IMG/VR virus record: IMGVR_UViG_3300035390_000008
Coordinates: 1-43,351 of that record
Direction: 5' to 3' (one strand)
Length of the DNA stretch: 43,351 nucleotides
From: a virus
Part shown: positions 1-43,351 of the stretch, piece after piece
How positions within the stretch are numbered: position 1 is the first letter of the stretch
Layout of the letters: each line of letters begins with the position of its first letter
Notes under the pieces: generated by a model
The model's database searches: none
Told to the model about the DNA's origin: nothing
What the model saw: only the letters and a program-made list of their open reading frames with translations
Translations under genes and position numbers: made by a program

Positions 1-10
1 AGGAGAGTAA

Positions 11-460
11 ATGGAAAAACAGTTAATCGTTTTGATGGGATTAGCTGGTTCAGGAAAAAGTACTTATGTTGATATGTTTTTGAGGAATGATCACCAAGTG
101 CTATGTGCTGATGATGTTAGACTAGCTCTTGGTAGTTCATATAATTTAAAAACTGAACCAGTTGTATATATGATTCTTGATGTACATTGTAGAGCATTGA
201 TGATAAGAGGATTACCAATTGTCATTGATGCTACCTCATGTCAAGAATATGTTGTTAAAAAATATAAAAACCTCGCAGATGAATATGGGTATAAAATAAC
301 TGGTGTACATATTGATACTCCATGTTATCTCTGCATTGAAAGAAGAGATGGAATAATACCTGCTACTAAAATAAGAGATCAAGAGAGTGATCTTGATAAT
401 TTACTTGAAGTTAAAGATAAATATTTTGATGAAATTATAACTATTAAAGGAGATTCTTAA
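11..460 (+). CDS. P-loop polynucleotide kinase-like protein
   Basis: 149 residues with a Walker A motif GLAGSGKST at residues 10-18 and the general layout of the AAA_33/zeta-type kinases that includes the 5'-kinase domain of T4 polynucleotide kinase: ADD after the first helix, a VIDAT strand-turn near residue 72, and an arginine-rich lid (IERRDG) near residue 109. The family transfers the gamma phosphate of ATP to a 5'-OH of RNA or DNA. It has a kinase domain only, with no 3'-phosphatase domain. The start is supported by AGGAG at bases 1-5. Its stop overlaps the ATG of the next gene by one base, so the two are probably co-translated. Fold assignment is fairly sure; the substrate is inferred. 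Confidence 0.75.
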   Translation: MEKQLIVLMGLAGSGKSTYVDMFLRNDHQVLCADDVRLALGSSYNLKTEPVVYMILDVHCRALMIRGLPIVIDATSCQEYVVKKYKNLADEYGYKITGVHIDTPCYLCIERRDGIIPATKIRDQESDLDNLLEVKDKYFDEIITIKGDS

Positions 461-1299
461 TGACAGATTTACCTGATATCCAGGGAGATAAACCAGCTAT
501 TCAAATTCCAATTATGGAAGTTGGTGTAGGAAATGTTCAAGTACCATTTAATTTGGAAAGTAAATATGGTGGTATGAAGTCCATGGTTGCTAATGTTTCA
601 ATGAGAACTAATCTTGATGGTCAAACAAAAGGCATTTCAATGTCAAGGTTAGTTAGAACATTGAAAAAATATTTGGATCTTCCATTGAAAAAGAAATTGA
701 TAGAAGAGATTTTGAAGGATTTGATGAAAAATGTTGAATCTACTGAAAGTTATATGAGATTTGATTTTCTCTATCCAATTATCAGAAAGTCGGTATTATC
801 TGATAATGAATTTCCAATCTTTCATAAATGTAGGTTTGAAGGAAGAATGGTTGGAGATAATTTCAAATTCTTTCAGGGAGCAAATGTTCAATATGCAAGC
901 TATTGTCCATGCAGTGCTGAACTATCAAAGGATTTAAGGAGTAAAGGAAGTAATGGATTTCCTCATGCTCAAAGATCATATGCAAACATTTTAATTGAAG
1001 GTGAGAAATCATCATACATCTGGCTTGAGGACATTATTGAGTTGGTTGAACGAGCTATTAAAACGATCCCATATCCTATTATCAAACGGGTTGATGAACA
1101 GGAAATAGCTCGTATTGCTGCTGAAAATCCAATATTTGTTGAGGATGCAATTAGACAAATAAGTATACATTTGGATCAACTTCAGGCATACGATTGGATT
1201 GTTAAATGTACTCATGAAGAAAGTATCCATACTTCAGAAGCTATTGCAGTAAATTGGAAAGGCATTACAAATGGGTTTGATTATAAGTACTTTCTGTAG
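460..1299 (+). CDS. folE2: GTP cyclohydrolase IB (FolE2 type)
   Basis: 279 residues, the usual FolE2 length. FolE2 converts GTP to 7,8-dihydroneopterin triphosphate, the first step toward folate and 7-deazaguanine (preQ0, queuosine) compounds. Visible family marks are CPCS at residues 149-152 holding the metal/active-site cysteines, H169-A-QRS just after, GISMSR near residue 58 and NPIFVEDAIRQ near residue 223. In phages this step is known to feed 7-deazaguanine DNA modification, but no queD, queE, queC or transglycosylase gene is visible in this window, so the pathway link is inference. Starts at an ATG sharing one base with the stop of the kinase gene. Confidence 0.9.
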   Translation: MTDLPDIQGDKPAIQIPIMEVGVGNVQVPFNLESKYGGMKSMVANVSMRTNLDGQTKGISMSRLVRTLKKYLDLPLKKKLIEEILKDLMKNVESTESYMRFDFLYPIIRKSVLSDNEFPIFHKCRFEGRMVGDNFKFFQGANVQYASYCPCSAELSKDLRSKGSNGFPHAQRSYANILIEGEKSSYIWLEDIIELVERAIKTIPYPIIKRVDEQEIARIAAENPIFVEDAIRQISIHLDQLQAYDWIVKCTHEESIHTSEAIAVNWKGITNGFDYKYFL

Positions 1300-1308
1300 G
1301 AGGATATT

Positions 1309-1650
1309 ATGGTAGCAGTACCTTTCTATGATTATAAGTTAAAAATTAAAAGACCAACTGCTACTGAGAAATTATATAGAGCAAATGTTGTGGTTTCTCA
1401 CGGGATGGATGGTTTAGAAATTATTAAATGTAGATATTATGAACCAATAAAAAATCCAAGTCTTCCATATGTAATTGATTTATTAGTTACTTCTTACTTG
1501 AATAGTGATTTAACTAAAGATCTTACTCCATCAGCAATGATGAATGTTCCTATTAAAGAAGATTTGAGAAAAGCATTTAATGATGTATTGATTAAACATG
1601 GATTAGAAAGGAGTAAATATGGGAATGAAAAAACATCTAGTCATCTTTAA
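1309..1650 (+). CDS. Hypothetical phage protein (113 aa)
   Basis: I do not recognise this protein. It is a soluble-looking 113 residues with no membrane segment or cysteine cluster. It begins 10 bases after the FolE2 gene behind an AGGAGG-type site at 1298-1303 and overlaps the next gene by 32 bases. The dense packing suggests the same transcript as the kinase and folE2. No function assigned. Confidence 0.7.
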   Translation: MVAVPFYDYKLKIKRPTATEKLYRANVVVSHGMDGLEIIKCRYYEPIKNPSLPYVIDLLVTSYLNSDLTKDLTPSAMMNVPIKEDLRKAFNDVLIKHGLERSKYGNEKTSSHL

Positions 1651-1918
1651 TGAAGACTGGGCAGATGAATTTGATATGCACGGTTTTGAAGTAATGGATG
1701 ATGAAGAACTTGAAGCATTTAATAATGGGATTGATAATGCTGAATACCCAGTAGAAGCAGGATTCGGTACCAATGAATCTTTTATATGGGAATCTTCAGA
1801 TCAAGTTAGACAAGCATTTACTATAACAGAAATAAGTGCAATAGAAGTTGGTGTTCTTACAAAGTTATTTGATGGAGAATTTGGATATGTACCTGAATGT
1901 TGTTCTTGGTCTAAATAA
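1619..1918 (+). CDS. Hypothetical acidic protein (99 aa)
   Basis: Small, strongly acidic protein (many D and E between residues 10 and 45) ending in a CCSW motif. Function not recognised. ATG at 1619 lies 5-6 bases after an AAAGGAG site inside the end of the preceding gene, which supports this start. A 16-bp hairpin (1952-1989) follows the stop. Confidence 0.65.
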   Translation: MGMKKHLVIFNEDWADEFDMHGFEVMDDEELEAFNNGIDNAEYPVEAGFGTNESFIWESSDQVRQAFTITEISAIEVGVLTKLFDGEFGYVPECCSWSK

Positions 1919-1951
1919 TTTATCATAAAGCAAAAGCTTAGTAATTAATAT

Positions 1952-1989
1952 ATTTAGATGGCTATTCTTAATTGGATAGTCATCTAAAT
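1952..1989 (+). other. Perfect hairpin upstream of a ribosome binding site
   Basis: An inverted repeat of about 16 bp (two G-T pairs) with a TTAATT loop: arms 1952-1967 and 1974-1989. It is followed by an A-run and the AGGAG of the next gene rather than a T-run, so it is not a standard intrinsic terminator. It may be an mRNA processing or stability element, or a weak terminator; on the minus strand nothing is transcribed here. Confidence 0.6.
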
Positions 1990-2004
1990 AAAAAAGGAGA
2001 TTAT

Positions 2005-2202
2005 ATGGTTAAGAAATTATCCAAAACTGGTAGAACTAAATTTGAAATTGATAATTTAGATCATGGTTTTGTACATGAAGCTATTGATCATTATAAAAAA
2101 CATGTTACAAAATCTGAATTTCCCAATAGATCTATAATGACAAAGGAATTTGTTTTAGGTAGACTTGAGAATTTAAAGAAGTCTTTGACTGTAGGTGAAT
2201 AA
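2005..2202 (+). CDS. Hypothetical protein (65 aa)
   Basis: Basic 65-residue protein, not recognised. A longer reading from a TTG at 1972 is possible but would start inside the hairpin loop; the ATG at 2005 has AAGGAG 5-6 bases upstream and is preferred. The predicted helical C-terminal half (FVLGRLENLKKSL) is unremarkable. The stop shares one base with the next ATG. Confidence 0.65.
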   Translation: MVKKLSKTGRTKFEIDNLDHGFVHEAIDHYKKHVTKSEFPNRSIMTKEFVLGRLENLKKSLTVGE

Positions 2203-2600
2203 TGGGTTTACATCATTTTGGAAGTAGAAGTTCATATGATGATAAAAATGTATCACCAGGATGTAATATTAATGAATATGATGTTGAATCTGATTGTAGT
2301 ACTTGTGAATTTAAAAATCTTCCTAATCCAGACCCATCTAATTATGAAATTAAAAGATGGAAAACAATTGGGGGATATTTATTAATAGAAATTAATTATC
2401 CTGATTGTGAAAATTATGAAGGTGATAAAATTCTATTATATAAGGATGTTATTTTAAATCAGTTAACAGATCAAAAATTAATAGATCCTCATTTTTCAAA
2501 TAGTGATATGTTTATATCTCCTATAGCCAGATTTAGACCAGATAAAAATGGTTGGAAAATGGGTATTAAATTAATGGAGGTTATTGATGGATATCGGTAA
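2202..2600 (+). CDS. Hypothetical phage protein with C-x2-C pair (132 aa)
   Basis: 132 residues with cysteines at the N-terminal third (GCN, DCSTC) that could bind a metal, and a tail rich in aromatic residues (ARFRPDKNGW). The overall look is that of small conserved hypothetical proteins of large phages; I cannot assign a function. Start is coupled to the preceding stop (TAATG). Confidence 0.65.
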   Translation: MGLHHFGSRSSYDDKNVSPGCNINEYDVESDCSTCEFKNLPNPDPSNYEIKRWKTIGGYLLIEINYPDCENYEGDKILLYKDVILNQLTDQKLIDPHFSNSDMFISPIARFRPDKNGWKMGIKLMEVIDGYR

Positions 2601-2880
2601 AACATTAATGCTTTTATCAGAATGTAATGTTGTTATTGGAATGAGTAATGAAGGAACCATGAAGTTGATAAAAAATAATTCCAATAATGAAATAAGATGT
2701 CTTGGCGATGGGTTGAACATACTTTTTGATTTATTTAATCAGGAAACTCAATTTGATTATTTTAATGAAGCATTTAAAGTTGATTTTGAGAAATTAATAT
2801 TGAAGCATATGAAAAGGATGGATTTTAATGGCTGTCAAATTATCTCTACGGAAGAAGGATTATGGGCTTCCACTGGGTAA
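2587..2880 (+). CDS. Hypothetical protein (97 aa)
   Basis: No recognised domain. ATG 2587 is chosen over a TTG three bases earlier because ATGGAGG (2574-2580) sits 6 bases upstream. The last 53 bases overlap the next gene in another frame. Confidence 0.6.
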   Translation: MDIGKTLMLLSECNVVIGMSNEGTMKLIKNNSNNEIRCLGDGLNILFDLFNQETQFDYFNEAFKVDFEKLILKHMKRMDFNGCQIISTEEGLWASTG

Positions 2881-3229
2881 AACCATAGATAAAATTGCTC
2901 AGTATCCTTATTATTATGGTAGATTTAATAAGAATTCTCCAAAAGAATATGAATACAAAGCAACTTTTCAAAGAATAGATACTGATAAATTAAGATTAAG
3001 ACGTGGTGATATGATAAGATTTTCTCCTGCTGATTATCGTGGTGGTTTTGGAAAAAAAGTTAGGGGAGAATTTGGAGTAATTCTTGAACGATATAGAATT
3101 ATAAAACGAAAGTTAAATGGTACATATAAAGATTATTATGCAGTAGTTTTAATAACTTCTGGTGAATTAAAAGGACAACTACAACATGTAGGTTGTCATA
3201 AATTATCATGTTTAAGTAAAAACATTTAA
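2828..3229 (+). CDS. Hypothetical basic protein (133 aa)
   Basis: Basic protein with a central stretch (RRGDMIRFSPADYRGGFGKKVRG) shorter than a domain but resembling small beta-barrel folds, where RGD/VRGEFGVI strands suggest an SH3-like or KOW-like barrel. This is an impression only. The ATG at 2828 overlaps the previous gene by 53 bases and has AAAAGGATGG just upstream. Confidence 0.6.
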   Translation: MAVKLSLRKKDYGLPLGKTIDKIAQYPYYYGRFNKNSPKEYEYKATFQRIDTDKLRLRRGDMIRFSPADYRGGFGKKVRGEFGVILERYRIIKRKLNGTYKDYYAVVLITSGELKGQLQHVGCHKLSCLSKNI

Positions 3230-3241
3230 GGAGAATAAACA

Positions 3242-4393
3242 ATGGCTAAAGAGAAGAAACATGTAGCAAAAACCCTGAAAACTATCCTCGACAATCCCGC
3301 AATGCAGTTTATTATGGATAGAACACTTCCACTCGACGATGTAATTCCAATGGTTCAAAAATATTGGAGTTATGATATGTACAATCGAAAACCCGGACCA
3401 GCATTACAGGATGGTGTATTTGTAGGCACTGATCTTGATCTTGCTTGCTTTCTTACAGCATTGGCAGAGAGAGGAGCAGTTCTCAATATCCCGAGATACA
3501 AATCAATGCGTCCTAAGACGGTTAGAGAAGGAGAAAGAATCTCATCTTCAGAAAATCGTCATGGAAAGATTCTCAATCTAGTTGCAAACAAAGATGTTTT
3601 CAGTTTCGGACTGAAGATGATGGATATGAATGTTATGACAACTGACTCTGTTGGAGATTTTAGAACATTCTCTTTGACTGCTCCAGATGGAAACTGGTAC
3701 GATGGTTGGGACTCAATTGGTTGGGATCCTTCTGCGAAAGAGAATCAGTTTCTTTCTGAGAATGAAATGTGGACAAATAACAGGGTTGTTTTCAAACATT
3801 TTGTTCATCCCAATAGATGGATTAGTCTTTATGGACAACATTACTTTATTACCAAAGCTCTTATCGACAGATTAACTGAGCAAGCTGCTGATAACTTCAA
3901 ACAAATGAAGAAGATGCAATCTGAGGGAATTACATATCCTGTAACTGGTGAAGGTGCTCCAAAAGTATGGCCAAAATCAGAGAAAGCAGAAGGTAAGTCT
4001 GTTAAGTTTGAAGCAATGGAAGTTGAAATTGATATTCCTGATAACGGAACTGAATATGCTCAACTTGAAAGTAATCAGGCAAATTTGATTGCTCTTACAG
4101 ATCAAAGAAGACTTTGGAATAATACAATTATCCCAAATCTTAAATTCTCTACCAGGATCACTGAATATGCTAACTATAAGCATGGGATGAAGGTTGAGGG
4201 TGGAGAAAAGATGCCAGCGTGGTTATCAGGAGGAACTGTATGGGAAACTGGTTTCAAACTCCCCAGGAAGAAAATTGTTTGGGATAGGTTAAAATTGATG
4301 CAACCGGGTGTTGGTGAGTTTTCAGTTTCAATCCGGAAGAGAGTTAAAGTCAAATCAGAAATTATGGCTAAAGATTTTGTAGGAGGTATATGA
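3242..4393 (+). CDS. Unrecognised 383-residue protein with higher GC
   Basis: 383 residues, no domain I recognise. Its codons are visibly different from its neighbours: C-ending codons (ctc, atc, ccc, gac) and fewer AT-only stretches, as in the SPFH gene and the 370-residue gene further on. That pattern often marks highly expressed phage genes. It is rich in tryptophan (for example WYDGWDSIGWDPS near residues 152-164) and ends in a basic stretch. AAGGAG at 3229-3234 supports the start. Abundant virion or host-interaction protein are both possible. Confidence 0.7.
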   Translation: MAKEKKHVAKTLKTILDNPAMQFIMDRTLPLDDVIPMVQKYWSYDMYNRKPGPALQDGVFVGTDLDLACFLTALAERGAVLNIPRYKSMRPKTVREGERISSSENRHGKILNLVANKDVFSFGLKMMDMNVMTTDSVGDFRTFSLTAPDGNWYDGWDSIGWDPSAKENQFLSENEMWTNNRVVFKHFVHPNRWISLYGQHYFITKALIDRLTEQAADNFKQMKKMQSEGITYPVTGEGAPKVWPKSEKAEGKSVKFEAMEVEIDIPDNGTEYAQLESNQANLIALTDQRRLWNNTIIPNLKFSTRITEYANYKHGMKVEGGEKMPAWLSGGTVWETGFKLPRKKIVWDRLKLMQPGVGEFSVSIRKRVKVKSEIMAKDFVGGI

Positions 4394-4536
4394 GTTTTGA
4401 AATAATGTTTGAAGATTTATCAGTTGACACTCAAGAAAGATTCTTAAAGTTTTCTGGGTATGAATCATTTGAAAAATCTAATTTAGAAATTACTCCAATT
4501 GCTATAATTGAACTGGAGGATAAAAAAAATGGATAG
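4390..4536 (+). CDS. Small acidic protein (48 aa)
   Basis: A short gene with ATG at 4390 overlapping the TGA of the previous gene (ATGA) and AGGAGG at 4381-4386 just upstream. The product begins MSFEIMFEDLS and ends with an acidic/lysine tail. Short proteins of this look (MFEDLS...RFLKFSGYES...PIAIIELED) are, as far as I recall, common hypothetical proteins in phages and low-GC bacteria. No function known to me. Confidence 0.6.
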   Translation: MSFEIMFEDLSVDTQERFLKFSGYESFEKSNLEITPIAIIELEDKKNG

Positions 4537-4915
4537 AGAAACGATCTGGGAACTTTATAAAAAAGAAAGAGAATATGAAGAAACCATATTCGGAGATTAT
4601 TCAATTGATCCAGCTCTGAATGTAGCCAGTTTGTTGCTCATAATTGAAACTTATCTTGATAAAGCTAAACAGGCTTATGTTTCAAACTGGGTTCATGAAT
4701 TACCAGATTGGTTGATATCAGCTAAAGAAAATGATCATGGTAAAAAAGTTTCTACTGTACCTGTAGGTGCCTATGAGGAATTGATTAAAGTACATGCTTT
4801 ATCAGGAGCAGCATTAGAAGCATTTGCTGATATTAATCCAAATCATTGGCGAGAAGATGGTATAAAAGATAAATGGAATATTAACATAGGAGAAGATAAC
4901 ATTGAGCGAGACTAA
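4529..4915 (+). CDS. Hypothetical protein (128 aa)
   Basis: Start placed at ATG 4529, which has CTGGAGGA about 9 bases upstream; an in-frame TTG at 4508 would add seven residues that lie on top of the ribosome binding site. The product has an acidic, helical appearance with no recognised motif. It overlaps the 48-residue gene by 8 bases and the following gene by 14. Confidence 0.65.
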   Translation: MDRETIWELYKKEREYEETIFGDYSIDPALNVASLLLIIETYLDKAKQAYVSNWVHELPDWLISAKENDHGKKVSTVPVGAYEELIKVHALSGAALEAFADINPNHWREDGIKDKWNINIGEDNIERD

Positions 4916-5180
4916 AGAAGGGCCTGTGACTTACATAGATCCAATCAAGGATGCAGTTGAAAATTTTGGAATAGAAATGCCTGAATTGGTTGCAGAAGGA
5001 GACCTAACAGTTGAGTCTAATGCTGATTCAACAAATGAACCTAAACCATTTAATAAAAAAGATATACCTTTACCTCGCATTAATGAGATATTTATGCACA
5101 AGGGCCTTGAATATAAAGTAGTTTATATTAATGAAGGTCAGCATAGATTTACTTGCGAGCCACATAAGGGAGTCTACTAA
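4902..5180 (+). CDS. Hypothetical protein, TTG start (92 aa)
   Basis: 92-residue acidic protein starting at TTG 4902 with TAGGAGAAG about 7 bases upstream. The last 35 residues (LPRINEIFMHKGLEYKVVYI) look like a small beta-rich domain. Function not recognised. Confidence 0.55.
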   Translation: MSETKEGPVTYIDPIKDAVENFGIEMPELVAEGDLTVESNADSTNEPKPFNKKDIPLPRINEIFMHKGLEYKVVYINEGQHRFTCEPHKGVY

Positions 5181-5197
5181 AGGGAGGTGTAAATTTT

Positions 5198-5965
5198 ATG
5201 AATGACAATCTAGCTCAATTAATTCAAAATGAGCAAGTAGGAGAACAAACTTCTGCGACTGATTTTGAATCTCATGAAAATGTAGATCCTAATATTCAAG
5301 AAGCACCCTCTATTGAACAAACATTATTCATTGAACCAGAGGTACCTGATGTAGTTGATGTCATAATGTTATCTGATTGGTTTGAGGAAAATAATGAAAA
5401 CCTAGATAAAATTAATAGATTAAAAATTCAAGTTCAAGGAGTCAAAAATGATGAACGTCTTGTGTGTGCTGTCCTTGATCCTAAGGGTGGGATTGATGAA
5501 GATAATCATCCAGTAAGACACTTGGAATTGATTAAAGATGCTAATATATTTCCTGTATTAGATATGCCTGGTTATGATATGGATATCTATGGAAATGGAT
5601 TTCAAATTATGTATTTATTTAATGAAAATATAGTTTTGAAATGTTATGGAATTAAAACAGGATTGATTATTATATTCTGTTGTCCTATAAACGGGCAAAT
5701 GATTCCATATAAAAGAATGAAGCTTAAAAAGAAAGATGTAAATATTACTATTGCACATCCAAATAGGCAATATATTAATTCTAACATTCTTTCCCAATTA
5801 GATCTTGAAGGGTTGCAAATTCAATATAAGCAGGTCCAGAAAGAACTGGATCAAATTACTGATAAACAATCTGCTATAACTTGGTTGCTTGGTAAACAAG
5901 CTGGTATTAGAGATATAAATCATCTATTACAAATTGATGATATCTTAATCTGGTTGATAGCTTAA
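5198..5965 (+). CDS. Hypothetical protein (255 aa)
   Basis: AGGGAGGTG at 5181-5189 supports ATG 5198. Residues 1-50 are acidic and low-complexity, the middle is hydrophobic and beta-rich (LKCYGIKTGLIIIFC near residue 148), and the C-terminus is helical. I do not recognise a family. It closes the first gene block; a perfect 11-bp hairpin begins 6 bases after its stop. Confidence 0.65.
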   Translation: MNDNLAQLIQNEQVGEQTSATDFESHENVDPNIQEAPSIEQTLFIEPEVPDVVDVIMLSDWFEENNENLDKINRLKIQVQGVKNDERLVCAVLDPKGGIDEDNHPVRHLELIKDANIFPVLDMPGYDMDIYGNGFQIMYLFNENIVLKCYGIKTGLIIIFCCPINGQMIPYKRMKLKKKDVNITIAHPNRQYINSNILSQLDLEGLQIQYKQVQKELDQITDKQSAITWLLGKQAGIRDINHLLQIDDILIWLIA

Positions 5966-5970
5966 ATCTA

Positions 5971-6004
5971 AAATGGCTGCGGTATTAATTTATCGCAGCC
6001 ATTT
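5971..6004 (+). other. Perfect 11-bp hairpin before the zinc-motif array
   Basis: Arms AAATGGCTGCG (5971-5981) and CGCAGCCATTT (5994-6004) pair perfectly around a 12-base loop. The second arm runs straight into the GGAGGA ribosome binding site of the first array gene, with no T-run. It could separate the array transcript by processing, or be a terminator that lacks a U-tract. Confidence 0.7.
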
Positions 6005-6013
6005 GGAGGAACA

Positions 6014-6259
6014 TTGAATATTTATGAAGATAAAGCTATATTAAGACCAGGACAAGTTCATTGTAAAAAATGTTTTGGCACTGGATTTATTCAAAAACGT
6101 TTTACATTTAGAAATGGTGGATTAAATGATTCTAGAATAAAAAATTATAGATGTGCTGATTGTAGTGGCACTGGAAAATTTGATTGGATTGAAGTAGTAG
6201 TTGGAAAGAAAGATAGAAATCATGGTAATATTTATGACATACCGGAGTATAATCTATGA
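6014..6259 (+). CDS. DWIE zinc-motif protein, copy 1 (81 aa)
   Basis: First of nine tandem paralogues. It has CKKCFGTG at the N-terminal side and CADCSGTG near residue 52, followed by FDWIEVVVG. The paired CxxCxGxG motifs resemble those of the DnaJ cysteine-rich domain, where two motifs make one zinc site, but there is no J domain. Translation starts at TTG 6014 with GGAGGA at 6005-6010; a nearby ATG is out of frame. The stop overlaps the next ATG (ATGA). Confidence 0.8.
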   Translation: MNIYEDKAILRPGQVHCKKCFGTGFIQKRFTFRNGGLNDSRIKNYRCADCSGTGKFDWIEVVVGKKDRNHGNIYDIPEYNL

Positions 6260-6504
6260 TATGTAAACATTGTAATGGAAAAGGCGTAACAGAAGAATAT
6301 ACTGAGTTGGTAGATGTTAAATCAAAAAAAGTTTGGCAGAAAACTAAATTATGTTTATATTGCCTGGGAAAAGGTGAAATAGATTGGATTGAAAATATTG
6401 TTGGTGTTGATTATTCTAATTCCGGGAATCTTATTCAAACTCATCCTTCAACTATATGGGGAGGATTTGATGAAGATGAAGGGGATATAAAATATGATTT
6501 GTGA
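6256..6504 (+). CDS. DWIE zinc-motif protein, copy 2 (82 aa)
   Basis: Contains CKHCNGKG at residues 3-10 and CLYCLGKG near residue 35, then IDWIENIVG. The spacing between motifs (about 30 residues) varies within the array while the second motif plus DWIE is rigid. The acidic C-terminus (DEDEGD) is unique to this copy. It overlaps both neighbours by a few bases, so translation is probably coupled. Confidence 0.8.
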   Translation: MICKHCNGKGVTEEYTELVDVKSKKVWQKTKLCLYCLGKGEIDWIENIVGVDYSNSGNLIQTHPSTIWGGFDEDEGDIKYDL

Positions 6505-6787
6505 TAGATGTGAAGGAGATGGTATAATATTTGATAGAAGAAAAAAATTCTATGAACAATGGGAATCGTGGTATGAGACCCATACATCTGTTTGTCCTAA
6601 ATGTCATGGAGACGGAAAACTTGATTGGATTGAAAATATAGTTGGTAAAAAAGAATCAAATAAAAAAAGTCAAACTGTTCATCATGGTGCTTGTTTAGGG
6701 TGTGTAACATCATCGAAACTTTGTCCTAAATGTAAATATTATAAAAATCTTGGTAATAAACCAAGTTTAAGAAAGCCGAGGTTTTAA
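6494..6787 (+). CDS. DWIE zinc-motif protein, copy 3, with extra cysteine cluster (97 aa)
   Basis: Contains CDRCEGDG and CPKCHGDG followed by LDWIENIVG. This copy carries a C-terminal extension with a further CLGC...CPKC pair (roughly residues 74-91), which could form a second zinc site. Starts at ATG 6494 inside the end of copy 2. Confidence 0.8.
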   Translation: MICDRCEGDGIIFDRRKKFYEQWESWYETHTSVCPKCHGDGKLDWIENIVGKKESNKKSQTVHHGACLGCVTSSKLCPKCKYYKNLGNKPSLRKPRF

Positions 6788-6788
6788 T

Positions 6789-7004
6789 ATGATTTGTGAT
6801 AAATGTAATGGAACAGGTTATCAAAAAAATGAATATCCAGTTACTATGAACTCTCCTTCTGGAACTAGATATATAATTGGATATTCAAGAACTTGTTTGA
6901 AATGTCATGGTAAGGGTAATCTTGATTGGATAGAAGCAGTAGTTGGTAAAAACCCAGATGATTTAAACTATAAAGAAATGATGGAATTTTCAAGGTTGAG
7001 GTAA
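6789..7004 (+). CDS. DWIE zinc-motif protein, copy 4 (71 aa)
   Basis: One of the shortest array members, close to the core unit: CDKCNGTG, about 27 residues, CLKCHGKG, LDWIEAVVG and a short tail. The ATG follows one base after the stop of copy 3. Confidence 0.8.
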   Translation: MICDKCNGTGYQKNEYPVTMNSPSGTRYIIGYSRTCLKCHGKGNLDWIEAVVGKNPDDLNYKEMMEFSRLR

Positions 7005-7006
7005 CT

Positions 7007-7252
7007 ATGGAATTAAAAGAAGGTGAAGTTATATGTCCAAAATGTAAAGGATCTGGTAATCAGGCAGATTGGATGCATCTACCAGATTATAGAGTCCATA
7101 TGGAATGCTGTCATTGTAATGGATCTGGTAAATTAGATTGGATAGAAAACATAACTGGTAAAAAAGAAAAACCATTTAAAATCAGAACTTCATATGGTAT
7201 TACTACTACTGATTTTCATCCTGGTAATGTAGTGGGTATAATTGGATCATGA
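7007..7252 (+). CDS. DWIE zinc-motif protein, copy 5 (81 aa)
   Basis: Begins MELKEGEVICPKCKGSG; the KEG-x-x-x-C lead-in recurs in copies 6, 7 and 9 and may be part of the fold. The second motif is CCHCNGSG followed by LDWIENITG. The tail is rich in G, T and S. It overlaps the next start by 4 bases. Confidence 0.8.
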   Translation: MELKEGEVICPKCKGSGNQADWMHLPDYRVHMECCHCNGSGKLDWIENITGKKEKPFKIRTSYGITTTDFHPGNVVGIIGS

Positions 7253-7494
7253 AAAAACCATTAAAGGAAGGCAGCGAATACTGTAAAGAGTGTAATGGAA
7301 CCGGACAGATTCCAGTTGAGTCTACAACACATGGTTCATTTCAATTTACTTGTCCTATGTGTCATGGTGATGGTCAATTTGATTGGATAGAAAAAATAAC
7401 TGGTAAAAAAACATATAAATTAGATTTCCTTAAAGAGAATGAAATTGGATTAGGATATCTATCTCACCCTGATAATATTTATTTGGATAATTAA
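7249..7494 (+). CDS. DWIE zinc-motif protein, copy 6 (81 aa)
   Basis: Begins MKKPLKEGSEYCKECNGTG, then CPMCHGDG and FDWIEKITG. All four cysteines and the glycines of both motifs are intact. The C-terminal 25 residues have no resemblance to the other copies. Confidence 0.8.
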   Translation: MKKPLKEGSEYCKECNGTGQIPVESTTHGSFQFTCPMCHGDGQFDWIEKITGKKTYKLDFLKENEIGLGYLSHPDNIYLDN

Positions 7495-7495
7495 T

Positions 7496-7771
7496 ATGAA
7501 AAAATTAAAGAAAGGGGAAATGTTATGTGATAAATGTGATGGTGCTGGTTGTATTGCTAAAAAACAATGGACTATGGTTGATTATAAACATATATCATAT
7601 GATTGGTCATATAAATGTGATAAGTGTAAAGGCGAAGGAAAACTTGATTGGATTGAGAATGTTGTTGGGAAAAAACCTTTACCAGATGAAAGAGAAAGAG
7701 AAAGACTTCTTAAAATATTTTCAGTTGGAAAAAATGCAATTATTCAGGGATATGATGATGACAAAACGTAA
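7496..7771 (+). CDS. DWIE zinc-motif protein, copy 7 (91 aa)
   Basis: Begins MKKLKKGEMLCDKCDGAG, then CDKCKGEG and LDWIENVVG. Slightly longer inter-motif stretch with several aromatic residues. Its last 14 bases overlap copy 8 in another frame. Confidence 0.8.
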   Translation: MKKLKKGEMLCDKCDGAGCIAKKQWTMVDYKHISYDWSYKCDKCKGEGKLDWIENVVGKKPLPDERERERLLKIFSVGKNAIIQGYDDDKT

Positions 7772-7994
7772 ATTAGAACCTTGTTCTAAATGTAAAGGTA
7801 AAGGAAGTGTTACAATAGATAATGAAGAATGGTGTTGTGATAAATGTGATGGTTGGGGTCAGTTGGATTGGATTGAACAGATAACTGGAGTAAATTCAGA
7901 TAATATTCCCTGGGTTACTGAATATACAATGAAGGAAAACTTAAATGAGACAAAGAAAAAAGAAACCGTTGAAAGAAGGGATGGTATATTGTAA
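7758..7994 (+). CDS. DWIE zinc-motif protein, copy 8 (78 aa)
   Basis: The open frame extends far upstream (to 7527), but that part is only the other-frame reading of copy 7. Three consecutive ATG codons (7752, 7755, 7758) follow an AGGG site at 7746-7749; I choose the last for spacing. Motifs are CSKCKGKG, CDKCDGWG and LDWIEQITG. The inter-motif segment is the shortest of the array (about 12 residues). Confidence 0.75.
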   Translation: MTKRKLEPCSKCKGKGSVTIDNEEWCCDKCDGWGQLDWIEQITGVNSDNIPWVTEYTMKENLNETKKKETVERRDGIL

Positions 7995-8346
7995 ACATTG
8001 TAAAGGTAATGGTTTAATAAAACCTTATAGAGAACATTCTATGTTGGGGATTAAATACAGAATAACAAATAAATGTAAATACTGTGGTGGAACTGGTCAA
8101 AGAGATTGGATTGATGCAATGACAGGTAAGATTCCAGAAGTTAAAATACGAGGGTTTGATATAAGTAAATTTAGAGCATGGGGAATTCCTATTAAAACAT
8201 CTAGAAATAGAAGAACATATTCGGATAAAATATTGAATATATTAAAACTAAAACATGGAACGCCATTAGGTACAATGCAAAAATTATATAGCCACCATAT
8301 AAATCCTATTGATTTTAATACATGGTTGGTTAGAGTAAAAAAATAA
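7945..8346 (+). CDS. DWI[D] zinc-motif protein, copy 9, long tail (133 aa)
   Basis: Has CKHCKGNG, CKYCGGTG and RDWIDAMTG, so the otherwise invariant glutamate is an aspartate here. It carries a basic C-terminal extension of about 65 residues, including a possible helix-turn-helix-like stretch (TPLGTMQKLYSHHINPIDF), which could bind nucleic acid. It overlaps copy 8 by 50 bases. Confidence 0.75.
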   Translation: MRQRKKKPLKEGMVYCKHCKGNGLIKPYREHSMLGIKYRITNKCKYCGGTGQRDWIDAMTGKIPEVKIRGFDISKFRAWGIPIKTSRNRRTYSDKILNILKLKHGTPLGTMQKLYSHHINPIDFNTWLVRVKK

Positions 8347-8354
8347 GGTAAATT

Positions 8355-9080
8355 ATGGATATCAACAAAACATGCAAATTATTTTTAAAAGATGTATATC
8401 TTTATGATATATCAGCTTGTCATTACACGATCTTAGATCAGCTTGGGTTTGATTTGTCATTGATTGACAAGGAAGATAAACTAAAAAGAAATACACAAAT
8501 TGGTTTGTTGATGAAAGAAAACCCAAGACTAACAACAGTTTTAAGAACTTCCACTATTTCAATTATAAATGAATATATCAATCGTAATAATATTAAACCA
8601 GAAGAACTTATATTAAATGCCTACGATGGTATTATTACGACAAGAAGATTAACAGAAACAACTGATGCTTATATCCCAATTGATATGCAAGCATATTATG
8701 AGTATATGTTAATAGCTTATGATCGTCAAAAATATCTTGCTAGAACTTATGATAAGACCGATATTAAAGGTGTTTCACATAGATATCCCGAGATGGATAA
8801 TATGATAAAGAAACTCTTAAAATTAAATTTTGCTAATAAAGTTTCAATATTCAAAGGGTTACAAGATATTAAAGATGAAATAATGAGTAGTGACAATATT
8901 AGATTATATTGTATTCCAACTGGAAAAAAAGAATTTAGTATATTTTTTAAAGGCTATGGCGAAACACAAATTTCAAAAAACATGATAAAAGTTTTAGATA
9001 CATTAGATATAAATAGAGAAATTTATTTTGATATGTATTTAAAAACTTTTTGTCAATCAATTGTATTGGAGAGTGTATAA
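8355..9080 (+). CDS. Unrecognised 241-aa protein with polymerase-like short motifs
   Basis: No confident family. Three short motifs are suggestive: YDISACHY (D18), K42-x3-N46-T-x-I-G50, and Y90-D91-G92. They occur in the order of motifs A, B and C of DNA polymerase palm domains, and the second matches the K-x3-N-S-x-Y-G spacing of family B. The distances between motifs are much too short for a normal family B polymerase and the catalytic D-T-D of motif C is absent, so a polymerase call is not justified. Similar unannotated proteins exist in large phages as far as I recall. Confidence 0.65.
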   Translation: MDINKTCKLFLKDVYLYDISACHYTILDQLGFDLSLIDKEDKLKRNTQIGLLMKENPRLTTVLRTSTISIINEYINRNNIKPEELILNAYDGIITTRRLTETTDAYIPIDMQAYYEYMLIAYDRQKYLARTYDKTDIKGVSHRYPEMDNMIKKLLKLNFANKVSIFKGLQDIKDEIMSSDNIRLYCIPTGKKEFSIFFKGYGETQISKNMIKVLDTLDINREIYFDMYLKTFCQSIVLESV

Positions 9081-9385
9081 TGAGAAAACCAGGTGATGTA
9101 GTTTGGCATATGAAAAATAATAAACCAGAGTCTGGAGTTATTTATTTTATGGAATCTTATTTGGATAATGAAAAAAATCCTGATAAAAAACATGACAATA
9201 ATGCTGACTATTATAAATTAACTAATATTATAAAAAATGTATATTATGTAGTAACAAAATCTGATCTAGAAAATGTATCTCCAACAGATTTAAGAGATAC
9301 AGCTACTATTAGATATGATGATCAAGTATTTGATACATTACAAGAATTGGTTGATGATTTAATACTTACATATAGAGGAGTATAA
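9080..9385 (+). CDS. Hypothetical protein (101 aa)
   Basis: ATG 9080 shares a base with the preceding TAA and has TGGAGAG 8 bases upstream, so it is preferred to an in-frame ATG at 9050 that lies inside the previous gene. Acidic protein with no recognised motif. Confidence 0.65.
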   Translation: MRKPGDVVWHMKNNKPESGVIYFMESYLDNEKNPDKKHDNNADYYKLTNIIKNVYYVVTKSDLENVSPTDLRDTATIRYDDQVFDTLQELVDDLILTYRGV

Positions 9386-9386
9386 A

Positions 9387-9596
9387 ATGAGTTGTTGTGA
9401 GAATCAAAAAATTGTAAGAGTTAATGGTAAGTGTAGTGATCTATGCCATATTACATATCCTGATGGAACTGAATCAAATGGTTATGTGCCGAGTGGTATT
9501 AATATTGGTGGTGATGACTATATAGATTTTGACTATTGTATAAATTGTGGAAAAATTGTAGGAGAATTTCCAGTAAAAATTCCGGAGACTGAATAG
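9387..9596 (+). CDS. Cysteine-rich conserved phage protein (69 aa)
   Basis: 69 residues with CC near the start, C-S-D-L-C in the middle and CINCG near residue 52, so it probably binds a metal ion. The block VNGKCSDLC...GYVP...GGDDYIDFDYC...CG is familiar to me from hypothetical proteins of many large phages; its function is unknown. Start behind AGAGGAG. Confidence 0.75.
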   Translation: MSCCENQKIVRVNGKCSDLCHITYPDGTESNGYVPSGINIGGDDYIDFDYCINCGKIVGEFPVKIPETE

Positions 9597-9598
9597 TT

Positions 9599-9913
9599 AT
9601 GGCATTCATATTTGGAAAAATTAAATGTTGTTTTTGCGGAAAGACACAAGGAGTATTTCATTCAGTTCATGGTTATGGAATTTATGACAGTGACATAGGA
9701 AAAAGAACTTTCTTTCATATGGAATGTTTAAGAGAAATTGAAGAAGATCCTCATAGACATTTACACACAGAAGTTGATTTGGCTATTCAAATTAACGAAC
9801 GATTTGATGATAATATTAAACATAATAAGAAAATTAAAAAAGAAATGGAAAAGAAAATAGAGATATTAAAAGAAAAACATTTTGAATCAATGCTACCAGG
9901 AAATGGGAGATGA
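9599..9913 (+). CDS. Small zinc-finger-like protein with coiled tail (104 aa)
   Basis: N-terminal CCFCGKTQ at residues 10-17 pairs with HMEC at about residue 40 to make a likely C2HC zinc site. The C-terminal 45 residues are highly charged and probably form a coiled coil (KKIKKEMEKKIEILKEKH). Function unknown. Confidence 0.65.
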   Translation: MAFIFGKIKCCFCGKTQGVFHSVHGYGIYDSDIGKRTFFHMECLREIEEDPHRHLHTEVDLAIQINERFDDNIKHNKKIKKEMEKKIEILKEKHFESMLPGNGR

Positions 9914-9914
9914 T

Positions 9915-10130
9915 ATGAAATATTTATCCATAGTAATGTTGGAAGACTGGTATATTAAAGAATTGAAAAAGAATAATGATAAGAGATTTGAAAAAGATAA
10001 CTGGTTTGTTTACCTTGGAGAAATTCCAAATATGCTTGGTCATTGTGTATTAATAGGTCATGAAACAGGTAAAGTATATTCAGGCTATCATATTGAAAAT
10101 TTTAGATTACCAACAGAAGATGAATTTTAA
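9915..10130 (+). CDS. Conserved hypothetical phage protein (71 aa)
   Basis: Start placed at ATG 9915, since GGGAG at 9904-9908 lies just upstream; the ATG at 9882 would read 11 residues over the previous gene. The motif HCVLIGHETGKVYSGYHIEN is, as I recall, found in short proteins of many phages. Function unknown. Confidence 0.65.
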   Translation: MKYLSIVMLEDWYIKELKKNNDKRFEKDNWFVYLGEIPNMLGHCVLIGHETGKVYSGYHIENFRLPTEDEF

Positions 10131-10140
10131 AGGAGCTTAA

Positions 10141-12324
10141 ATGGCACATTTAGAAAAATTGAAATCAATTATTCCAATGGAACAAATTGAGCAAGGTGCT
10201 CAACAACAAATTTATAATACTTTAGAATTGGATTTTTTAATAAAATTGGCAATTATGGCTGATGTTCATCAAGGTTATACTCTTCCAATTGGTGGAGTTG
10301 CATTACTTGATGGAGTTATATCTCCTGAGTATGTTGGATTTGATGAAGGTTGTTTTGTAGGTTCTACAAAAATACCTTTATTAGATGGTAGAGATTATAC
10401 ATTGAAAGAGTTATATGATAAAAACATTAAAAACTTTCCCGTATATTCTATGGATTCAAATGGTAATCATAAAATTGGAATTGCTGATGAAGTTAAATTA
10501 ACAAGAAAAAATGCAGAATTAGTAAAGATTGTTTTGGATAATGATGAAGAATTCATATGCACACCTGATCATGAATTTTTAAATATTGATTCTAAAACAT
10601 ATACAAAAGCTATTGATTTAAGTAATGAAATTTCTATATTTCCTTTTCATAGATATTTAGATAAATATGGTTATGAATTATTAGGTGTGAAAGGAACAAC
10701 TTTAGCAAGACCAACTGCATGGATTGTTGGTGAATCTGGATTGATTGGTGACATACCAAAATTTGAAAATGGAACTCAGATTCATCATAAAGATAAAAAT
10801 AAATTAAATAATTTTCCTCATAATCTACAATTTATTGATAAAATAGAACATTGTACATTACATGCCAATGATAGAAATTATTTTGCAACTGATGATTTTA
10901 AAGAAAAGAAAAGAAATACTATTGCTGAAAGAGGTTATACTTATAGTGGTAAAGGTTTAATATCAATACAGGAAACAAGTAGAAAAAATATTAATGATTA
11001 TATGAATAATAATCCAGACCATTTTAAACAAGTTGTAAAAGAAAATGCAATTAGGGGCGGAAAGTTTTTTAGTCAAAAAAATAGTAGTGAAGAAATGATA
11101 TTAAAACAAAAATTAGGACGAATTTTAAAATTAATTCAAAAGTGTATTATAGATTTTGGAGAAATAACAAAAGAAAATTATGAAATAACTAGAAAACATT
11201 TTTATAATTACCCAATGTATAATAAATCTTTATCTATTATAAATGAAATAGGTTATAAAAGTTTTGAGGAATTTGTAAATAATAATAAATTTAGCAATAA
11301 TCATAAAATTAAAAGTGTAACGGTTCTTGATTATAAAGAAGATGTATATTGTTTAACTGTTCCAGAATATAATAATTTTGCTATTTCAGCCGGAATATTT
11401 GTTCATAATTGTGGTATGTGTTGTATTGTAACTGATATGCTTGCATCTAAATTAAATAAAAAGCATTGGGAAAAAATATATAAAAAGATATATGATGTTG
11501 TGCCAGTTGGTGTTGGTGTTCCAAGAACCAAAGCATATTATGATATACCTCAATTTAAAACAGCGTCTGGTAATAAAGACCTGCAGAAAAAAGTTGTTGA
11601 TAAACAATATGTTCAAGTTGGAACATTGGGTGCTGGTAATCATTTTATTGAAATTGGCGAGAATAGAACTGGTCATGTGGTTATTACAATTCACTCTGGA
11701 TCAAGAAATATAGGTCACTCAATCGCTGACTATTATATGAGACTGTCCAGAATGGAAGATAAACATTTACCTGATGGATTCCTTGATCTTAATAGTGAAC
11801 ATGGTATAGCATTTTCAATTGATTTAGAATTTGCTTTACAATATGCTCTTGATAATAGAATGCTTATGATGATTGATGTTTTGGATATTCTTGGATTTAG
11901 TAACCATGATCAAGAGATTTATCTAAGACGAATGATTAATGAGAATCATAACCATGCAATCATTAGACCTGATGGGGTTCTTCATAGAAAAGGTGCTACT
12001 CCTGCTGAACTTGGAGTACTTGGAGTTATTCCTGGAACAATGAGGTCAGGCGTTTATATTACTTCAGGACTTGGTAATAGTGAATATCTTGACTCGGCAT
12101 CTCATGGAGCAGGTCGTAAAATGAGTAGATCAAAAGCAAAGAAAGCCATTAGTTTAGATCAACATCAAAAATGGATGAAAGGTATTATAGCCAAGGTTGA
12201 TAAGTCAACATTGGATGAAGCTCATGGAGCATATAAGAATTTGGCTACTGTAATAAGTCAACAAGAAGGAATTTTAATTGATGTTGTTGATTATGTTAAA
12301 CCTATAGTTAATATTAAAGGATAG
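10141..12324 (+). CDS. rtcB: RNA-splicing ligase RtcB with intein
   Basis: 727-residue precursor. Mature RtcB would be 374 residues (1-70 joined to 424-727). RtcB joins RNA ends with 2',3'-cyclic phosphate or 3'-phosphate to 5'-OH ends using GTP and manganese. Seen here: MADVHQGY near residue 39, DEG-CGM at the splice junction with C424 as the metal-binding cysteine, GTLGAGNHFIEIG at 494-506, IHSGSR at 517-522 and SHGAGRKMSR at 654-663, whose H655 should be the guanylylated histidine. All key residues are present, so the spliced enzyme should be active. Start follows AAGGAG at 10129-10134. The intein splits the gene at the active-site cysteine, so the unspliced protein should be inactive. Confidence 0.93.
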   Translation: MAHLEKLKSIIPMEQIEQGAQQQIYNTLELDFLIKLAIMADVHQGYTLPIGGVALLDGVISPEYVGFDEGCFVGSTKIPLLDGRDYTLKELYDKNIKNFPVYSMDSNGNHKIGIADEVKLTRKNAELVKIVLDNDEEFICTPDHEFLNIDSKTYTKAIDLSNEISIFPFHRYLDKYGYELLGVKGTTLARPTAWIVGESGLIGDIPKFENGTQIHHKDKNKLNNFPHNLQFIDKIEHCTLHANDRNYFATDDFKEKKRNTIAERGYTYSGKGLISIQETSRKNINDYMNNNPDHFKQVVKENAIRGGKFFSQKNSSEEMILKQKLGRILKLIQKCIIDFGEITKENYEITRKHFYNYPMYNKSLSIINEIGYKSFEEFVNNNKFSNNHKIKSVTVLDYKEDVYCLTVPEYNNFAISAGIFVHNCGMCCIVTDMLASKLNKKHWEKIYKKIYDVVPVGVGVPRTKAYYDIPQFKTASGNKDLQKKVVDKQYVQVGTLGAGNHFIEIGENRTGHVVITIHSGSRNIGHSIADYYMRLSRMEDKHLPDGFLDLNSEHGIAFSIDLEFALQYALDNRMLMMIDVLDILGFSNHDQEIYLRRMINENHNHAIIRPDGVLHRKGATPAELGVLGVIPGTMRSGVYITSGLGNSEYLDSASHGAGRKMSRSKAKKAISLDQHQKWMKGIIAKVDKSTLDEAHGAYKNLATVISQQEGILIDVVDYVKPIVNIKG
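10351..11409 (+). mobile_element. Intein with HNH endonuclease domain in rtcB
   Basis: 353 residues (71-423 of the precursor). It begins CFVGSTKI (block A, nucleophile C71), has TPDHEFL at 141-147 (block B with T and H), VYCLTVPEYNNF near 402-413 (block F) and ends FVHN (block G) followed by C424 as the +1 nucleophile. All class 1 splicing residues are visible. Between the blocks lies an HNH-type homing endonuclease signature, IHHKDKNKLNN at 214-224 and HNLQF at 227-231. The region is more AT-rich than the flanking extein, consistent with separate ancestry. Confidence 0.92.
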
Positions 12325-12326
12325 AA

Positions 12327-12557
12327 ATGGAAAAAGTATTACAAGTTTTTGCTAATGGCGACTTTGATATGCCGTATGCTATAGCAGTATGTACAGATAC
12401 TGCTATAGCTGAAAAGCTCATAAAAAAGCATGCAAATAGATTTAGAAAAGTAACCATTGTGAACACAAGTATTAATAAATTTAAGATTAAAGAAAATAAC
12501 AATGGTGAATCTTATGATTATTGGATTAAAGAAATTAAATTGAATACTCTTTTATAG
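12327..12557 (+). CDS. Hypothetical protein (76 aa)
   Basis: Starts two bases after the rtcB stop with AAAGGATAG upstream, so it is probably expressed with rtcB. Mixed alpha/beta character, no recognised motif. Confidence 0.6.
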   Translation: MEKVLQVFANGDFDMPYAIAVCTDTAIAEKLIKKHANRFRKVTIVNTSINKFKIKENNNGESYDYWIKEIKLNTLL

Positions 12558-12568
12558 AAAGGAATGCT

Positions 12569-12871
12569 ATGATACCTGAAAATGAAATTTGTGAAAGTAA
12601 TCGTATTGTTGATCTTGATGGCAAAACTTTATTAGATTTGGTAGTTTCATGTAATTCTTCATCAACCGGAATGGATATTTTGAATACATGGAAAGATGAT
12701 TTTTTAAAAAGACAAATTCCTTTTATTATTCAATCTAGAGATAGAATGATGAAAATTAAAGGTACTCCAAAATCTATGAAGTATTATACATTGTGGATTG
12801 AAGAGACAATACCTCTTGATATTAATCCTGGACAACCAAATAAAAAAGAAAAAGTTATATTTAAATTGTAA
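12569..12871 (+). CDS. Hypothetical protein (100 aa)
   Basis: ATG 12569 follows AAAGGAATG. Product of 100 residues with alternating beta-like strands and no recognised motif. Confidence 0.6.
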   Translation: MIPENEICESNRIVDLDGKTLLDLVVSCNSSSTGMDILNTWKDDFLKRQIPFIIQSRDRMMKIKGTPKSMKYYTLWIEETIPLDINPGQPNKKEKVIFKL

Positions 12872-12879
12872 GGAGAAAT

Positions 12880-13608
12880 ATGAAAAACTATCATTTAACA
12901 TTTGCATTGGCAATATGCTCATTACTACTAACAATAATTTTGGGTTGTGGCGATTATTATGATGAAGGTAATGAAACGGCGAAACAAAGATTTGAAAAAA
13001 TGACGTCTCAAGAAAAAGCTTTATATACTTCAGTTGAAGAAATATGGGGTCAAAAAGATTTAAAAACTATTAGAGAATCAGTATCAAGACGGGAAACAAG
13101 ACCTGTAGAATCTACCTTAGCTTTTAAAGATATAGCAGCTGTTATCAAAACAAACAATGTTGCCTCATTGAAATTAAATGATGGTTGGGATACTGCTAAT
13201 AAAAATAAACATATCAAAGCACGATGGGATAGAATTGATGAAAATTGGTATAGAGATCTTCTTTTATCAGTGGGTGTTAGAGAAATTATTAAACAAGATT
13301 TAATTCCAGAAGAACAAGTTATTGATGAAACATTACCAGAATCACTTAATGAAATTAATAATGATTTAAAAGAAATAAATAATTATATTGAGGAATACCC
13401 AGAAGCTGTAAAAGTTAATTCAAAAGATATAATTCCAGAAGATAAATATGATGATTTATATTATGAAATTAAAAGATGTCCAGAAGCAGTAGAGCAATAT
13501 AAACAAATTGTTAAAGAAAGAATTTTAACATGGGCTGATTATGAATTGTTGACTAGAATTTCACTCAAATGTAAAGCTGATGAAACATTAAAAAAATTGG
13601 AGATGTAA
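12880..13608 (+). CDS. Phage-encoded lipoprotein (242 aa)
   Basis: N-terminal signal peptide: KNYH, a hydrophobic core of about 17 residues, then IILGC at about residues 19-23, a lipobox-like cleavage and lipidation site. After the cysteine the mature protein is charged and helical. Two PEAV segments (EEYPEAVK and RCPEAVEQ) hint at an internal repeat. Lipoproteins of phages often act in superinfection exclusion or at the membrane during lysis, but nothing here decides between these. AAGGAG at 12870-12875 supports the start; its stop is joined to the radical SAM gene (TAATG). Confidence 0.75.
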   Translation: MKNYHLTFALAICSLLLTIILGCGDYYDEGNETAKQRFEKMTSQEKALYTSVEEIWGQKDLKTIRESVSRRETRPVESTLAFKDIAAVIKTNNVASLKLNDGWDTANKNKHIKARWDRIDENWYRDLLLSVGVREIIKQDLIPEEQVIDETLPESLNEINNDLKEINNYIEEYPEAVKVNSKDIIPEDKYDDLYYEIKRCPEAVEQYKQIVKERILTWADYELLTRISLKCKADETLKKLEM

Positions 13609-14657
13609 TGAATAATTTAAAAATTGTTAAAACTACTTGTGGTAATACTATTAAATACAGACCTGAAAATGTTAAACTTGTTGAAACAGATGAATATGTA
13701 CTTTTATTTAATCCAAAGACTGGTGAAGAGATTCTCACTGGGATCAATGGACATCCAGATCCATTTGTACTTGATTTTCCAAGTATGCTTGATATAGGCA
13801 TTATGGGTCATTGTGACAACCATTGTGAATTTTGTTACCAAGGGGATAAGTATGAGCCTAACATGTCCTTAGAAGGGTTTAAACGAATTATAGATCAATC
13901 TAAAGACTATGTTAATCAAGTTGCTCTTGGCGGTAGAGGTGATCCAAACCAACATGAAAATTTTGAAGAAATCCTTGAATATTGTGTTAAAAATAATGTA
14001 GTTCCAAACTATACAACCAGTGGTATTAGGTTAACTGATAAACAAATTAGTATATCAAAAGAGTATTGTGGAGCTGTAGCAGTATCAATGTATTATAAGG
14101 ATCATACATACAATGCCTTGACTGGATTGATGAATGCTGAAGTTAAAACTAATATTCATTATGTGTTAACTAAAGACAATCTAGAACATGCCTGTAGATT
14201 GATACAAGGCGAGGATTTATACAAAGATAATTTTAAGCTTTCAGATATCAATGCAATTGTGTTTTTGTTATTTAAACCTGCTGGTAAAGGTAAAAATTTA
14301 GATTGGTCGCCAACAGTTGAACAATTAAAAATATTCGCTGAAGTAATCAAAAAACCTGACTGTGAATTTAAAGTTGGTATGGATAGTTGTTTAATCAACA
14401 AGGTATCTCAATCAAGAGAATTAACATCTGTTGAAGAATTATATACAGATACTTGTGAAGGTGCAAGAATGTCTTGTTATATAACTCCGGACGAGAAATT
14501 AGTACCATGTTCATTTGGTGATCATGATAAATATGGTATTGATATTTCAAAGGGAAATATGAAAGATGTATGGTTTGATGGTAAACCTTTTAAGGATTTC
14601 AGACATGTATTGATGGGCACTAAAGCATGTTGCCCGTATACCGTATTAGGATTTTAA
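13608..14657 (+). CDS. Radical SAM enzyme with SPASM-like C-terminus
   Basis: 349 residues. CDNHCEFC holds the cluster ligands C69, C73 and C76 in the CxxxCxxC arrangement of radical SAM enzymes; GGRGDPN at 108-114 is the usual next motif (GGEP-like). C-terminal cysteines at 252, 261, 283, 290, 301, 341 and 342, including CEGARMSCYITPDEKLVPC at 283-301, look like a SPASM/twitch domain binding an auxiliary iron-sulfur cluster, as in enzymes that modify peptides and proteins. It is immediately followed, one base on, by the first of six genes with a shared DFVTNSSS N-terminus. The substrate is unknown; a peptide or protein is the family expectation, and the neighbours are my inferred candidates. 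Confidence 0.88.
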   Translation: MNNLKIVKTTCGNTIKYRPENVKLVETDEYVLLFNPKTGEEILTGINGHPDPFVLDFPSMLDIGIMGHCDNHCEFCYQGDKYEPNMSLEGFKRIIDQSKDYVNQVALGGRGDPNQHENFEEILEYCVKNNVVPNYTTSGIRLTDKQISISKEYCGAVAVSMYYKDHTYNALTGLMNAEVKTNIHYVLTKDNLEHACRLIQGEDLYKDNFKLSDINAIVFLLFKPAGKGKNLDWSPTVEQLKIFAEVIKKPDCEFKVGMDSCLINKVSQSRELTSVEELYTDTCEGARMSCYITPDEKLVPCSFGDHDKYGIDISKGNMKDVWFDGKPFKDFRHVLMGTKACCPYTVLGF

Positions 14658-14658
14658 T

Positions 14659-15075
14659 ATGAAAAGAAAACTAGATTTTGTAACGAATAGTTCATCAACT
14701 AGTTATTTAGTTTATATGCCTGATAATTTTGAAATTAGAAAATTTAAGGATATGATATTAACAAGATGTGAAGCTGATTTACGTGATTATTGTGATGAAC
14801 TACCATTAGAAGAGGGTTTAGAAAAATTCTTTAAAGAATTTGATGATTTTATTAATACTGGAGATTTTTATCAATATGAACATGATTTTTCATTTTATCT
14901 AATATCAAGTATTCTTACTGAATTAGAATTGATTATAACTGAAGAATCTACTGGTTCCGATGATGGATCAATTCAAAATCTTAATGTTAAAGTTATAAGA
15001 AATAAAATAGAAACAATTAAATCTGGTGGCTGGGGATTAAAATACGGAGGTTGGGGACATGAAAGTAAAGACTGA
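14659..15075 (+). CDS. DFVTNSSS-family protein A (138 aa)
   Basis: N-terminus MKRKLDFVTNSSSTSY, then an unrelated acidic body of about 120 residues ending in a glycine- and tryptophan-rich segment (SGGWGLKYGGWGHESKD). It begins one base after the radical SAM gene and overlaps copy B by 17 bases. The GGW repeats at its end are unusual and could be modification sites. Confidence 0.8.
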   Translation: MKRKLDFVTNSSSTSYLVYMPDNFEIRKFKDMILTRCEADLRDYCDELPLEEGLEKFFKEFDDFINTGDFYQYEHDFSFYLISSILTELELIITEESTGSDDGSIQNLNVKVIRNKIETIKSGGWGLKYGGWGHESKD

Positions 15076-15409
15076 TTTTGTAACAAATAGTTCTTCTGCA
15101 TCATTTATATTAACATTAAGACCTCATGATGGAACTATGGAGTTAAGTGAATTTACTAATCTATTTAATAAATATTTAGAGGATTATAAGAAAAATAATC
15201 CAAATTCTCTTCGATATTGGGACGCAACCAATATAGATGAAGTTCAAGATGATGTAGGTCCAAATTTATTTACAATAAATGAATGTGTTTCTATGTATAA
15301 TGATGCAGATGATGTTCCTGCTTATATAAAAGAATTGATGATTAATTCATATATTAGGGATAGAGATTGGGGGTTCGTGGTAAGTTCATTTAAAGTAGAT
15401 GAAGATTAA
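15059..15409 (+). CDS. DFVTNSSS-family protein B (116 aa)
   Basis: N-terminus MKVKTDFVTNSSSASF followed by an acidic body with no similarity that I can see to protein A. The ATG sits in the GGGGACATG end of gene A, with GGAGGTTGGGG about 8 bases before it acting as ribosome binding site. Confidence 0.8.
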   Translation: MKVKTDFVTNSSSASFILTLRPHDGTMELSEFTNLFNKYLEDYKKNNPNSLRYWDATNIDEVQDDVGPNLFTINECVSMYNDADDVPAYIKELMINSYIRDRDWGFVVSSFKVDED

Positions 15410-15414
15410 GTATT

Positions 15415-15618
15415 ATGGATGATAAAGAATTTTATCAAACCGAACATGAATTTATCTTTGGTGTATTTGATAGAGGTGATTTGATGTTTGAATATAAAAG
15501 AACCACATGTACTCATGCTGCGGCTGCTGTAATAGTAGGTATATTATCGTTGGCTAAAGATTCATTAGAACCAGGACATTATTTTGCATGTACTATTGCA
15601 AAGGAGATTAAAATATGA
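15415..15618 (+). CDS. Small alanine-rich protein between family members (67 aa)
   Basis: 67 residues, without the DFVTNSSS start. Contains CTHAAAAVIVGILSLAKDS near residues 32-50, an amphipathic or weakly membrane-associated helix. It may belong to the cassette because it overlaps gene C by 4 bases. Not recognised. Confidence 0.55.
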   Translation: MDDKEFYQTEHEFIFGVFDRGDLMFEYKRTTCTHAAAAVIVGILSLAKDSLEPGHYFACTIAKEIKI

Positions 15619-15998
15619 AAAGAAAACATGATTTTGTTACTAATTCAAGTTCATGCTCATTCATATTTATTGGATGGGTTGTTGAAACCGGCGATATAGA
15701 AACTGAAGTTGTCAAAGAGAACATGAAAATATTTGGTGATAATGAATATGATCCTAAGTTAAGTCCATATGAAAATCTTATGGAAGTTTATAATGGTAAA
15801 GTTGATATGACTATTGGAGATAGTGAAAATGGTTTTCCTGATGGAAAATTATGTATAGGTATTAGTCAATCAATTAGCGATGATGATTATGAACCATGCG
15901 AATATAGTATTAAAGATGTTATGGATCGTGATCCTAAATTAGCTGAACTTTTTAACCAGGATGATATAAAAATAATAACTGGTATAGGGATGTGTTAA
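15615..15998 (+). CDS. DFVTNSSS-family protein C (127 aa)
   Basis: N-terminus MKRKHDFVTNSSSCSF, where the variable position after the three serines is cysteine. The body is acidic (pI clearly low) and unlike the others. AAGGAG at 15600-15605 supports the start and the stop is fused to gene D's start (TAATG). Confidence 0.8.
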   Translation: MKRKHDFVTNSSSCSFIFIGWVVETGDIETEVVKENMKIFGDNEYDPKLSPYENLMEVYNGKVDMTIGDSENGFPDGKLCIGISQSISDDDYEPCEYSIKDVMDRDPKLAELFNQDDIKIITGIGMC

Positions 15999-16564
15999 TG
16001 AAAATTAAACAGGATTTTGTAACTAATAGTTCTAGTACGTCTTTCATCTTTCTTTTTAAAGGTGATAAGAGAACTGATCTATTTGAAAAAATGGTTAAGT
16101 ATGAAGATAAATTTAAACTATATAATGAATACCATGGGTCTAGTGGAGATTATATTAATGTTTGGGATCTTATTAAAGCATTAGATCCTATCCTATCATC
16201 TAATGAACAAGACCCTTGGTACTTACCTGGACCTCTTGTAACTACTAAACTTCTTGAAACAATAGAAAAAGAATTGGAAGATTTAAAAGTAACTCTTGAA
16301 TCTGAATTGGAAAGAGAAAAAGAAGAATCTGGTTCATGGAAAGCATCTGGATATACTAAAGATTATATAAGAGATACTGAAAAAAGATTAAATAAGTTTA
16401 AAGAAGCAGTAGAGTATGGCCTTGATCATTATATTGAAGTTTCATTTGGTGATAATGATGGAATGATTAGTGGTGGTAGAATTGGTTGTACAATGGATTA
16501 TTCTGGCAGAAGTATTAATCTAAATCATAAAGATTTAATAGTTGTTGTTGAAAATCAACATTAG
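15998..16564 (+). CDS. DFVTNSSS-family protein D (188 aa)
   Basis: Largest member. Start placed at ATG 15998 on the preceding stop (TAATG), giving MKIKQDFVTNSSSTSF at the N-terminus as in the other members; an in-frame ATG at 15992 adds two residues. The middle (residues about 80-140) is a long charged helix, probably a coiled coil, and the C-terminus has FGDNDGMISGGRIGC. Confidence 0.8.
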   Translation: MKIKQDFVTNSSSTSFIFLFKGDKRTDLFEKMVKYEDKFKLYNEYHGSSGDYINVWDLIKALDPILSSNEQDPWYLPGPLVTTKLLETIEKELEDLKVTLESELEREKEESGSWKASGYTKDYIRDTEKRLNKFKEAVEYGLDHYIEVSFGDNDGMISGGRIGCTMDYSGRSINLNHKDLIVVVENQH

Positions 16565-16594
16565 GAAACTATTTTAAACAAAAGGAACATATAA

Positions 16595-16969
16595 ATGGAA
16601 GAGTTTAAGTATTATACATTAGTAGGTGTAAATCTTTCAAGAGGAAATGATATGGTTCCTAAATTTTCAAGAGATTTTCTTTTAAGATGGACAACCAATG
16701 AAAGAAAAACTGCACAATTAGCTCAAGAAATGGTTAAAAATGAATTATTTAAAACAACCGAAAAAGAAGCTATTGAGGCATGTGGATTTAGTGAAGCTTT
16801 TGATTTAACAGGTATAAGAATTAGGATGAGATATTGTCCTGAGATAACTGCTCATTTATTTGAAACTGATTTTGTTTTAACAGATGAATGGACCGACATA
16901 TTAATAGATTCAGCTAATTATTCTGATCATGGAAAAAAACAATTAGCTGATTCAAGAATAAACATATAA
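16595..16969 (+). CDS. Hypothetical protein in the cassette (124 aa)
   Basis: Lacks the DFVTNSSS start. Ribosome binding site AAAAGGAAC at 16580-16588. The body contains two cysteines and a basic central helix (RWTTNERKTAQLAQEM). Not recognised; included in the same run of genes without a terminator. Confidence 0.6.
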   Translation: MEEFKYYTLVGVNLSRGNDMVPKFSRDFLLRWTTNERKTAQLAQEMVKNELFKTTEKEAIEACGFSEAFDLTGIRIRMRYCPEITAHLFETDFVLTDEWTDILIDSANYSDHGKKQLADSRINI

Positions 16970-16979
16970 GGAGATTTAT

Positions 16980-17444
16980 ATGAAAAAGAAGATGGATTTT
17001 GTTACTAACTCAAGTAGTACAAGTTTTATTGCTTGGGGTATTACAATGGACTTGGAAACTTTAAAAGAAAAATATGGCAAAGGATTATTTAAACTTTATC
17101 AAGCGAGACAGGATAAAAAGAAACATGAGAAAGCTATGAAACAAGGAGCTATGTTTACTGTTCCATCCAGTGTTGCTCCTGAAAAAGAAGAAGAAGATTA
17201 TCTTAAATTTCTTGAAGATGATTTTACATGGTCTATTGAAGGGGTTATTGAAGACTCTGGATTGAATTGTAGAAGTATGCCATATGAGGATGAGTTAATG
17301 ATTGGGAGATGTCCTTTTTCTATTAAACCTGATCAAACATTAACTGAGTTTAAACAAGATATTTGTAATAGCTTTAAACAATGTGGTATTGATATGACAC
17401 CTGATCAACTTGGTCAAATCGAAGAATGTTGGATGGATAATTAA
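16980..17444 (+). CDS. DFVTNSSS-family protein E (154 aa)
   Basis: N-terminus MKKKMDFVTNSSSTSF, followed by a lysine-rich helix (residues 28-55) and an acidic, cysteine-containing C-terminus. AAGGAG at 16968-16973 supports the start. Confidence 0.8.
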   Translation: MKKKMDFVTNSSSTSFIAWGITMDLETLKEKYGKGLFKLYQARQDKKKHEKAMKQGAMFTVPSSVAPEKEEEDYLKFLEDDFTWSIEGVIEDSGLNCRSMPYEDELMIGRCPFSIKPDQTLTEFKQDICNSFKQCGIDMTPDQLGQIEECWMDN

Positions 17445-17459
17445 AAAGGAGACTTTATT

Positions 17460-17639
17460 ATGATTGGAACTACTATAGCAGTAATATCAGCGTATTATTC
17501 AATAGGAATTGGGATAAAAATTCTTAATGAAGATGGAACTGAAACAAAAGATGCAGTAACTAAAGTGATGAAAAATGCATCATATTGGCCAAAAGATCTT
17601 TACAATAAATTTAAAAAAGATAATAAGGATGATAAATGA
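17460..17639 (+). CDS. Small membrane protein (59 aa)
   Basis: ATG 17460 lies 7-8 bases after AAGGAG; product of 59 residues with one hydrophobic segment at residues 2-22 (IGTTIAVISAYYSIGIGIKIL) split here as IGTTIAVISAYY and SIGIGIKIL, then a basic, lysine-rich tail. Likely membrane-anchored with the tail in the cytoplasm. It overlaps the methyltransferase start by 4 bases (ATGA). Confidence 0.65.
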   Translation: MIGTTIAVISAYYSIGIGIKILNEDGTETKDAVTKVMKNASYWPKDLYNKFKKDNKDDK

Positions 17640-18238
17640 AAAGTTATTTAAATATAGCTGCAGGTAAAATTAAACCAATTGGGTTTGATAAAGAAAATAA
17701 CTTTCTATGTCAATTAGATAAAATGTATTGGGCAGTAACCCCAATTGATGTTATTGAAAAAACCCATGACCATTGGATTAATACTCCAAATACAAATGAA
17801 CTATGTCATACTGATGTAGATGCCTTTGAATTTCTTGGTAATTATAAATATCAATTTGATCATATTTCATGTTATAGATTCCTTGAGCATGTAACAAAAA
17901 CTGATATCCAAGGATTTATTTATCTTCTTTCAACAGCATTAAAGATTGGTGGAACTCTTGATATTATTGTTCCTAATTATGAAACTCTTGCTGATATGAT
18001 TCTTAATGAAAATCTTAATGAAAAAGTGAAACATGCATATTGGGAACGTCATGATACTCTTTTAACATATGAATTGTTGAATGAACCTTCCATGCCTCAT
18101 GCTTCTATCTGGACTCCTAACAGGATTAAGTATTTCTTTGGAATAGAAGAAAGATTTGAAATTAAATTAATGGACCCAAATTATGTATTTGATGGTAGAG
18201 ACATTTATATTAGGGCCATGTTTGAAAGAGTAAAATAA
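17636..18238 (+). CDS. Class I SAM-dependent methyltransferase-like protein
   Basis: 200 residues with the layout of the methyltransferase type 11 fold: LNIAAGKIKPIGFD at 5-18 (motif I region), DVDAFEFLG at 60-68, FDHISCYRFLEHV at 74-86 (the usual D-x-I-x-x-x-x-x-L-E-H), and LKIGGTLDIIVPN at 102-114. The glycine-rich loop is weak (AAGKI rather than GxGxG), so the SAM site may be degenerate. Its place between DFVTNSSS proteins E and F, together with the radical SAM gene, suggests a role on the same substrates. Inference only. Confidence 0.72.
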   Translation: MKSYLNIAAGKIKPIGFDKENNFLCQLDKMYWAVTPIDVIEKTHDHWINTPNTNELCHTDVDAFEFLGNYKYQFDHISCYRFLEHVTKTDIQGFIYLLSTALKIGGTLDIIVPNYETLADMILNENLNEKVKHAYWERHDTLLTYELLNEPSMPHASIWTPNRIKYFFGIEERFEIKLMDPNYVFDGRDIYIRAMFERVK

Positions 18239-18255
18239 ATACATTTAAAAAATGT

Positions 18256-18290
18256 TGTGTTATATATATTAATATACATAACATAACACA
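18256..18290 (+). other. AT-rich hairpin between methyltransferase and protein F
   Basis: Arms TGTGTTAT (18256-18263) and ATAACACA (18283-18290) pair perfectly around a 19-base AT-only loop region. This 80-base gap is the widest in the cassette. It could be a weak terminator or part of a promoter region for the last family member. Confidence 0.4.
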
Positions 18291-18318
18291 TAAAATTGTA
18301 ACTTTTTATGAGGTGTTT

Positions 18319-18678
18319 ATGAAAAGAAAAGCAGATTTTATTACAAATAGCTCAAGCACATCTTTCATTATAACTTCTAATGATGAAAAATTATTAAAAG
18401 TTCCAATGACAATTGAAGTTGATCTTAACCAATATATAGATAAAAAAATAACAACTATTGAAGAGTTAAAAAAATATTGGCTTGAAGATAGATATGAAGA
18501 TGAAGAAGATGAAGAGTATATCAAATGTAAGAAAAAAATTGAAGCAGGTGATATTGTTTATTGCTTACATTGTTCAGATGAAGATGATCCCTTAGAAGCA
18601 GTACTTTGTCGAGAGGGAATAAATAATTTAAACATGCCGAAAGGTATAACAATTATTACAGGAGAAGGAGGATATTAG
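18319..18678 (+). CDS. DFVTNSSS-family protein F (119 aa)
   Basis: N-terminus MKRKADFITNSSSTSF, the only copy with isoleucine for valine. Start at ATG 18319 is chosen over a GTG six bases earlier because it gives the family N-terminus and leaves GAGGTG as the binding site. The body is strongly acidic (DRYEDEEDEE near residue 57), ending KGITIITGEGGY. Confidence 0.78.
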   Translation: MKRKADFITNSSSTSFIITSNDEKLLKVPMTIEVDLNQYIDKKITTIEELKKYWLEDRYEDEEDEEYIKCKKKIEAGDIVYCLHCSDEDDPLEAVLCREGINNLNMPKGITIITGEGGY

Positions 18679-18755
18679 TGAAACAGTAATGTTGAGAGAG
18701 AATTGTTTAGAATTGTGAAACTAATTTAATTTAATTTAAGTATGGAGAATTTATT

Positions 18756-20123
18756 ATGAGTGACTGGGATGATGAAGCAAGAGGTTCAGGAAACACAATG
18801 TTTGGACTTTCAATGAAGAAAATAACTACAATTGCGGTATTTGCATTTATTCTTGTTTTTGGACTTATCTTTTCGCAGAGTCTTATTGAAACGGTTGATA
18901 AAGGAACTTATCAGATTAAACAGGCGGCTGTTACTGGTAACATGAGTGTTAAGATGACTCCTGGTGTTTGGGCTCAGATGTTTGGTGATATTGATGTGTG
19001 GCCAAAAGCGGAGACATTCTTCTTTACTGCTGATGCAGATACAACCGATGATGTTGGATCTGATAATTCCATTGAAGTAAGATTCAATGATGGTTCTATT
19101 TGTAATATTTCTGGAACTGCCAGAATCTTGATGCCTACATCAGATGCTGAAGCACTTTCAATTGTTACAGAAAGAGGTCATAAAACATATGGTGATGTTA
19201 AATCCAAATTGATCAAACCTACTGTCAGAAACGTATTGCGTCATACTGCTAACCTTATGTCTGCAACTGAATCATATTCAAGTAGACGTGGAGATTTTAT
19301 TTCCTGGGCACGCGATCAGATTGCTAATGGTCTGTATGAAACTACAACCGAAAGAAAATATGTAACTGATCTTGTATCTGGCGAAAAAGTATGGACAGAA
19401 GTTACTGTTATCAAAACTGATACTGGTAAGGTTGATGGAAAACCAATGTATAAGTTTAATCCCCTTGCAGGTAGTGGGATTGGAATTAAGAACTTTGAAG
19501 TTAAAAAGTTTCAGTATGAAGATAAAGTTAAAACCCAGATCGGCGCACAGCAAGAAGCACGGATGGCTGTAAATACTGCTAAAGCCAAGGCACAAGAGGC
19601 GGAACAGGATAAGCTTACCATTGAGGCACAGGGTAAAGCACGTGTTGCAAAAGCTGAATATGCTGAGTTGGAAAAGAAAGCAGTCGTAATTGTTCAGGCC
19701 CAGAGAGACAAAGAACAGGCAATCATTAAAGCTGAAAAACAAAAAGAAATGGAATCTATTGCTAAAGAAGAAGCAATCATTAAAGCTGAAAAGTTTCGTG
19801 ATGTTGCTCAACTTGATGCAAAAGCTGCCGATTTTGAAAAACAAGCTAACATCCTAAGGGGTGAAGGTGAATCTTCTAGAAAGAAAATGGTTATGCAGGC
19901 TGATGGAGCCCTTGAATTGAAAGCCAAATATTGGTTGGCAGCTCAGGAAGCATATGCAAGAGAATTTGGTAAACAAAAATGGGTATCTGAAGTTACAATG
20001 GGTTCTACTGGTGATGGTAATACTGGTGGTGATGCTGTATCACAGTTCATGAATCTTCTCAGCACTAAAGCTGCTAAAGATCTTGCACTTGATATGAGTA
20101 TGGATACCAAGACAACTAATTAA
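18756..20123 (+). CDS. SPFH (band 7/prohibitin-like) membrane protein
   Basis: 455 residues. One transmembrane segment at about 23-42 (TTIAVFAFILVFGLIFS), then an SPFH-type domain (about 46-235, with VDKGTYQIK and PGVWAQMFGDIDVWP strands), then a long alanine/glutamate/lysine coiled coil (about 262-395), as in prohibitins, flotillins and HflK/C, which assemble into membrane rings and organise proteases or microdomains. Uses more C- and G-ending codons than its neighbours, suggesting strong expression. Preceded by a 77-base gap with an AATTT repeat and TGGAG; followed by a 12-bp hairpin. An SPFH protein in a phage is uncommon. Confidence 0.85.
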   Translation: MSDWDDEARGSGNTMFGLSMKKITTIAVFAFILVFGLIFSQSLIETVDKGTYQIKQAAVTGNMSVKMTPGVWAQMFGDIDVWPKAETFFFTADADTTDDVGSDNSIEVRFNDGSICNISGTARILMPTSDAEALSIVTERGHKTYGDVKSKLIKPTVRNVLRHTANLMSATESYSSRRGDFISWARDQIANGLYETTTERKYVTDLVSGEKVWTEVTVIKTDTGKVDGKPMYKFNPLAGSGIGIKNFEVKKFQYEDKVKTQIGAQQEARMAVNTAKAKAQEAEQDKLTIEAQGKARVAKAEYAELEKKAVVIVQAQRDKEQAIIKAEKQKEMESIAKEEAIIKAEKFRDVAQLDAKAADFEKQANILRGEGESSRKKMVMQADGALELKAKYWLAAQEAYAREFGKQKWVSEVTMGSTGDGNTGGDAVSQFMNLLSTKAAKDLALDMSMDTKTTN

Positions 20124-20132
20124 ATTTTAATA

Positions 20133-20166
20133 TGTGGTGTCCTTGTAGAAATATAAGGGCACCACA
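20133..20166 (+). other. 12-bp hairpin after the SPFH gene
   Basis: Arms TGTGGTGTCCTT (20133-20144) and AAGGGCACCACA (20155-20166) pair with one G-T pair around a 10-base loop. No T-run follows; the ribosome binding site AAAGGAG begins 6 bases later. Same arrangement as the hairpins at 1952 and 5971. Confidence 0.7.
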
Positions 20167-20183
20167 ATCATAAAGGAGTGTGT

Positions 20184-20567
20184 ATGATTAGACTTCTTAT
20201 TACCTTTGTCGTTCTATTCCTATTTGTAAGATGGGCATGGAAGGTTTGGGGTAAGAAATTTAGTGAGGAACTTGGCGAGGAACTTACCGAAGAAGTTAGT
20301 CAGGAAAATAAAGATAGACGTGACTCTTTGAAAGCCAAAATTGATGATCTTAAACAAGAGGCAGATGATTTAAAAGATGCCACTGAGGAATTACAAACTA
20401 CTCAGATGATTGATGAATTGCAAAAACAGCGATTTGAAAAAGAAAAAGAATTAAGAACCCTTGAAAAAACCATAACAAGAACAGAACGTCATAGATATGA
20501 TGATGGTAGAGCTAGAAATCATAACAAGATTGAAAGTTCCAATGAAGAAATAGATACAAAGAAATAG
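20184..20567 (+). CDS. Small membrane protein with coiled coil (127 aa)
   Basis: Start at ATG 20184 is preferred to a GTG at 20178 that is part of the AAGGAG site. Residues 2-20 form a transmembrane segment (IRLLITFVVLFLFVRWAW), followed by about 90 residues of charged coiled coil. Its place directly after the SPFH gene suggests a partner at the membrane. It is not an NfeD-type partner. Confidence 0.7.
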   Translation: MIRLLITFVVLFLFVRWAWKVWGKKFSEELGEELTEEVSQENKDRRDSLKAKIDDLKQEADDLKDATEELQTTQMIDELQKQRFEKEKELRTLEKTITRTERHRYDDGRARNHNKIESSNEEIDTKK

Positions 20568-20603
20568 ATAATTCAATGTAATTTAAAGAAAGGATTAAGT
20601 ATT

Positions 20604-21716
20604 ATGGAAGATAATTTGAATGAAATCGTTGAAACAGAAGTTACAGAATCAGAAGTTACAGGAACAGTTGAGGCAGATGTTGAAGCAAATGGTGAGCTTG
20701 ATGGATTTGCTGATATCACTGAAATAGAAGAAGTTTTAGAAACTCCTGAAACAGAAGAAAATACTGAAACAGTTGTGGAAATGGTAGCCCCGGTTGTAAA
20801 ACCTTCATTTGGTGATCGTGCTCCTGAGATGGGTCTTACTGTTCTTGCTGATGGTTCTTATCATTACATTGATCAGTTCAGTGAAATTGTTTATAAGAAT
20901 CTTAAAACTCTTGGCGATTCTGGCATTATTGATGATGAACAAATTTCTCATCTTGCAATTTTCACCAAAGGTCTTGAAGAAGATTCTGAATGGAAATATC
21001 AGAATTTTATTTCAGATTCCTATAAATTCCTGGGAAATGCAACTTTGATTGATCAGATTAAAGAATCTATTGTGGCAGTTGGCAATGCTGATTTAACTGA
21101 AAGAAACTTTATGGCTCCAAACCTCACCAAAGTTCGTCATGAAATTATTATCAATAATCCCAGTGTTGTTCCGGGTGTTGGTACTGTATCACCCATGATG
21201 AATATTTCCAATTCATATGATGGAACCGGCGCCTCACTGATTGTATTTGGTATGAATATTAATGAATCAGATGTTCTTTCCAGTGCTTTCTGTACTGAAA
21301 GATTTGGTAAGATCAAACAGATTCACCTGACTGGTTCATCAACTGAATTGAGTGCTGCATTTGGTGAGTATGTTACTATCTTTGGTGACAATATTGTTGA
21401 TATGATCAATGAAAACTTTACCAATCAGATTACAGAAGAAGATATGATGAAGGTTCTTGATATTGTTGAAGCCAAAGCTGGAAAGAAAAGACGTGAATTG
21501 ATTTCCAATGAACTCCCGGTAACTGATCCTGATGCTGAGGCACCTGCAACTCCGACGCCTTGGAATATGACCAGTTGGCAATTGTTCCTTACACTGACCA
21601 GATTTACCAGTGTTGAAGAGAATCTCAACTCCAAGAAGATCATGGAAAGTATTGCGGAAAGAGTACTGGTTGTTCCTGCAAGGATGATTGATGCTCTGAA
21701 AGTTATCAATGGCTAA
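20604..21716 (+). CDS. Acidic 370-residue protein, probably abundant
   Basis: No recognised domain. Residues 1-65 are low-complexity and very acidic (runs of E, T and V such as ETEVTESEVTG), then a mixed domain with no transmembrane segment. Base use is richer in C and G than the surrounding genes, like the 383-residue protein and the SPFH gene, suggesting heavy expression. The gene ends a transcription unit: a structured region and a strong terminator follow within 100 bases. Confidence 0.7.
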   Translation: MEDNLNEIVETEVTESEVTGTVEADVEANGELDGFADITEIEEVLETPETEENTETVVEMVAPVVKPSFGDRAPEMGLTVLADGSYHYIDQFSEIVYKNLKTLGDSGIIDDEQISHLAIFTKGLEEDSEWKYQNFISDSYKFLGNATLIDQIKESIVAVGNADLTERNFMAPNLTKVRHEIIINNPSVVPGVGTVSPMMNISNSYDGTGASLIVFGMNINESDVLSSAFCTERFGKIKQIHLTGSSTELSAAFGEYVTIFGDNIVDMINENFTNQITEEDMMKVLDIVEAKAGKKRRELISNELPVTDPDAEAPATPTPWNMTSWQLFLTLTRFTSVEENLNSKKIMESIAERVLVVPARMIDALKVING

Positions 21717-21719
21717 TTA

Positions 21720-21812
21720 ACCTCTGATGACAAGATAAGAATGTGTCGGGATTATAAGAAGATTAAAGGTTCGTTAATCGGAACTATAATTATCTATAGT
21801 CTTGCCAGAGGT
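21720..21812 (+). ncRNA. Putative cloverleaf-like structured RNA
   Basis: A 93-base non-coding stretch that can fold by inspection into a four-way junction. The closing stem is ACCTCTG (21720-21726) with CAGAGGT (21806-21812). Inside it are a 5-bp stem at 21728-21732/21744-21748, a perfect 6-bp stem GATTAA/TTAATC (21761-21766/21774-21779) with a 7-base AGGTTCG loop, and a perfect 6-bp stem ACTATA/TATAGT (21783-21788/21795-21800). It is not a canonical tRNA: the loop lacks the uridine before an anticodon and the spacers are wrong. Directly followed by an intrinsic terminator. Confidence 0.4.
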
Positions 21813-21856
21813 AAACTCCAGCTTATATCTTTATGATATAGGCTGGAGTTTTTTTT
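21813..21856 (+). terminator. Strong intrinsic terminator
   Basis: A 17-bp stem (arms 21813-21829 and 21835-21851, one G-T pair) with a 5-base loop, followed by a run of T to 21856. A textbook Rho-independent terminator, ending the transcript of the 370-residue protein and the structured region before it. Confidence 0.92.
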
Positions 21857-21904
21857 GTTGTCATTTTTTTGGAACAAATTATAAATTAATAAAAGGGGGT
21901 TATT

Positions 21905-23167
21905 GTGACTAAAGAGATTTTAAGACCATCAAGAGGTTATAAAATAGATTTAAAAATAAAAGGCGAAAGTTATACTAATGATATTAGTAGAGTTAGAATG
22001 ACATCTTCTTTAGCGACGGGTTATCCAATCATTACAATAACAATAAATATAAGCCCACAAACAATTTTATTAAAAAAATTATATGGACAAGATGAAATAC
22101 TACTTGATATATATAAATTGGATGCAGATCAAGTTGTTACGGAAACTACAAATTTTGATGTAATGTTTTTTGATTCATCGTTTGATGTTCCGTTATCAGA
22201 TGAAATAGTAACTGGAAAACAAGAAGATAGATCGAGTTTCGATTTAATAACTATTCCAAGATTAGCATTTGAAACAATGACCACTATGGTAAACCCGGTG
22301 TTTGGCAATAGTCCTGGACCAAAAAGTCCATGGACTGGACCAAAAACTACTAAAGAAATGATTGAAACTATAGTTAGTGAATCAATTAAGAGCGGAGCTA
22401 AATTAGAGTATGATTCAGAAAATGAAAATAAAGATAAAATTTTACAATGTTGTGTTCCTCCTACTACTTTATATAAATGTATAAAAGAATTAGACAAAAA
22501 TTTTGGATTATTTAGTGGAGCACCAGCTGTATTTTGTAGTTATGATAACACAATAAAAATAATGAATTTATCATCAAGAATAAAAAAGAATTATGATATT
22601 TTTGTTGAACATTTAACAACTGAATCTAAAGAATCAGATCTAGATAAAGCTACCAAAAATGTAAAGAATTTTTATACTTATGATAACTTATACAGCAATT
22701 ATGTTGGAAATTCAAAATTTGGAGTTATAGGAAAAACTATAAAACATATTGTATTGCCATCAAATGAATTATCCAATACAATAACGCAAGATTTATCAAC
22801 TATATGTAAAAACTATGGAGTTATAGATAAAACTAGTAATACTGAATTTATTAACAAATCAGTAGCAAAGAGAACTAAATATTATATTGATAATAATGGT
22901 TTTGAAACATCTGCAACATTTGCAATATCAAATTTAGCAAAACAAATAGCGGATACTGCCAGAATAGCTTTTTCTGTAGAGAAAAATTTAGCTATAGAAA
23001 ATTTAATTAAAGTAGGCTCTTGTGTTAAATTAAAAATAAAAACTCATGAACATCAAGATATAAGTGGTAAATATATTTTATTTTCAAGTGATATAGTTTG
23101 GAATAAAGGAGCAGACTGGGAAACAACTGCTGCATTAGAATTAATTAGAACTAATAAAACTATATAA
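21905..23167 (+). CDS. Possible tail/baseplate hub protein (420 aa)
   Basis: 420 residues, beta-rich, with no clear family signature. The general character (N-terminal strand-rich half, then FYTYDNLYSNYVGNSKFGVIG and a C-terminal barrel-like part ending with KLKIKTHEHQDISGKYILFSSDIVW) resembles baseplate hub and late-control-type tail proteins, where a short SGKY-I-L-x-S-x-x-H-like stretch is common. It starts at GTG 21905 behind AAAGGGGG. AT-rich, unlike the gene before it. Structural role is an inference. Confidence 0.5.
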   Translation: MTKEILRPSRGYKIDLKIKGESYTNDISRVRMTSSLATGYPIITITINISPQTILLKKLYGQDEILLDIYKLDADQVVTETTNFDVMFFDSSFDVPLSDEIVTGKQEDRSSFDLITIPRLAFETMTTMVNPVFGNSPGPKSPWTGPKTTKEMIETIVSESIKSGAKLEYDSENENKDKILQCCVPPTTLYKCIKELDKNFGLFSGAPAVFCSYDNTIKIMNLSSRIKKNYDIFVEHLTTESKESDLDKATKNVKNFYTYDNLYSNYVGNSKFGVIGKTIKHIVLPSNELSNTITQDLSTICKNYGVIDKTSNTEFINKSVAKRTKYYIDNNGFETSATFAISNLAKQIADTARIAFSVEKNLAIENLIKVGSCVKLKIKTHEHQDISGKYILFSSDIVWNKGADWETTAALELIRTNKTI

Positions 23168-23203
23168 AAAATTACAACAAAAAAATTCCCCGTATGGGAA
23201 ACT

Positions 23204-23247
23204 TCTCCTCGTTTATAAAATTCATATAAACTAAGGGGGGGTTTGGT
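23204..23247 (+). terminator. Probable intrinsic terminator after the 420-aa gene
   Basis: GTTTATA (23211-23217) and TATAAAC (23225-23231) form a perfect stem. After a 3-base bulge it extends through the C/T-rich 23204-23210 pairing with the seven G at 23235-23241, followed by TTTGGTTT. The G-run itself is striking in this AT-rich genome. Confidence 0.55.
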
Positions 23248-23250
23248 TTG

Positions 23251-23579
23251 ATTAAATATTATATATTAAACACCTTAGAATAAATACTGAAATTAACAAT
23301 AGTACAGAATGAGTAGGTAGCATTTGTGTCTCCTTAGAAATCAATAGGGGTGGGAACATTTTCGGCAGTTCAGCCATCTCAAGTATAGAAACAAGAAACC
23401 TGGAACTTTGCGTATTCTCCTTTAATGAAAGAATTAGCCATTTATCGTATGTCTAATTAATATTACTTTATCCGATATTAAAGTACAACAATTCTCTTTA
23501 ATATACTTAATTTATATATATAGCTGAACACTTTATATATGATAGCATTTAGAACAAACAATAAAGGAGATTAGTTTAT
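23251..23579 (+). other. 330-base non-coding leader before terminase
   Basis: No open frame of note. The second half carries AT-rich stretches that could contain promoters (TTTATATATATAG near 23511, CTTTATATATGATA near 23531), ending with the AAAGGAG of the terminase gene. The middle (23341-23410) is less AT-rich and contains complementary pieces, such as AGTTC at 23367-23371 with GAACT at 23403-23407. It may hold a late promoter, a leader RNA or a packaging signal; nothing decides. Confidence 0.4.
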
Positions 23580-25217
23580 ATGAATGCTACAGCAAGTAAA
23601 CAAAAGAAGATACAAACTCAAGCTCAAAAATATGTACAAGAATGGATTAATTGTAAAAATTCATTTGATTATTTTTGTTCACGATATATATTAATTGAAA
23701 TGCCTGGTGGTGACATACCTCTTGTACCATATAGACCGCAATCGGAATTAATTAAAACTATTAATAATAAACATTATGTATTAGTTTTAAAGTCAAGACA
23801 GATTGGAATTTCAACAATTATTCAAGCTTATTCAGCATGGTTGGCTACATTCTTTGATAATGTTGTTATAGGAGTTGTTTCAAAAGATGGAAAAGAAGCG
23901 ACTGACTTTGCAAGATTCATTAGAGGTATGATAGAGAAATTACCTAAATGGATGGGAATTAAATTTGATAAAAAGACTGAGCAATCATTTATCTTAACAA
24001 ATGGTGCTAAGGTATATGTTTCACCAGTTAATCCAAATGCTCCAGAGAAAACCCTGCGTGGTAAGGCCATAACCTTTTTGGTAATAGATGAGGCAGCCTT
24101 TATTAAATTCCTTGATACTGCTTGGACTTCAATGATTCCAGCTCTATCAACCAATCAGATGCATGCTAAAAAAGCTGATGTTCCTTATGGTACAGTAGTA
24201 CTATCAACGCCTAATAAAACAGTTGGTCCTGGTAAATGGTTTTATGAAAAATATCAAAGAGCTGTAGGTGGTAATGATATATTCACACAGTTTACAATAC
24301 ATTGGAGAGATGTTAAAGAATTATCTGATGACCCAGGGTGGTATGATACACAATGTCAATTATTTGAAAATGATCCTAATAAAATTCAACAGGAGTTAGA
24401 GCTTAAATTCCTTGCAACAACTGGTTCATTTTTTAGTGATCATGTAACACAAGTATTACAAGATATAGAAACAGAACCTATAGAACGTATTAAATTATTT
24501 AATGGTGAAGCATGGAGATATAAAGCTCCTATGCCAAATACTCATTATATAATTGGAGTTGATACAGCACCTGAGCATGGTGAGGATAAGTCAGCCATAA
24601 CAGTATGGGACTATCAACATTTAGATCAAGTATTTGAATATCAAGGTAAGTGTAGAGTTAGTGACTTTGTTAAAGTTGTTAAGGTTGCTGCATCACAATA
24701 CCCTGGGACAATCGTTGTGGAGTCCAATTCATATGGTAATCACGTGGTTGAAGAGATGATGTCATCCGAATATTCACAGATGATGTATAAAGAGAAAAGA
24801 GGTAATACACTAATTCCTGGTCTACAAACAACAGCTAAAACAAGACCATTAATAATTGATGCTTTATATTCTATTATAACAGAGTTCCCAGAAATTATAA
24901 AGTCGAAACGATTAGTATTAGAATTAATTGGTTTAATAAGTAAACCAAGTGGAAGGGTAGAAGCAGATATAGGGTGTCATGATGATATAGCTTTATCTGC
25001 TGGTATGTGTTTTTATGTACATAAATATGATCCAGTATTAATGCTTCAAAATAATACTGTTGCAGGTAGTTTATTCACTGAGGTTATGGGATTAAATGAT
25101 TATGGACCTACATCTATGACTGATGCTAGTATTATGAAACATGTTAAAAGTCATATGGCTGAAAATCAAGGTCAGGTAAATACAATGGATTTCTTTTTTG
25201 GAGCAGATAAAGGATAA
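23580..25217 (+). CDS. terL: Terminase large subunit
   Basis: 545 residues. N-terminal packaging ATPase with the modified Walker A KSRQIGIST at 71-79 and Walker B FLVIDE at 166-171, plus the coupling motif STPN near 209. C-terminal RNase H-like nuclease: IGVDTA with D328, VVESN with E381, and CHDD with D468/D469 as the acidic metal ligands. All are intact. It cuts phage DNA and pumps it into the prohead. No intein or intron interrupts it. A small terminase is not recognisable nearby. Confidence 0.95.
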   Translation: MNATASKQKKIQTQAQKYVQEWINCKNSFDYFCSRYILIEMPGGDIPLVPYRPQSELIKTINNKHYVLVLKSRQIGISTIIQAYSAWLATFFDNVVIGVVSKDGKEATDFARFIRGMIEKLPKWMGIKFDKKTEQSFILTNGAKVYVSPVNPNAPEKTLRGKAITFLVIDEAAFIKFLDTAWTSMIPALSTNQMHAKKADVPYGTVVLSTPNKTVGPGKWFYEKYQRAVGGNDIFTQFTIHWRDVKELSDDPGWYDTQCQLFENDPNKIQQELELKFLATTGSFFSDHVTQVLQDIETEPIERIKLFNGEAWRYKAPMPNTHYIIGVDTAPEHGEDKSAITVWDYQHLDQVFEYQGKCRVSDFVKVVKVAASQYPGTIVVESNSYGNHVVEEMMSSEYSQMMYKEKRGNTLIPGLQTTAKTRPLIIDALYSIITEFPEIIKSKRLVLELIGLISKPSGRVEADIGCHDDIALSAGMCFYVHKYDPVLMLQNNTVAGSLFTEVMGLNDYGPTSMTDASIMKHVKSHMAENQGQVNTMDFFFGADKG

Positions 25218-25220
25218 ATT

Positions 25221-26168
25221 ATGAGAAGAATACAATTGGAAAATTTAAAAGGAATATCGCCACAATTTGTGCAAGAGTATAATGCGACTATACAACAAGA
25301 GCTTTTTGCTCTTCCTATATCTCCAATAAAAGTAGCAACTTTAAATGGAATGGAATTGTATTCTTCTAAAAATTTAAAAAACAAATATATTAAAGCAATG
25401 TACAAGATATCCAAAGTTAAACCAGTTGCTCCTGATATTGAAAGATTAATTGATCAAAATAAAGTAGTACCATGTTGGATTAATAAAGGGATATTTAGAT
25501 TAGCAGTATTTAAAAAGCTTGCTCCATATTCAGATCAAGGTATTGCTGGATTTTTCACACCAAAAACAAAGCAAGTATTTATATTAATGGATAATAATAT
25601 TAAATGGGGTTTTGCTAAAGATAAAATATTATCTGATCTAATGCTACATGAATTAATGCACATGGCATCAGATAAATTTAAAAATAATTTCATGAGTATA
25701 TTTTCTACAGAATTTATAAAATATTATAATGCTTTATTTTCAGAAATTTTTAAAACAGGTGATAATAATATAACAGATGAATCTAAAATAATAACTAGAT
25801 ATTTATTTAAAAACTTTGAATATAAAGATTCAACATCTTCTGAAATAGAAAAGTATATTAAATTAGTAAGTCAATTGTTAAGAACTAAGTCATTATTATC
25901 AACAGAACGATTTAATTCAGTTTTAACAGATTTTTATCATTATATTAAATTATATTTTCAAGATTTAAATTCATTACATAATCAAATTAGGAAGTTTCAA
26001 CATATATATAGTGGGTTAACTAAAGGATATATAAATGGCTTGGATGTAGTAAACAATATGTCATTTTGTAGTCAGGAATTATTTTATCCATCTGAAATAA
26101 TTGCTATGTATATTGAATTATATAAAGGATCACCAAGCAAACCATTTTCTATTATAAAGAAATTATAG
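25221..26168 (+). CDS. HExxH metallopeptidase-like protein (315 aa)
   Basis: Residues 143-147 read HELMH within LMLHELMHMA, the zinc-binding HExxH of metallopeptidases; a candidate third ligand lies far downstream (E292 or E299, in PSEIIAMYIE), which would fit the gluzincin pattern. It begins 3 bases after terL behind AAAGGA. Position suggests a virion-associated or morphogenetic protease. Not a known prohead protease family, which are usually serine enzymes. Function inferred from the motif only. Confidence 0.6.
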   Translation: MRRIQLENLKGISPQFVQEYNATIQQELFALPISPIKVATLNGMELYSSKNLKNKYIKAMYKISKVKPVAPDIERLIDQNKVVPCWINKGIFRLAVFKKLAPYSDQGIAGFFTPKTKQVFILMDNNIKWGFAKDKILSDLMLHELMHMASDKFKNNFMSIFSTEFIKYYNALFSEIFKTGDNNITDESKIITRYLFKNFEYKDSTSSEIEKYIKLVSQLLRTKSLLSTERFNSVLTDFYHYIKLYFQDLNSLHNQIRKFQHIYSGLTKGYINGLDVVNNMSFCSQELFYPSEIIAMYIELYKGSPSKPFSIIKKL

Positions 26169-26177
26169 AGGTAATAA

Positions 26178-29100
26178 ATGGCTAATAAAAGGATAACTAG
26201 AGACGAATCTAAAAGACAAATGGCTAATGCCGATAATAGAATTAAAGGCATTAGTAGTATAGCAGACAACACTGCAAGAAGATCTAAAATAGATCTAAAA
26301 AAGCAATACGGAACTGATGCTGGTAATAGACAAGCCGTAACTTCTGTTGATAAAGCTTTGAATAGTCTTTCTAAAACAACTGATGCATTAGCAAAAGGTG
26401 TTAAGACTATTACAATTGAAACTGCTAGAGGTGTTAAAAACATTACTGCCTCTGGTGCAAAAGCAATGAATGAATATGCTAAAGCAATTGGAGAAGATAT
26501 TCATATAAACAGACAGAATTTCATGGTAACAACTATAGGTAAATTTACTCCATTGGTAGGTTATGCCGTTGCTAAAATGATGGAAACAACTGTTTTTAAA
26601 AATATGATTGATAGAATGAAAATAGGATTAGGAAAAGCATTAGATTCAGTAACATCAAGATTTAAGAAGTTAGCGTCTATGGGGTGGGAAAAAGGGAAAG
26701 AGTTTTGGGGTTCTGCCATGGATAGAATCTCTGGTAAACGTGGTACAGTAAAAACAAAAATGGCTAATGCTCGTCAAGCTAAACAAGATAAAAAATATTT
26801 TACTAAAGAGTCCGCTATAAAAGATGCCTTAGCAGATGCATCAGTACGAGCTGCTGCTAAAAAAGCTTCTAAGAAAAAAGATATAGAGAAACAAGTACCT
26901 CACATGGCATCTGGTGGTTATGTAAAAAGAGACGGTTTAGCTAAGGTCCATGCGGCTGAGGTAGTACAACCAGTTGATAAAATGGTTGAAACTATTGTTG
27001 ATACTGTTAATAAGAGATTGGATAAAAAAGAAGAAAAACAAAAGAGTATGTTTGAAGGGACTTTCCTTGAAAAAACGAAAGAGAAAGATTTCTTTGGGTT
27101 TGATAAGGTTGGAAAAAGTATTAAGAGTGGTATGGATATCATGTTCCGTAAGAATTTGGGACTTGAACAAAGAGTAATGAAAAGAGATAAAAAGAATCAG
27201 CAGGGATTAATTGGTTCATTTATGACAGCTTACTCTCAAGAAGCTAAGCAAGAAGAATTGCCATTAATGGAAAGACAGGTTCGTGCTATTCTTGAATTGA
27301 AAGCTACCATTTCTGGAGATCAAAAGATTAGACAGGCAGCTTGGGAAAAAATGTTATATGAACACCCTGTATTTCATGCTTCATATTTAGCAGCTAAAGG
27401 AACTATTAAAACATTTACAGCTCCATTTAAATTTTTATTTAAAAAACGTGGAAGATATGCTAATCAGTTGACAAACAAAGGAACAGCATTTGAGAGAATG
27501 GTAGATGCTGGTGCTCAAACCTATCAAGGTTTGATGACAAAAATGGATGATGTTATACATAATTTATTTTTAATTGCCAACTCTACATCTAAAAATCCTA
27601 AAGGTGAAATTAAAGCTAGAAAAGCACCAGGACAACCAGGTTATTCTATAGCTGGTAAAATTGCAAAGTTTGCATATAAAAATATGGTACAAAGACCTGC
27701 AGCCGCTATAGGTTGGGCAGCCAAAAAATTGGGTTCAAAAAGTGAAACATGGACTAATAAAAGAACTGTTGGCGATGTATTAGGGGATTCGTGGAAAGAA
27801 ACAAAAAAGAATTATGGTGAACATTGGCAACGTAGAGGTAAAAGAGCTAAAATACTAGGAGAGATGGCCTTACCTAGAACAGATTGGTCTGCTGATCAAA
27901 AAAAAGCTCATCTCAAAAAAACAAAAGCAGAGTATAAAGAATTTGTACAACAACAAAAAGATGCCGAAGCTGATAAAAAATCATATAAAAAGAAAGTTGG
28001 GTTTCTTGGGTTTGGAAAATATGAGCCAAAACATGCTGAAATAGCTGTTGAAAAAGAGAAAATAAAAAGAGAAAAAGAAAGAGATGCTGAACTTAAAAAA
28101 TCATTGGCAGAAAAAAGAAAAGCAGGACAAGATAAATATCATCTTGACAAAAAAGATCCTTGGGGAAAAAAACAAAGAGATGAAAAGGAATTAGGTTTTT
28201 CATCTGGTGGTAAAGATAGATCAGGAAAGAAAACTATAGTTGGAAGAATAGCTGATATGGCTAAAGATACAAAATTAAATTTAAAAGCTAATGTAAGTCA
28301 AGAAGGTATAGCAAAAACATCAGCTAAAACATTAAAGAAAGCTGGTGGTTTTGTATGGAAATTATTAAAAATGGGTATGGGTTTTCTTAGTGGTGGAATT
28401 AGTTCAATAGTATCATTCTTAGGGCCAGCATTAAGTGGAATTATTGGAGTAGCATTGGCTGGAGCTGCTGGAGCTGCTATTGGTACGCTTTTAAATAAAT
28501 ATCTTATCAAACCAATGACTGATTTGGTATATAAGAAAGCTGATGCAAAAGCAAATGCCGGTCGTAAAAATACCAGTAGTATGATAAAGAAAGCTAGCGA
28601 TACAAGAAAAGATTTTGTTGCAGGAAAAGGGACTGAGGAAGATTTAGTTAAATCATTAACAACTACACAAATTGTTAGCGATATTAGTAGAAACAAGACT
28701 GATAAAGGATGGACATCTCTACAAGGATTTCAACAAGGATCAAGAATTAAAGATTCTCAAACAAGTTTTGTACAAAAAAATATTGCTAGATATGCTAAGT
28801 ATGGACCAGAAGAAGTTAGTAGGGCTAGATCGGAATTTAATTCAGGATGGAGTGGATTTGTAAATAATAAAGTTTTTATGAAAACTCTACTTGAAGACCC
28901 AGAATCATATGGAGTTAGAAGAGAAACAGCATTCTTAGAGTATTTAGAAAAAAATGGTAACCAAAAAGCTTTATCAAAATCTAAAAAAGTTGCTGCTTGG
29001 AAGAATGAAAAAACAAAATCATTGCCAAAAATGTCAGCCTCAGCTTCTTTATCTAAAGCGATATCAGTATCTAATAGAAAGAATTATGAGGCAAAAGTAA

Positions 29101-30512
29101 ATAAATTACAATCCGATATAACTAAATGGTTCCCTACAATAAATATGTTTGCAGGTAATACTGCAATTGGAGGATTATTATCTAACTATGCTGCTGATAA
29201 ATCAGGAAAATATCCTACTGCTTTATTAAATGCACTTGATACAGTATCTAATTTTACTATGGAAGAGTGGGTTGCTTCCGGTGGTGAAGCAAAATATTAT
29301 GAAGTTGCTAAAGTTATTAGTACTGAAAAGAAGAGTGTTGCATTACAATTAACAGAAAGAGTAGATGCATGGAAAAAAACACAACTAGGAACAGATAGTA
29401 CAGTCGCCTATAAGGGTGTCAAGAAAGTAATGAGTGATGTTAAAGATACTGTTTCACAAAGTTATAAAGAATCTGGTGGTGGTTTTGCTGGAGTTACAGC
29501 CGCTGCTGGTAATCTAAAAACAAATTCAAATGCTTTTATGGCTAATATTGTTGGGGTAGCAGATAAATTCAAAGGATCAGTTAGTGGCCAAAAAGCGATA
29601 CAGGCAATAGAGGATAGAATAGAAAGTTCACAAAAAGATAGAGCATATTGGAATGGTTTAACAGCGGAACAAAAAATACAACAAGTGAAAAGTATAGCAA
29701 CTACAATGAAATCTAATATGGAAATAAAATCAGCTAAAATAAATGAAAGCTATGGACTAAGTGAAAAAGCAAGTACAGCATGGAGTGAAATAAAAGCGAA
29801 AGGGTCTGATTTGAAAGCTAATTTTATGCCAATGGTAATGACTATGGGTGATAATTTAATTACATCTATATTAAAATTGAAATCATTTTTTGTAGATGCT
29901 TATGGCGATCCTAAACAATTTTATCTTGATACTAAAGAAAAATTATGGGGTGGTATAGCAAATATTAAAGAAGTATCTGTTTCATCATATCATAAAATGC
30001 ACGATGTATATTTGTTAAATAAATGGAGTGCTCAATTTCAATATGATCAATTTAAGAATGGTTCAACAATGCAATATGAGGCACCACCTGAACCAACAAC
30101 CGTTGCTAAAATATCTGCTAGTGCTGGAGTGGCTTTTAATTTCCCTGGAACTAAAGGAACAGCAACAACTGTAGAATTAACTGGTCATGGCGGAGAAATT
30201 GGATTTGTAGCACCTGCTAAAAAAGCCACAGAGACACTTATGGGTGGAATGAATGGCAAAAAAGTAGCAGGTATGGGTGCAAGACAAGAGTTATTTAGAG
30301 CAGCTATGCAACAAGGAATGATGCAAGAAATGAGTGGTATTAAAAAATCAGTTGATACTGGTACTAAAGCAAATATTGCTAATATGAATAGTATTAATAA
30401 CACTACTAGTAATATGACAAGCAGTAATATTAATGGTGGTGGTGGTGGAGATACCAAATTAAGACCAATGAATGAATTTACACAAACTATATTAACTTGT
30501 GGTTTATGCTAA
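26178..30512 (+). CDS. Very large tape-measure-like structural protein
   Basis: 1444 residues. Around residues 240-265 it has SGGYVKRDGLAKVHAAEVV, a signature seen in many tail tape measure proteins (GG-x-V-x-x-x-G-x-A-x-V-H-x-x-E-V-V). Residues about 735-770 form a glycine/alanine-rich hydrophobic stretch (LSGIIGVALAGAAGAAIG), as in tape measures that insert into the host membrane. The rest is charged, helical and lysine-rich; the C-terminus has a poly-glycine patch. Length would fit a long contractile tail. It sits on the opposite strand from the other tail genes, so an internal virion protein is an alternative. Confidence 0.68.
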   Translation: MANKRITRDESKRQMANADNRIKGISSIADNTARRSKIDLKKQYGTDAGNRQAVTSVDKALNSLSKTTDALAKGVKTITIETARGVKNITASGAKAMNEYAKAIGEDIHINRQNFMVTTIGKFTPLVGYAVAKMMETTVFKNMIDRMKIGLGKALDSVTSRFKKLASMGWEKGKEFWGSAMDRISGKRGTVKTKMANARQAKQDKKYFTKESAIKDALADASVRAAAKKASKKKDIEKQVPHMASGGYVKRDGLAKVHAAEVVQPVDKMVETIVDTVNKRLDKKEEKQKSMFEGTFLEKTKEKDFFGFDKVGKSIKSGMDIMFRKNLGLEQRVMKRDKKNQQGLIGSFMTAYSQEAKQEELPLMERQVRAILELKATISGDQKIRQAAWEKMLYEHPVFHASYLAAKGTIKTFTAPFKFLFKKRGRYANQLTNKGTAFERMVDAGAQTYQGLMTKMDDVIHNLFLIANSTSKNPKGEIKARKAPGQPGYSIAGKIAKFAYKNMVQRPAAAIGWAAKKLGSKSETWTNKRTVGDVLGDSWKETKKNYGEHWQRRGKRAKILGEMALPRTDWSADQKKAHLKKTKAEYKEFVQQQKDAEADKKSYKKKVGFLGFGKYEPKHAEIAVEKEKIKREKERDAELKKSLAEKRKAGQDKYHLDKKDPWGKKQRDEKELGFSSGGKDRSGKKTIVGRIADMAKDTKLNLKANVSQEGIAKTSAKTLKKAGGFVWKLLKMGMGFLSGGISSIVSFLGPALSGIIGVALAGAAGAAIGTLLNKYLIKPMTDLVYKKADAKANAGRKNTSSMIKKASDTRKDFVAGKGTEEDLVKSLTTTQIVSDISRNKTDKGWTSLQGFQQGSRIKDSQTSFVQKNIARYAKYGPEEVSRARSEFNSGWSGFVNNKVFMKTLLEDPESYGVRRETAFLEYLEKNGNQKALSKSKKVAAWKNEKTKSLPKMSASASLSKAISVSNRKNYEAKVNKLQSDITKWFPTINMFAGNTAIGGLLSNYAADKSGKYPTALLNALDTVSNFTMEEWVASGGEAKYYEVAKVISTEKKSVALQLTERVDAWKKTQLGTDSTVAYKGVKKVMSDVKDTVSQSYKESGGGFAGVTAAAGNLKTNSNAFMANIVGVADKFKGSVSGQKAIQAIEDRIESSQKDRAYWNGLTAEQKIQQVKSIATTMKSNMEIKSAKINESYGLSEKASTAWSEIKAKGSDLKANFMPMVMTMGDNLITSILKLKSFFVDAYGDPKQFYLDTKEKLWGGIANIKEVSVSSYHKMHDVYLLNKWSAQFQYDQFKNGSTMQYEAPPEPTTVAKISASAGVAFNFPGTKGTATTVELTGHGGEIGFVAPAKKATETLMGGMNGKKVAGMGARQELFRAAMQQGMMQEMSGIKKSVDTGTKANIANMNSINNTTSNMTSSNINGGGGGDTKLRPMNEFTQTILTCGLC

Positions 30513-30533
30513 TATCATAAAAGGAGATAAAAT

Positions 30534-31697
30534 ATGATGACCTCATTAGATGGGATGGTGTTTGGAATGCCTCCTGGAACACATGTAAGTGATGCAGTAT
30601 TAAAAGCTTCTATGCCAACTGCTTCTATTACTCCATGTGAACCAGAGTTTAGTAGAGGACTTTCTTTATTTACTTTAAATGAAAGTAAAGGTAAAACAAA
30701 ATACGATGAAATATTACATAATGTAGGGTTTAGTTTGTCAGGGAAAAGTGTTAATGTTGCTTATTTGGCAGATAACTTTCCAACTGATACTTTTAATAAT
30801 GAATATGGAGAAACATTTTTAGATAAATTTTCCCAAGTTGCATCTAGTGGGTTAGGAGATTTAGCACAAATAGCTGGATGGACTGATTATAAAGTAGCTA
30901 AAGATCAGGCAACAAATTTAATGAATGCAATGCCAGGAGGAAAGGTTGCCTCAGATTATCTTGCAAAGTTAATGAATAAAACAGATACGACAATGAATAA
31001 CAATCTTACTGAAAAAAATAGAAGTATGTATGATAGTATGAAAAGTGCTATGCAAGGAATAGTAACTGGAGCAAGAGTTGACTTTCCTCAAGTATGGAAG
31101 AATAGTAGTTTCACTCCTTCATACTCAATGACAATAAGATTATATAACCCAAATCCTGGTAGTGAAAAAGATACCAGAAAATATATAGTAGGACCTATAG
31201 CAGCATTAGTTGCATTAGGAATACCAAAAGTTTCAGAAGATTCATCAATGTATAAGTGGCCATTATTATGTAAAGTTAGATCACCAGGAATATATAATTT
31301 GAATGCTGCATATATAAATAGTATAGCAGTAATAAAAGGTGGAGATCAGCAAAGTATTGCCTATAATCAAAACTTAGCAATGTGTGATGTTAGAATAGAT
31401 TTTGGAAGTTTATATAGTAGTATTTTATCTGGAGCAGGAAGTAAGAAGTATAGAGATAGTCGCCCAACATTAGCAGCTTATTTAGAAGGAATTGGTGGGG
31501 ATGGTTTAAATAAAAACAAAGGAAGAGGACAAGTAAATTATGTTTCTAAAGGACCAGAGGTACCATCTAAAGCTCCAAATGAATTTTTAATGAAGAAAAA
31601 TAATGCAACTTCTAAAATTGCTTCATCTACTGATACCCCTACATCAAGAAGCGCAGAAGCTTCATATGATAACTTGGGGTGGGGTATAACTGCATAA
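30534..31697 (+). CDS. Structural protein, possible tail tube terminator or baseplate part (387 aa)
   Basis: Begins at ATG 30534 (a second ATG follows directly) behind AAAGGAG. The C-terminal two thirds (SYSMTIRLYNPNPGS, YIVGPIAALVALGIP, DVRIDFGSLYSSIL) is a beta-rich domain like those in baseplate and tail-completion proteins. Follows the tape-measure-like gene in the same operon and ends exactly at the strand switch. Exact role not known. Confidence 0.55.
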   Translation: MMTSLDGMVFGMPPGTHVSDAVLKASMPTASITPCEPEFSRGLSLFTLNESKGKTKYDEILHNVGFSLSGKSVNVAYLADNFPTDTFNNEYGETFLDKFSQVASSGLGDLAQIAGWTDYKVAKDQATNLMNAMPGGKVASDYLAKLMNKTDTTMNNNLTEKNRSMYDSMKSAMQGIVTGARVDFPQVWKNSSFTPSYSMTIRLYNPNPGSEKDTRKYIVGPIAALVALGIPKVSEDSSMYKWPLLCKVRSPGIYNLNAAYINSIAVIKGGDQQSIAYNQNLAMCDVRIDFGSLYSSILSGAGSKKYRDSRPTLAAYLEGIGGDGLNKNKGRGQVNYVSKGPEVPSKAPNEFLMKKNNATSKIASSTDTPTSRSAEASYDNLGWGITA

Positions 31698-32798
31698 TTA
31701 ACATATTGAATTACGCATTGTTATTGTTAAATAATATGCTAAGTATAGATTAATTAAAGATTGAGTTTGTTTCGTTAAGTTGTTATATTCTTTATCAAAC
31801 TTTATATCTTTAATGATAGTTTGAACAAGTTTGTTATTTTGTTGTTTAAAGTATACTAATGCTTTAGTTCTTTTAACAGACATTAATGTTCTAACATTTT
31901 TATAAAATTGATCTCCACAAAGATGACCTACCTGACTCAACTCTTTTACAAATAATTCTAATATAAGTCTGATATTATCTACATGTTTAATATCAGTCAA
32001 ACTGTTTGATATTGAAGTAGCTATTGATGCACGGACTTTAGTAAGAGTTCGTGCATCATTAACCGCTTTTGCATCAATAACTTTATATACAGTTAAATTT
32101 TTAACAACATCATTTATAACTCTACTTGATTTTTCTAATTGTTGATACTGTGTAGAATCATCATCTTCTTTAGAATTTCTTATTGCCAATCCCTCTTTAC
32201 TAGCCTTGTAATAAATTTCAGCAAAACTTTTAATACTTTGTGATACTCTAGTTCTACATTCAGTTATAAATGCTGTAATTCCTGGAACACTTTTAGTTTT
32301 AATATTGTTGCCATGTCTTTTATCCATTTCATTAGACATATAAAATAAAGATCCAGGTATAGTTTTTTCTCTTGAAAACAAATGGGTCTTAGCTAAATTT
32401 TCTAATGCATATTTGAATACATCTGGATTACAAAACTGCATTTGTTTGTGCATTAAATTAGTATAATTTCTAATGATATATATTATCAACATTGATTTAT
32501 ATGCTGCAACTTGTCTACTTTTATTTAAGGTCCACATTAAAAAAATATAAAAATTTGATATTGGATCAGCATGAAGTTTCCATTTAGCAGCTGGAGTTCC
32601 TGCATAAAATCTTCTAACATACTGAGTAACATCTTTCTCTTTTAATTTACATATGTGTAGTAATTCATAGTAATATTTCTTTAGTGTTGGATAATAACAT
32701 GGTTCCGACAAACTGGATAGTTCTTGAGCTGCAATTTTATGCAATATTCTTTTTAATTTATTTAAATCAATATTAGATTGTTCAAGTAATATTTCCAT
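31698..32798 (-). CDS. Unrecognised 366-residue protein at the end of the tail operon
   Basis: Helical, basic protein with cysteines scattered through it and no recognised domain. Last gene of the minus-strand tail module; its stop codon abuts the stop of the plus-strand gene with no base between. Its start lies 3 bases after the stop of the baseplate gene with no clear Shine-Dalgarno, so it is probably translated by coupling. Confidence 0.6.
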   Translation of the reverse strand: MEILLEQSNIDLNKLKRILHKIAAQELSSLSEPCYYPTLKKYYYELLHICKLKEKDVTQYVRRFYAGTPAAKWKLHADPISNFYIFLMWTLNKSRQVAAYKSMLIIYIIRNYTNLMHKQMQFCNPDVFKYALENLAKTHLFSREKTIPGSLFYMSNEMDKRHGNNIKTKSVPGITAFITECRTRVSQSIKSFAEIYYKASKEGLAIRNSKEDDDSTQYQQLEKSSRVINDVVKNLTVYKVIDAKAVNDARTLTKVRASIATSISNSLTDIKHVDNIRLILELFVKELSQVGHLCGDQFYKNVRTLMSVKRTKALVYFKQQNNKLVQTIIKDIKFDKEYNNLTKQTQSLINLYLAYYLTITMRNSIC

Positions 32799-32801
32799 AT
32801 T

Positions 32802-35366
32802 TTATGAATCCAATGTAAAAATTTTAATAGTAATATCAGATTTAGTAAAGTGCATCCACTCAGGACTATATTCTAACAATTGTGTTTGAGTAAAATCATC
32901 TATATCAAAATCGAAAAATACTGCAGTCTCTGGTTTTAATACTCTACAATGAGAAACTCCATCAACATTATGAACTAAATCTATAATTTTTGAACGTCTT
33001 ATATCTATAGAAACGCCAAATGTATCTGAATAATAATCCATAATTGAAGTCTTAATATTGGTAATTAAAGTTCCTTCATCTATCGAAGAATCATTTTCTT
33101 TAAACACCTCTAGCGATATTTTCAATGGAATATCAAATATTGGTTCTCTCCATCCTAATTCCCCATATACATATTTAGTATATTTGTTAGTAACATATAC
33201 AATATCATTTTCTTTTGGTTCTATAAAAGTATATATATTAGCAGTTGAATCAATACACATTGCTATCTTATCTCTATGACCTGTCCAATCACCACCTTCT
33301 GTACCACTAACTATATATCTATCTCCTATTTCACTTGTTGTTGGTATTGCTGACATACCAATATCAATAACTGAATTTTTTGTAGTGTTATTTAATAACA
33401 TATTTTTAGATTTACCAGTTGAATTAGATAACTTTATATTATTAAAATCAGTAAGCATTCTATAATTTTTTAAATCAAATGAAGATACAAAAGCCTGCAA
33501 TACTTGAACTTCAAAAACTACTTTATCTATATCATCATAATAAGATTTTTTTATCATAGGAATATCATATATAATTGTACTTGTTCCATCATCTGATGTG
33601 TTAGATAACATATAAGATTTTAAATCTTTTCTTACTATAAAATCTGCTGAATATTGACTATTAGTCTGAGTAACTGCAAGACCACTTACCTCAGCAGGAT
33701 TAGATATAAGAAAAGTATATGTTTGGGAATTTTTAGGCAAATGTAAATAACTGTCAAATATATAAACAAACTTTCCTCCACCAACTCCTGGAACATTAGT
33801 CATTTCATATGAATCATCAGTAGATAATATTGTCATAGTACATATACATTCATCATAATTAGCTTCAGTAGAATAATATGATAATTCAAAAGCAACCTCA
33901 GAAGTACTATCAATTGAAACTAATAAGTTATTGACATTAAAATTAAATATAGATTGATTATCATAAGTCCAACTTTCTATCAATGTTGGAACTAAATTTA
34001 TTTCTCTCATAATATAATGATAATATGCTGCCTCATTCATTGGATCAATAGTCATATCAAATAATGTTATATAGTCAACATCATCAATTTTTTTAACATA
34101 TTCTCTAGCAAGATATGTTGTGCCATATGGAAATTGTTCACCTTCACCTAATGTTATAGTTCCATTTATAGAAGGGACTATATCAGAACCAAATTCAAGA
34201 ATAGTATATATTTGAATTTCATTCATTTTTAAATCTGATCTTTTTAATACTGGAATTGAATTAGATTTAATAGGTGCATCAGGAACAACAACATCAAAGT
34301 TTTTATAATCTTGTTCTGAAACCAATCTGTTTAAACTGGTTAAACTTTTAATAGAGTTGCTTCTAATCTCTTGTAAATCTTCTTCATCTTTACCATTATA
34401 AGCTGGAGCTGGATTAGTTACTGTATATGAAATTATTTGGGTTTCTTCATTTTGTTGACTATATATTCTATCGCCTGTAGTAATAGATCCAGTTATAACA
34501 TTACCATCTGAACCTTCTGTTTCATTAACATGAACAATTACTGTTGATCCTGCAGCAGGTTGTATTCCAATGATGCCATTACCAAAATATAATTTTCTGC
34601 CTGCAGAAGATACTCTCATAACATAACCACGGTCAGAATTACTCATTAGATATAAACTATCAAATCTAGTATATAAAAGACCTTCACTAGTTGTCGCTTC
34701 ATTCGGACCTCTAACATAAACTTTTAAACTAGAAACTTTCCCCTCAACAGGAACATCAATATCTGTAAACTGATATGGTTGTAAATCTTCATCTATTACA
34801 AATTCTTGATATATTGTTTTATATTGTTTTAAAGGAATTATAAATTGAAAATTCATATTTTCAGAAGTAGTATCAATATTATATGGAACATCAATTATCT
34901 TTCCTGATGCTGATGCTGATATAGACACTGATGTATTATCAGTTACTATAATATCCATATCATAATAACTAATAAATATTATACCATCAGCAGTTTTAAA
35001 TTCAAACCCAGCAGGAATTTGAAATTTTGTATTAGAATCATTAAACGGTAAAGGGATTGTCATTAAAACACTGCCAATTGCAAAATTTGCTTCAGCCGGA
35101 CTATACCCAAGAAATGAACTTAAGTTATGAATTGATTCAGGAAGTTGTGCCTGCGTAAGAAAGAATTCTTTATAAATATTGCTCTGATAAAACATAAGAT
35201 TAGAAGCAAGAGTAGTAAAAATATCTATAATATACGATAGAAATGATGACTGAGTTAGATCAACTTCATTCAACTCCATATATTGTTTAAGTAATTCTAT
35301 TACTTGTTCTCTAATAGCATCTCTTGATGCATATATTGTCTCAGATACTGGTGTATTATCTGCCAT
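32802..35366 (-). CDS. Baseplate wedge protein, gp6/J-like
   Basis: 854 residues, the size of a myovirus baseplate wedge protein. The N-terminus (VDLTQSSFLSYIIDIFT, then FLGYSPAEAN near residue 86) is the typical start of T4 gp6-like proteins, and SVLMTIP...IPAGFEFKT, LYFGNGIIG and NRLVSEQDYKNF are marks of the baseplate J family. The protein builds the ring around the hub that changes shape to trigger contraction. AGAGGAT precedes the start. Confidence 0.85.
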   Translation of the reverse strand: MADNTPVSETIYASRDAIREQVIELLKQYMELNEVDLTQSSFLSYIIDIFTTLASNLMFYQSNIYKEFFLTQAQLPESIHNLSSFLGYSPAEANFAIGSVLMTIPLPFNDSNTKFQIPAGFEFKTADGIIFISYYDMDIIVTDNTSVSISASASGKIIDVPYNIDTTSENMNFQFIIPLKQYKTIYQEFVIDEDLQPYQFTDIDVPVEGKVSSLKVYVRGPNEATTSEGLLYTRFDSLYLMSNSDRGYVMRVSSAGRKLYFGNGIIGIQPAAGSTVIVHVNETEGSDGNVITGSITTGDRIYSQQNEETQIISYTVTNPAPAYNGKDEEDLQEIRSNSIKSLTSLNRLVSEQDYKNFDVVVPDAPIKSNSIPVLKRSDLKMNEIQIYTILEFGSDIVPSINGTITLGEGEQFPYGTTYLAREYVKKIDDVDYITLFDMTIDPMNEAAYYHYIMREINLVPTLIESWTYDNQSIFNFNVNNLLVSIDSTSEVAFELSYYSTEANYDECICTMTILSTDDSYEMTNVPGVGGGKFVYIFDSYLHLPKNSQTYTFLISNPAEVSGLAVTQTNSQYSADFIVRKDLKSYMLSNTSDDGTSTIIYDIPMIKKSYYDDIDKVVFEVQVLQAFVSSFDLKNYRMLTDFNNIKLSNSTGKSKNMLLNNTTKNSVIDIGMSAIPTTSEIGDRYIVSGTEGGDWTGHRDKIAMCIDSTANIYTFIEPKENDIVYVTNKYTKYVYGELGWREPIFDIPLKISLEVFKENDSSIDEGTLITNIKTSIMDYYSDTFGVSIDIRRSKIIDLVHNVDGVSHCRVLKPETAVFFDFDIDDFTQTQLLEYSPEWMHFTKSDITIKIFTLDS

Positions 35367-35376
35367 GGTTTATCCT

Positions 35377-35574
35377 CTATTTATATTTACGAGTTGCAGC
35401 TTTAAAAATTTCTAATAAATCTCTTTTAGATGGACTTTTTCCATATTGAAATTGGAATAATTTATCAACATCTTCAATGCTTTTACTCATTAGATCTATT
35501 CCTGATCTTTTAATAACAGGATTCATTTTATTGAATAAACCTTCCTTTAGTTGTTGTAAATATTCTTTAGTCAT
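35377..35574 (-). CDS. Small hypothetical protein (65 aa)
   Basis: Basic helical protein with KEYLQQLKEGLFNKM at the start and a C-terminal basic patch. It lies between two structural genes and has AAAGGAT upstream. Not recognised; a small assembly factor is conceivable. Confidence 0.6.
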   Translation of the reverse strand: MTKEYLQQLKEGLFNKMNPVIKRSGIDLMSKSIEDVDKLFQFQYGKSPSKRDLLEIFKAATRKYK

Positions 35575-35584
35575 TGTTTATCCT

Positions 35585-36229
35585 TTATGATTCTATTAGA
35601 CCCGCATTATCGTTCCACATGTCAGTTAGATTAGTTTTAAGTTCCTCATCTTTGGCCAACATTCTAGTCAAAGTTTTAGCTTCTTCTACTGTATGAATTT
35701 TTTTATCATAATCAACAAACACATAAGTGTTTTCTGTTTTTGCTTCAATTTTTTCAACGCCTTTACTTTCATACACTTTACATCTTAATTTCCAATATCT
35801 TTTTTCTGTATTTGGATAAGGTTCTACTCCGGTGATTTTAAATAAAGGGTATGTATCATTTTGTGATTGAAGGTATTGTGATTCAAATTTAACTATATCG
35901 TTAGCATAAGGGGTTATGCCATATACAGAAGGAAATACTATACTTGTTTCTTGTTCTTTAATTAAACCAGTTTCAGTTCCATCAAATTGTGTTGCAATTT
36001 CTTCGGAGAAATACACAGGAAGTAGTAAATATTTATCCCATTTCATTCCTGACAAATCTCCTGTTTTTTCATAGGCACCACCGTATAACTGTTCGTCATC
36101 CCATACAGTAGTTTCCTTATTTATGTTCCAATAGGTTGTCAGAAAAGCCACTCCATGCTTACTATAGTAGTCTAAGACTAGTTCTTGGTACTCATGAATA
36201 TACTCGTATAATCTCTCCCAATTTTGCAT
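35585..36229 (-). CDS. Probable neck or baseplate structural protein (214 aa)
   Basis: Beta-rich centre with YGITPYANDIVKF and FKITGVEPYPNTEKRYWKLRCKVYE, a pattern that recalls T4 neck protein gp14 (head completion), where a similar P-x-D-x-I-x-F, L-F-x-I, and R-x-x-L-K-C-K-V-Y-E run occurs. The similarity is only by eye. AGAGGT precedes the start. Confidence 0.45.
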   Translation of the reverse strand: MQNWERLYEYIHEYQELVLDYYSKHGVAFLTTYWNINKETTVWDDEQLYGGAYEKTGDLSGMKWDKYLLLPVYFSEEIATQFDGTETGLIKEQETSIVFPSVYGITPYANDIVKFESQYLQSQNDTYPLFKITGVEPYPNTEKRYWKLRCKVYESKGVEKIEAKTENTYVFVDYDKKIHTVEEAKTLTRMLAKDEELKTNLTDMWNDNAGLIES

Positions 36230-36232
36230 AAT

Positions 36233-36742
36233 TTACCTCTTTATAGAAGCTATAAATTGATTAAGAATAGGTTTCACTATTGCTTGTTTCTTTAAGATTT
36301 TCATTTTAATTTCTGAATTATTAATCGTTTTTTCTACTACTAATGGAGTAAACTTTCCATCTATAGTATAAACTTTAACCCAACCACTACTCAATTCTTT
36401 AGCTAATGTAAATGTATAATGTGAATTTAAATGTTTTCCTTTTTTCTTTAGGATAACTTTAAACTTGTTGTCATCTTCAATAGGAATATCACATAGTATT
36501 TCTTCTATTTGTATAAATTTGCCATCTTCCTCATATTTATCAATAAATTCATTAACATGTTCAGAAGGACCTTTTACTAGTTGTTGAGCAATATATTGAT
36601 TATTAACATCTTGTCCTATAACATTAAACATTAAAAATTCTTTGGACATCTCAATAATAATTAACTGAACATTGCCTATATGGCGTTTAGTTAATATGCC
36701 TGAGTATGTTTTTAATATTCCAAAAATAATTCTATGTTTCAT
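36233..36742 (-). CDS. Hypothetical structural-region protein (169 aa)
   Basis: Basic protein with mixed strands and helices; no recognised motif. It overlaps nothing and ends 3 bases before the following gene. Upstream, a 126-base gap contains an intrinsic terminator, so this gene probably has its own promoter or is served by readthrough. Confidence 0.55.
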   Translation of the reverse strand: MKHRIIFGILKTYSGILTKRHIGNVQLIIIEMSKEFLMFNVIGQDVNNQYIAQQLVKGPSEHVNEFIDKYEEDGKFIQIEEILCDIPIEDDNKFKVILKKKGKHLNSHYTFTLAKELSSGWVKVYTIDGKFTPLVVEKTINNSEIKMKILKKQAIVKPILNQFIASIKR

Positions 36743-36821
36743 GTTTTTTCCTATTGTTAATAGAATAAGTTTTAATAAAATAAGGTTTTAAACTATTGAA
36801 TTTATTCTAAAATAATTGGTG

Positions 36822-36859
36822 AAAAAAGTGGTTCCTGGTATATATCAAGAACCACTTTT
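36822..36859 (-). terminator. Intrinsic terminator after the gp25-like gene
   Basis: Arms 36824-36840 and 36843-36859 pair along about 15-17 bases with one mismatch and a G-T pair. On the minus strand the stem ends in a run of six T (36822-36827), placing it 10 bases after the stop of the gp25-like gene. The opposite side has TTTTA, so it may work weakly in both directions. Confidence 0.85.
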
Positions 36860-36868
36860 AGTTTGTTT

Positions 36869-37297
36869 CTATGAATCAAATTTTAATATATTTTGAGAAT
36901 CTATTTCTACAGATAAGAATTCTTGCTCTCCATTATATTCTAATTCTATGTCTGCAATAAAACCATGACCATTATTCATAAAAGAAACTTCTACGTTAGT
37001 AACCAAAGCCCTATCATCATATAACATTAATCTATATTGTATTTCATTAATTATAGAATCAATAGTATCTTGATCAGCAGGTTCAAATACAAATTTATAT
37101 AATTCACTACCATATTCTGGATTGCCAACATATGTTCTAACTTGAGTTAATAGGATATTATTCCAAGAATTAAGAATAGTTTGAGTATTACTAACTAAAG
37201 AAAAATCTCCGGATGAAGATACAGTTGGAATATAATCAATAACTCGACCTTTTGATCCAATTATATTTTTTTGGAATTTTTCTAAAACATTAGCCAT
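36869..37297 (-). CDS. Baseplate wedge protein, gp25-like (GPW/gp25)
   Basis: 142 residues with the family marks TYVGNPEYGSELYKFVFEP at about 55-73 (equivalent to the R-x-x-P-x-F-G-S-x-L-x-x-x-L-F-E-P core) followed by the DTIDSIINEIQYRL helix and LVTNVEVSFM strand. The family forms the inner wedge part that contacts the sheath. Its ATG shares a base with the stop of the gene before it. Confidence 0.85.
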   Translation of the reverse strand: MANVLEKFQKNIIGSKGRVIDYIPTVSSSGDFSLVSNTQTILNSWNNILLTQVRTYVGNPEYGSELYKFVFEPADQDTIDSIINEIQYRLMLYDDRALVTNVEVSFMNNGHGFIADIELEYNGEQEFLSVEIDSQNILKFDS

Positions 37298-37530
37298 TAT
37301 TTATTCCTCCCATCCTCAATCATTTTCATTCTTTGATCTTCTATGTCTGCTTTCCACTTTAGAAGATCATTGAATCTTTTTACAGGCATGTGCATTATAT
37401 CAATATAATTTTGATGCAACATTTCTATACAAGCAAATATAGAATCGCTTAGTATTTTTTTATAATCATCTACTATATCAAGCTGAGTACACCATGCGAA
37501 AGAACTGGGAAACCAAATCGATATCCACAT
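37297..37530 (-). CDS. Small gp51-like/assembly protein overlapping gp26-like gene (77 aa)
   Basis: Overlaps the C-terminal codons of the gp26-like gene by 53 bases in another frame. Residues about 20-65 (DYKKILSDSIFACIEML, MPVKRFNDLLKWK) look like the C-terminal part of T4-type baseplate hub assembly or tape-measure chaperone proteins. The first 20 residues are odd (WISIWFPSSFAWCTQ) and may not be translated as such; the ATG at 37530 has a poor ribosome site, so translation may come instead by a frameshift from the upstream gene. Confidence 0.5.
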   Translation of the reverse strand: MWISIWFPSSFAWCTQLDIVDDYKKILSDSIFACIEMLHQNYIDIMHMPVKRFNDLLKWKADIEDQRMKMIEDGRNK

Positions 37531-38269
37531 CCTCTTCCGCTGAGCAATGCGGACAAAATGATTTCATTTTTAAGTCAACACCATACTTACCAAGCTCATC
37601 TTGATATGTTTTATGTATAACTCTTTTATCTCTTGCAGGTAGAGTAAGATAAGCATCAAGTAAATCAACTCTTTCTCTGTATACTTTAGGAGCTTTCTCA
37701 GTTTCAATTTCTTGTTCGAACCTATCAATGATTAATGTTTCAGTAATTAATTCTATTGAAGATCCTGGTCTACTACTAAGGTTTCTAATTGCTGTCATTT
37801 CATCCCATAATGATGGTTGTTTAATAACTGCAGTTATTCCTTTTGAAACTGGTAGTGCAACTTTAAATTCTTTCTTTAAAATATCCTTATGAGGGAATAT
37901 ATTATAATTAAAAGTATCAGATGCCTGTACAGTAACTGGATATTGTTTTCCACAAGTAGAACAAGTTATATCATAATTTCTTACTTCCTCATAAGTAATA
38001 TGATATAAACCATATAACAATGCGTCTCTATCCTTCAAAGTACAAGTTTTCAAAAAAGATTCAAAATCTTTAATGGATGTTGGTTTAACAACAAGAGTTT
38101 CATAAATACATTTGTTTAAATGTTCAGTAATTTTGTTTGGTGAAACTAAACTACCTTTCATTTTTTCTTCTTCAGAAACGTTTAAACTTCTTACATTAAA
38201 TGTAAGTTTAGTATGCGGTGTAGTAACCTCATACTCCGGATACGACAAATTAAATCCTGTGAATGGCAT
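37478..38269 (-). CDS. Baseplate hub/tape-chaperone protein, gp26-like
   Basis: 263 residues. A CxxC pair in TCSTCGK (around residue 122) and a second in FCPHC near the C-terminus suggest a zinc site, as in T4 gp26-type proteins (T4 baseplate family). Start placed at ATG 38269 with AAAGGGAG about 8 bases upstream; the longer in-frame start at 38290 begins before that site. Lying next to a gp51-like small protein and gp25, it matches the 26-51-25 grouping of T4. Confidence 0.6.
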   Translation of the reverse strand: MPFTGFNLSYPEYEVTTPHTKLTFNVRSLNVSEEEKMKGSLVSPNKITEHLNKCIYETLVVKPTSIKDFESFLKTCTLKDRDALLYGLYHITYEEVRNYDITCSTCGKQYPVTVQASDTFNYNIFPHKDILKKEFKVALPVSKGITAVIKQPSLWDEMTAIRNLSSRPGSSIELITETLIIDRFEQEIETEKAPKVYRERVDLLDAYLTLPARDKRVIHKTYQDELGKYGVDLKMKSFCPHCSAEEDVDIDLVSQFFRMVYSA

Positions 38270-38312
38270 TTTGATCTCCCTTTCATTCATATCTAATTAA
38301 TAAAATTCCAAC

Positions 38313-39047
38313 CTATCTTGTTTTATCTATTTTCAATTGAATCTTGGTTATTTTAGCTTGTAAACTTTTCTTACAATTTTCACTATTTTTGGCTTTGTTG
38401 CATGTGCTCATTCCTGAGCGTAGCTTTTGGATTCTCATACCCAAAGCTTTAGTTTTATATCCTTTCATACATGCTACTTTATCAGGTCTACCTTTACATG
38501 CTTTAGCAGCTTTACTTAAATATTGTTGATATAATTTAGCAGCGGCAAATGCTATCATAGCGGCAGCAGCACCTGCAGTGGCACCAACAACTATCTTATT
38601 TGTTGAAGCCTTATTAGCAGTATCAGAAACTAATTCTGCAGCAGCTTTTGATCCTTTTTTAAGATTTGATTTAGCAGCAGACATAGCAGATTTCATACTG
38701 TCATAAAGAGTTGCTGCATATGCTTGTTGATCTCCTGTTTCTTTTAAGAAATTTAATATCACCTTAGAAGATGATAATCCATATTCAAACACTGGACCCA
38801 TTTCAACAACCAATTTATATAAATGATTATGATTTTCATAAATTAAATCTTGAAAGTGTTCCCATATTTTATGTTCATCTACAATATCATATTTCTTTTC
38901 TGGTATTTCATTATTAACTATTATGTTTATAATTTGATAATCAGAAGCTTCATTTTGAATAAAATAATTTAATTCTTTATTACTACTAGTCTCACAAATA
39001 GTATCTCTACATATTTTAAGAAATAGAAGTGAATCATTTATATTCAT
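38313..39047 (-). CDS. Paralogue 2 of tandem pair (244 aa)
   Basis: Paralogue of the next gene upstream: shares FIQNEASDYQIINI and VEMGPVFEYGLSS with it at equal positions. C-terminal half has a hydrophobic alanine-rich stretch (VGATAGAAAAMIAFAAAKLY), probably a transmembrane segment, then a basic cysteine-containing tail with ACKGRPDKVACMKG, STCNKAKNSENCKKS. Start placed at ATG 39047 (AGGT upstream); the longer start at 39086 lies inside a terminator. Confidence 0.65.
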   Translation of the reverse strand: MNINDSLLFLKICRDTICETSSNKELNYFIQNEASDYQIINIIVNNEIPEKKYDIVDEHKIWEHFQDLIYENHNHLYKLVVEMGPVFEYGLSSSKVILNFLKETGDQQAYAATLYDSMKSAMSAAKSNLKKGSKAAAELVSDTANKASTNKIVVGATAGAAAAMIAFAAAKLYQQYLSKAAKACKGRPDKVACMKGYKTKALGMRIQKLRSGMSTCNKAKNSENCKKSLQAKITKIQLKIDKTR

Positions 39048-39067
39048 ATGAACCTCGTTGTCATGAA

Positions 39068-39110
39068 AAAAAATAGTCGAACCCATGATAAAAGAGTTCG
39101 ACTATTTTTT
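39068..39110 (-). terminator. Bidirectional intrinsic terminator
   Basis: A perfect 15-bp stem, AATAGTCGAAC with GTTCGACTATT flanked by A-run and T-run (arms 39068-39082 and 39096-39110), with a 13-base loop. It ends the transcript coming from paralogue 1 on the minus strand, with T-runs on both sides. Confidence 0.9.
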
Positions 39111-39124
39111 ATATTAAAATTAAT

Positions 39125-39829
39125 TTATGCTTTAGATTTTTTACTTTTAATTTTCTTTTGAACTTTAGCAATTTCTTTATTAGCAATAGCTTTAGCTTCT
39201 GGAGTTTTTGCAGCATCTCTTTTGGCTTTCAAACTTTTAATCATTTTGTAAAGACCAAACAATGCAGCAACACCAGCAGCTCCACCAGCAGCACTGTATG
39301 TTTTACCATATTTCTGAATATGGGCACCAGTAGCGGCAGTAGTTTTTTTAGCAATTTTTCTTATTTTATCCATATTACTTACATTTGGAGTTGGAGTAAT
39401 AACACCTTCATTTCCCTCATTTCTACCTTCGGTTAAATCATTAAGGAAATCTCTATCCAAGGTACCAGTAGCTCTAGCAAATTCAAGAATAGGTTGGGCA
39501 GAAGAATAACCAAAATCAGCAACTGGACCCATTTCGTAAACAATAGTCATTATATCTTCTTGAAGTATATCTTCTTGAAGAGATTCTGCATTTAAAATAA
39601 CAGCTTCTTTAAAAATTGACCAAATAACTGCTTCTGAAACATTATCATACTTTGCTTCAGGCATCTCACCAACTGTTACAAGATGCATTACTTCATAATC
39701 TGATGCTTCATTTTGAATATAATTAATAAGCTCTGTTTTTTCTTCAATATCAGAACTCATAATGGATTCAGCAACATAACCTCTTGCTACTTTTAGTAGA
39801 AATAAACTTTCAACGATTGGATGTAACAT
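39125..39829 (-). CDS. Paralogue 1 of tandem pair (234 aa)
   Basis: Shares YIQNEASDYEVMHL and YEMGPVADFGYSSAQ with the gene after it. The N-terminal half is acidic and helical; about residues 180-200 form an alanine/glycine-rich helix (YSAAGGAAGVAALFGLYKMI) like a membrane segment, and the C-terminus is lysine-rich. Position between tail tube and gp26-like genes suggests a tail or assembly role; none known. AGGAGG upstream. Confidence 0.65.
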   Translation of the reverse strand: MLHPIVESLFLLKVARGYVAESIMSSDIEEKTELINYIQNEASDYEVMHLVTVGEMPEAKYDNVSEAVIWSIFKEAVILNAESLQEDILQEDIMTIVYEMGPVADFGYSSAQPILEFARATGTLDRDFLNDLTEGRNEGNEGVITPTPNVSNMDKIRKIAKKTTAATGAHIQKYGKTYSAAGGAAGVAALFGLYKMIKSLKAKRDAAKTPEAKAIANKEIAKVQKKIKSKKSKA

Positions 39830-39867
39830 AATAATCCTCCTATTTGTGTATCTTATTTATATTTTAT

Positions 39868-40599
39868 TTAAGTTGATGAACCATAAGTATCTATAGTTGT
39901 TTTACCACCTTTGATAGATTTTGCAAAACCTGCACATTTTTCATGTACCCAATTTTCATGCCACACATAGTCTACATTAAATTCAATTTCAATATCTAAT
40001 TTTCCGATACTTTCAATATCACTTGCATGCAAATCGGCCGGATCTTTTGTTGGGAACACTCCATCATAACATGCATAATACTCAATAGTCTCTGCATCTG
40101 GTGCAGTAGTCCAGTAGTACAATAATGATGAATAAGTCTTTTTAGAATATCCTTGACCATCAGAAGGGGTATCTTTTAATTTTCCTTCATCTCCTGTGGC
40201 TCCAGTTCTATAATCTCTGATTGCTTTAATCCATCTATGCATGATAGATGTAACAGGCAATCCTTGCATTTCAGTAAATTTTATAGATATTGAATTTCCA
40301 TAATCAAGATTACCAGGTACTGCCCATTTAACTCCACCAAGTCCAGTAAACTCAATTTTATTTAATGTTCCACCTGGAGGTGTTACTCCAGTGCAGGTAG
40401 CTGATAATATTTGACCGGCAGTAGCTGCATTCATACTGCCTGTCACTGGATCTTCAATTTTAAACAATTCTGGTAGACCTTCAAAATATATAAAATGATA
40501 ACCAGTTATATATGGATCAGCTACTCCAGTATTATGTCCACCCCAACGTCTTGATAACATATTTTTTGTAGTTGCTAAAAAAGCATTTTTTAAAGCCAT
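39868..40599 (-). CDS. Tail tube protein (gp19-like)
   Basis: 243 residues, near the usual size for tail tube subunits of large myoviruses. Contains GNLDYGNSISIKFTEMQGLPV and MHRWIKAIRDYRTG (split here: IKFTEMQGLPV, HRWIKAIRDYR), matching the gp19-type core where a strand pair is followed by a W-I-x-x-I-R-D-Y-R helix. The next gene upstream on this strand but one is the sheath, the typical order. Stable start behind TGGAGG. These proteins stack into the inner tube through which DNA leaves the head. Confidence 0.82.
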   Translation of the reverse strand: MALKNAFLATTKNMLSRRWGGHNTGVADPYITGYHFIYFEGLPELFKIEDPVTGSMNAATAGQILSATCTGVTPPGGTLNKIEFTGLGGVKWAVPGNLDYGNSISIKFTEMQGLPVTSIMHRWIKAIRDYRTGATGDEGKLKDTPSDGQGYSKKTYSSLLYYWTTAPDAETIEYYACYDGVFPTKDPADLHASDIESIGKLDIEIEFNVDYVWHENWVHEKCAGFAKSIKGGKTTIDTYGSST

Positions 40600-40760
40600 A
40601 ATTTATTCCTCCACACTAATTTTTCTTTTAAGAAGATTTAAATCCTTTACGGATCATTGAGAAATATTCAATCATTCTTTTATTCACAATATGATCCTGA
40701 ATATATTATATTTCTTTATATTTTGTTCTAAATAAAATGGTAACTAGTTGGTACGGAATT

Positions 40761-40797
40761 ATCTCCCTGTCTATATATTAACTATAGACAGGGAGAT
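40761..40797 (-). other. Perfect 15-bp hairpin without T-run
   Basis: Arms 40761-40775 and 40783-40797 pair perfectly (ATCTCCCTGTCTATA with its complement) around a 7-base loop, 9 bases after the stop of the Hc1-like gene. No T-run follows on either strand. It may be a processing or mRNA-end element rather than a classical terminator; the same design recurs on the plus strand. Confidence 0.75.
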
Positions 40798-40805
40798 ACA
40801 TTATA

Positions 40806-41003
40806 TTACTTTTCTTTATCATTCGAGATTGATAGTGACCTAAAATCTTTAAGTTGGTTACCTAATTGCATGCTAAGTTTTCTTGCCTGTAATGCTTTAG
40901 TTTTACTTCCTCTACCTTCCTTTCCACCCTCAGCCAATTCAGTAAATGTGTTAAATGATTCTTTCAATCTTTCAACCGATTCATCATATTCTATTAAACT
41001 CAT
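40806..41003 (-). CDS. Histone H1-like (Hc1-like) small protein (65 aa)
   Basis: 65 residues. The C-terminal half SKTKALQARKLSMQLGNQLKDFRSLS aligns by eye with the core of the histone H1-like Hc1 proteins of bacteria (K-A-x-x-x-R-A-R-K-x-S-L-E-L-x-x-x-L-K-x-F-R-x-L-S), shown here in parts ALQARKLSMQL and KDFRSLS. The lysine-rich tail that condenses DNA is absent. It sits between sheath and tail tube genes, where a chromatin-like protein is unexpected. AGGAG upstream. Confidence 0.6.
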   Translation of the reverse strand: MSLIEYDESVERLKESFNTFTELAEGGKEGRGSKTKALQARKLSMQLGNQLKDFRSLSISNDKEK

Positions 41004-41092
41004 AATTCTATCTCCTAATTAAATAATTATCTCATACTACTGTATGATTTAATATATGTTCTATTACAAATACTATATCAGCCTGTATACGG

Positions 41093-41137
41093 AAAAAACA
41101 GGGAATAGAAAACTTTAACATATTCTATTCCCTGTTT
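41093..41137 (-). terminator. Intrinsic terminator after the sheath gene
   Basis: Arms 41096-41110 and 41123-41137 pair perfectly over 15 bases with a 12-base loop. On the minus strand the stem (GGGAATAG core) is followed by a six-T run at 41093-41098. It sits 6 bases after the sheath stop. Confidence 0.92.
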
Positions 41138-41142
41138 GTCTA

Positions 41143-43134
41143 TTATTTAATGAAGAAATTTAGACTAATTTTTTCCGCTACTCTAGTAGGTTCTAAAGTA
41201 ATATTAACATGGAAAGTTTTAGTTTTCTTTTCATAATCAGTAGCTCCAACTTCAACACTGAAGCTATATAAACCTCTTCTTGTTTGTATATCATCTAAGA
41301 ATGAAACAATTCCTCCTGATACTTGACCCCAGGTAATATGATCATTTTGTTCAAAGATAAAGTATCTACAATATTGTTCAAGAGCACGTTTACAATAAAG
41401 AACAAGTCTAACAATGTTCAAGTCTTGTAATGCGCTTGGTTTAGATTGAGATGTTAATTGACCCCAGTTAACATAACCTGGATTAAATTTAACAATTGGA
41501 TTTAATTGTTTTAAATACATTTGATCTCTTTGACCTAATCTTGGATTAAATCTAAGCTCTTTAATAGTATCAATTGAACCTCTATTAAAACCAGCAGCAG
41601 CAAACCAAATCTCTGCTACATTATCATTTCTAGGTAATAGATATGACATATGATATACAGGTGACACCCAAATATCTTGACCAGTAAATATATCATATAC
41701 TTTATTATATTCTTCGTAAATAGCACAGAAATAATTATTAAATACATTTTGATTAGTACGAACATCCATTGCATTATTAAATGAAGAATTATCTCCATTA
41801 TCCATAATAGCTACACAGTCACGTCTAGTTGTTACCAAAGTTGAAATTGCAGTTTTAACATCTGATGGATAACCACAATCAAATACTATTGAATAATAAA
41901 TATTTTCTTGGTCGAGTAATTCATCAACGGAATCCACTGGATCATTAGGGCTAGTTAATATTCCTGAATATCCTTGAGATAATAAATCAGTTGCTCCACC
42001 TGGATTAGATGTATTTAAATCTCCACTAGCATCAAGAAGAGAACCATCACTACCTTTCTTTAATGGTGTTGGTTCTGCAGTTATAAATGCTGTTGCTACA
42101 GAAGTAAATGCTTTTTTAATTACATAAGTAATTTCATCAGTATCGTCAAATAAAGCAGTATTACCTATCCAATTTTGAGCCCCACCTGATACTCTATCAT
42201 TATATACTTTTATAGTATCATCATCTGAATCCATAGCTCCTAACCAACCAGTAAGTTTATTACCTCTTTGATCAGTTAATTCTACACAATAAGTATATGG
42301 AAATGATGTGGAAGTCCAATCATTGAAATCTTGTTTTATATCAGTTAATGTTGCTGAACTAGCAGCCACCTCAATAGATACTGTTCCAATTTCTTTATCA
42401 TATACTCTAATCAATGCCTCATAACCAGGAGATAATATTTCATCTCCATCCGTAGTCATTTCACATCTTAAAACAGATGAGTAATTATTTAGAATATATT
42501 GAATCCAAATAGAATCACCAGTACTATCCCTAATACTTGGATCAAATGAAACTTCAAATGATTCCACTATAACTTCAGAACCATCATCTTGTTTTTCATA
42601 AATATCTAGTACATATATTCCATCTAGCATTGGGTTAGCATGTGCTGTTATTCTAACACTCAAACCATTATAATACTCACCTCTACCAATTGGATATAAA
42701 ACACATAGTGGAAATGTAGTGCCTGTAGCTGCTAATGCAGTTCTAATTTCTAATTTAGAATTAATATCACTAGATGGAATATATTCTAATGATACTGTAG
42801 CGGTAGAATCTAAATCAGTCATATCTACATTAATTTTTACATTTGAAAACGATGCATTTTCTGGCATGCATCTAATAAAATATAATGAACCTGATTCTCC
42901 AAGATAATTGTATGCACAATATAAACCTTGGCCGAAGTTCTTTCCATATTCAGTGATATTAGGTTCACCATATTCAGAAATTAGTTCAGCTCTTCCACCA
43001 ATAAATTTTAATACGTTGTCTTCACCTTTTTTAGTTAGACCACAAATCAAACCAATAGTACTTGGAACAGCTCCTACATAATTGCTTAGGTCTGTGATTG
43101 TAGTATATACACCTGGTGATATTGGACTTGCCAT
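41143..43134 (-). CDS. Tail sheath protein
   Basis: 663 residues. The N-terminus ASPISPGVYTTITD is the standard sheath start (P-G-V-Y) and the C-terminal domain with YCKRALEQYCRYFIFEQND, GLYSFSVEVG and FHVNITLEPTRVAEKI (parts of the conserved sheath fold) is typical. Sheath subunits form the contractile outer tube. Start set at ATG 43134 because GGGAGGAAAC lies just upstream; the ATG at 43149 would include that site. A terminator closes the gene. Confidence 0.95.
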   Translation of the reverse strand: MASPISPGVYTTITDLSNYVGAVPSTIGLICGLTKKGEDNVLKFIGGRAELISEYGEPNITEYGKNFGQGLYCAYNYLGESGSLYFIRCMPENASFSNVKINVDMTDLDSTATVSLEYIPSSDINSKLEIRTALAATGTTFPLCVLYPIGRGEYYNGLSVRITAHANPMLDGIYVLDIYEKQDDGSEVIVESFEVSFDPSIRDSTGDSIWIQYILNNYSSVLRCEMTTDGDEILSPGYEALIRVYDKEIGTVSIEVAASSATLTDIKQDFNDWTSTSFPYTYCVELTDQRGNKLTGWLGAMDSDDDTIKVYNDRVSGGAQNWIGNTALFDDTDEITYVIKKAFTSVATAFITAEPTPLKKGSDGSLLDASGDLNTSNPGGATDLLSQGYSGILTSPNDPVDSVDELLDQENIYYSIVFDCGYPSDVKTAISTLVTTRRDCVAIMDNGDNSSFNNAMDVRTNQNVFNNYFCAIYEEYNKVYDIFTGQDIWVSPVYHMSYLLPRNDNVAEIWFAAAGFNRGSIDTIKELRFNPRLGQRDQMYLKQLNPIVKFNPGYVNWGQLTSQSKPSALQDLNIVRLVLYCKRALEQYCRYFIFEQNDHITWGQVSGGIVSFLDDIQTRRGLYSFSVEVGATDYEKKTKTFHVNITLEPTRVAEKISLNFFIK

Positions 43135-43351
43135 AATGTTTCCTCCCATTAACGGATTCTTGTTAGTTTTTTAAACGAATTTCAATCTCTACTTTCTTAA
43201 ATCTACTTTAATGTGAAAATCCTTTGGAGGTATCTCTAATTAACCTTTATAAATTTATTTTGTTTTTAGCAGTATAAGTACCAGTAAAATACTAATTGTC
43301 TTGAATCATCTTTCCGAATACTTGGAAATGTAACTATACTAAAGATATTAA
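43135..43351 (-). other. Non-coding upstream region of the sheath gene
   Basis: No gene is visible in these 217 bases on either strand. On the minus strand it forms a leader to the sheath gene ending in GGGAGG; its promoter should be here or beyond the window edge, but no promoter is clear to me. Confidence 0.4.

Follow-up and report, generated by a model that had tools for sequence, protein, structure and literature searches.

A radical SAM enzyme linked to proteins with a shared N-terminal tail in phages, bacteria and archaea: a candidate protein-maturation module

The window analysed here is a 43,351-nucleotide stretch of viral DNA (IMG/VR record IMGVR_UViG_3300035390_000008) that contains a compact cluster of genes on the plus strand. 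A gene for a 349-residue radical SAM enzyme, here called R (13608..14657), is directly followed by six open reading frames (ORFs) that begin M-K-x-[KR]-x-D-F-[VI]-T-N-S-S-S-x-S-[FY]. The first-pass annotation had pointed out this arrangement, and it holds: the DNA pattern for DF[VI]TNSSS matches the window at six sites, all on the plus strand, against an expectation of 0.00 in shuffled sequence. The first motif protein, M1 (138 aa, 14659..15075), lies 1 bp downstream of R and starts MKRKLDFVTNSSSTSY. Its first 18 codons (14659..14712) encode a conserved tail, with equivalents at 15059, 15615, 15998, 16980 and 18319. M2 (116 aa, 15059..15409) overlaps M1 by 17 bp and has 20 relatives in other phage contigs. 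It is followed by M3 (127 aa, 15615..15998), M4 (188 aa, 15998..16564, within a longest ORF that opens with GTG at 15992), M5 (154 aa, 16980..17444) and M6 (119 aa, 18319..18678), which carries the DFITNSSS variant. The genes between 12880 and 17444 abut or overlap, with gaps of -17 to +30 bp.

The motif is absent from two further ORFs of the cluster. One, of 67 aa (15415..15618), had been taken for a small membrane protein; that assignment is doubtful, since the product is weakly hydrophobic (maximum hydropathy 1.37 over 19 residues) and not clearly membrane-bound, and we rejected it as unsupported. The other, of 124 aa (16595..16969), has a homologue at the equivalent place in L392, a 207-kb phage contig whose R is 75% identical to that of the window. 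The class I methyltransferase proposed earlier (200 aa, 17636..18238) remains putative, with matches to Pfam Methyltransf_12 (E 0.007, below the curated cut-off) and PHROG 6636 (E 0.0012), and with homologues interspersed with motif genes in both L392 and a further locus, L393. The cluster was also said to run on from R without a terminator. Our scan found no plus-strand terminator-like site from R to the fifth motif gene; its one such site lies inside the methyltransferase ORF.

The six motif proteins of the window share a mean identity of 76% over their first 18 residues and 19% over their bodies. The bodies had been described as diverging completely, yet every one of them is related to proteins encoded on other phage contigs. 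Across 479 motif proteins, conservation is confined to residues 1-18, after which the information per position falls sharply. The consensus is M-K-[IV]-[KR]-x-D-F-V-T-N-S-S-S-[ST]-S-[FY]-[IV]-[IV], and TNSS is 99-100% conserved. Each of the three invariant serines is encoded by AGY in some genes and by TCN in others, so it is the protein sequence that is kept. The bodies, in comparison, form about 112 groups with no common residue pattern, range from about 60 to 720 aa, and include LRR and BRCT domains; profiles of different body families align over the tail only. In an AF2 model of M5 (pLDDT 90.5) the tail is predicted to be disordered (pLDDT 46 for residues 1-10) and the body well folded (about 90). 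A fold search of the M5 body against the PDB gave no match, and sequence searches of the window bodies against Pfam, NCBIfam and the PDB returned nothing usable. The tail has neither a cysteine nor a known modification motif.

Window R belongs to the radical SAM superfamily. It carries CxxxCxxC (C69/C73/C76), matches PF04055 above the cut-off (E 8.8e-8), and is modelled by AF2 with the partial TIM-barrel fold expected of that superfamily (pLDDT 92.8). The model resembles peptide-modifying enzymes over nearly its whole extent, the best match being SuiB with its bound precursor (TMq 0.70), alongside anSME with bound peptide, SkfB and PqqE; SkfB and BtrN are also matches by sequence. Residues 1-60 of the model form strands and SuiB aligns over its length, although an RRE domain was not identified there. 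The SPASM-like cysteines noted earlier are partly upheld: C261, C283, C301 and C342 are conserved in the alignment, but the C-terminal half of a seven-cysteine SPASM domain with two auxiliary clusters is missing. The Pfam SPASM match is weak (E 0.02) because the window enzyme stops after Cys342, short of where its cellular relatives end. Indeed, the CxGGC part is missing in 88 viral enzymes and kept by the cellular ones, and the activity of the truncated viral forms may differ or be lost. Against the curated NCBIfam maturase families, window R scores at best 44.4 bits, where the cut-off is 380. Most genomes tested encode a single R (14 of 16), and the remaining two have extra partial matches. 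Readings of R as a viperin, an anSME or a sactipeptide maturase were rejected on score, on target motif and on the lack of a cysteine in the tail, respectively.

The first-pass annotation had proposed a search for radical SAM genes beside the motif, and enrichment is found in viruses and in cells, whether loci are anchored on the motif or on the enzyme. PF04055 occurs in 39 of 50 motif-bearing viral contigs and in none of 40 control contigs; the motif contigs are longer on average than the controls, and among the 27 of at most 70 kb, 20 carry PF04055. Of 53 radical SAM genes, 23 lie no more than 2.5 kb from a motif (rotation mean 6.6, maximum 16 in 5000), and all 23 close pairs share a strand. 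These motif-anchored counts are partly redundant phylogenetically, several contigs being close relatives. With the enzyme as anchor, motif proteins stand at 62 of 80 viral R loci, 27 of them within 50 bp, and one more locus has a variant motif; none was found in the flanks examined for the other 17. The viral relatives of R were reached with an alignment query, whereas a single-protein search for R in viruses gave none. Among isolate phages, R matches only KP15-like phages, and neither the tail nor the full-SPASM enzyme has a match. The radical SAM protein of Klebsiella phage KP15 (phrog_7293) is a full-length homologue of window R at 28% identity; its neighbours include no motif proteins.

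In cells, R adjoins almost every motif locus. A motif protein stands beside R in all 13 Bacillota/Clostridia genomes with R that were sampled without using the motif, a count that leaves out two seed genomes. Conversely, 196 Clostridia yielded three matches to the motif pattern, each in a genome that has R. Two genomes that appeared to have R without the motif are explained by misses of the DNA pattern, since ARR skips the Arg codons CGN and the RRY step (D-to-G changes) is codon-limited. Beyond these genomes, R and motif proteins are found together in several further phyla of bacteria and in assemblies of archaea, and often the two genes stand by themselves as a simple pair. The linkage is thus tight and recurrent. 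It supports the functional tie between enzyme and N-terminus suggested earlier, but the cassette, proposed there as a phage protein-modification system, is not specific to phages.

At 20 of 118 cellular loci the pair belongs to a translationally coupled gene cluster that also encodes an Avs2-like STAND NTPase (c2). The STAND core of these proteins matches PADLOC Avs2 (E 1e-17 to 5e-82), and there are further matches to NACHT, nSTAND3 and NPHP3. As in Avs2-type NTPases, their N-terminal effectors are interchangeable (trypsin-like, TIR-like or SMEK-type). However, most c2 proteins stop at about 820-1050 aa, without the long C-terminal repeat sensor of Avs proteins, and the best Avs2 match reaches only to around profile position 660-780 of 1504. 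Small genes follow instead, encoding a motif-less homologue of the motif protein, the motif protein itself, and R. The motif protein, beside its motif-less homologue, may act there as a sensor or adaptor in modified form. Phages could possibly use the pair against STAND immunity.

What is observed is the recurrent linkage, a tail that alone is conserved and is predicted to be disordered, and the likeness of R to peptide-modifying enzymes; that the tail is the modified part, by what chemistry and to what end in the phage, we infer. We think it probable, if far from certain, that the cluster acts as a module for protein maturation, in which one radical SAM/SPASM-type enzyme would serve several clients, each with the common exposed tail ahead of its own folded body. 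The enzyme would bind the tail and alter one of its residues by radical chemistry; the likeliest target is the conserved Phe or a residue of the invariant T-N-S-S-S run. The modified tail would be the common functional element, and the body would give each client its specificity. For phages, a compatible but tentative proposal is that proteins bearing the tail are singled out for a virion step such as packaging or ejection, that this step needs R, and that host immunity plays no part. Of 79 enzyme-anchored viral loci, 52 have a tail-sheath gene no more than about 5 kb away, which favours this purpose, whereas cellular operons contain the pair without phage genes.

Rather less likely, the tail is a RiPP-like leader that R recognises while modifying the variable body. 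The constant N-terminus, the variable remainder and a fold like that of SuiB bound to a leader-bearing precursor would all suit a leader. SPASM maturases of RiPPs (SuiB, SkfB, PqqE, sactisynthases) likewise have a radical SAM core and are encoded beside substrate candidates with a constant N-terminus. The analogy of constant leader and variable core, raised earlier, fits less well on inspection, since the near-invariant part is the tail itself and the bodies are folded, diverse and devoid of a common core pattern. The window proteins, at 116-188 aa and with M5 modelled as folded, are folded proteins with an 18-residue tail and not short modified-core peptides. No peptidase or exporter recurs beside R, and viral R retains at most one auxiliary cluster. 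Near-invariance over about eight residues in a row, most of them small and polar, also goes beyond what a docking peptide usually needs.

Another reading, which we find doubtful, is that the tail lets the motif proteins dock on R as its adaptors or regulators, and that the substrate of R is something else, for instance a nucleotide, as in viperins. Cellular R is weakly viperin-like (PADLOC pVip, E 2.3e-14), viperins are among the fold matches, and one context of the pair is immune-like. Yet R scores 19.3 and 32.8 bits against an NCBIfam viperin cut-off of 180, the fold scores are better for SPASM peptide maturases, and neither a repertoire of more than 100 bodies nor six copies in one phage would be needed for a docking adaptor. 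That unconnected genes are held together by inherited synteny, or by hitchhiking in defence islands, is already disfavoured and barely credible: several viral contigs are related and many lie in one myophage type near tail genes, but enzymes 29-55% identical keep the pair, in both gene orders, in phages as well as in phyla of bacteria and archaea, and motif genes also adjoin a second radical SAM clade that is only distantly related.

The proposed maturation module also has a parallel in the anaerobic sulfatase-maturating enzymes (anSME), radical SAM/SPASM enzymes that act on a short motif of larger proteins and are matched in fold. It differs in that the anSME target C/S-x-P/A-x-R is absent from MK[IV][KR]xDFVTNSSS, in that the candidate clients have many unrelated bodies, and in that the residue after the third SPASM cysteine, the catalytic Asp of anSME, is Ser in R. 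NTPase-centred MoxR-vWA 'FtsH ternary' conflict systems have a radical SAM enzyme proposed to modify a peptide effector (Kaur et al. 2020, PMC7159879). MoxR/vWA genes also stand next to some of our motif loci; as described in that paper, the conflict systems lack the tail, occur in other lineages and involve peptidase-processed peptides. No paper turned up in literature searches for the motif strings, and no curated family or paper in the libraries searched describes the tail or ties it to an enzyme.

The pairing of enzyme and tail, seen in many large phages, in archaea and in several phyla of bacteria, suggests an undescribed kind of chemical protein tagging. A broader scheme, which we consider unlikely, would make the tail a general prokaryotic and viral post-translational tag set by one dedicated R per genome, with a tagged STAND sensor or adaptor in bacteria, and with the R and tagged batteries of large phages imitating, saturating or blocking that pathway. 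If R modifies the tail, the result would be a protein-modification system whose recognition sequence is already defined to the residue and is therefore directly testable. The recurrent STAND-NTPase operon is a candidate for a new immune architecture, with a small, chemically modified protein in place of the usual built-in sensor, and on that reading the phage versions would be candidates for counter-defence.

In the window, which comprises 43,351 bases of a virus record, a radical SAM gene (13608-14657, + strand) stands upstream of six genes on the same strand (starts 14659, 15059, 15615, 15998, 16980 and 18319) whose products have in common their first 18 residues, here called the motif or N-terminal tail. 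Mean identity among the six is 76% in these residues versus 19% in the bodies that follow, which bears out the first-pass annotation of a radical SAM gene followed by six proteins with a common N-terminus. The motif DNA pattern occurs six times in the window, always on the + strand, against 0.00 expected. Interspersed with the motif genes are two open reading frames lacking the motif (starts 15415 and 16595) and, at 17636-18238, a putative methyltransferase. From 12880 to 17444 neighbouring genes touch or overlap, with no terminator-like site found to separate them; the earlier claim that no terminator intervenes holds for this interval. The product of 12880-13608 (+) has a lipoprotein-like signal (LTIILGCG), and its stop overlaps the enzyme start by one base. 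Directly 3′ of the cluster, 18756-20123 (+) encodes an SPFH/Band 7 protein (phrog_11908, E 5.5e-54) whose N-terminus contains a transmembrane stretch.

Elsewhere in the window, a small AAA_33 kinase-like protein (11-460, +) precedes a folE2-type GTP cyclohydrolase (460-1299, +; E 5.8e-62). An intein (Pfam Intein_splicing E 3.7e-20, with weak HNH) splits the RtcB RNA ligase encoded at 10141-12324 (+); the insert is absent from a 377-aa homologue in a related phage contig, L392. A second multi-copy constant-motif family lies at 6014-8346 (+): about eight consecutive short proteins in which zinc-finger halves of the type CxxCxGxG (DnaJ-like) occur together with a common D-W-I-E-x-[IVM]-[VT]-G block.

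The enzyme and the motif are linked across viruses. Our IMG/VR motif scan matched at least 120 stretches. Among the matches listed, PF04055 was found in 39 of 50 motif-bearing records (partly close relatives, with fewer independent events than the raw count) and in 0 of 40 control records picked by an unrelated 17-base pattern, the enrichment that the first-pass annotation had proposed looking for. Motif records were on average longer than controls, yet 20 of the 27 that are at most 70 kb have PF04055. Of the 53 radical SAM genes among the matches listed, 23 had a motif at most 2.5 kb away in the same record, all 23 pairs being on the same strand; when motif positions were rotated 5000 times, this number averaged 6.6 and never exceeded 16. 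Motif-proximal enzymes fall in two distant clades of the enzyme tree: clade A, which includes the window enzyme (36 entries, 35 proximal; enzyme usually first), and clade B (17 entries, 10 of them proximal; motif genes usually precede the enzyme). Because a clade B enzyme directly follows motif genes in six phage contigs (L095, L100, L119, L122, L139 and L141), the tail may be acted on by two different enzymes in some phages. A clade A-anchored search found motif proteins at 62 of 80 viral loci, 27 of these within 50 bp; one further locus carried a variant motif, SNVTNSSS, and at 17 none was found in the fetched flanks.

The same pair occurs in cells. Scanning contigs from one genome per species matched at least 118 stretches; those listed were mostly from anaerobes, comprising Clostridia, Bacteroidota, Coriobacteriia, Deltaproteobacteria, Campylobacterota and Chloroflexi, with single contigs of further groups and archaeal assemblies. 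A clade A-model enzyme adjoins nearly every motif gene among these matches. Lokiarchaeota and Thermoplasmatales contigs carry phage-like motif arrays and may be viral. To avoid motif ascertainment, 196 Clostridia and 398 Bacillota genomes were searched with the enzyme alignment. The enzyme was present in 15, two being seeds, and a motif protein lay beside it in all 13 non-seed genomes, D-to-G variants included. The motif pattern itself occurred in three of the same 196 Clostridia, each of them one of the five that carry the enzyme. Only the seed genome carried the enzyme among 395 Bacteroidia, and the module is therefore sparse.

Across 479 motif proteins, residues 1-18 have a high information content, which falls away steeply at residue 19 and beyond. 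Conservation reaches 99-100% at T9, N10, S11 and S12 and 99% at S13. The search pattern fixed part of residues 6-13 and left residues 4 and 14-18 free, and motif genes from the viral and cellular enzyme-anchored searches were likewise identified independently of it. At E<1e-6 the bodies separate into 112 groups, and the tail is the only region over which different body families align. Codon use at serines 11-13 switches between AGY and TCN, and selection therefore acts on the protein. In the AlphaFold model of the window protein at 16980-17444, mean pLDDT is 90.5 in the body, for which no PDB fold match was found, and 46 in the disordered residues 1-10. The most conserved part is thus the least ordered, as one would anticipate for a site that is targeted or recognised. 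Large motif proteins of 470-660 aa at six loci (L300, L305, L337, L365, L519 and L533) have an alanine-rich hydrophobic stretch after the tail, resembling a signal or membrane segment.

The modelled window enzyme (pLDDT 92.8) is nearest in fold to SuiB with bound precursor, then to anSME, a sactisynthase, SkfB and PqqE. Cellular relatives have the complete cysteine set, CxGGCP included. Viral enzymes mostly end after C342, keeping C261, C283, C301, C342 and the SAM cluster; for the window enzyme we infer no more than one auxiliary cluster. Truncated viral enzymes form nearly one group in the tree and full-length ones are scattered among cellular enzymes, a pattern that repeated transfers would give. 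The enzyme is linked to the motif, the tail is conserved and the fold resembles that of peptide-modifying enzymes; on these observations, the enzyme would probably modify the tail itself. That the tail is used as a leader only is unlikely, and a partner model of enzyme and motif protein is more doubtful still.

A large Avs2-like STAND NTPase gene lies in the cluster at 20 of 118 cellular loci among the matches listed, and the same is true of 3 of the 13 non-seed genomes that the enzyme alignment identified. These clusters mostly run from the NTPase through a small motif-less homologue of the motif protein (hhalign 96.9%, E 1.3e-10) to the motif protein and the enzyme, with genes overlapping or nearly touching. 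The N-terminal domain of the NTPase differs between loci, being trypsin-like, TIR-like or, in the two inspected plasmid copies from Agrobacterium and Rhodobacter, annotated as SMEK, which PMC10810196 describes as a nuclease domain of short Argonaute defence systems. Together with the small protein, the motif protein and the radical SAM enzyme, this NTPase and its swappable effectors make up a candidate defence operon (L279, L282, L284, L288, L294, L311, L326, L328, L329, L330, L338, L346, L348, L357, L364, L369, L378, L547 and L548). For a related conflict system, Kaur et al. 2020 (PMC7159879) proposed a peptide effector on which a radical SAM enzyme acts; in the passages concerned we found no mention of the DFVTNSSS tail. 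A second recurrent context of the pair is a FecCD-type importer neighbourhood, with ABC ATPase and lipoprotein genes adjoining (L333, L355, L360, L361 and L387). At L277, L332, L339 and L352, MoxR-type AAA and vWA/metallopeptidase-like genes lie near motif proteins, several of which have LRR_5 repeats.

For the phage module, gene neighbourhoods suggest two possible purposes. Genes for the phage tail near the module may point to a virion function, and the STAND operons that carry the pair in cells may point to counter-defence.
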